Origin: Halichondria panicea
Lineage: Eukaryota > Porifera > Demospongiae > Suberitida > Halichondriidae
Reading direction: 5' to 3'
NCBI RefSeq assembly: GCF_963675165.1
Contig: NC_087386.1
Span: forward strand, 3,102,169 to 3,166,168
DNA length: 64,000 nt
This document shows, one piece after another, positions 1 through 64,000 of this stretch; the stretch's first letter is position 1, and the number at the start of each line of letters is the position of its first letter. The position numbers were made by a program, and so were the translations under genes. The notes below the pieces were generated by a model. That model saw only the letters and a program-made list of their open reading frames with translations, had not been told where the DNA came from and did not search any database.

Positions 1-3000
1 AGTGACAATGAAGTATATAGGCAGTGATGATGCTGCGATTGAAAGACAGTTATGAGAGAGAGTGAGGAAAACTCTCACTGGATAAATACAGGCGTATATA
101 TAGATAAACTATATTGCAAGTAGATAATAATCGCTATAGTTAAGCTTGTAGATTGTACACCATCGTCTCTAGATATATATATGTCCTATATATAGCTGTA
201 ATGCAGGTGATTCTGGTGCATCCAAGCACTTCCTGACACAGTAATTTATGTTGCTTACATTTTATAGAAGGCAAGCATGATTATATCTCTACCAAAGATT
301 GGATAGCCCCAATAAAAAAGACTTACTACTGTCGTGGCCGTACCGTTACCATACCGTGACAATTAATCTGTCAGTATATGTAAAATGAATAATTATGTCA
401 ATAATTTTTTTACACCATAATTATAATTAAATACACCAAGCCACAGGTGTTTCAACCATTGACGAAAAGTCTGTCAAAGAAAGAGATTCCATGAAGTGTT
501 CTGGCATTAGCGAAGATGAGGTGCAAAAATAATTATATCAATAGTTCTCGACTCAACCAGAAAATCAAAGGAAGATTTGAGAATAAACCATCCAATGCAT
601 TCAAGCAATCCTTTTATAGCATCAAGTTCATATAATGAGCATTATGCATGGACTATCCCTATCCCGTAGACATACAAAGCAAGATAATAATATATAATTA
701 TATATACAACGTATACATACCAGACAGGCTTTAATATGGGGCTGTTAAATTGTTAATTGTGTCATTGAAACTTAATTATCCAACTGATAGCCTCCCTCAC
801 ACGTATATAGGGCAATATTCTAGATTTATATATTTTAACAGATACACCAGAGAGGCCGGTATAGTGGATCAACCAATCCTTATTATATAACTATACTCCA
901 ACCGCCACTTCTTGGTTTTATTCTCTCTCACAGCCAACTATATAGTTATAAGCCGCCTATTTGATCCACAAGTAACTTTTTTTTACAATTCAAGCTATAT
1001 AACTTCAGCAGTAGCTACTTCCACCCAATCATCTCCCTAAGCCTCCCAATATGTTAAAACTGCCTGTTTATATAGAACTAAAAACAGACAACATCAGCTA
1101 TTGTATATATACAGACATGCAACGGCCACAACAGCGTCCTTAACTGGTTCACCAAGGAATAAGACATAACGTTAAAAACTTGCATGGATTAAGGAAATAT
1201 ATACACTACTATCAAGCTATGCAAACTAGAGGAACTGCAATTACAAAACCAATCCCTGCATTATCCTAAAATTGATTATGACACACATGCACCTATAGCA
1301 CAAACTCTAGCAGCCAACCCCAAAAAGCTGTTCTCTAAATCCACTATACCTATGCCCTTGTAACAGATGTATCGTGAACTGCATGCATAAGAACTTACCA
1401 GAACTATAGCTATAGCGTTAACAATCTGTCTATAATGTTATGTGTTTGTCCATTACAATTATGTGTTTTATACTCAGCGGCATCATATTAGTGATGCCTG
1501 TCTGTCGGTCTCAACTAATTGCCAAGCCCTTCTTTCTTTTTATATCATCACCTCTAAATTGAATAATCAAAGAAGACAAGGGAATCTGTATACACGAACA
1601 AATTCTTCATTCCAAAGTCTAGTATAATTATATGCATGCATGATATGTATAATTATGTATGCCTATAATATATATCAGCAGAGAAAAACTATACCGATAT
1701 ACCTCTATACAAAAATGTGCACAAAGTAATATGACTCGCGCATGTGATGAAGTATACTGTAAACTTACTAGTAATCTCCTAGAAAATGTTAACCGTGACG
1801 TTTTTAGGGGTGCATGTACAATGACATCTGATTCTAGCTATATATTCGTTCGCGTTCAACGTTCAGAGCTGCTCACTGCACACTGATAGAAGACTATCTT
1901 TTCACAAAAATCATAAATAGAGACAATAGTCGGGTTGATCCTCTTCACTTCCACTCTTTACTCACTGCTAACAAATTCTGTGCGTTGCGTAATGTGTGCG
2001 CAAGCTTGCACAATTGACAGGATATCACGTTACTTTGTGCACAGTTTTGTGTATAGAGGTATTGGTAGTTCGACACTCTTCTCTTCTTATATTATTTATA
2101 CTCTTGCCGTTAACGTAGTGCTATATTAATGCGAGATATATACTAACTAATACGAGCGGTTATGATAATTATTACATCGCACAATTAATTAGAGGCCTGC
2201 ATGCAGGGAACAATTCCCATTGAAATCGTACATGGCATTTATACTAGACGAAATATGCTAATGGCATAAATAAATGTCACATAACATTTTATAGGAGCCT
2301 TAAAATTGGCCAAAATACATAATTTTATATGCTCGTATATTATTTCTAGCACAATACGTATACGGTATCTCACATAATACCATGGCATAGTTATAGCCAT
2401 GGGTATACATGTATAACATGCACTCAGCCATTTCATATAATTATCAGTTCACCAATAGTGTGTAATGCCATTCACATGCATGCACATAGTACAGGTAACA
2501 GAGCTTTTCCAGTTTGAAAGAGTATGCCCTATATAATTATTTAAATACACTAGCTGAGTTTTGAAAAAAGTGAGACAAATTGTATGACACTATTTAGATG
2601 CTTAAAACTACTGGAATGTTTTAACTGCATGTTCCCATATAATATGCATAAATGACCTGATCATGACATCTTCAGCAGATTACATCAAGAACGAAGACAT
2701 TATCAAACTTCATTCTTCTATAAATAATTCTCATTGGACACATGCATGCATGCAGGACACCATCAATGTGTACATGCAGATACAATCAACTGATTTCATA
2801 CCTCACAGAATCAATTGGTTTCTAAATTAAACAGTCACATGCATTGCAGTTATAGCAGATCTATATAATTATAATTATATAGAGAATGCACAGTGTTAAT
2901 TATTACAGCATAAAACAATTTATGCATGCAGTTACCTTGCCCTAGCTGGGATTGAGATGTCTCAGTATAATTATATAGCACTGCTTCAAATAATTTTCAC

Positions 3001-3820
3001 TTTCAGCGTCATAGTGACACACACAACTCAGAACGTCTTTCACACTCAAGCCGAACCAGAAATCCAAAATTAACAAAAATCGAAAATCAGCAAAAAAATC
3101 TGGAGACGCAACTGCTGATTGCTTTGTTGCTTTGTGCAAAATGAGATACCTCGAAAAGACATCAATGCGCAAGACATTATCCACTTGCAATTGTACCTAA
3201 ATTATATGTCTATATACAGGATAGTCTATCATGCTCATTAGAACTTGATGCTAAGGATTGCTTGAATGCACTGGACGTAATTATTAAAGCATGCATGGTT
3301 TTCTCAAATCTTCCTTTAATTTGATTTTCTGGTTGAGTCAAGAACTATTGATATAATTATTTTTGCACCTCTAATGCTCGAATTTCTTTTTAATCTCCCT
3401 TTGATGGCATCCTTTTTCTTCTGTACGCAACAAATGCGCTTTTCTTTCTGGTTGGTTAATGGGTTTCAATTTCACCCACTGACAGATTGTCACGGTATAT
3501 GTGTATGGTATAGTAAGCCTTTATCATTGGGGCGCTCCGATCGTTGGTAGGGATATGCTTGCATGCCTTCCAATATGGGGACGATTATTTTAAGAAACTG
3601 GCCTGGCACGTATTACCACAAAACTAAAACTATAAACGTAGCATAACCATTACGTAATTAACACACTGTACACATCGACAGTTTAATATGTTGTAACTAT
3701 AATTATGCCTGTATACCTCTGATTCAGCACATTCTAAGCATTCCTCACTCACTCTCATATCTTCTTCAATCTCTAGTATTGCAGCATCATCATGCACTGC
3801 CTACTTCATGATAATTATCG
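1..3820. repeat. Long inverted repeat pair (~600 bp arms), left end cut by window
   Basis: The left arm (about 1-660) is found again as a diverged reverse complement at about 3220-3820. Matching blocks in mirrored order are 10-75 with 3745-3815, 265-375 with 3480-3575, 500-600 with 3290-3372, and 600-655 with 3220-3290. For example, the stretch around 515-590 (AGGTGCAAAAATAATTAT...) reads in reverse around 3297-3372. Identity by eye is high in blocks and broken by indels. This could be an old transposon with long terminal inverted repeats or an inverted duplication. No terminal target duplication can be tested because the left end lies outside the window. Confidence 0.7.
661..3219. other. Interior of the inverted repeat, no recognised gene
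   Basis: The stretch is AT-rich with many TATA/ATAATTAT runs. Short ORFs occur (for example 2942-3190 on the minus strand, 82 codons), but I recognise no protein family and see no convincing exon chain. A dispersed-repeat fragment (CCCATTGAAATCG to GGAGCCTTAAAATT) lies at about 2213-2370. Confidence 0.5.
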
Positions 3821-3979
3821 TCCTGCTTAATATCCATACCTATATACATCTATAATTATTGTATAGCTGTAGACTATAATATATACATAACTGGACTTGA
3901 CTATATAATGAAGATCGTTTGTGTATCATTACTGTGTTGGATCCTGGTATAGAATTTACCTTATATTAAGGGGTGTTTC

Positions 3980-5740
3980 AACAAATGTTCAGGGTTTCCG
4001 TTTACGAATCACTGCTCTCGGAAAGTCAACAAGTTCTAGTCAATTAAAGTAACCTCAGAATTGTAAACTTGGGTATATAATTATATAGGTATTAATTGAT
4101 ACATGCTTGTCTAAGAACAGCACTGAACATTTTCAGGGTCAAGTTCCGCACTGCATGCTCTCGGAAAGTCTGAAAAGTTGCTCAGCATGTTCCCAGTCAA
4201 TTAAATTAACCCGAGAAGAGTGTATCAATGTATTGGTTGATACCTGCTGGTCTAAAACCAGCACTAAATATATTTTCTGGGTTTCCGTTTACGAAGCACT
4301 GCTCTCGGAAAGTCTGAAAAGTTGCTCAGCAATTTCTTGTCGATTAAAGTAACCTCAATCTTAATTGGGCATATCAACGTATTGGCTGATATACCTGCTT
4401 GTCTAAGACCATGCAGCACTGACCATATTTTCAGGGTTTCCGTTTACGAATCACTGCTCTCGGAAAGTCTGAAAATTTTCTCAGCTATAGTTCTTGCTCA
4501 GCAAGTTCCAATCGATTAAAGTAACCTCAAAATTGTAAACTTGAGTATAATTATATCAAATACTGGCTGATATCTGCATGCTGAATATATTATTTTTCAG
4601 GGTTCCCATTAACGAACCACAGCTCTCGAAAAGTGAAAAAGTTGCTCAGCAAGTTCCAGTCGATTAAAGTAACCTCAGAATTGTGACTTGAGTATAATTA
4701 TATAAAATACTGGCTGATACCTGCATGCATGTCTATAGACCAGCACTGAATATGTTATTTTTCAGGGTTCCCGTTAACGAACCACAGCTCTCGGAAAGTC
4801 AGAAAAGTTGCTCAGCAATTAAGTTCCCAGTCGATTAAAGTAACCTCAGAAGAGTCATATTGGCTGATATCAGCATGCATGCATGTCTAGACCAGCACTG
4901 AATATATTGTTTTTCAGGGTTCCCGTTAACGAACCACAGCTCTCGGAAAGTCAGAAAAGTTGCTCAGCAAGTTCCAGTCGATTAAAGTAACCTCAGAATT
5001 GTAAACTTGAGTATATATATCAACATACTGGCTGATATCTGCATGCATGTCTAGACCAGCACTGAATATATTGTTTTTCAGGGTTCCCGTTAATGAACCA
5101 CAGCTCTCGGAAAGTCAGAAAAGTTGCTCAGTAAGTTCCAGTCGATTAAAGTAACCTCAGAATTGTAAACTTGAGTATATATATCAACATACTGGCTGAT
5201 ATCTGCATGCATGTCTAGACCAGCACTGAATATATTGTTTTTCAGGGTTCCCGTTAACGAACCACAGCTCTCGGAAAGTCAGAAAAGTTGCTTAGCAAGT
5301 TCCAGTCGATTAAAGTAACCTCAGAATTGTAAACTTGAGTATATTTATCAACATACTGGCTGATATCTGCATGCATGTCTATAGACCAGCACTGAATATG
5401 TTATTTTTCAGGGTTCCCGTTAACGAACCACAGCTCTCGGAAAGTCAGAAAAGTTGCTCAGCAAGTTCCAGTCGATTAAAGTAACCTCAAAATTGTAAAT
5501 TTGAGTATCACTGAATATATTCAGGGTTCCCGTTAACGAATCACTGCTCTCGGAAAGTCAGAAAAGTTTCTCAGCAAGTTCCAGTATACATAACTTATTG
5601 GCTGATACTTGTCTATAGACCAGGACTGAACATAATTATTTCAGTTCCCGTTCTCGAACCATTTTTCTGACTTTCTGAGAGCCATGATTCATGGCTCTCA
5701 GAAAGTCAGAAAAGTGGCTCGGCGTGTTCAGTAGAGCCAA
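3980..5740. repeat. Tandem array of ~160 bp units, about 12 copies
   Basis: The core ACAGCTCTCGGAAAGTC recurs near 4014, 4160, 4310, 4459, 4622, 4784, 4937, 5101, 5267, 5430 and 5546, mostly 150-166 bp apart. It is followed each time by a block ending in TCGATTAAAGTAACCTCA. Units at 4740-5500 are nearly identical while the left units are more diverged. No coding potential is seen; ORFs here are repeat read-through. This is a minisatellite/satellite-type array of unknown function. Confidence 0.9.
5663..5713. repeat. Perfect 25-bp hairpin with a 1-nt loop at the array end
   Basis: TTTTCTGACTTTCTGAGAGC at 5663 continues to 5687, and its exact reverse complement runs 5689-5713 with only T5688 between. 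The arms contain the tandem-unit core (CTCTCGGAAAGTC-like), so the hairpin was formed by two array units in head-to-head orientation. Confidence 0.9.
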
Positions 5741-6090
5741 ATAACCTCAGGACAATAAATTGGGGAGTCAGTATAAGTAGGAGTTAGGTGACTGGCTGAA
5801 TTAACACACCTTAATAATAATTATGATAATCATACTAAATCTAGCTCAGTGTACAGACATAATTACTGCAGACATGTGCAAGTAGCTAGCTCTATACTGC
5901 AGACAATGAAGAGTCTACTTACCTGACTCTTAAAACTAGGCTGGCCAGCTCTCTACTTACTAGTAGAGTGATCAGGCAAGAGCATCTCATTACATCTGCG
6001 CAAAGTCAAGGGTTAACCTTGGAATGCATTGCCCTGCTACGCCCACTCATTTAACCTTCACTTCCGCTTTTTCCGATTTCTGGCTTTCTG
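5741..6090. other. Spacer, nothing recognised
   Basis: Unique-looking AT-rich sequence between the tandem array and the death-domain pseudogene. No ORF, RNA or repeat was recognised. Confidence 0.4.
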
Positions 6091-6091
6091 G

Positions 6092-6118
6092 TCCTACATG
6101 CGCATGCGCACCGAGGCA
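6092..6118 (+). repeat. Terminal remnant of dispersed element family A
   Basis: It carries the element end CATGCGCACCGAGGCATA, as found also at 16722 and 19827. Here it is fused to the 3' cut edge of the death-domain pseudogene exon 3, which ends at the same point. Confidence 0.6.
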
Positions 6119-6969
6119 TAATAAAGCTTAGATAGAAATTGAGATGCAAAAAGATGCTTTCGATTGACTCTGCTTTTTCAAACAAGGAATACTTCGATAT
6201 GATAAAATCTTTATTTTCATTTGTCATAGAGCTTGGCAATATCATGAGTGTTTGGCGGAAATCAGCCACAGGTATTTGTTTCTCAGTTATTTCTTTGAGA
6301 GCCACCTTTCGTAGATCCATAAACCTTGTTTCAAATTTGTTTATGCAGTCAGCAGTTGTAGTGCCTAATAAAATGAAATGTACATGAGTTATCAAAACTA
6401 CGTTAAAAGATTACCAGAGGTGATAGTCTATCTATTGTACTGTCAGAAACAATAATTATCAAGTTCTTGATAATATTGAATCCATGCATAATTATACGGA
6501 GCTACTAACCTGGTGCAGGTGACAAGGACACAGCGTCTTCTTTATTCAGCTCACTGGCTTGTGTCTGGATGACTGGAGCACAAGAAATGATGAAAACACA
6601 GATTGTAGCTATTTATAAAGTAACTCACAAGTCCTACACACTTGGTCAGCCAAAGCTCCTTCACGAAGACTAAGCAAAATCTTCAACAACGGCCGATAAG
6701 TGAGGTCAACGATTTTGTATTCCCATTTCTTCAGAGCTTCATACATGGCCTGTTGATTGCCAATCCTAAAGGCACAATCCTTAAGATCCTCTATATCGGC
6801 ATTATTGAGATCAAACCCTAAGCTTCTATAACAAACTTTTTATAGCTGCCAAGTACACCAGCCAGGCTCCACAATTGTTCCTGCTCAATTCTTTGGTCTA
6901 GCTGGGTGTCTGTTACCCCAGTCTTCTGCTTCAGAGTATCAATATCAATATTGAGCTGGCTATATCTTG

Positions 6970-8184
6970 AATATGGAGTGCCGTTTGTATCAAAATCCTT
7001 TTTTTAAGGAACATTGTCCACGAGAAGGCGCTATTCCTCGAGCCACAGATATTTACTAAACATCCGTCTTATAAAAGCAGTGCAAACAGTAAAAAGCAGT
7101 GATATTTAGTAAAAAGCAGTGATATTTAATAAAAAGCAGTGATATTTAACTAAAAAGCTTAGTAAAAAACAGTGATGTTTAGTAAAAAACAGTGATATTT
7201 AGTAAAAAGCAGTGATGTTTAGTAAAAAGCAGTGATGTTTTAATAGTAAAAAGCAGTTAAAAAGCAGTGATGTTTAGTAAAAAGCAGTGATGTTTACTAA
7301 AAAGCAGTGATGTTTAGTAAAAAGCAGTGATATTTACTAAAAAGCAGTGATGTTTACTAAAAAGCAGTAGTAAAAAGCTTAGTAAAAAACAGTGATGTTT
7401 AGTAAAAAGCAGTGATATTTAGTAAAAAGCAGTGATGTTTAGGCCACTCCAAGTGATACTCTGGTTTCTGGTCCTGAAGTTTTTCTAATTGCATGCGGGC
7501 GGGCGGCTTTTCTCATTATGTCATTATCAATTTCACCTTATGAATCTCATTATTTTGCAAATGAATATCATTATCACACTATTTTGTACCGCATGGACCA
7601 TTCTGCGCATGCGTAGTAGAAATAATGAGATAGAAATCCAATAATGAGATAGAAATCCAAGAATAAAATCTGATGCGGGCGGTGGACCAGAAACCAGAGT
7701 ATCACTTGGAGTGGCCTTACTAAAAAGCAGTGATATTTAGTAAAAAGCAGTGATATTTAGTAAAAAGCAGTGATGTTTACTAAAAAGCAGTGATATTTAC
7801 TAAAAAACTTAGTAAAAAACAGTGATATTTAGTAAAAAACAGTGATGTTTAGTAAAAAGCAGTGATATTTAGTAAAAAGCAGTAATGTTTAGTAAAAAGC
7901 AGTTAAAAAGCAGTGATGTTTATTAAAAAGCAGTGATGTTTACTAAAAAGCAGTGATATTTAGTAAAAAACAGTAATGTTCAGTTAAAAAGCAGTGATGT
8001 TTATTAAAAAGCAGTGATGTTTACTAAAAAGCAGTGATATTATTTTAGTAAAAAGCAGTGATGTTTAGTCCTTCGACCTACTTGTATATTTGACGACCAT
8101 AACTAATATCACTGCTTTTTAGTAAACATCACTCACATGACTGCTTTTTACTAAAAAGGATTTTGATACAAACGGCACTCCATA
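6970..8184. mobile_element. 1.2 kb inverted-repeat element filled with a 20-bp minisatellite
   Basis: Terminal inverted repeats of about 32 bp face each other: TATGGAGTGCCGTTTGTATC at 6972 and its reverse complement ending at 8184. The insertion is flanked by CTTG (6966-6969 and 8185-8188). The uninterrupted gene copy at 10731-10755 shows the empty site with a single CTTG. The inside is mainly a degenerate array of AGTAAAAAGCAGTGATGTTT (about 7064-7440 and 7722-8068), with one unit inverted near the right end (8100-8150). There is no ORF. It is a non-autonomous element; the superfamily is not clear from a 4-bp duplication alone. Confidence 0.85.
7442..7716. mobile_element. Nested 275-bp MITE, PIF/Harbinger-like
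   Basis: It has perfect ~33-bp terminal inverted repeats starting GGCCACTCCAAGTGATACTC at 7442, mirrored to 7716. TTA lies on both sides (7439-7441 and 7717-7719), and 3-bp TTA/TWA duplications are typical of PIF/Harbinger. It interrupts the 20-bp minisatellite, so it inserted later. No coding sequence is present. Confidence 0.8.
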
Positions 8185-8195
8185 CTTGTAGCCAT

Positions 8196-8571
8196 CTTGT
8201 AGACTCTACAAGACCCGCCCCTTATTTTCCACATGCATTCCTAGATCCTGTGGAAATAATTGTTTTAGCATGAAGTAATGATTTACAAAGATGCACACAC
8301 CTCCACACACAGACTGACAAGACAGTGGCGGCCCACCACATGTACCTGGCAGCAGTGGTGGTGGCAGCTCTCAGTCTGTATAGTGTTCACACTGGGCATA
8401 CTACTCACTGACAGACCAACAGACACTAAACCTAGCGTTGAGTAGTTAGCTCTGTTTCATTTAATAGCCATTTTGTAAAAATTGTACACAAGGTAATTAA
8501 AAAGATATACTAATAAGATGCATGCATGAGGTGAGTACTATAAGAGTGAATCTTCATCAATTCGGAGTTTC
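8196..8571. other. Spacer between the pseudogene and the pseudo-caspase gene
   Basis: It holds the pseudogene's former 5' side and the 3' flank of the intact gene. No RNA gene or clear poly(A) signal was recognised. Confidence 0.4.
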
Positions 8572-10755
8572 TCACTCGACTCGTCTTGTCGATGAGAGAC
8601 TCATTGGTGATATTTCGTATCCGAATGATTGTTCATCGATTAATAGTTCATCGATTAATAGTTCATCTAGATGTGATACATAATCAGACTCCGCAGAGCT
8701 TGGTGCTAATGTGGTATGACATGAAGTGTATGAAGACTGCAAGTAGATTGGTTCCTTGAGACGGTCAATCACAGTCATGGTAGCAGTGGGTGGAAGCTGG
8801 TCGTGAATTGAAGTGAAGATATTTTGCACGGACATAGAAGAGGATGCCAGTTCGTCCCATATGCCAGTCACTCTTCTCATGATCTCATCACTGAGATAAC
8901 TAATAAAACCAATAATGTAGTTTTCCCAGATTGCTTCAATGAACTGAAAAACATGGTGTTTAGAAGAAAAGGAAACGAACAAAAATATTTTTGGGTTGTT
9001 GGCAAGGTGTGTGGCAATAGGAGGGAATAGTGGTGCCATAATATCTTCCTTGATGTTGATGTCACCACAAGCAGTGTGCAGATCATTACCCTCTCCTCTT
9101 CCAGATACCGACACTATTATGGGGTGGTGTTTCAGCTTAACAAGATCTACAGCTTGCATGTATGCCTTTAGTGTTAGTTTATCTCGAGGCTCGTATACAG
9201 CAAATCTCAATGTATCCATGAGCATGTATGTAAAGATCAACGAATGATTTGTTGCAACAATAGCAAGTCCACGATGATTAGGTTCGAGGTCAATTGTTCG
9301 CTTCATTTCATCCGCTATCCTTTGATGTGGTTTAAGAGAGGTCACAGCTTCAGCTCCAATCATAGCACCACCAGATCCCTCTATACCTGATTGACTAACC
9401 TGTAGAGAAAAATTCATTGGATAAGGAGCAGAATTAAACACTTACCTTTACCATCGGGTAGAGACATTTTCCTTCGAGTGATAGTTTGAGAATATTGTTG
9501 CTTAAAAAGAAAGAAGCTGTTTTCTTCTGCACTTGATCACTGATCATTGCTACTACAGCAGCAGGCACTAGCCATGTAACCAGTAGTGAGCTCTCCTGGA
9601 GGTCAAACAAAGAAAGGGCTAGCGGGGAGAGCAAGCACCTTTTGGCAAGGCCTTTCCTGTACGTGTCTACGTCTTCAAGAGTTGCAGTCTGAACATCACA
9701 AGCAAATTTCGCTTTGATACGAGAGTAACCAACAGGAGTATCTGAATTTCTAGGAAGATGGCCAAGTGCTTCGCTAACGGGGGTGTTCATTCTGAAGTGT
9801 CTCATGTCTTCTGCATAGCTGCTCATGTCTCGTTTCAGACTATCACTACCAAATTGCTCTATGATATGCTCAAGAAGGCTGAAATCAATAAAACTCAGGT
9901 AGAAATTGAGATGCACAAAGATGCTTTCGATTGACTCTGCTTTTTCAAACAAGGGATATTTTGATATGATGAAATCTTCGTTTTCACTTGTGATAGGGCA
10001 TGGTAAATTCATGAGTGTTTGGCGAAAATCAGTCACAGGTATTCGTTTCTCAGTTATCTCTTTGAGAGCTATCTTTCGTAGATCCCTAAACCTCGTATCA
10101 AACTCTTTAATGCGGTCAGCAGTTGTAGTGCCTATGATTATGTTATGATTACCCTATCAAAGCTACGTTAAAGCTGTACCTGTCGCCAAGGAATTTGGTA
10201 TGTCATGAATTGGTGGCAGTGATATTCTACCTATGGTACAATAACAATTAATTGATAACGAATCCATAATTGTACTGAGCTACTAACCTGGTGCAGGTGA
10301 CAAGGACACAGCGTCTTCTTTATTCAGCTCACTGGCTTGTGTCTGGATGACTGGAGCACAAGAAATGATGAAAACACAGATTGTAGTTATTTATAAAGTA
10401 ACTCACAAGTCCTACACACTTGGTCAGCCAAAGCTCCTTCACGAAGACTAATCAAAATCTCCAACAACGACCGATAAGTGAAGTCACGGATGACATTTCC
10501 CCATTTCCTTAAAGCTTCACACATGGCCTGTTGATTTCCATTACGCTTAGAGGCAATGGTCTCCAGATCTGCTATATCGGCATTATTGAGATCAAACCCT
10601 GGCTTTCTAACAAACTTATTGTAGCTGCCAAGTAAACCAGCCAGGCTCCACAATTGTTCCTGCTCAATTCTTTGGTCTAGCTGGGTGTCTGTTACCCCAG
10701 TCTTCTGCTTCAGAGTATCAATATCAATACTGAGCTGGCTATATCTTGTAGCCAT
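8572..10755 (-). CDS. Death-domain protein with a catalytically dead caspase-like domain
   Basis: Four exons join in frame to 641 aa: 10755-10407, 10350-10288, 10131-9446 and 9399-8572 (stop TGA). Residues ~20-110 look like a death domain (amphipathic helices and the conserved Trp in EALRKWG). Residues ~140-365 form a helical middle region I cannot name. Residues ~405-590 follow the caspase p20/p10 order: HRGLAIV, then YEPRDKLT, then IIVSVSGRGEG where SHG is expected, then PKIFLFVSFSS where PKLFFIQACRG is expected, then a p10-like FQFIEAIW...DRLKEPIYL. The catalytic His and Cys are thus replaced (Cys by Phe), and the stretch between the first strand and YEPRD is much shorter than in active caspases. 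By family knowledge it would act as an adaptor or decoy in apoptosis or innate signalling; that role is inference. The C-terminus repeats ELLID twice through a 15-bp DNA duplication. A partial copy lies downstream. Confidence 0.8.
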
Positions 10756-10981
10756 CTTGTAGCCTCGAGGCCAGACTCCTCCCCGGGTCAGATCACGTGC
10801 TATTCTGTCTCCGCTTCTCTACTCAGTTTTTGTTGATGATCTGCTTGCCCAGCTACAGCGGCCTAGGTGCAATGGTTGGCTCAGTCCACTGTCCCTCCCC
10901 AATGTATGCAGACGATCTTGCTCTCATTGCGGACTCACCTGAAGGGTTACAGAAGCTTCTTGATATCGTCTCTCATTATAC

Positions 10982-11747
10982 CAGAGATACAAAAGAAAGG
11001 GGATTGGAAACGAAATTTTTACGAAATTTTTGCGTGAAGCATTCCGTGTTATAGGGCGTGGCTAAAACTACAAAGGATTATATTTATAGTCAGCATGCTC
11101 ATTACCAGTCTTGACTGCTCTACAATGTGCTGTACATAGAAACAGTGAAATTGATCATTTTTAATGTTGATTTTTCTAAAAAGTAAAGAGAATTTAGCTC
11201 TAAAAAGTCGACTAAGCCATGCAGCCACTATTACTAGACAAATAAATGCTATGCAAGAAGAAATAGCCTTTACTATGAAGTCGTAGGAGGGACAGGCCCG
11301 TGGCGTGTCTAAAAGTATACTAAAGCAGTTTGAAGGACTATACTGCAAACGTTTATGAACAGTACAGCTTATTTATAGCATGAAGCCATTCTATGTAGCA
11401 CTTAGATACATAATAACCAAGTCAAGCAATGTCCTTTGCTGTTTTGACTTCACAGGAGGGACAGAGAAAAGTTGACATAGAGTAATTCAAGCTAAACTCA
11501 AAAAAATTGGAAACAGAGTAAAGACAACGGACTTAGAGCTTGTCAGTGGTATAAGCTTACTTCTCTCAAGTATCTCCCAGGCCCTGAGTGATCTCTAGTG
11601 GATAGGAGAGCTAGAAACCAGGGATACAAAACTTTTCCATGTAATTATTTGCGAGCGCAATAATTACACGGAGTGCTTCACCGGATGTCAGTCCTTTTAC
11701 ATAGGGCGTGGGCGGTCGTTTCCAATCCCCTTTCTTTTGTATCTCTG
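10982..11747. mobile_element. TIR element 1 inside the LINE (non-autonomous)
   Basis: Perfect ~30-bp terminal inverted repeats: CAGAGATACAAAAGAAAGGG from 10982 and its reverse complement ending at 11747. The direct repeat ATTATAC lies on both sides (10975-10981 and 11748-11754). The TIR core GGATTGGAAACG resembles element 2. No usable ORF was found. Confidence 0.8.
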
Positions 11748-11899
11748 ATTATACCATAGATAAAGAAGAGAGGGATTGGCAACGGAAGTAAATTTCATGT
11801 AAATTTGCTGAACGATGTGTGTTGCCCCCCGAACTACGCCGCGGTTGCCCTTCCCCACGCCCACCAATGAATTACTAGGCAACCAATGTGCATGCACAA

Positions 11900-12824
11900 T
11901 GGCTGAAGCAGGTTCAAGCTGTTGCTGAAGTTGACTTTCAGATGCTGTCAGAAAAGAAATATCCAAGAAAGAACTACAAGTAGATACTACTCGTGCAAAG
12001 AAGGCTAGAGAAATTGGACAGCATTTGTTGTTGTTTGGTAAAGATGATGATCTTTTTGTTACATTTTGTCAAACTTTAGTAACTGCCCTGAAGTCCTGTT
12101 TCACAGCTTAAGGTCAAAAAAACTGCTGAGTTAAAGCTGTGGATGGCATATCATACAGTAGCTACAAGCCAAATAAGCACTCTTTGGACTCAACTGTGTT
12201 TAAACATTGAGACTTTGGGAAAGGATCCTTTACTAATTCAGAGTGTTGCTAGATCCCTTTTTGAGATGTTACTGAAGAAACAGTTTGGCTGTGATACTGG
12301 TCCTGTGACTCGTGCAGCTACTGTTGATGTCGAATTTAATAAAGATGAGTTAAATGCACTGCGTTATGCATGTGGATACGTGGCGCTTAAGCTTCTACGC
12401 AAGTACGAGAGAGAGAGAGAGAGAGGAGGCGAAAAATTTGATCAATTTGAGATGTGTCTTGGAGAAATGGCTGTCATGGGAGAACCAACAGATTTTACTC
12501 AATACACTACAGAGTGGATGGGGTTTATTCCCATTGAATGACGAATCTTTTCGATTTTTTTGTACTGTGGAAGGTGTTGTTCGCACTACATTACCAAGAG
12601 TTGTTGTCTCTGAGGATTCTAACTGTAACAGAAAGACAATTGTTGATGCCGTCGGACAAAATGAAAATGTACTATTCTACTGGAGTTTAGTTTCTCAAGA
12701 TATTGATGAAGAAGAGTGGTCTTCTGAATTGTTGTCGGAGACAATTAATTTGTGGGTAACAATTCGGGGCTTCTCATTGGCATCACATTGGTTGGAGGCA
12801 TACAAACGTGCACAAAAAAATTAG
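11900..12824 (+). pseudogene. Decayed accessory ORF of TIR element 2
   Basis: A ~300-residue protein can be followed through several frames: KKAREIGQHLLLFGKDDDL near 12000, then the frame open 12143-12541 (YACGYVALKLLRKYE near 12365-12410). After a shift near 12510-12530 it continues in the frame ending 12824 (GLFPLNDESFRFF, then VLFYWSLVSQDIDEEE). The repeat RERERE at 12405-12425 comes from a short GA run. I recall proteins of this pattern as common in sponge and cnidarian genomes alongside transposons, but I cannot assign a function. The frame breaks mean it is not intact here. Confidence 0.55.
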
Positions 12825-13144
12825 TGAAGAAGAGCACTGGTATCAGGAAGACACTGAGCTAATTCGTATTTTGCATTCTATATAATTATGTATTTTGTAA
12901 TAATAATTAGAAGTCAAGGAAATATTATAGGCGTCAACCATTGCATGTACAATTAATTATAAAAATAAATGTACTGCATGTATCTATAGAGTTGGCTATT
13001 TAGCATTGGTCTTTCTTGAACACTTTCTTTTTGGTAATGGGGAATTCATATCGTCATTAACTGTGATGTCTTCGTCTCTAAACAATTGCCTCTTTCTGCT
13101 AGAGTTCCCTCTCACTGGGTTTAAGGCCAAACTCTTTTGAACCC

Positions 13145-13760
13145 TCAATGCATTGGCATTTCAGAGGCACTGTTAATTGTGGGATTTTCATTTCTATGTC
13201 CTCTTGCCCTTTGTTGGCCAAAATAATTCTCCAATGGGTCTTGGGTTAACCGCTCACTTAGTAAGAATAAACTTTCTTTCTCGTGCTTGGTCAGCAAATA
13301 TTGACTGAGCTCAACAAATGAGTTAACTACAATGAGAAAGTGGAGACGTAAACCCAATAGACAGTATACATGCACACCAGAAATTTACCAGTAAGTTTGA
13401 GGCCTTCAAAGGTTTGAGTATACTTATGGTGAAATGATGGTATTTCCAATCTGAGCCGGCAGATCTAACCTTTGCCTCATTTTCCCAGTCAGTTAAATAT
13501 TGCAAAAAATCATCTCGTAACCACTGTTGAAGCAAAAAATACACTTTCACAACGTACCACAACCAACTCTAGCTACGGCATAAAAACAGTACACACACCA
13601 AATCTAGCTACCTTCTTTGTCCAATAACGGTATACTTTATAGAGCAAATTCTCGGCTTTCTGCCCATGGGCCACTATTTCTCCTGTGGAAGGATTTAATA
13701 ATTGTTGACAGGTCATTTCTATGCATTGGTCATTCAATAATAGGTGTCAGTGATCTAGAC
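13145..13760 (-). pseudogene. Transposase fragment, P-element/THAP9-like
   Basis: On the minus strand the segments GEIVAHGQKAENLLYKVYRY (about 13690-13615), FLQYLTDWENEAKVRSAG (about 13515-13440) and SFVELSQYLLTKHEKESLF then LSERLTQDPLENYFGQQR (about 13325-13195) follow in order, with a possible small intron at about 13390-13328. LTQDPLENYFG is the recognisable C-terminal signature of P/THAP9-type transposases. No N-terminal DNA-binding THAP domain is visible. It is a fragment converging on the ORF at 11900-12824 within the same TIRs. Confidence 0.6.
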
Positions 13761-14335
13761 ATCCACATACAAATCACTAGGAAGCAAATGGTACATAGCC
13801 AAACACACTATCGCAAACTATCGTCACTATTTCATCACTATTTCAATGCCAATTGCACTTGAGCTATTCAAGCTTTCATTGTTTATTTCTATCAATCAAC
13901 ATGTCTGTTAAGCTTTTATATACAGTAAACACTATCAATACAATGAACTTGCTTTTCAGAGGTACATAGCCAATTCCACAATTCCAAAAACACTTACTTT
14001 TAAAACAAGCGCCCAACTAGAGTCAAACGTCTTTAGCTAACAAGATTACTAGCCACGTGGCATACATAGTATACTATTTAAAGTCTTTATCCATATAAAA
14101 TCCTTTGTTACTGTACAGAAAAGGCATAAAACACTTTCCCGCGAGGCAAGCGGGAGTCTCTGGAGGGAAACCGCGGCGTGGTTCGGGGGACAACACGCAT
14201 CGTTTTGAGATTTAACCACACCCCCTGCACAAAAGTCTACGTTTTGACTTCCGTTGCCAATCCCTCTCTTCTGATTATACAAGTACATGGCGATATGAAA
14301 TTAACCCCTCCAAGTCGGCAGTCATGGTATTTGGT

Positions 14336-14370
14336 AGCCTCGAGACCAGGCCGATCGGCCTCGAGGCTAG
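14336..14370. mobile_element. 35-bp foldback insertion in the LINE with a 9-bp duplication
   Basis: AGCCTCGAGACC...GGCCTCGAGGCT is self-complementary. GTATTTGGT stands on both sides (14327-14335 and 14371-14379) and interrupts the LINE reading frame. Related AGCCTCG ends occur at 10761 and in the hairpin at 46231-46291. Confidence 0.65.
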
Positions 14371-15600
14371 GTATTTGGTGAATCAACAAGGTCACGTACC
14401 TCTGGACGCCAGTCCTGTTCCTTCTCTGTTTGCTCGGAAATTATCCAGGAGGTAGATAGTTACAAACACCTTGGTGTCCTTCGCTTAGTGTCTACTTCTG
14501 GCTCCCTCAGAATCTCGGGACGCTGCTCAGCGGGTAGGAGTGCTTCTTTGCCCTGAACTCTGTGGGCGCAAGGTTCGGCTGCCTCCACCCAATCACCTCT
14601 CACAAGCTTTACTCCTCACTCTGCCTTCCAATTATGCTCTACGGATCAGAACTCTGGTCCCTAACAAAGAGCGATCTCAACATGTTGGAGAGAACTCACA
14701 GGAAACTACTTTGCACAATTCAAGGCCTGCCTACCAGATGTCCGTCACTCACCCTCACCAGCCTTATTGGCTCGTTGGAGATCTCGGCATTGGTGGACTG
14801 CAGACAGCTTTGTTTCATTAACTCTGTTGCATGCATGTCTTCAGAAGATCTCCCGAAGAAGATTATGGTAAAAAGACTTCTTGCTGACTCTCCATCCAGT
14901 CTGTTAAAAACATGGTCCACACTCGTCTCATCTCGTTGCTACTCTTCACTCTCGTCTATGATCGCAAACGGGAAAAACAAAGGATCTTTTAAGGCAGCTG
15001 CAAAGAAATTTGTACTAGTCACGCAATACATCAAGATGACAGACACATGCACAAATCTCCCTATCTCATCCCTCCCCGCCCATCTAGGTCGCCCTTCGAT
15101 GCTATGGTCATGCTGTCAGCTGGATTGTTCTCTGCATGGCCCCTCAAATTTCAGAATCAGGCTCCTAGTGGGCTGTGACGGGCTGGAGCTGGATGCGTCC
15201 AGGTTTAGATACCGCAACAGAGGAAATATCTCTCCCGGGGATGCATCGTGTAAACTATGCAACACTGAAGAAGAATCACCTTCACACTTTTTAGTAAGTT
15301 GCCCTGCTCTCTCAGCGTGCAGACATGTTCTCCTGCAGGATGCCCCAACCTGCGTCAGTGTTCACCTCCCCCACGACCCAAGGGCACTACATGACACCCT
15401 CTACAATCTCCTGCAAGGCCTTGTCTGGCTGAAAGCTGCCCACGCGCAAGAGTGGCTCTTGCTCTTCATCAAAGATCTAAGGCAAACCCGCGCTGATCTC
15501 CTTCTCACACGCACATTGGTTTAAAGCTCCACCCTCTTGCTGCGTGTTATAATACCCAATTTCAATATTCTTTTTTGTCTGCCCAATGGGCTACTCTTCA

Positions 15601-16148
15601 TTAATTGGAGGCTACAAAGAAGAAGCAAGGGAGTGGTCTGGGACCAGATAGCCATCTTGCAGAGCAGAGGAGGTTGGTCCTTTTAATGACATTCCAGGCC
15701 AAATTGCTTTTCGTTTTTGCTGACTCAGCAGTATAACTGACTGGATCTAGCTAGTATGGGTATTATGTGCTGATAGGGTTAGGTCCAGTAACCATCATAG
15801 ACACCAAACACAACTAGCTGTCAACAGATTCAGCGACAGAAACCGTGCAGAAATATTGTCTCATGAATCAGTCGCCCTCTATAACATAGACTCGTGATTA
15901 GGCCGCCCAACTTTTAGAGGGCGGCTAAAATAGAGACTAGTGAAGTATACAGTTGTTGTTTGCCAAAATTAGAGTATAATATTATACGTATTTGTATCTA
16001 GGGCCTAGGGGGGGGTACTCTTTTTGTAAACTGGTATAGAAAATAAACATTCAGGGGTACACTTTTTAGTGTAGACTATCACTTGGGGTACTCTTATCAG
16101 TTTAGGTACACAAATAATTCTTTTGACGGTACCTACTCTTCCATATTA
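15601..16148. other. Spacer, nothing coding recognised
   Basis: Unique-looking sequence after the LINE. Short direct repeats of a GGGGTAC(A/T)CTTTTT-like motif occur at 16008-16095. No gene was recognised. Confidence 0.4.
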
Positions 16149-16722
16149 TAATGAAAGCACCGCAGGTGCTGATGCCTCGGTGGAGGTGCCAAAGCTACAT
16201 AACATAAAACTACTAGCTAGCTTTTATACACTGTCACATTGATTATAATTATCATGATGAGAACATTATTTTTTAATTTTGCTATTGTGAAACTCAAATA
16301 GTAGGTAATGATCGACCATGATTGTTGTTAAAAACGATCGATGCCAAAAGTTCAAGTTTAGCTGCAAGTCAGCAGAGCCTTGCAGCTCTCTTCTCACTCT
16401 TGTAGCTAGCGTTCTAGTGCAGAGCTAACTACTAAGTAGAGTAGCAACACTCGGTGAACAAGTTTTGCTACGGACTCTTCTGAAAAGGCTGCAATGGCAT
16501 TCCAAGTAAGCAAAACTCAAGAACGAAGCTTTATTTTGCAAATCCACAAATAGCATGCCAAGAAAACATGACTAGAAGCCTATAGAAACTCTTACTTGCA
16601 CTTCATTGATCCTTGAGCAGCTGAAATAGTCTACACACACACACACACACACAGACACACAAACACACTACGTACCGTACCGTATAGACTTACCTCGCTT
16701 GCGCATGCGCACCGAGGCATAA
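16149..16722. mobile_element. Dispersed element family A, copy 1
   Basis: The inverted ends are ATGCCTCGGTG (16172) and CACCGAGGCAT (16711-16721). The interior is shared almost base for base with 19309-19827, including GATCGACCATGATTGTTGTT near 16311 and a CA microsatellite near the right end (16632-16652). It has no ORF and is non-autonomous. It ends about 130 bp before the ACTR6 start codon, so it forms part of that promoter region. Confidence 0.8.
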
Positions 16723-16852
16723 CTAGATCTAGCTCTATACAGCCTCTCATCTGGACACACTTCTGCAGTCAAGGTGCGGCTAATTTGTGAGTGGTACATG
16801 TGTACATGTGTGTGGCCATAGCATGGCATGTGGTGGAACGTACCTCGCCTCG

Positions 16853-18219
16853 ATGGACACAATCATACTGGACAATGGGGGATATTCTCTGAAAGTTGGT
16901 GGCTCTCCTAGCGACTCACCCAAAGTTCTTCCTAACTGCATAACCAGGTTTGTTCGATCAAAAATCTATGATCAAAGCTAGTCTCTGCAGTTCTGATAAT
17001 TATAAATCACTACAATAATAATTTAGGCATTTTAAACCCTAAATGAATTGGTAGGCTTTGTAGTGTTATCTAGTGTTATCTAGTGTGCTAACACAGCTGC
17101 CTTTATCCATGCCACAGGTCAAAAACTGAGCGTCGAAAGAACTTCATCTCAAATCAAGTCGACGATTGTAAGGACCTCTCTGGTCTCTATTACCTTCTTC
17201 CGTTCCAAAAAGGCTACCTGGTCAATTGGGACACTCAACGACAAATATGGGACTATGTGTTCGGGCAAAACATTCTCAACATCAAAACCTGCAATCACTC
17301 GCTAATTGTTACTGAGCCGATTTTCAATTTTTCTTCAATCCAAGAAAACATGGACGAGATTTTCTTTGAAGATTACAAATTCCAGGCTCTTACAAGACTA
17401 CCTTCATCTACACTGTCATCGCACAATTACTCGCACACGCATTCCAATACTCTTTGTACTCTAGTGGTTGACAGCGGCTACTCCTTTACACACATTGTCC
17501 CACATTTCAGAAACAAGATGATCCCAAACGCTACGCTAAGAATCGATGTTGGTGGAAAACTTCTCACCAACTATTTGAAAGAGACAGTGTCTTATAGACA
17601 GCTCCATGTTCTGGACGAAACGTATGTGATGAATCAAGTGAAGGAAGATGTCTGTTATGTGTCGGGGGATTTTCGGAAAGAAATGCTGTCTACACATGAT
17701 AGGGGCAACTCAATTTCGTGCGAGTACGTCTTGCCGAACTTTAGCCACCACAGAAGAGGGTACGTAAAAGATCGCGAAGATAAGACAAAGAACATGGACG
17801 AGCAAAGTTTGGTGCTTGGTGTAGAGAGAATAGCAACTCCAGAGATTCTTTTTTACCCTTCAGACATTGGAGTCGAACAGATGGGTATTCCTGAAGCCAT
17901 TGTGCACTCTATATCACTGACTCCCAAAGAGATGCATCCTCATCTTTACTCTAATATTGTCTTAATGGGGGGGAACGCCATGTTCAGTGGGTTGAAAGAT
18001 CGAGTGGAAGATGAGGTCAGAAAGTTGGCTCCCTCGGACTATACTGTCTGTGTTACTGCGGGTGATGATCCGATCACGTACTCGTGGTTTGGTGGGAGGG
18101 TTGTGGCTGACGAGACGAGTGATGTGGAACCAGTCACATCTGCGGAGTACAAGGAGTTTGGCCAAAACATTTGCCTGAGGAAATTTGGTGAACAGATAAC
18201 TTGGTGTCCTGACATGTGA
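16853..18219 (+). CDS. ACTR6: Actin-related protein 6
   Basis: Two exons, 16853-16947 and 17118-18219, give 398 aa (human ARP6 is 396). Exon 1 encodes the N-terminal phosphate-loop strand IILDNGGYSLKVG. Exon 2 contains LPFQKGYLVNWD, VVDSGYSFTHIVP, INVGGKLLTN-like IDVGGKLLTN, YRQLHVLDETYVMNQVKEDV and IVLMGGNAMFSGLKDRV, all in the order and spacing of ARP6. ARP6 is a nuclear subunit of SWR1/SRCAP-type remodellers that exchange H2A.Z; this is family knowledge. The ATG at 16853 was chosen because the family begins M-x-T-x-(I/V)-LDNG; an in-frame ATG at 16787 would add 22 unrelated residues. The gene converges on GUSB with a family-B element between. Confidence 0.95.
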
Positions 18220-18450
18220 TGTTTTTTCCCCCACATGCATAAATTAATTATTATCGTATTTAATATCAATAATTATGACCTGTCAGGTATATATATTACC
18301 GGTATAACAATATCCTCATCAGTGTTTTAATCATATAAACGTTGTCATACATTATTTGTTTTGCATGCAGATGACAATTGATGCGGTATAGTTAGCTATA
18401 TAATTAGTCAGGCCACGCCCTTCCAAAAAAAGAGGCTGGGTACGAAAATA

Positions 18451-18644
18451 ACTGTATAGCAGGGAATTATCGGGGTACAAATTAATTTTAGTCAATTTGT
18501 GGATCTTATTTTCGTGGTTTGTGTCTTGCACTTGCAGGTAAAGCTCAACATCGCTTGTTTCGTGGGTAAAATATTCGTGGTCCAGTGTTCAACACAAAAA
18601 CCACGAATATTTTGCCCCCAGAAAATTACCAGCTACACAGTATA
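18451..18644. repeat. Family B palindromic element (diverged)
   Basis: ACTGTATAGCAGGGAATTAT at 18451 is mirrored by AGAAAATTACCAGCTACACAGT ending near 18641. It is a diverged relative of the TACCGTATAGCGGG elements and lies in the ACTR6/GUSB convergent spacer. Confidence 0.6.
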
Positions 18645-18702
18645 CAGTGGAAATGATGCACCCGGAAGTAAGTAATTAAAAACACAAAATTAGATTTTCA
18701 GT

Positions 18703-19759
18703 TTACAAGTTTGTTTCGACAGGACAGTGACTGGCGTAATGACCTATAAATGGTGTATCGTAACACAGTTGCACTCCAGCTGCCAGAGAGTGATAACGGG
18801 CTCTTATTAAGTTGGCAGATGCCTTGGGTTTTCTCTGTCTTGTCAACACTCCTTTCTTATTGCCATTTACTCGAGTGGTTGCTGTGGGGAGGAGAGGAAT
18901 AGATCACCTTACCTTAATTAATGTCTACAATGAAAGTTTCGTTTGTATATTATAGATGTACATATAATTATAGTAATACGTATACTGTATATGTATGTAC
19001 GTACATGTACAAGTAAGCTTCTAAATCGGACTATGACATTAAGAAGATAGTACACAAGTCACGCAAATATTCAAGACCTCCTTTGTACAGGAAAAGTGAT
19101 TAAGCAGACACGTATATAATTATGGTACGATTTATACCTTGTTTTGTTTCAAAATCGGCAAAGGTCCAGACCATTTCTCCTACTAAAAACTTTTTCTTGT
19201 ACATATCAAACACAGAGAACATATGAGCGAACAACTCCACCTGTGAGGAGGGGGCGTTAGTCTATCAGAGTGAACAACATGGTACATGAACATTACTGAA
19301 ACACCTGCAATGAAAGCACCGCAGGTGCTGATGCCTCGGTGGAGATGCCAAAGCTACATAACATAAAGCTACTTTTAATAGCAGTCCAATAATTACAATC
19401 GTGCATGCAAACTCAAAGAGTGGGTAGTGATCGACCATGATTGTTGTTAAAAACGATCGATGCCAAAAGTGCAAGTCTAAAATTAATGGCTGCTATCTGC
19501 AGAGCCTTACAGCTCTCTTCTCACTTTTGCAGCTACCAATAGCTAGCGTTCTAGTGCAGAGCTAACTACTAAGTAGAGTAGCAACATTTGGTAAACAAGT
19601 TTGGTTACGTGCTCTTCTGAAAAGGCTGCAATGGCATTCCAAGTAAGCAAAACTAGGCATAACTCGAGAACAAAGCATTATTTTACAAATCCACGAATTA
19701 AAATCCAAGTAAACATGACTAGAAGCCTATACTTGCACTTGATTCATTCTTGAGCAGTC

Positions 19760-19793
<34 letters not shown>

Positions 19794-22700
19794 GTATACC
19801 TCGCTTGAGCATGCGCACCGAGGCATAATTACCATTGCACTGTGTATAGCAACATACAAGCTGCAAGCTGTAGATAATGGTACACATACATTTTATGACA
19901 GGATTCTCAAACTTCTGTGACTGCATGAAGCATTGCTAATACTATATTGTCCGTAAACCAATGTCCATGTACTAATTAAGTATTGTGACACAACAGAATT
20001 GTGTAGTTGTAAAGCAATGTATGCATCTTACCTGATACTCCTCAGAGAACATCATAGCGGGTTGCTGCAAAGTTGGAATAGATGTGCTGATCAGAATTCA
20101 AAGGTGATACGTAATGATCAAACTTAAAAGTGCTACACACAACCATTGTGCTACATAGGCCTGGCGGCCTATGCCACTATTTTCGATTAACCTACAACCT
20201 GTAAGTGGTCATTATCTCAAAACTGTTCTCTAGACTCTTGCAATTAGAATTGTACCTCGTGTATCCCAGAAACAGCTTCAGCCCCGTACTCGGCGATGAT
20301 AATGGGTTTCTTATGGTGGGCGTGCCAATCATCCAGCTCATGTGGCAGCAACCAACGGATGGTCTCCGGGTGACCAGGGTCACGGTACCAACCATAGTAC
20401 TTGTTCAAGCAAATCACATCCATGTACTTCATCTGCAGTGCACATAAATTATCATGATACATTGTACTGTTGGACTAGTTGTCACAAGTAGAATTCTTCT
20501 CTAAAACTGAAATCTATGTACGTACATGTATAACTAATTAGGAGCTATCGCAAGTTGCCAGAGTATACAATGAAGTGAAGTACACAAGGTAAACGCGAAT
20601 GAGCTACAAGATAAACTCATAATTTAAATAATGTAACATTGTACGAGCACGTCTTGAATTCGTACATGCAGTGACTATAAGAGTCGAGAAAAACTGGAAA
20701 TAAATTCACTCACAGCCAGTTCCTTGTCACGGGATACCCTGTTGACGAAAGTGATAGGTCTGGTGGGGTCCAGGTCTCTAGACATTTCCGACAACTTCCT
20801 ACAGAGTGGTGTATGATTGCAATCAGCTTATACAAACAAACAGGACACGTACATTAAGAGTGTATGGGACATGGCACTTGATTTAAACATACGGGGGGAG
20901 GGGGGGGAGGGGGGGGGGGGCATGACTACAGTTGAAAACTGGCCATTACCGCACAGAGGAGTATAGATGCAATGGAATCGCAGCTAACTCCTTCTATCGC
21001 AGTTAGACTAGTGTTATAAGGCATGGTTTTGTGATTATGCTAGTGTACTCCACATACTTGAAGTAGTTATCGGCAACCGTGAGCTTTGTCGTGGGCTCGT
21101 TGGCAAGTGACCACATGACAACTGAGGGGTGGTTTTTGTCACGCCCAACCAGCTCTCTCATCACCGCCATGTGGTGCTCCAGAGTTTTGTCATCAAAGTT
21201 CTCTTTCCTGGAAAAAGGGGATTAACATTCTGTCAGTAGTGAATAGTGGTGCAGTACAACTATTGGCTATTATTATAGTGCTCCCTGATATAAAGCAGTA
21301 CACTCCACAACACACACAGTGCATAAACAGTACGTATTGCAATGCAAATGAAACGTAGTGCGATTATGGCGCAACAAACCTTGGATATAATTATGAGCTT
21401 CTGCATACAAGTAGATTAAGCACCCGCGGTGCAGTGTTGCCTCATGCAAGTTTTCTCTCTTGCTCAAACAGTATTTAAGTGTACGTATCCATGGTAGTTT
21501 AGTTACTAGATCTAATTGAGTTAGCAGAAAGTATCCCAGTGGAATGGCTGGAGACCACTGAAAGGACATTGAGCCATGTTGGATTCTTGAGCAGTTACAG
21601 CTAGAATTCGCACACACACACACACACACAAACTAGCTTTACCGTATATTACTGGCGCACGCGCACTGAGGCATATTATCGTTCAAAGAGAAACAGTGTA
21701 AGTACACATGCATAAGCAGTCACGTACAGTTTGAGTCCGACTGCTGGAGTCTCATCAATGACTACGATGCCGTACTTGTCACAGAGCTGCATCTGCTCCT
21801 CTGAGTATGGGTAGTGACTGGTTCTGATCGAGTTCGCTCCTAGCCAGAGCAGGAGGTTCAGGTCCTTCATCAGCAGTGGGTAGTCTAGACCCTTGCCTCG
21901 AATCTGCATGCATTGTCAATGTACTACTCAGTTGAGGATAAGAAAGCAACCAGGATTGCTTGTTGAATGTCTTGCTAGTCACCAGAATGGGGCTGCAATA
22001 ACTCAATCAGTACAGTTCCCACAATAAAATATTTTCTTCTCAACAAAGATGCATGCACAATGTAGTTTGTGGTGCTTACATAATATGTTATAGTTATAAC
22101 ACGGGCACAAGGGATGTATGGAATATATTGCACTGAAACATGAGGGCGTAAGCCCCGAGGGCTGAGTGCAATATATGCCATACATCCCGAGTGCACGTGT
22201 TATAACTAGTTTATATCCTGAGGGCATAGCAACGTAACACTGTCTTAGTAACACAATATAAACTGCACAAAAAGATGACAAAGACAACTCTACACAGCTC
22301 CATCTCTTCTCTCTTCTAGACGCCAGTATATGCAGCGTATAAGATTGGCATGACCGACGAATGGCTTGACACAAAATTGTTGGAGTTCCAACGCTGAAAC
22401 CACTGCAAAACAGCCCCACCCCACTTCTGGTGCTGCAAAACAACCCCACCCCACTACTGCTGCAAAGAAACAGCCCCACCCTACTTACTATTGCTGCCGA
22501 AGAAACAGCCCCACCCCACTACTCGTGTAACTGCTGCGAAGAAACAACCCTCCACTATCCTCGGCATCACAACCAAGCCAAAGAAGCTCGCCTCTACACT
22601 GCTGCAAAACAGCTCAAGCCCCCAGCAAAAAGAGCCGCTTCTAGTGCTATGGTGAAGCAGAATTGACATGCATCACGAAGTCGAGGACTAGGTCTAGGAA

Positions 22701-25700
22701 CACAGAATTTTCCCTAAAATGAGCCTTGGACAATTTTAAAACCTGCATGGTTGCAAAGAAGAAACTCCAGCAGTGCTGAACATTCCTGCATGGCTGGACT
22801 TACTTTGATATTTCTCATAATACAATACTTAATTTAATTGTCTGTCTAATGCCGGAGGGGCGTTTTGTGGTTAGTGCATTATGACTTTGCGGTCAGTGCA
22901 TTATGACTTTCAGCAGTGCATTATGCTGCATATTGCACTTGGCAACAACGTAGCAACGGGATATAATATAATATTACATCATTTTGACTAACGTATACAT
23001 ATTATACAACTCCACTCACGTCAGCATCTTCGTGTTTTCCAAATCCGTGAAAGTAAAAAGGCTTATTATTAATGAGGAATTGCGTCTCCTTCACCTCCAC
23101 TGTTCGTATGCCCACAGGCAATCTGTACTGATCCTCCGACTCACCAACTGTCAGTATCACCTGCATCATTAGATTAAAAGGCTTATACAGTAACTGCAAC
23201 AGCTATATACTAGTAAGCATACTCCATAGAAACTGCATCATTAGTTCATATGTATGAACTATAGTTTCTGGTAACACTATAAAATTGCTGAGGTTACAAA
23301 ATGATGTAACATTGTGGTTAGCCAATAAACAGTGGTCCTGGCCAGGAATCTAAACCAATAGCTCATGCGCATTTGATAATGTTACTTGCTCTAGTTAGCC
23401 GATGTAAAGTGCATGGAATCTAACAATGCGCATACTCTACTGCGGTCTTTTGCACTGGCATTATATTCTAATTTCTTACACTCTGAGAGAATGTGACTTG
23501 GATGAGATAAGCCGGTTATTTTGTTGGTGGTATTAGAGCATCATCAAAAAATGCGAATTATTTTGTACAATAGAATCTACGTCACTATTCTGAGCTTTAC
23601 AAATACTTAGAATACGAAATATTTATTTGGTAGCTCACAAAAGTTTGGACAACAACCGCTATACGATACTCACTATTGTAACCACAACCATTCAGATACA
23701 GGCGCTAGCAATAACAATGCTGATAATAATTATTGGGCAAGCTTGAATGATGTTATACCACATTCCATATGGCACTGTTGTTATTTAGCTTTTTGATGTG
23801 CATGGCTTCACTGTGCAATAATTACATGATCAAATTACTTGCATTGTGTGGTTTCTTCAATTTTTTGCTGAAAACATGCAACTTATAACTATATGAAAAA
23901 CTACGATAGTTAGGTTGCTTGCTGAGCCGCTAGTATACTGTATAGCGGGTATATTTCGATGGTATAAATGTTCGCGGTTTTTGCTGATCAAGCATGTACC
24001 GCGAACTTTTATAACCACAAAATTAATATCGCATGCATGCTGCAAAAAGGCTGCTATTTCACGAAAAACAAATCCGTGAAAACCTTTCTAACGGGATTTG
24101 GTACTTATAGCTGGCTAGTATCATCACTCGTCACAGTGACGTCCGGTTTCTAGGTGGAACTTAAGTTATAAGCGTAACCTGGAAGTGCGCAAGTGCATAT
24201 ACCCTAATTAGTTAATACCAGTTTCCACGGTATTATAATTTACATACCTACTGCATGAGAATTGCACAATGGTTTATTGCTCATGCCACTGTGTCACACA
24301 TAATATTTAGCCAAGACCACAGGCACTTACACATGTACATATACTACATGTACATCATTTACTTGTTACACGAGAATATCCATCTGCACATGCTCACCTG
24401 TAAGGTATAGAGATACCCCGGTGTATCACTCATTGTCCAGGGCCACCACAGCTGTGGGTGCTGGACTATCAAATCCCCACGCACATGAGTGATACACCCC
24501 TCTTCACTGCACATATTGACGCTATGATTGGTCGTTACTTCCACTCCTCTCTTGCCTAGTACAGTAACATTAGCCAAAGCCTCTCCTGAGTGAGAACCTC
24601 TTATCTACATGCAACAAAATATATACAATTCAAGAGGCGTCTAACTGATGAAACCCTCCCTAAATTATACGAGTATATGTGTATGTGGGGCAGTGCCTAG
24701 CATGGAAACAGCCTGAGGAATAGATGCAGATTCTATCTCTGTGTCTGCAATTTAAAATGTTCTGCTCAATTTTAGTGACCTCTAGTGTGTAGTGCAGAGT
24801 GGCAGATCCGTCAGAATTCATACTGGTGACGGTGGTGATGTCATCCAGATGAATGGAGGAGGGGGTGGTGTAGAGCCTCACTGGCCGATGGAGACCGGCA
24901 TAGTTGAAGAAATCCATCTGGATTTCTTGCACAAAGTAGCCCTCTGGGTAGGGGGGATCATAGAAATGTAGGGAGCCTGCATAAAACGTGATAATACAAT
25001 GTCGTAATGCGTTAGAAGAAATTTGGTCCAGAGGACATAAAATGTCACTCCTACGTTGAACCAACCAGATTAGTATTAATAATATGCCAAGCAAAACAAT
25101 TAATAAAAAGCAAGGCTACACAAAAGTTGTTCTGGCTCACCAGGGGGTAGAGTGTGTGGTCCCAGTGTATTGTTGATGGCCACTGTGAGAGTGTTGGGGG
25201 CTCCAAACACAGAGTAGGGGGTTACATCGCCCTCAAACGGCAGGTGGCCCCCCTCGTGCTCAGTGAACTGCTTGCCGTTCATCCACTACAGGACAAGAAA
25301 GATTGCATAACTTATTTTATAATTATACACAAAGTTACATCTGGCTATCCACACCCGGTACCCTGCCTGTTTAGAGACACGTACAGACAACATTTTTCAT
25401 GTGCCTGAATGGTATAGTGTGTGCATTGTCTCCAAATACTTTGTGGGACACAGAAAACATTTATGGTAGTACAGATGAGATATAAAGCTGCACAATGCTT
25501 AGGAATACTCACAGCAATAGCATTGTAGTGGGCACTGCCAAACCGGAGCATGATTCGAGTGTCTCCATCAGCCCAAGATCTTGGTAGCCAGAACTGTCTC
25601 TGGTACCAGACCCACCCCACAAAGTTCCTCAACAGAGGGTCTGTTGTGATGTCGTTGAAGCTGGAGGGCACCGGCATTAGTTGCACCTCTCCAGTCTGCG

Positions 25701-25958
25701 TGTGTGCGTGAGTGATTGCAGGGTGCGTGAGTGATTGCAGGGTGCATAATCCAGTACCTTGTGCTTTAAACTCACCTTTGAAAGAGGTTGCTTGTACCAA
25801 TTCTTCTCGAATCCTTCATTTCTGTTCGGGGAGAAGTCAGCTCTAAAGTGCCACAGACCAGCTAGCTCCTTCACCTCTCTGTTGCTGGACTCCCGAGGAA
25901 ATAGTAGTCCTCTCCCTACAGGCAGAAGCAACACTACCAACACCAGCCAAGACTCCAT
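18703..25958 (-). CDS. GUSB: Beta-glucuronidase (lysosomal, glycoside hydrolase family 2)
   Basis: Thirteen exons join in frame to 652 aa (human 651): 25958-25776, 25695-25513, 25285-25141, 24976-24780, 24604-24398, 23160-23020, 21903-21728, 21207-21058, 20798-20714, 20432-20256, 20064-20032, 19240-19138 and 18881-18703. The N-terminus [17 protein letters not shown] is a signal peptide. Sugar-binding and sandwich domains precede the TIM barrel. [28 protein letters not shown], the acid/base Glu in SLANEPTTK and the nucleophile Glu in [13 protein letters not shown] are all present, as is [15 protein letters not shown] near the end. It removes terminal beta-glucuronic acid from glycosaminoglycans in lysosomes (family knowledge). 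Exon 11 is a 33-nt microexon. Introns hold family A and B elements and a palindromic insertion. Confidence 0.96.
19309..19827. mobile_element. Dispersed element family A, copy 2, in a GUSB intron
   Basis: Same ends and interior as 16149-16722, with the CA run expanded (19759-19792). It lies in the intron between GUSB exons 11 and 12. Confidence 0.8.
20893..20920 (+). repeat. G-run (possible G-quadruplex) in a GUSB intron
   Basis: Twenty-eight bases consist of G blocks of 6, 8 and 12 separated by single A. On the GUSB coding strand this is a C-run, so any quadruplex would form on the non-transcript strand. Confidence 0.7.
21419..21673. mobile_element. Short diverged family A element in a GUSB intron
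   Basis: It begins GCACCCGCGGTGCAGTGTTG and ends GCGCACTGAGGCAT. ATTCTTGAGCAG plus a CA run (21612-21630) precede the right end exactly as in copy 2. Much of the interior differs. Confidence 0.6.
22092..22208. repeat. Large imperfect palindrome in GUSB intron 6
   Basis: AGTTATAACACGGGCACAAG at 22092 and the following GGATGTATGG...ATATTGCACT are mirrored by AGTGCAATATATGCCATACA...GTTATAACT ending near 22208. It could be a foldback element or the 5' end of a larger insertion reaching to about 22980. Confidence 0.7.
22395..22560 (+). repeat. Short minisatellite CAGCCCCACCCCACT
   Basis: Five or so copies of an AAACAGCCCCACCCCACTAC-like unit lie in the GUSB intron 6 insertion. In one frame it reads as AAKQPHPT repeats, but stops and a frame break near 22480-22510 prevent an open protein. 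It may be a decayed Lys/Pro-rich coding segment. Confidence 0.55.
23932..24110. repeat. Family B element (diverged) in a GUSB intron
   Basis: TACTGTATAGCGGGTATATT opens the element at 23935. The GCATGCATGCTGCAAAAAGG interior is shared with 36095-36120 and 39155-39175. The right end is not clear. Confidence 0.5.
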
Positions 25959-26541
25959 TGAGAAATGGGCTCCTTGTCAGCTAGCTAGCTGGCCAGCAAT
26001 GCAAGCATAATGAATGACAGAAATTTTTGTTTTGTTTTCCTGGCCCATATTTTGTAACAGGAAAAAATCGGCCTGGGACCGAGCTGCTATCTCGAGCCAC
26101 ACCCCCCTCTTTGACTCACGAGACTGTACTCCCATGCTCGTGTAGATATCCAAAGCTGGAAAGTTTCTCTCATCTTGAGGCTAGGCTGAACAAGGAAATT
26201 CTGGTATTAGCATGAGTGTTGGAATGGAGCAGGTGGCAGAAGCCCTCAAGAGGGCGCAAGAGGCGAGCTGAATAATGCTATAACACACACACAGGCTAGA
26301 TCTGCTAGATATGACTATGTACTTTAATATGTACTAGGTAGCCTAGAGTTTTTTGTTTGTATTTTAATAGTAATATTTCATTAAAAGGAGGAATACAAAA
26401 TAAGTTATCGTACTTCTAAAAGACGCCACCTGGAGATTTCTCCCATATAGATCTATAAGGCACCATATAAAATCATCGGTTATTTCTTACACTAGCCTCA
26501 AAAACGTAATTATTAAAAGCGGCGCATTATTTAGAAAAAAT
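25959..26541. promoter_or_regulatory. Divergent promoter interval GUSB / FUBP-like gene
   Basis: 583 bp separate the two start codons on opposite strands, so both promoters must lie here unless they have distant first exons. No TATA box was chosen with confidence. A GGCCTGGGACCGAG segment of the AGCCTCGG foldback type lies at about 26070-26085. Confidence 0.5.
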
Positions 26542-29500
26542 ATGGTAAGTAGCTTAAATGTTTACTGTGTTGATTGTGTTGGATGTGTGTAGCCGGCCGG
26601 CTATGATCCACTGTTCATGTTGTACATTTCACTTCAGATTGCTGCGAAGATGGCACCTCCCGGTGGAGCGCCCAATGGTGGAGATGGTTAGTGATTAGTA
26701 CTCTCTGCGTGAATGCCTAAGTCAATTAATGTGGCTAAAATTTACCCTAATAAAGGAGGCAGAAAAAAAATTGTTCAAATGGCTGGATAAATAGCTTGGA
26801 GGCGCATTTGGTAACAATTTAGGGCAAGAAAAATTAGACAGTTCAGTTATGGCGCTAAGATTAGAGTGGTACCTTTATTATACTTTTACGGCACATTAAA
26901 TTTTAATTTTGTGTTCTTCTCTTTGTAGACAACGGCTCAAGAAAGAGGCCATTGGATGAAGGTTTGTTATAATTATTCTTTGGCCTCTTAACATAATTAT
27001 GTCAAGTAGTTTCCGGATGAATAGCCTCTGTATGTTTATTATAATTATATGACCTTTGACTTCATGATTTGCTGCTGAGTGGTTCAGTCTTACGATAAAA
27101 CTTTCATCCTGTAATCCATGTACAGTCTCATTTAATTACACGTGTATATATAATTATACCACGCACGTACTGATTATTTGGCTGCCTGGCTGCATTGTAT
27201 ATTCTATACCCCCCCTCCCGCCAGGAGATGATGGTCCTCAAATGAAGAAGCAAAGCATGGACAACTTACCTGGCGCCAACCCTCAAGCCATTGCTCAGGC
27301 AGCCATTGCTAAACTGGCCCCCGTGTAAGTACAAACCTAAGTGTCAATTTTTTTCTTGAAAAGGGGTGGCTCTATACGGTGTGATGTCAGGTGGCTTGTG
27401 GTTTCAGCTGTATGTTTGCCCTTGCCTGAAGATAAGAAGATTGGTTTGCTGACAATGTGATAACGGGAAACATAATTATTCATAGTGCTAGAAATGCTAG
27501 AAATGTATGCATGATGCTAACTAATGCGTGAGCAGCTATCATGTTTTGTCGAGACTTGTATAATCCCATTGAAATCGCTGCCTTTAATCGATTAAATTCA
27601 TTACTGCATTCGCAATGTGCAGCTGTACTCCAAAATGGCGCTTGCTCAATTATGCATTTTGGTCGTATTTTTGAGCTCTAAAATTGTATTTTTATCTCAC
27701 GTTTTAGTTCTATGGTATGAATTTTTAAGACCAAATTGTATGCTGCATTGTATACAGCACATGCATGGTGTGGAGTACATAATTATTGTGTGTTGTACCC
27801 AGAGGAGATTAGACACGCTTCATCATTCACATGGCATTCTTAATTTCTTGGCATCATCTTACCATAGATGCGTACTGAACAAGCATTGGCTACCTCTGAG
27901 CTTATAACACCTAACTTTAGACCAGAATCAGCTAAACCATAGGGCAGCGTATAGTTCAGTGGTGTTAGATGCAGCTTTACTACACTGGTTGACAAGATAC
28001 TAGTAACCTATGCCTTGATAACTAGTCAAAATAGAGGGGATTGCTGGGTTATGAAAGCTTTATATTCAGAGAGTCACAGAAATTCTGCCTTCAGTGTCCA
28101 ATGAGTGTGCAAAACTAAAAGTTCACGATTGTCAATAAAACAATGCCAGCTCAGCAAAACGTAGTGCACATGATTATGTCCAACCTCTTCTAGGTTGTTG
28201 TACCAATTAAATAACAGCAAAAAATTATTACTCCTGTACATGTGTATGGTACTACTTTTACTGTAACTCCATGGTTACAGGGTTGGAGCACAGTTGGGAA
28301 TGAGCCAGATGATCACCGTGGACATCAAGATACCTAACAGAATGGTGGGGCTAGGTGAGTTATCGTATGTAATGTATAATTTTGTACACACAAATAATAA
28401 ATATACGTAACTATTATTGGCTAATGTCTAACTGTGTGATACAACTAGTGTGCGTATTGCCGCCTCATAGTGTTTGTACAGGTGGCATAAATAATTGTAA
28501 TGTGATTCCCATGGTGTTTTTTTTGCCTAGTGATTGGTCGTGGTGGTGACATGATCAACAAGCTGCAGGCAGATTCAGCAGCCAGAATTCAAGTGGCCCC
28601 AGGTATATTAATTTTGTGTTGAATACGAAATTGGGTAGTTTATACGAAATCAAAACTTATAATAACAGTACATGTACAAATGTATGTGTGCACACCGAAT
28701 ATGAGTGAATTCTGTACACGGAATTGCAGTGGTATTATAGTTGTATGGGGGGAGGGGATTATCCGTTGATTTATGTAAGTGAAAATACCACATACGTAGT
28801 ACATGCTTGTGGACTGATCTTCGATGTATGTTCTATAGACGGCAGTGAGATCAGTGGTGAGAGAGGAGTCACCATCTGTGGGACCCCAGAGACTGTCGAG
28901 TGAGTCGATGTGTTAATCACAACTGCTTGGTCGATGTATGTTAGGCTGACAGCTTACGTGCGTGCTGTGTGTACTGCCAGAGGTGTAAATAACACATCTT
29001 GATTGCCCTGGCAACATAATACATTTTGTTAAAACTGCCATCAAGTGATATCGGTTGGACACTATGTCCTTAGTAGTCTCTAGGGATTTAGAAAAGGTAA
29101 GGTAATTACTTAGCTCATAAGATAGACGCTTACCTAGTCGTCTTGTCACTCTACTACCTACATAGCTATATATATATATATATATATATATCTAGGTTTG
29201 CTCTTGTACATTGAACGAAGACACATGGCTGATACAAGTATTTTAATTATTGACTTCGATTTGCATGCTAGGACACTGACCGAGCAAGTAGATGGCCGGT
29301 TAAATATCTACTCTTGTGTACCTGTATGTAGATTTCCATTGCCTTGTTACGATGATTATCCCATAATGTTTGTGCAGGCGTGCCAAAGCCCTTGTAAACA
29401 GGGTTATTGAGGAAGCAGGAGGAGCAACCAGTGTGCAAGTGAGTGAAGAACTAGTGTGCTATAGGGGGTGTACAATTCCTTTTAGTTGTGTATGACTTAC

Positions 29501-32500
29501 ATGTACACATTCTTATTATCACAGGCGAATGTAGAGCCGGGACAAGAAGTAAGAGAGATGATGATACCAGCAAGCAAAGTCGGGCTGATCATAGGTGAGC
29601 CAGTATGTGAAAACATTGTGCTGTAGGTTAAGAAGGCTTAATTTTAGTGGACACATGTATAATTATTATTCCGGTGACCATCACCGCTACTCATGACTGA
29701 CATATTCCTGTTATTTTGTATCACCTGAGATCAAACGATTGTGTGGTTACCTTTGGTCCTGTTTTTTGTCCGTAGGAAAAGGAGGAGAGATGATCAAGAT
29801 GTTACAGGTATATATAATTATGATGTGCAATTTTTATTGCATGCACATAATTATGTACCGAGTATGATACAGTATGTAGTCTGTAATGAATTTTCCAATG
29901 CTATGGCTATGGCTAGGAGCGAGCAGGCTGTAAGATGCAGATGATTCAAGATGGGCCGTATGCCCATACCCCAGAAAAGCCGCTCAGAATGACTGGTCGA
30001 GCTGACTTCTGCGAGGTGTGTGTGTGTGTGCAGAAGGAGTGGTGTGTGTGCGTGTGGGAAGGGGAGGGGGAGGGGGAGGGAGGAAGTGTGGGAAGGGGAG
30101 GGGGAGGAGGAAGTGTGGGAAGGGGAGGGGGGGAGGAAGTGTGTGTTCTGCACAGAGAGTGTTCTGCACAGAGAGTATGATAGCTTTGTTTTAATTTATA
30201 TTATCTCTTTCATCTCACAGAAAGCGAAGCTGTTGGTAGCTGAATTGATGGATCAAAAGGAGATGGAGGTGAGTGGTCTAGACTCTTTATCTTTTACTCC
30301 GACTAATGTGATCCTACTTACTTTCATACAGGCTCGAGGCATGACAACTTCTGGTGGTCGTGTTGTTGAGGTAACATTATGATTCTATTTACATTGTAGA
30401 GGTAGCATGTACGTGTAAGTATGTTCGTTCTGATATATACCTAGCACCACACTTGTGATCAGTGTGTTCTACATGTAGTACCGTATAGTGAGCAGTGGCG
30501 TATCCAGCTAGGGGCTCAGGGTGCTAAAATTATTACTATAACTTACTGTTTAACTGTGAGCTGCATTTCCTCTGGTGGATAATTTTCGTGGGGTACAATG
30601 TAATATATTCGTTGTTTTCATGGGCAAGCTACCCTCCACAAAATTTCCCCCACTAAAGCAGGCGTGGTTACTGAAACACATGCAATGCAGTGCAGGCAAC
30701 AATGAATTCAAACGAAATTTTGTACTCACGAAAATCGCTATTTGAGAGTTAAACGAATGTTTTACCACATGAAAATTACCTGCTATACTCTAACTGTATC
30801 AGTACCGTATAACGGGTTTCGTTGGTGCAAATTTTTGTATGAACTATATACCATTTAAATATTTGTACAGATAGAATAATTTCGTAGTTGTATGATGCTC
30901 TACAATACAAAATATACGAAAATTTCCACCGTACGAAAATAACCCGCTATACAGTATAATTATGTCAGTATGTGGCATTTATGATGGGTCTATACCATAG
31001 GTACAAGTTCCTAAAAGTCTTGTAGGCTTTGTGATTGGCCGTAATGGAGAGCACATCAATAACATTCAAAACACTTGCGGAGTCCGTCTTCAATTCCAGA
31101 GTGGTGAGTTTATTGTATTATCAAAAGTCCTTGGTAATAAAACTCAGTATGTGGTGTTTATACAGTACATACATGTAGTAGAGATGTATGTCCATGCATG
31201 TACTTGACAATCCTGTGTTGAGTTGCATTGCCCTCTATTGTAGATAATCCTGGTATGGAGTACCGGATAGCCACGATCACTGGGCCACATATGGGAGACA
31301 ACTGTGAGAGGGCGCGGAAGATGATCGACGAGATCGTGGGAGAGGTTAGGACCAAAGATCTCAATGTAATTAATGCCTGTGTTTTGTTCGATTTAGCACC
31401 CCATTGTACAGTTAGTAATACCGTATAGCGGGAAATTTTTGTGAGGTGCAAAATAGCGCGTTTTTCGAGGGTAGAGCTGTTAACGTGAACATTAAAACTG
31501 GGATAAACTCCCATGCAAAGCTATTGGTAGGTGTGGTTTTTAGGCATTGAAACGCGAATGTTAGAACATCCTACGAGAGCTCTGGAGCCAAATAGCACCT
31601 GCAAAAATGTCCCGCTATACGGTAGTTGGTGTGATTTTACGATGGACAGTCATTTTACTTGTCTGCATGTGGGTTAATTGTGATCAGTCTGTGCTAGTTA
31701 ACATTGTACACCCTTGTGTGTTCAAATACTCGTATACATGGAACATGTACTTGTTCAAGCATTCATTAGAAGCACGTACAAATATTTACCTACACGTAGT
31801 ACCAGGAGTGCATGAATAGAGATGTACATGTATTGTCACTTGTACTTGTGAACTATTTTGATTAACATATTCTGTAACACTTGTGGTCACTGTTTGCACC
31901 TTATAGCGCCATGGAGGAGGAGGTGGTATGGGTGGCGGTGGTGGTATGGGGGGTGGCGGAGGCGGCGGCGGTGGTGGTGGTGTTGGTGGTGCTGCTATTA
32001 TGGCTGGGGGGTACAGACCACACGTGGAGTTACCCAATCCCACTGGGCCTGGAGTGCAGTCCATACAATTCCCTGTACCTAGCACCAAGTGTGGACTCAT
32101 TATCGGGAAAGGTAGGTGTTTGTGATTGTTAGTGATTGTTAGTGGGTCGTCATAATCACTGATTCGTGATCGATACTGTATCGTGTTGCTTCTCGTGGTT
32201 CTATTGTTTAATTACGTTAACTCTTTACTAGTCAAGAGCCCATTTGAGTGTGTATGATACTTTAGAACTATTTATGTATAATTATACTCAAATGTACGCC
32301 TTGATGATGTATGTTTATACCCTGTGTACAGCTCACTGCATTGTATATTTTACATAGGGGGTGACACTATCCGCCAGCTTCAAGTTCAGTCTGGATGTCA
32401 TATCGAGCTGTTCCGAGGAGCTCATCCTAGCCCAAACGAGAAGCTATTCAACATTAGAGGTGTGTATTGTACATGCATGCAGCTCAAACAATGCCTGTTT

Positions 32501-33688
32501 GTCAACCTCTGTAGGTAGTCCCCAGAACATCCAACATGCCCAAGCTCTCATAAGGCAGAAATGTGAAATGGTAAATATTGTACTCGGTATAATTAATGAG
32601 TGTTTACTTTAACGCTTTCTTCTACATGTACATGTAGCCCCCTGGTGAAGGTGGTGGATTTGCAGGACAAATGGCGGGGTAACTACTTGTCCTTAAATCA
32701 TTTCATTCATTGTAAATTGTGCTTTAATTGTAACCTGTTGTTTCTCTTCTTAGCGTGCCGTTTCAAGGAGGCGTGTTCCAACAGGGTGGAGCTAGTCCCT
32801 ATGGTGGTGGTCAGCAGGGCTGGACGCAGTACCCATTCCCTCAGAGCTTTGGAGCTGGTGGACCACAGGTTAGTACATGCGTTGGGTAGTTGACTACAGT
32901 ACTGGTAATTTAACACTCCGTATTTTTCTTATCTCACAGCAACAAAGTGGAGATCCCTGTAAGTCACCATTCTGTGTGTATTATAATTATTATACGTGTA
33001 CCATGGTAAATATACATGTACGTGTATGTTTGTTTTTGTGCTGGTGATATAGCTCCTCTAATCCTGCATGTTTACGTTTTTTGTAGCTCACCAAGCTGCC
33101 TGGGCTGCCTACTACCAGCAGTTGTATACAGCACAGGCTGCTCAAGCTGGACAGCCATGTAAGCAGCGCACACATGAAAGTGGTGTGGTGGTTACTCATA
33201 ATAATTATGTTTTATGCCTCCGTGTGCACATGCGCAAGCAAGGTATACGGTAGTGTGTCCGTGTGTGTATGGTGTTACAGCTGCTCGATGATAAAATTAA
33301 TGAAGAGCAAGTAAGAGTTTCTATAGGCTTCTAGTCACAGATTGCTATTAGTGGATTTACACTTTGTTCTTGAATTTTGCTTACTTTGAAGGCTGTTGCA
33401 GACCCTGGCGTAGCAAAATTTGACACTGTAATGTAAATTGTAACGTACATGATTATTCTCCCCTGCAGCAGCTGGCCCTGGAGGTCAACAACCCCCAGCA
33501 CCTGGGGGTGCGCAGAATGCTGATGTGCAGGCGCAGTGGGCAGAGTATTACCGTCAGCTGGGTCAGGCCTATTACGGGGGACAAGGGGGCCAGCCGGGGG
33601 AGCAACCACCTCCTGAACAGAAGGTGTGTTTGTGTTGTCATGATGTGTGCAATGATGATATTGAATAATCCATTCTGCTTTTCAGTGA
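26542..33688 (+). CDS. Far-upstream-element-binding (FUBP/KHSRP) family protein, four KH domains
   Basis: Twenty-four coding segments close in frame to 570 aa: 26542-26544, 26638-26686, 26929-26961, 27225-27324, 28281-28354, 28531-28602, 28839-28899, 29378-29438, 29525-29594, 29776-29807, 29917-30015, 30221-30268, 30332-30370, 31001-31103, 31244-31344, 31907-32111, 32358-32459, 32515-32570, 32638-32678, 32754-32868, 32940-32958, 33087-33158, 33469-33623 and 33686-33688. Four KH domains carry intact GXXG loops: GRGG, GKGG, GRNG and GKGG (near residues 88, 176, 263 and 383). A Gly-rich linker of ~30 residues separates KH3 and KH4. The C-terminus has AWAAYYQQ and WAEYYRQLGQAYY, the Tyr-rich repeats of FUBP proteins. 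The family binds AU-rich RNA and single-stranded DNA in the nucleus (family knowledge). If the ATG-only first exon is not used, the alternative start is in exon 2 at 26650. FUBP1, FUBP3 and KHSRP cannot be told apart. Confidence 0.93.
27560..27745 (+). repeat. Dispersed element family D fragment
   Basis: CCCATTGAAATCGCTGCCTT and the following AATCGATTAAATTCATTACT match, with divergence, the reverse strand at 37148-37260 and the plus strand at 51862-51975 (also about 2213-2370). Confidence 0.5.
29163..29192. repeat. AT dinucleotide microsatellite
   Basis: About 15 TA repeats in FUBP-like intron 7. Confidence 0.9.
30045..30142 (+). repeat. G-rich minisatellite GGAAGGGGAGGGGGAGG
   Basis: Repeats of GTGTGGGAAGGGGAGGGGGA lie on the transcribed-sense strand of FUBP-like intron 11, directly after the donor at 30016. 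The runs of four or more G could form RNA quadruplexes next to this 5' splice site. Confidence 0.75.
30575..30788. repeat. Family B element (diverged) in a FUBP-like intron
   Basis: GGATAATTTTCGTGGGGTAC at 30577 is mirrored by GAAAATTACCTGCTATACTC ending 30790. The left outer end is lost. Confidence 0.5.
30803..30957. mobile_element. Family B palindromic MITE
   Basis: TACCGTATAACGGGTTTCGT at 30803, mirrored by ACGAAAATAACCCGCTATAC ending near 30957; 155 bp, no ORF. Confidence 0.75.
31419..31624. mobile_element. Family B palindromic MITE
   Basis: TACCGTATAGCGGGAAATTT at 31419 and GCAAAAATGTCCCGCTATAC ending with GGTA at 31624. It lies in FUBP-like intron 15. Confidence 0.85.
33214..33404 (-). 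mobile_element. Truncated family A element, inverted, in a FUBP-like intron
   Basis: ATGCCTCCGTGTGCACATGC at 33214, then AGTAAGAGTTTCTATAGGCT (33311) and TTTTGCTTACTTTGAAGGCT (33375), are the reverse complement of the right part of the 16149-16722 copy. Confidence 0.75.
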
Positions 33689-34316
33689 GACCTATTGTTG
33701 AATGATGTATTGCCAATTCTCTCTTGCTGTTTGATTGAATGCTGCTATTTGCTTGCTGTTTGCTCTGTATATTGGACATGCTTGTTTCTTTGTGCACTTT
33801 ATTTACATAAAATAATATGTATTCCTTTCTACATGTATATTGTATTATGAATCACACACATTAGAGATTGTTTGACTCCGAGTAACCAGCCTCATTGACT
33901 GTAAATACTAATATCGTCTACCTAACAACCGTGTGATGTATTGTTTACTGTTGCATGTATATACAGTACTGTAACTCAGTAATGTTACTTCATCCTGTCA
34001 GTTGGACAGCTGAGGAACAGTGCTGAGTCTAACCTCTGTGCAACCACACCAGAAAGGATGAGGTGAAATACCATGCTGTGTGTGGTTGTGCACATGACTT
34101 GTTCTGCTTTGTGATGTGTGCATGTGACTTTGCTGCTGACTTTGAACTTGTATGCTGTTACTTGAGTGAGCATTTCTTAAGACAAGTTGATTTTACAGTT
34201 GCTTATAGGCACGTACCACTGACCTGCCGAGACTGAAAGCGTCAGAAGACACTTTGGAACATTATTTAATAGTGCCACATGAAAACGCTTGTCGATCGTG
34301 AATGATGTGATCATGC

Positions 34317-34322
34317 AATAAA
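34317..34322 (+). terminator. Poly(A) signal AATAAA for the FUBP-like gene
   Basis: AATAAA lies 629 bp after the TGA at 33686 and 257 bp before the PSMD13 start, with GT-rich sequence following. It is the best candidate 3' end of the FUBP-like transcript. Confidence 0.6.
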
Positions 34323-34578
34323 TGACATGACGTTATCGTTATTGTTTATTTGATTTGATATGCAAAAATGAATAATTATAATCAATGATTGGTCTTGGAT
34401 AGGGGATATAGATGTGATTAATAATTATTGCTCTAACTCTAAGCACTGAACAACACCCTCTTTGGACACTTATTATGATTAGTAAAACTGACGACCCGAT
34501 TCAGACAAGGTCAGAGGTCATACATACTTGGTGTGCCTCATCTTCGCACTGTTCACAGGATCTCAAAGACAAAACAAA

Positions 34579-37500
34579 ATGTCTGTCACTGTTTACATTC
34601 AGAACCTGAAATCAAGTGCTGGTATAGCTGGTGATGTTGGAGAGTTACTGGGACAAATTGATGAGTTACACTCTAAAAAGTTAGCTCGAAGTGTTTCCTG
34701 AATATACACTTGCGATGTGTTCAATTTTAATCGTGAAAAGAGGGATTGGAAATGGAAGTACCCCTCCATGTGGTTTAATTGAGGGCGTGTTCCTACACGA
34801 ATAAATAATTATCGTAATTGATGTAATTACAGCAGCCACCATAAATTTGCCACGTCATAATTTTTGGCCCTAAAAGAAGCGCCTTAAGTAATTATTTTGC
34901 TGGCGCTTATAAAAAACAATTACCGTATATCTTCTAATTTATCGAACACTTCTAATCCCCGGACACTCTTTTGGGCAATTTTCGTGGACACTCCAGTGCT
35001 TTAATATTACATTTGTTCTAAATATCCGGACAATACTTGAGTTACATTCACAGACGGCAAGTAAGACTTAGAGTGCTGCAGTTAGATAGCTTTGAGTAGC
35101 TAGTTTTAGATAGCTATTCAGTCATAGCTATTCAGTCGCACACTGTTCTATTAAACTTAGCTAGCTCGCATGCAGCTGCTTGTTCTAATTATTCCGGACA
35201 CTTCGCATGCTCTATAAAAATCTGTTCCAATTATACCTGGACAATTTCCAAAATAATTATTTTTTGCTGTCCGATAAATTAGAAGATATACGGTATAACT
35301 GCGTATTTTTTACTTCCTTCACATACTCACTGAACAATTGTTTGACCCATAGCTACAGTCAATGAATGTTGTTCACCAGTCAGCTCTCAACGGTGCAGCT
35401 AGCAAGTAAAACTGAGCCCATTTTTTCTAATAGCTGTGGAACATACGCGCCACCATAATTATGCGCCAGTTGGATATTTGGTGTTCTAAAAGATGCGCCA
35501 AATATGAAATTAAATTCTTTATTAATTTTTTCTGGCACTGTGATCAATTACGGTAGTTGCAAGACTAGTAGTGTCTGTGAGGGTGAGTAGTATTATTGGA
35601 CGAGTAGCGATGCTGTATTGATGGTTAGATCCGGAGGATGCAAGTCAGAGTAAAACCACAAAACCAAAATAACTGTGTCTTGGGTGAGATCCCTTCTTAA
35701 TCCAGCTAGCGCATAATTATATTGCCAGTCCATGTCTAATAAGTTGGAAAGGAGATTTGGTGCTAATAAAAATCTTCCTGGTGCATTTAACAGAATACAC
35801 TAACACTGTAAATTACATAAAATACATAAAGTTTTCTACCATCCTTTAATAATATTTTGTGGTGTATTTGACTTATACGGTACAGTGTATCTAGTGTTCA
35901 ACTCACTGCCAGCACTGTAAAAAAAATTTCGTAGTGCGACAAAATCTCAAAATAGTCGAAGGGTACGGTTAATGGTGCCCAGTGTCTGTAAATGAATTAT
36001 CATAATTCTTCGATATAAGGCCCCCCTGGACATTTCTTCCATAAAGTGCCATAATTACATCATTATAAGCGAATAATAAACCCATAAATTTAATTTCGCA
36101 TGCATGCTGCTGCAAAAAGGCTGCTATTCCACGAAAATCTTTTTAACAGTCTTTCCACAAAAATTTATTCCCTCGAATTACATCAGCTATACGCTTATAA
36201 TTATGAGTAAGTTGTATTTATGTGATAGATAGGTATTATAGCACGGAAGGGACTGTATAACTTTTACTACACTCTTGTTACTTTGACAACGACACATAAT
36301 GACCCTACATGTGGTGTGATTTATGGATAGATTTGTAGCTTTGTTTATTGTACGAGATGTTTCTTTAGAATGTGGCACCAGTTGACTGAAGCTGTCCTCA
36401 CCATTGTCAAGACTGACTTCCTACAGCAGAGTGGACTCATGGAGGTACGTGTACATGCATGTCATGGGCTATATATTAAGCATGTTAATGTACCTTAAAT
36501 GAAAAGCGATGGTGGTTTCTTCTTTCACCATGAATTCGTTTCATACCGTGCAGTTTTATAAGAATGTCCTAGTGGACTTTGAGCACAAGTAAGTGTGTTA
36601 GTTAAAGCTACACAGGCAGTGGTACTTTATAATCTTATTGTCCTGTAGGATAAATCCTCTTACACTTGTGGAGATCATACTGTACCTCATCAGAGAAATA
36701 ACAGGTACATGTACGTATAGTATTTCATTGGTACATTACACTTAATCTGAACTCTGCTGTTATTCTTGATTAAACTTTGTTTGTAAAGTACACTTTTTGG
36801 CTACCAAATACACTAGCTAGTGTTGTCGTTTTCAAATGTAGTGATTCTTGTCTCATTTGATACAGATCCCAATGAAGCAATCACATTCATGGAGGGCATA
36901 AAAGAGAAGGTATAGTTACTGCATATTATACAGTTGTTGTAGCCAAGTGTTGGTGTTACATATTACTTCATTATACGTGTATGTATATAATTATATATAC
37001 AGGTCAAGAACAACATGGAGGCCAAAGTTCTGTGTATGATATCAATAGGAAGCTTCAATCTTAAAGTGTCCTCTCTCCAAGCTGTCAAGGTTTGGCTTAC
37101 AATGTATACATGTATATGCGAGCATAATATTGCGTTGTGATCAATTTAAAGCTACGAAAACGTTACGCGATTTTTATTGATTTATTTCCTCGATTAAACG
37201 CCGCGATTTCAATGGGGATTGTACTGGCCTCAAATAAAGCCAATAATTGAGCGATACAAATTTATGCAATATGATAGGCGCTCGCATAAAATTAGTTTGC
37301 ATCACGCGTACATTTCTAGCACTACGGTATTAATTGAGTACCTGATATCTTACTCCTTTGATAATACCAAACTTAAATGCATTGTGTATGTGCATGTTGG
37401 TGCACAGACATTAAGCATGCATACATTATAATAAATACATGTACACTAGTTTATAAGTGAACTTTGTAAGGGCTTTCTGGCCATCTTGACTATAAATTGC

Positions 37501-40500
37501 AATGTCAGTGCACTTTTAGCCCGTAAATACAGGATGCGTAAGTAAGTTCACACTCTTTCACACAGAGTGTAGTTGAGGAAGCTGGCAAAGAGCTGGACTC
37601 AGTGAGTGGAATAACCAAGGTGCACGCAAGATACTACGATCTCTGCAGCAACTACCACAAGGTAAAGTTGTATGACTGTGTGAAATAGAGTCACATGATT
37701 GTCGTTCATTCTGCTCCCTCAACGTAGCTACTGACTTTATTACCTGTTGGTTACAATTATGTTTGCCTTATTGACGCAGTTGGAATCGCGTCAGTCTCAT
37801 AATCTGAAGGTCGTGAGTTCGCTTGCGCCTCACAGGTGGCATTTATTGAACTAGCAACCTTTATACTAAAAAAGCTGTCAGCAGCACGACAGTTTCATAA
37901 TTTAAAGGTTGTGAGTTCAAGCCTCACAGGTAGTATATGTTTTACCAGGAGCACATCTTTATATGCTCCTGGTTTTACTCAATTCAGCTAGCTACACACC
38001 CAAAAAGCTGTTGCTATGATACCGTTATACTTATGTGTGTGCCTCCTTGGCGCAGTTGGCAGCGCGTCAGTCTCATAATCTGAAGGTCATGAGTTCGAGC
38101 CTCACAGGTGGCATATGTTTTGCGCAATTCAGCTAGCACACACCCAAAAAGCAGTTGCTATGTGATACCATTATATCTGTGTGTGTGCCTTCTTGGCGCA
38201 GTCGGCAGCGCGTCAGTCTCATAATCTGAAGGTCGTGAGTTCGACCCTCACAGGTGGCATATGTTTTGCACAATTCAGCTAGATACACACCCAAAAAACA
38301 GTTGCCATGATACTGGTATACATGTGTGGTGCCTCCTTGGCGCAGCGCGTCAGTCTCATAATCTGAAGGTCGTGAGTTCGATCCTCACAGGTGGCATATT
38401 TTTTGCGCAATTCAGCTAGATACACACGCAGTTGCTATGTGATACCGTTATATCTGTGTGTGTGCCTTCTTGGCGCAGTCGGCAGCGCGTCAGTCTCATA
38501 ATCTGAAGGTCGTGAGTTTGACCCTCACAGGTGGCATATGTTTTGCGCAATTCAGCTAGATACACACCCAAAAAAACAGTTGCCATGATACCGTTATACA
38601 TATGTGGTGCCTCCTTGGCGCAGTTGGCAGCGCGTCAGTCTCATAATCTGAAGGTCGTGAGTTCGACCCTCATAGGTGGCATATGTTTGCGCAATTCAGC
38701 TAGATACACACCCAAAAAAACAGTTGCCACGATACCGTTATACATATGTGGTGCCTCCTTGGCGCAGTCGGCAGCGCGTCAGTCTCATAATCTGAAAGTC
38801 GTGAGTTCCACCCTCATAGGTGGCATATGTTTTGCGCAATTCAGCTAGATACACACCCAAAAAAACAGTTGCCATGATACCGGTATACGTGTGTGGTGCC
38901 TCCTTGGCGCAGTCGGCAGCGCGTCAGTCTCATAATCTGAAAGTCATGAGTTCGACCCTCATAGGTGGCATATGTTTTGCGCAGTTCAGCTAGCTATATA
39001 CACCCAAAAAACAGTTGCCATGATACCGTTATACATGTGTTGTGCCAGCCTCCTTGGCGCAGTCGGCAGTGCGTCAGTCTCATAATCCGAAGGTCGTGAG
39101 TTCAAGCCTCACAGGTGGCATGTGTTTTACTCAGCTACACAAATTTAATATCACATGCATGCCGCAAAAAAGCTGCTATTCCGCACAAATTTAATCCGTG
39201 AAAAGTTATCTCAAAATAATACCCTCTATACGGACGATATAATCTATACGGACGATATCTGCATGTGTGTGCCTCCTTGGTGCATCAGCCTCATAAAATG
39301 CCGCCTTAGAATTAACTAGCACTTGTCTTGTAACAGATTGAATTGTGTGTTTAGGTAATGATGTTTTTGACTGAGAGTGTTCTTGTTATACCCCTTAAAA
39401 TCTTGCTCTGATAGATATTTCTCTACTTTCAGATTCGAGCTGACCATACTGCGTACTATCACGATGCTCTGCATTTCCTAGGATGTATTGATCTTGCTGA
39501 TTTGTCACGTGAGTGCATATAGAGTTGTTATCAGTAGACGGTAGCATAATTTTAAAACAGTACTGGTCACATGACTGTAGGTGACGAGCAGACAGACAGG
39601 GCTTTCAGTCTGGGGCTGGCTGCTCTTCTGGGCAAGGACGTCTACAACTTTGGAGAATTGGTGAGGGAGTGTATCAACACCCAAAGCATATTCTGCATCT
39701 TTTACATAATTATGTGCAATTCATAATTATGTGCAATCATTTGCAGCTTGGCCATCCCGTGATCCGAGTTCTTCAGGGAACAGATAAGCAGTGGCTGATT
39801 GATGTTATGTATGCATTTAATGCAGGTGAAGCAATGTTACAGTAACATGCATGCACATGTAGGTGCTCTAGTTTTCTTTATAGTTCTGCATTTTCCCCTA
39901 CCCATTTCAGGAAACATTGAGAAGTTTGAGAAGCTTGGCCCCTTGTGGCAGCAACAGGTGAGCTAGGGAGCTAAGGGCATGTGTTGTACATGTAGCAGTT
40001 TTACAGTTGCAGTGTTGATCCTCTTAGCTAACTATGTATTATTTGTTGCATGTAATAGTTTTATGATCATTGCTACAGCCTGATTTGTTTCAAAACCAAG
40101 ACAATCTATTGCGCAAAATTCGTCTGCTGGCATTAATGGAGGTATGTATGAAAGTAGTCAGTGAGGAAAATTATCATATCGTATAACTGAGTCTTCAATG
40201 AACTGCCTACAGCTTGTCTTCAGAAGGCATGCCCATGATAGGAGTGTAACATTCTCTGATGTCAGTAAAGCTGCAAATGTTCCAGAGACTGATGTACGTT
40301 ACTCACTTGTGTATTGTATTGCAAGGCGGGGTTTATACTAAAGCACAGCGTAATTATTCATGTACATGTATAAATAGTACGTACCTTCACAACATGTACA
40401 TAATCTGCAGGTTGAGATGCTGGTTATGAAAGCTCTGTCCTTAGGATTGGTGAAAGGTAAGTAAATACTTTATAGCTATTCTTGTTTGTTTAATAAGTTG

Positions 40501-40845
40501 CTTTAGGGCAAATTGATGAGGTACGACAGGAGATAGCCATGCACTGGGTACAGCCACGGGTGCTGGACTTGACGCAGGTGCGGCAAAATACTGCATAAAA
40601 AATTATGTGAATGCATGTATGTCATGTTGTAACAATGCTCATTTATGATAATTTATTTTGCTGGTTTGCCATGTTAAGATTTACTTGCTTGATTTTACTG
40701 CTTGATTATTGCTATTTGCAAAACGTTTCTGTGATTACCCCAGGCGGAGAATCTGAAAGACCGGATGAATGAATGGTGTGGACAGATCAAAAACACCATA
40801 CACTATGTTAAAGACGAGGTTCCAGATGCGATACTGTCCCACTGA
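34579..40845 (+). CDS. PSMD13: 26S proteasome lid subunit Rpn9 / PSMD13
   Basis: Sixteen exons close in frame to 379 aa (human 376): 34579-34679, 36369-36444, 36554-36588, 36649-36704, 36866-36909, 37003-37089, 37566-37661, 39433-39508, 39581-39660, 39747-39825, 39911-39957, 40079-40141, 40213-40293, 40411-40456, 40507-40577 and 40744-40845. Matches run the whole length: SKKMWHQLTEAVL, YKNVLVDFEHKINPLTLVEI, ARYYDLCSNYHK, YYHDALHFLGCIDLADLS, AFSLGLAALLGKDVYNFGEL, LLRKIRLLALMELVF, and the PCI winged-helix end VEMLVMKALSLGLVKGQIDE then WVQPRVLDL. The product is a structural lid subunit of the 19S regulatory particle (family knowledge). Intron 1 (1.7 kb) holds a family-C element; intron 7 (1.8 kb) holds the tRNA-Met cluster. 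Confidence 0.96.
34921..35295. mobile_element. Family C palindromic MITE in PSMD13 intron 1
   Basis: TACCGTATATCTTCTAATTT at 34921 is mirrored by AAATTAGAAGATATACGGTA ending 35295, 375 bp apart, with CCGGACACTC-type subterminal repeats inside. No ORF. A fragment resembling the end of TIR element 2 (AGAGGGATTGGAAATGGAAG) lies just upstream at 34740. Confidence 0.85.
36085..36190. repeat. Family B interior fragment in PSMD13 intron 1
   Basis: TTTCGCATGCATGCTGCTGC and the following AAAAAGGCTGCTATTCCACG match the interiors at 24030-24065 and 39155-39185. The outer ends are degraded. Confidence 0.45.
37148..37330 (-). repeat. Dispersed element family D, inverted copy in PSMD13 intron 6
   Basis: Its reverse complement reads CCCCATTGAAATCGCGGCGT then TTAATCGAGGAAATAAATCA, matching 27563-27620 and 51868-51920. 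Confidence 0.5.
37765..37841 (+). pseudogene. tRNA-Met pseudogene (first copy)
   Basis: CTCATAA anticodon loop kept, but the D arm is altered (GACGCAGTTGGAATCGCG) and a 4-base gain disrupts the T loop (TTCGCTTGCG). Confidence 0.75.
37872..37935 (+). pseudogene. tRNA-Met 3'-half remnant
   Basis: TTTCATAATTTAAAGGTTGT and the following GAGTTCAAGCCTCACAGGTA are a decayed anticodon and T arm; the 5' half is not recognisable. Confidence 0.65.
38041..38113 (+). tRNA. tRNA-Met (CAT), elongator type
   Basis: 73 nt fold as a cloverleaf: acceptor GCCTCCT/AGGTGGC with one T4-T69 mismatch, D stem GCGC/GCGC, anticodon loop CTCATAA, T loop TTCGAGC, discriminator A. The sequence closely follows the animal elongator tRNA-Met. 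One A-C mismatch opens the T stem. TTTT follows 5 nt downstream as a Pol III stop. Confidence 0.85.
38187..38259 (+). tRNA. tRNA-Met (CAT), elongator type
   Basis: Same fold with GCCTTCT acceptor strand (T-G wobble at 5-68), perfect T stem GTGAG/CTCAC and loop TTCGACC. TTTT follows downstream. It is among the best-formed copies. Confidence 0.88.
38331..38396 (+). pseudogene. tRNA-Met copy with a 7-nt D-arm deletion
   Basis: CTTGGCGCAGCGCGTCAGTC lacks the D loop found in its neighbours; the rest is intact (66 nt). It is unlikely to fold normally or to keep a working A box. Confidence 0.85.
38464..38536 (+). tRNA. tRNA-Met (CAT) with an altered T loop
   Basis: Full length, but the T loop is TTTGACC in place of TTCGACC. 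It has lost the near-universal C56, which weakens the B box and the D-T loop contact. Possibly inactive. Confidence 0.7.
38609..38681 (+). tRNA. tRNA-Met (CAT), elongator type
   Basis: Full cloverleaf with T stem GTGAG/CTCAT (one G-T wobble) and loop TTCGACC. Only TTT follows (ATATGTTTGCGC), so its Pol III stop is weaker than in the other units. Confidence 0.82.
38753..38825 (+). tRNA. tRNA-Met (CAT) with an altered T loop
   Basis: Full length; the T loop is TTCCACC, with the conserved purine 57 replaced by C, and the variable region is AAGTC. B box weakened; possibly inactive. Confidence 0.7.
38898..38970 (+). tRNA. tRNA-Met (CAT), elongator type
   Basis: Full cloverleaf. The T stem ATGAG/CTCAT pairs perfectly: two changes seen singly in other copies compensate each other here. 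T loop TTCGACC; TTTT downstream. Confidence 0.85.
39048..39120 (+). tRNA. tRNA-Met (CAT), last full copy
   Basis: Anticodon loop CTCATAA and T stem GTGAG/CTCAC are kept. The anticodon stem has one extra mismatch (TCCGA) and the D stem one G-T pair. Confidence 0.75.
39139..39235. repeat. Family B interior fragment
   Basis: ATCACATGCATGCCGCAAAA and the AAGCTGCTATTCCGC segment match other family-B interiors. It lies between the last full tRNA copy and a 28-base tRNA remnant at 39271-39298. Confidence 0.45.
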
Positions 40846-41188
40846 TCATAAACTGTTACTATTTGAACTGAACGATTCTAGCTAGACACTCAATTATTAT
40901 TATTATTCAAGAAGTCAAATACCAAATAACTACCAAGATCTACCACAGTAGATATTATATATCAATTGCAATTCTGAATCATACCAATTATAATAATAGC
41001 CAGTGTATATGTTTTACTTGCACCAATGCATGAAATCACTGTTTGCACAAGCCCAACTCTTTGTGTTTCCAGGTGCATAATTATAATGAATTGTACATTT
41101 AATTCTCACTACCTTTACCCTAGATCTAAAAGAGAGCTTGTATGTTTTATTAAAAAGTGCAGTTGCTGCATAGACTACATCCAAAGCC
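40846..41188 (+). promoter_or_regulatory. Short PSMD13-PI3K intergenic interval
   Basis: 343 bp between the stop of PSMD13 and the next start codon on the same strand must contain the end of one unit and, unless there is an upstream first exon, the promoter of the next. No AATAAA was found; an in-frame TAG lies 15 bases before the PI3K ATG. Confidence 0.45.
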
Positions 41189-55145
<13,957 letters not shown>

Positions 55146-55593
55146 TCATTACATGTATGGTTTGTACTATGATCGCTGGGCTTTCGTTTTTTACTTTTGA
55201 ATATACAAAGATTTGGATGACAACTCGCATAAAATTCAAGCTAGCCTTAAGTCTAGAGCCTGTAGATAGCTTTGTGCATAGTTGGTGAAGAATTTCAATT
55301 GGTCCAGAGATTGACCAGTGCATGCATAATAATTATAAGCTTTGTTGCAATGGTTATATGGATAGTGTTAAAAGTGTTAGGCTAGCCTCCTAAAATAGCA
55401 CCACTTTCGTACGTTTTATAATTTTTAGCAATTGCTTTCTCTGATATCGCTTCTGGATGAGAAGTTGAAAAATAACCGTTAATGCAAACCACATAGAATT
55501 ATGCATGTGACATGATCACATACGTACTTTAGTTATTACATCAAACAATAAATCTAGCTTTAAGTTTCAACAAAACAAGAACCAATTCATACC
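55146..55593. other. Convergent spacer PI3K / SKIV2L
   Basis: 448 bp separate the two stop codons. AATAAA on the plus strand at 55547-55552 may end the PI3K transcript only ~40 bp short of the SKIV2L coding region, so the two 3' UTRs probably overlap. No clear minus-strand signal was seen. Confidence 0.5.
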
Positions 55594-63388
<7,795 letters not shown>

Positions 63389-63670
63389 CTGCATGAGTAG
63401 AATGAGTACAATTGCATGTTTTGAGCTGTTTCCAATAATAATTAATGACTCCAGGATCGAGGCTAAACAGAAACATGCCAATGAACAGAAATTGATGACC
63501 CCACCGTAAGTAACATAATTATTATGAATGGATTTCACTTCTCAATTTCAAACTATGTATCAACAAAATTAACAATGTAATAGAAAAAGAGATTCAAACA
63601 ATGGGAAACCAGCCCATAAATTATAATAAACAACCTAATTATATTAATTTTCTAGAATGTTTGCTGAGTC
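63389..63670. other. SKIV2L intron segment, nothing recognised
   Basis: AT-rich intron sequence between the DEVH-box exon and the unidentified ORF. The exons carrying the Walker A motif of SKIV2L were looked for and are not here. Confidence 0.5.
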
Positions 63671-64000
63671 TCAATTGAGTTCTTTGAGGAGGGTCTTGAG
63701 GTCTTCAACAGATGATTCTTTCACGATTTCTTTTTCGAGAGGTTCCACAGTAACGTGCTTATCATTGCTGATGATTCCAAGAATTTCTTTAGGCAGAGTG
63801 ATTTTTTCCTTGGTATATCCCTCCATCATGGACACAAGTTCTTCTGTCGACTGAGCAATGGCAGAGTTTCGGAATGCAAAGATGAAAGCAGCTTGAGATG
63901 ACTCTCGACATTCCTCCTCGCTTCTAAACAAGCCACTCGCTCTCTCATTGAACAATTTCTCCATCAAGGTAGAACGATATGAGCTTTTTGTTTGGAGAAC
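63671..64000 (-). CDS. Unidentified ORF, 3' part, continues past the window
   Basis: An open frame enters from the window edge and ends with TGA-free sequence up to a TAA-type stop around 63671, about 109 codons. It contains FNERASGLFRSEEECRESSQ, AAFIFAFRNSAIAQSTEELV, GYTKEKITLPKEILGIISND and a Glu/Lys-rich end (EPLEKEIVKESS...LKTLLKELN). It reads as soluble, alpha-helical and acidic. It does not fit SKIV2L, so it lies in a SKIV2L intron or marks the end of another gene or mobile element ORF. I recognise no family. It may be one exon of a longer gene. Confidence 0.4.
   Translation of the reverse strand, partial: VLQTKSSYRSTLMEKLFNERASGLFRSEEECRESSQAAFIFAFRNSAIAQSTEELVSMMEGYTKEKITLPKEILGIISNDKHVTVEPLEKEIVKESSVEDLKTLLKELN

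Follow-up and report, generated by a model that had tools for sequence, protein, structure and literature searches.

The window, by which we mean the whole stretch of 64,000 nucleotides of Halichondria panicea DNA analysed here, sits on contig C10 of the genome searched (131 Mb, 39 contigs). It carries one spliced gene on the minus strand, reading from a start codon at 10755 to a stop at 8572, as an earlier sequence-only reading of this DNA had correctly placed and framed it. The four exons proposed in that reading (10755-10407, 10350-10288, 10131-9446 and 9399-8572) are bordered by GT/AG signals and are all in phase, giving a protein of 641 amino acids. Their number is likely to be five, because a tandem array of 15 homologous genes on contig C8 has, in 10 of its members and between exons 2 and 3, peptides that weakly match (E 0.002-0.15) a further 51-nt exon at 10230-10180 (exon 2b), and the five-exon model of 658 amino acids is therefore favoured. 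The features are as follows.

10407..10755, minus strand: exon 1, with start codon and probable death domain, 116 amino acids; open frame, donor GTGAGT
10288..10350, minus strand: exon 2, linker of 63 nt, phase 1/1, placed by splice signals
10180..10230, minus strand: exon 2b, probable extra exon (predicted), 51 nt, phase 1/1, AG/GT flanks
9446..10131, minus strand: exon 3, middle region M; residues 1-~125 helical in the model, ~135-228 TRADD-N-like by pattern
9727-9446, minus strand: TRADD-N-like part of exon 3, residues ~135-228, so called from motif and architecture only
8572..9399, minus strand: exon 4, putative catalytically dead caspase-like domain, variable tail and stop
9282-8737, minus strand: caspase-like domain within exon 4, residues ~40-221, from hhalign to GHG caspases and residue states
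9211..9252, minus strand: L1, hypervariable loop after strand 1, exon-4 residues 50-63
9061..9105, minus strand: former His loop, exon-4 residues 99-113; catalytic His position at codon 9099-9097, Arg
8938..8976, minus strand: former Cys loop, exon-4 residues 142-154; catalytic Cys position at codon 8970-8968, Phe
8863..8901, minus strand: L3, hypervariable loop after strand 5, exon-4 residues 167-179, with insertions in some paralogues
6120..6970, minus strand: relic of a truncated second copy, with broken exon 1, exon 2, and exon 3 residues 1-81

A 15-bp repeat in 2.5 perfect copies (8631-8667) encodes the DELLI motif that occurs twice in the C-terminal tail. Around the gene, a reverse-transcriptase-like YADDL frame on the plus strand (10752-11054), with no Pfam match, abuts the 5' end, and two further plus-strand frames follow, one that looks like the C-terminus of a non-LTR retroelement (14538-15524; zf-RVT, weak at E 0.0018 and below cut-off) and one of 375 amino acids belonging to the actin family (17092-18219; PF00022, E 3.4e-67), perhaps an actin-related protein. 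Tandem repeats of 155-164 bp and of ~20 bp (TTAGTAAAAAGCAGTGATGT) occupy 4156-5508 and 7073-8069, where they flank and separate the two gene copies. A sigma-70 promoter scan, which is not designed for such a genome, returned nothing.

The gene belongs to a family. Exon 4 has 33 matching pieces genome-wide, and on contig C8 15 tandem copies lie within 45.5 kb in one orientation, each in the order exon 1, exon 3, exon 4, at a spacing of 2.3-3.3 kb (mean 2.9 kb). Exon 1 homologues are present in the 15 array copies, the exon 2 peptide is 86-100% identical across all 15, and the last intron is kept short (47-48 nt, beginning GTAAGT) in nine of the ten array copies inspected. More copies occur on C11 and at other places on C8, and ~0.2 Mb from the window, on C10, there is a divergent subfamily. 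At one locus of this subfamily (L074) the middle region and the dead caspase share a single open frame, and in L062 they do likewise up to the frame end, so that the two parts are tied together in one protein. That the caspase-like exon is part of the same gene, as first proposed, is supported by an exon order repeated in 15 tandem copies and by the single frame of L074, and its assignment to another gene was rejected. At L074 (positions 236-2439 of that locus, minus strand) a second dead-caspase frame lies downstream of this one, perhaps forming tandem dead-caspase domains. In three array copies (A07, A10 and A05, at L018, L022 and L023) an internal duplication of ~30-38 residues after strand 5 lengthens the L3 region.

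Not all copies are whole. The three large exons are each covered by one unbroken match in 6 of the 15 array copies; in the remaining nine at least one of these exons has a gap or a broken frame, for which assembly error and true damage are alike possible; part of the array may therefore be decaying. The second window copy (6970-6120) is a truncated relic in which tblastn found no exon 4, and for this reason the two window copies share the middle region over 81 residues only, not over the full ~230 that the sequence-only reading had taken to be common to both; genome-wide, many copies do match it over its full length. The broken array copies and the truncated window copy, as well as the weak constraint over much of exon 4 (see below), speak for a reading in which exon 4 drifts unconstrained after the loss of activity and the array is a graveyard of duplicated adaptor genes. 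We regard this as improbable in view of the selection analysis, to which we return.

Caspase homology of exon 4 had to be sought with profiles. A Pfam search of the exon in the window gene returned no family, Peptidase_C14 (PF00656) matched none of 14 members of the exon-4 family at thresholds up to E 10, and the 33 pieces which the same model matched across the genome did not include exon 4. A family profile (A1), built from 14 of the 17 longer exon-4 loci and omitting the three with insertions (L018, L022, L023) and short pieces, nonetheless aligned by hhalign to four GHG-type caspases of the same genome (A4: L078, L079, L080 and L081, four of the six fetched) with Prob 96.8 and E 2.7e-10 over 153 columns, extending into the small subunit. 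When the other two (L076, L077) were added, the values were Prob 94.7 and E 6.2e-8 over 142 columns, with the register unchanged. Against eight canonical caspases (A2, taken from 8 of the 33 Peptidase_C14 places) the same profile gave E 5e-5 at a probability of 67% over 90 columns, which contain both catalytic segments. A variant profile (A6), in which two distant members were swapped in for two close ones, reached E 1e-9 with the four GHG caspases and E 2.7e-5 with the eight canonical ones. Searched against the PDB (177,635 sequences, E <=10), A6 had two matches only, both to caspase-3 (E 0.41 and 1.1), which are not significant alone but point to the right family; A1 retrieved two LysR regulators instead (E 1.2 and 1.3), and the four GHG caspases themselves matched PDB caspase-3 at E 1.8e-25. 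The best-matching intact relatives found for the dead family are L078, L079, L080 and L081, the first two being AGHG/DACRG-type caspases with 60% mutual identity. The single-sequence AF2 model of exon 4 has a pLDDT of 35, and the caspase-like fold is accordingly proposed on sequence profiles. These comparisons bear out the caspase homology suggested earlier for the C-terminal part, and the shortening noted after the first strand, where caspase-3 shows a 13-residue insertion in the alignment.

The same alignments set the register of the catalytic positions. SGRG of the window gene aligns to AGHG of the GHG caspases and KIFLFVSF to KLFFIDAC, therefore placing Arg at the position of the catalytic His and Phe (exon-4 residue 144) at that of the Cys. 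Both residues are thus missing, as the sequence-only reading had claimed, although it had matched SGR to SHG, a register which we rejected and replaced with that of the profile alignment. Across the family the readings at these positions differ from copy to copy. Among 20 aligned copies (C11:5221137, the C8:2394 kb pieces, L062 and the first L074 dead caspase being omitted), the His position holds H in four and R, V, L, I, D, Y, F or Q in the others, and where both sites can be read (19 copies), three retain His, one retains Cys and none retains the pair. The survival of His in 4 of 20 copies and of Cys in 1 of 19 could suggest that some copies are still enzymes by means of a different residue set, an explanation which, with the pair of an active caspase present in 0 of 19, we consider very improbable indeed. 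The genome has active-looking caspases elsewhere: the eight canonical ones aligned, of the 33 Peptidase_C14 pieces, retain His and Cys. An active-looking caspase (L075 2287-3504, minus strand; THG, QSCRR; PF00656 E 2e-31), with a long N-terminal part, adjoins the divergent dead-caspase genes on C10.

The N-terminal part was read at first as a death domain, and we would call exon 1 a probable death domain because of its match to PF00531 (E 8e-4) and the place of the exon. The match scores 19.9 bits, below the cut-off of 22.6, and among eight homologous exons, which include those preceding kinases, only that of the window matches PF00531 with E up to 1. Searching the PDB with the eight exon-1 homologues retrieved no death domain up to E 1, and hhalign of exon 1 to two death-like repeats of another locus (L067) was negative (E 0.28).

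The middle region M has 94 matching pieces genome-wide and is joined to more than caspases. At two loci (L066, L058) a protein kinase comes after it (Pkinase E 3.1e-33; PK_Tyr_Ser-Thr 9.5e-23), and on contig C7 an open frame of M runs on into NACHT (E 2.3e-11). The two kinase loci (L066 934-3024 and L058 735-3073, each with an exon-1-like frame and M before the kinase) occupy neighbouring places at ~2.0 Mb on C8. When the positions of 66 distant M matches were set beside those of 30 Death and 14 NACHT matches selected from the genome-wide ones, four were seen to have Death just upstream and one to have NACHT 2.6 kb downstream. NACHT, the mark of an NLR, was found by Pfam in none of exons 1, 3 and 4 of the window gene, in a genome with at least 148 Death and at least 102 NACHT matches. 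In the single-sequence AF2 model of exon 3, block means reach 72-93 at residues 1-40, 61-70 and 81-110 and are low elsewhere.

The sequence-only reading had left this region unnamed, and no profile names it: Pfam gave no useful family for exon 3 and its family, and a PDB search with the middle-region profile (A3, from 12 of the 30 exon-3 loci) gave nothing. Its place and a motif nevertheless fit the module described in the sponge Amphimedon, where proteins combine a death-like unit, a TRADD-N domain of the NCOA6 clade and a variable C-terminus such as a kinase or caspase (Kaur et al. 2021, PMC8195603). The mark given there for TRADD-N is a tiny residue with Ser in the turn that joins strand 2 to strand 3 (PMC8195603); in the second half of exon 3, ESS or GS can be seen by eye at the expected turn, and a death-like exon lies upstream of M, as expected for such a module. 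No TRADD-N family was found in 12 middle-region members up to E 10, PF13820 had no match genome-wide and none in any control either, and PF20694 had no match to M and one sub-threshold match elsewhere, on C5. Since no TRADD-N model confirms M, we keep the label at "TRADD-N-like" for a region that appears to fit the Death-TRADD-N module.

The exon-4 alignment alternates fixed scaffold segments, in which many residues are invariant, with highly variable loops at caspase pocket positions. Four of these (L1, the His loop, the Cys loop and L3) we take, on general caspase anatomy, to be the pocket loops; their borders were drawn after inspection of the alignment and before a label-free site model was run. 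That model was self-written (GY94, F3x4, M1a vs M2a) and gave numerical warnings in the alternative-tree, subset and gap-filter runs. The exon-4 set comprised 15 copies and 181 codons, omitting A01, A03 and A08 (frame breaks) and the divergent C10x and C10y; as controls served exon 1 in 13 copies (A08 and A10, split, and A09, with an internal stop, omitted) and exon 3 in 11 (A02, A04, A05, A06, A09 and the non-array copies except that of the window omitted).

By pairwise counts in the 15 copies, omega is 1.40 (bootstrap 1.01-1.95) for the loops and 0.71 (0.51-1.02) for the remainder of exon 4. M2a is preferred to M1a with 2dlnL 199, an omega2 of 5.4 and 22% of codons in the selected class, and the posteriors are 1.000 at the codon of the lost His, 1.000 at that of the lost Cys and 0.980 at the codon before the Cys. 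The 26 sites above 0.95 include 19 in the four loops, and 24 lie in wider segments that would open, by the caspase topology we assume, on the catalytic face, a count which is a description and not a test, because the sites were already known when these segments were picked. On a tree built from the scaffold only 2dlnL is 212 and on one from the loops only 170 (range over the three trees 170-212), and on the two other trees the sites above 0.95 number 18/55 in the loops vs 7/126 elsewhere (Fisher 4e-6) and 23/55 vs 6/126 (3e-9). Selection is not confined to the loops, because the rest of exon 4, tested separately, alone yields a class above 1 (2dlnL 62.6, omega2 7.3, 7% of codons; loops 42.5); the selected codons outside the loops are 72, 75, 97, 161, 181, 186 and 205. 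The adaptor exons are constrained and show no significant class above 1, with omega 0.56 in exon 3 (2dlnL 3.5, p 0.17) and 0.49 in exon 1 (2dlnL 4.7, p 0.097), where codons 29 and 36 still exceed 0.95.

The features of the data which can inflate such tests have to be weighed here, as the family stands in a tandem array, its loops carry indels and several nodes of the tree are poorly supported (16-27% at four of them). A signal produced by gene conversion or misalignment, in a family of dead caspases that had merely diverged, would account for these results without selection. Gene conversion was addressed by way of alternative trees, control exons and tree-free counts only, and these agree: the three trees are concordant, the control exons of the same family are flat, and in six disjoint pairs counted without a tree, pN exceeds pS in the loops (0.319 vs 0.203, p 4e-4), the two being about equal elsewhere in exon 4 (0.080 vs 0.093), where constraint among array pairs is only weak. 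With respect to alignment, the signal survives, reduced, in gap-free columns (2dlnL 158, His codon included) and also with a buffer of two columns around gaps (2dlnL 75), which leaves the His and Cys codons outside the tested set and in which loop enrichment is weaker (4/15 vs 5/105, p 0.014). In 24 null simulations under M1a, with branch lengths fixed and one starting point each, the maximum was 4.34. We thus consider an artefact quite improbable, a shade more so than decay of the duplicates.

As to decay, relaxed constraint predicts omega near 1, not about 5, and would hardly leave exons 1 and 3 constrained or so many scaffold residues of exon 4 invariant. The signal moreover persists in the seven copies unbroken in all three large exons (2dlnL 87), as in a nine-copy set (118) and in eight array copies (91). 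The His codon exceeds 0.95 in all three of these sets and the Cys codon, which is gapped in 5 of the 15 copies, in none of them. Removal of gaps and omission of broken copies therefore weaken the signal and do not abolish it, and codons of the former catalytic loops, that of the lost His included, are under strong diversifying selection with an omega of about 5.

Considered together, the best explanation, which we hold tentatively and at somewhat less than an even chance, is a signalling adaptor in which the dead active site now serves as a hypervariable surface for recognition or as a decoy. Such an adaptor would consist of a probable death-fold domain, a middle module common to kinase and NACHT proteins and a caspase-like domain that does not cut, the caspase scaffold presenting a hypervariable surface to something itself variable. 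The likeliest ligand would be a microbial factor aimed at caspases, in which case the domain would act as a decoy, or a microbial or non-self ligand, in which case it would act as a receptor, and the conserved N-terminal module may relay the binding to partners with death folds. Viruses carry inhibitors acting at caspase active sites (PMC11383037), and blockers of this kind could be caught or sensed by a dead caspase whose pocket keeps changing, its death-fold part signalling onward; recognition of self and non-self would be a second route to maintaining pocket variety. A wider proposal, possible and put forward with more reserve, is that of a sponge intracellular recognition system in which the array encodes interchangeable receptors, the former catalytic face is their hypervariable binding site, diversity is driven by microbial conflict or by self/non-self recognition, and the death-TRADD-N-like module couples them to cell death.

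The chief rival, which we judge unlikely though well ahead of the other alternatives, is a regulator similar to cFLIP, in which the dead domain would tune active caspases of its own cell, one or several, by pairing with them, its variation reflecting different partners. The layout of a probable death fold with a dead caspase argues for it, caspases that could be so regulated are present in the genome (33 Peptidase_C14 pieces, with the eight aligned keeping His and Cys), and both cFLIP and a mosquito decoy are described as regulating active caspases (PMC7586951, PMC3141678). The selected sites, however, fall on the pocket loops, which would not suit one conserved partner surface, and the inactivating residues vary among the copies, those of FLIP(L) being described as conserved (PMC7586951). 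The sequence-only reading, which had proposed an adaptor or decoy, is partly supported, its death domain being weak; the large family and the diversifying pocket it did not foresee, and because of these two a recognition or decoy surface suits the data better than a single cFLIP-like regulator.

Several parts of this picture are already known, namely dead caspases joined to death-superfamily domains, as in cFLIP, and the architecture class of Amphimedon. Like cFLIP(L), the window gene would combine a death-superfamily domain, here below cut-off, with a caspase fold that lacks the catalytic residues (PMC7586951). According to that account cFLIP(L) has tandem DEDs, is encoded by one gene beside caspase-8 and conserves its inactivating changes (PMC7586951), whereas here the domain set is another, the genes form an array and the inactivating changes are specific to each copy. 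The Amphimedon proteins, as described, share the order of an N-terminal death-like unit, a module of TRADD-N pattern next to it and a fast-evolving C-terminus, as well as caspase and kinase C-termini and a lineage-specific expansion (PMC8195603). In that work the caspase is counted among potential enzymatic effectors (PMC8195603), while the catalytic pair is missing here in every readable copy; the present family differs from that class also in having a pocket under diversifying selection, and M is TRADD-N-like by its motif, no TRADD-N profile matching it.

Other comparisons are more distant. A caspase-like decoy of mosquitoes is likewise a duplicated inactive caspase homologue (Bryant et al. 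2010, via PMC3141678), and the passage on it in the latter source makes no mention of a death domain, of a middle module or of a hypervariable array (PMC3141678). Primate CASP1 and CASP5 resemble the family as caspases under positive selection (PMC11383037); they are active enzymes, and for caspase-1 no concentration of selection near the active site is reported (PMC11383037), opposite to the pattern found here. In Dysidea avara NLRs, DEATH is joined to a receptor part (PMC12909245), as M is joined to NACHT elsewhere in this genome, although no NACHT was found in the window gene; the numbers of Death and NACHT matches given above agree with the published sponge picture as presented in that work (PMC12909245). 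New in the present case is diversifying selection on the former catalytic loops, with no significant signal in the exons of the probable death domain and the middle region. For an array of dead caspases with a diversifying pocket we found no report in the open-licence literature, and one elsewhere in print is possible.

The signature of an enzyme family is the conservation of its catalytic residues, and here it is reversed, the pocket being the most changeable part of a domain in which much of the scaffold is fixed. If the proposed reading is true, an ancient protease fold would have been turned into a variable receptor, offering a new example of a pseudoenzyme used in recognition, and sponge immunity or allorecognition would gain a concrete, testable gene family.
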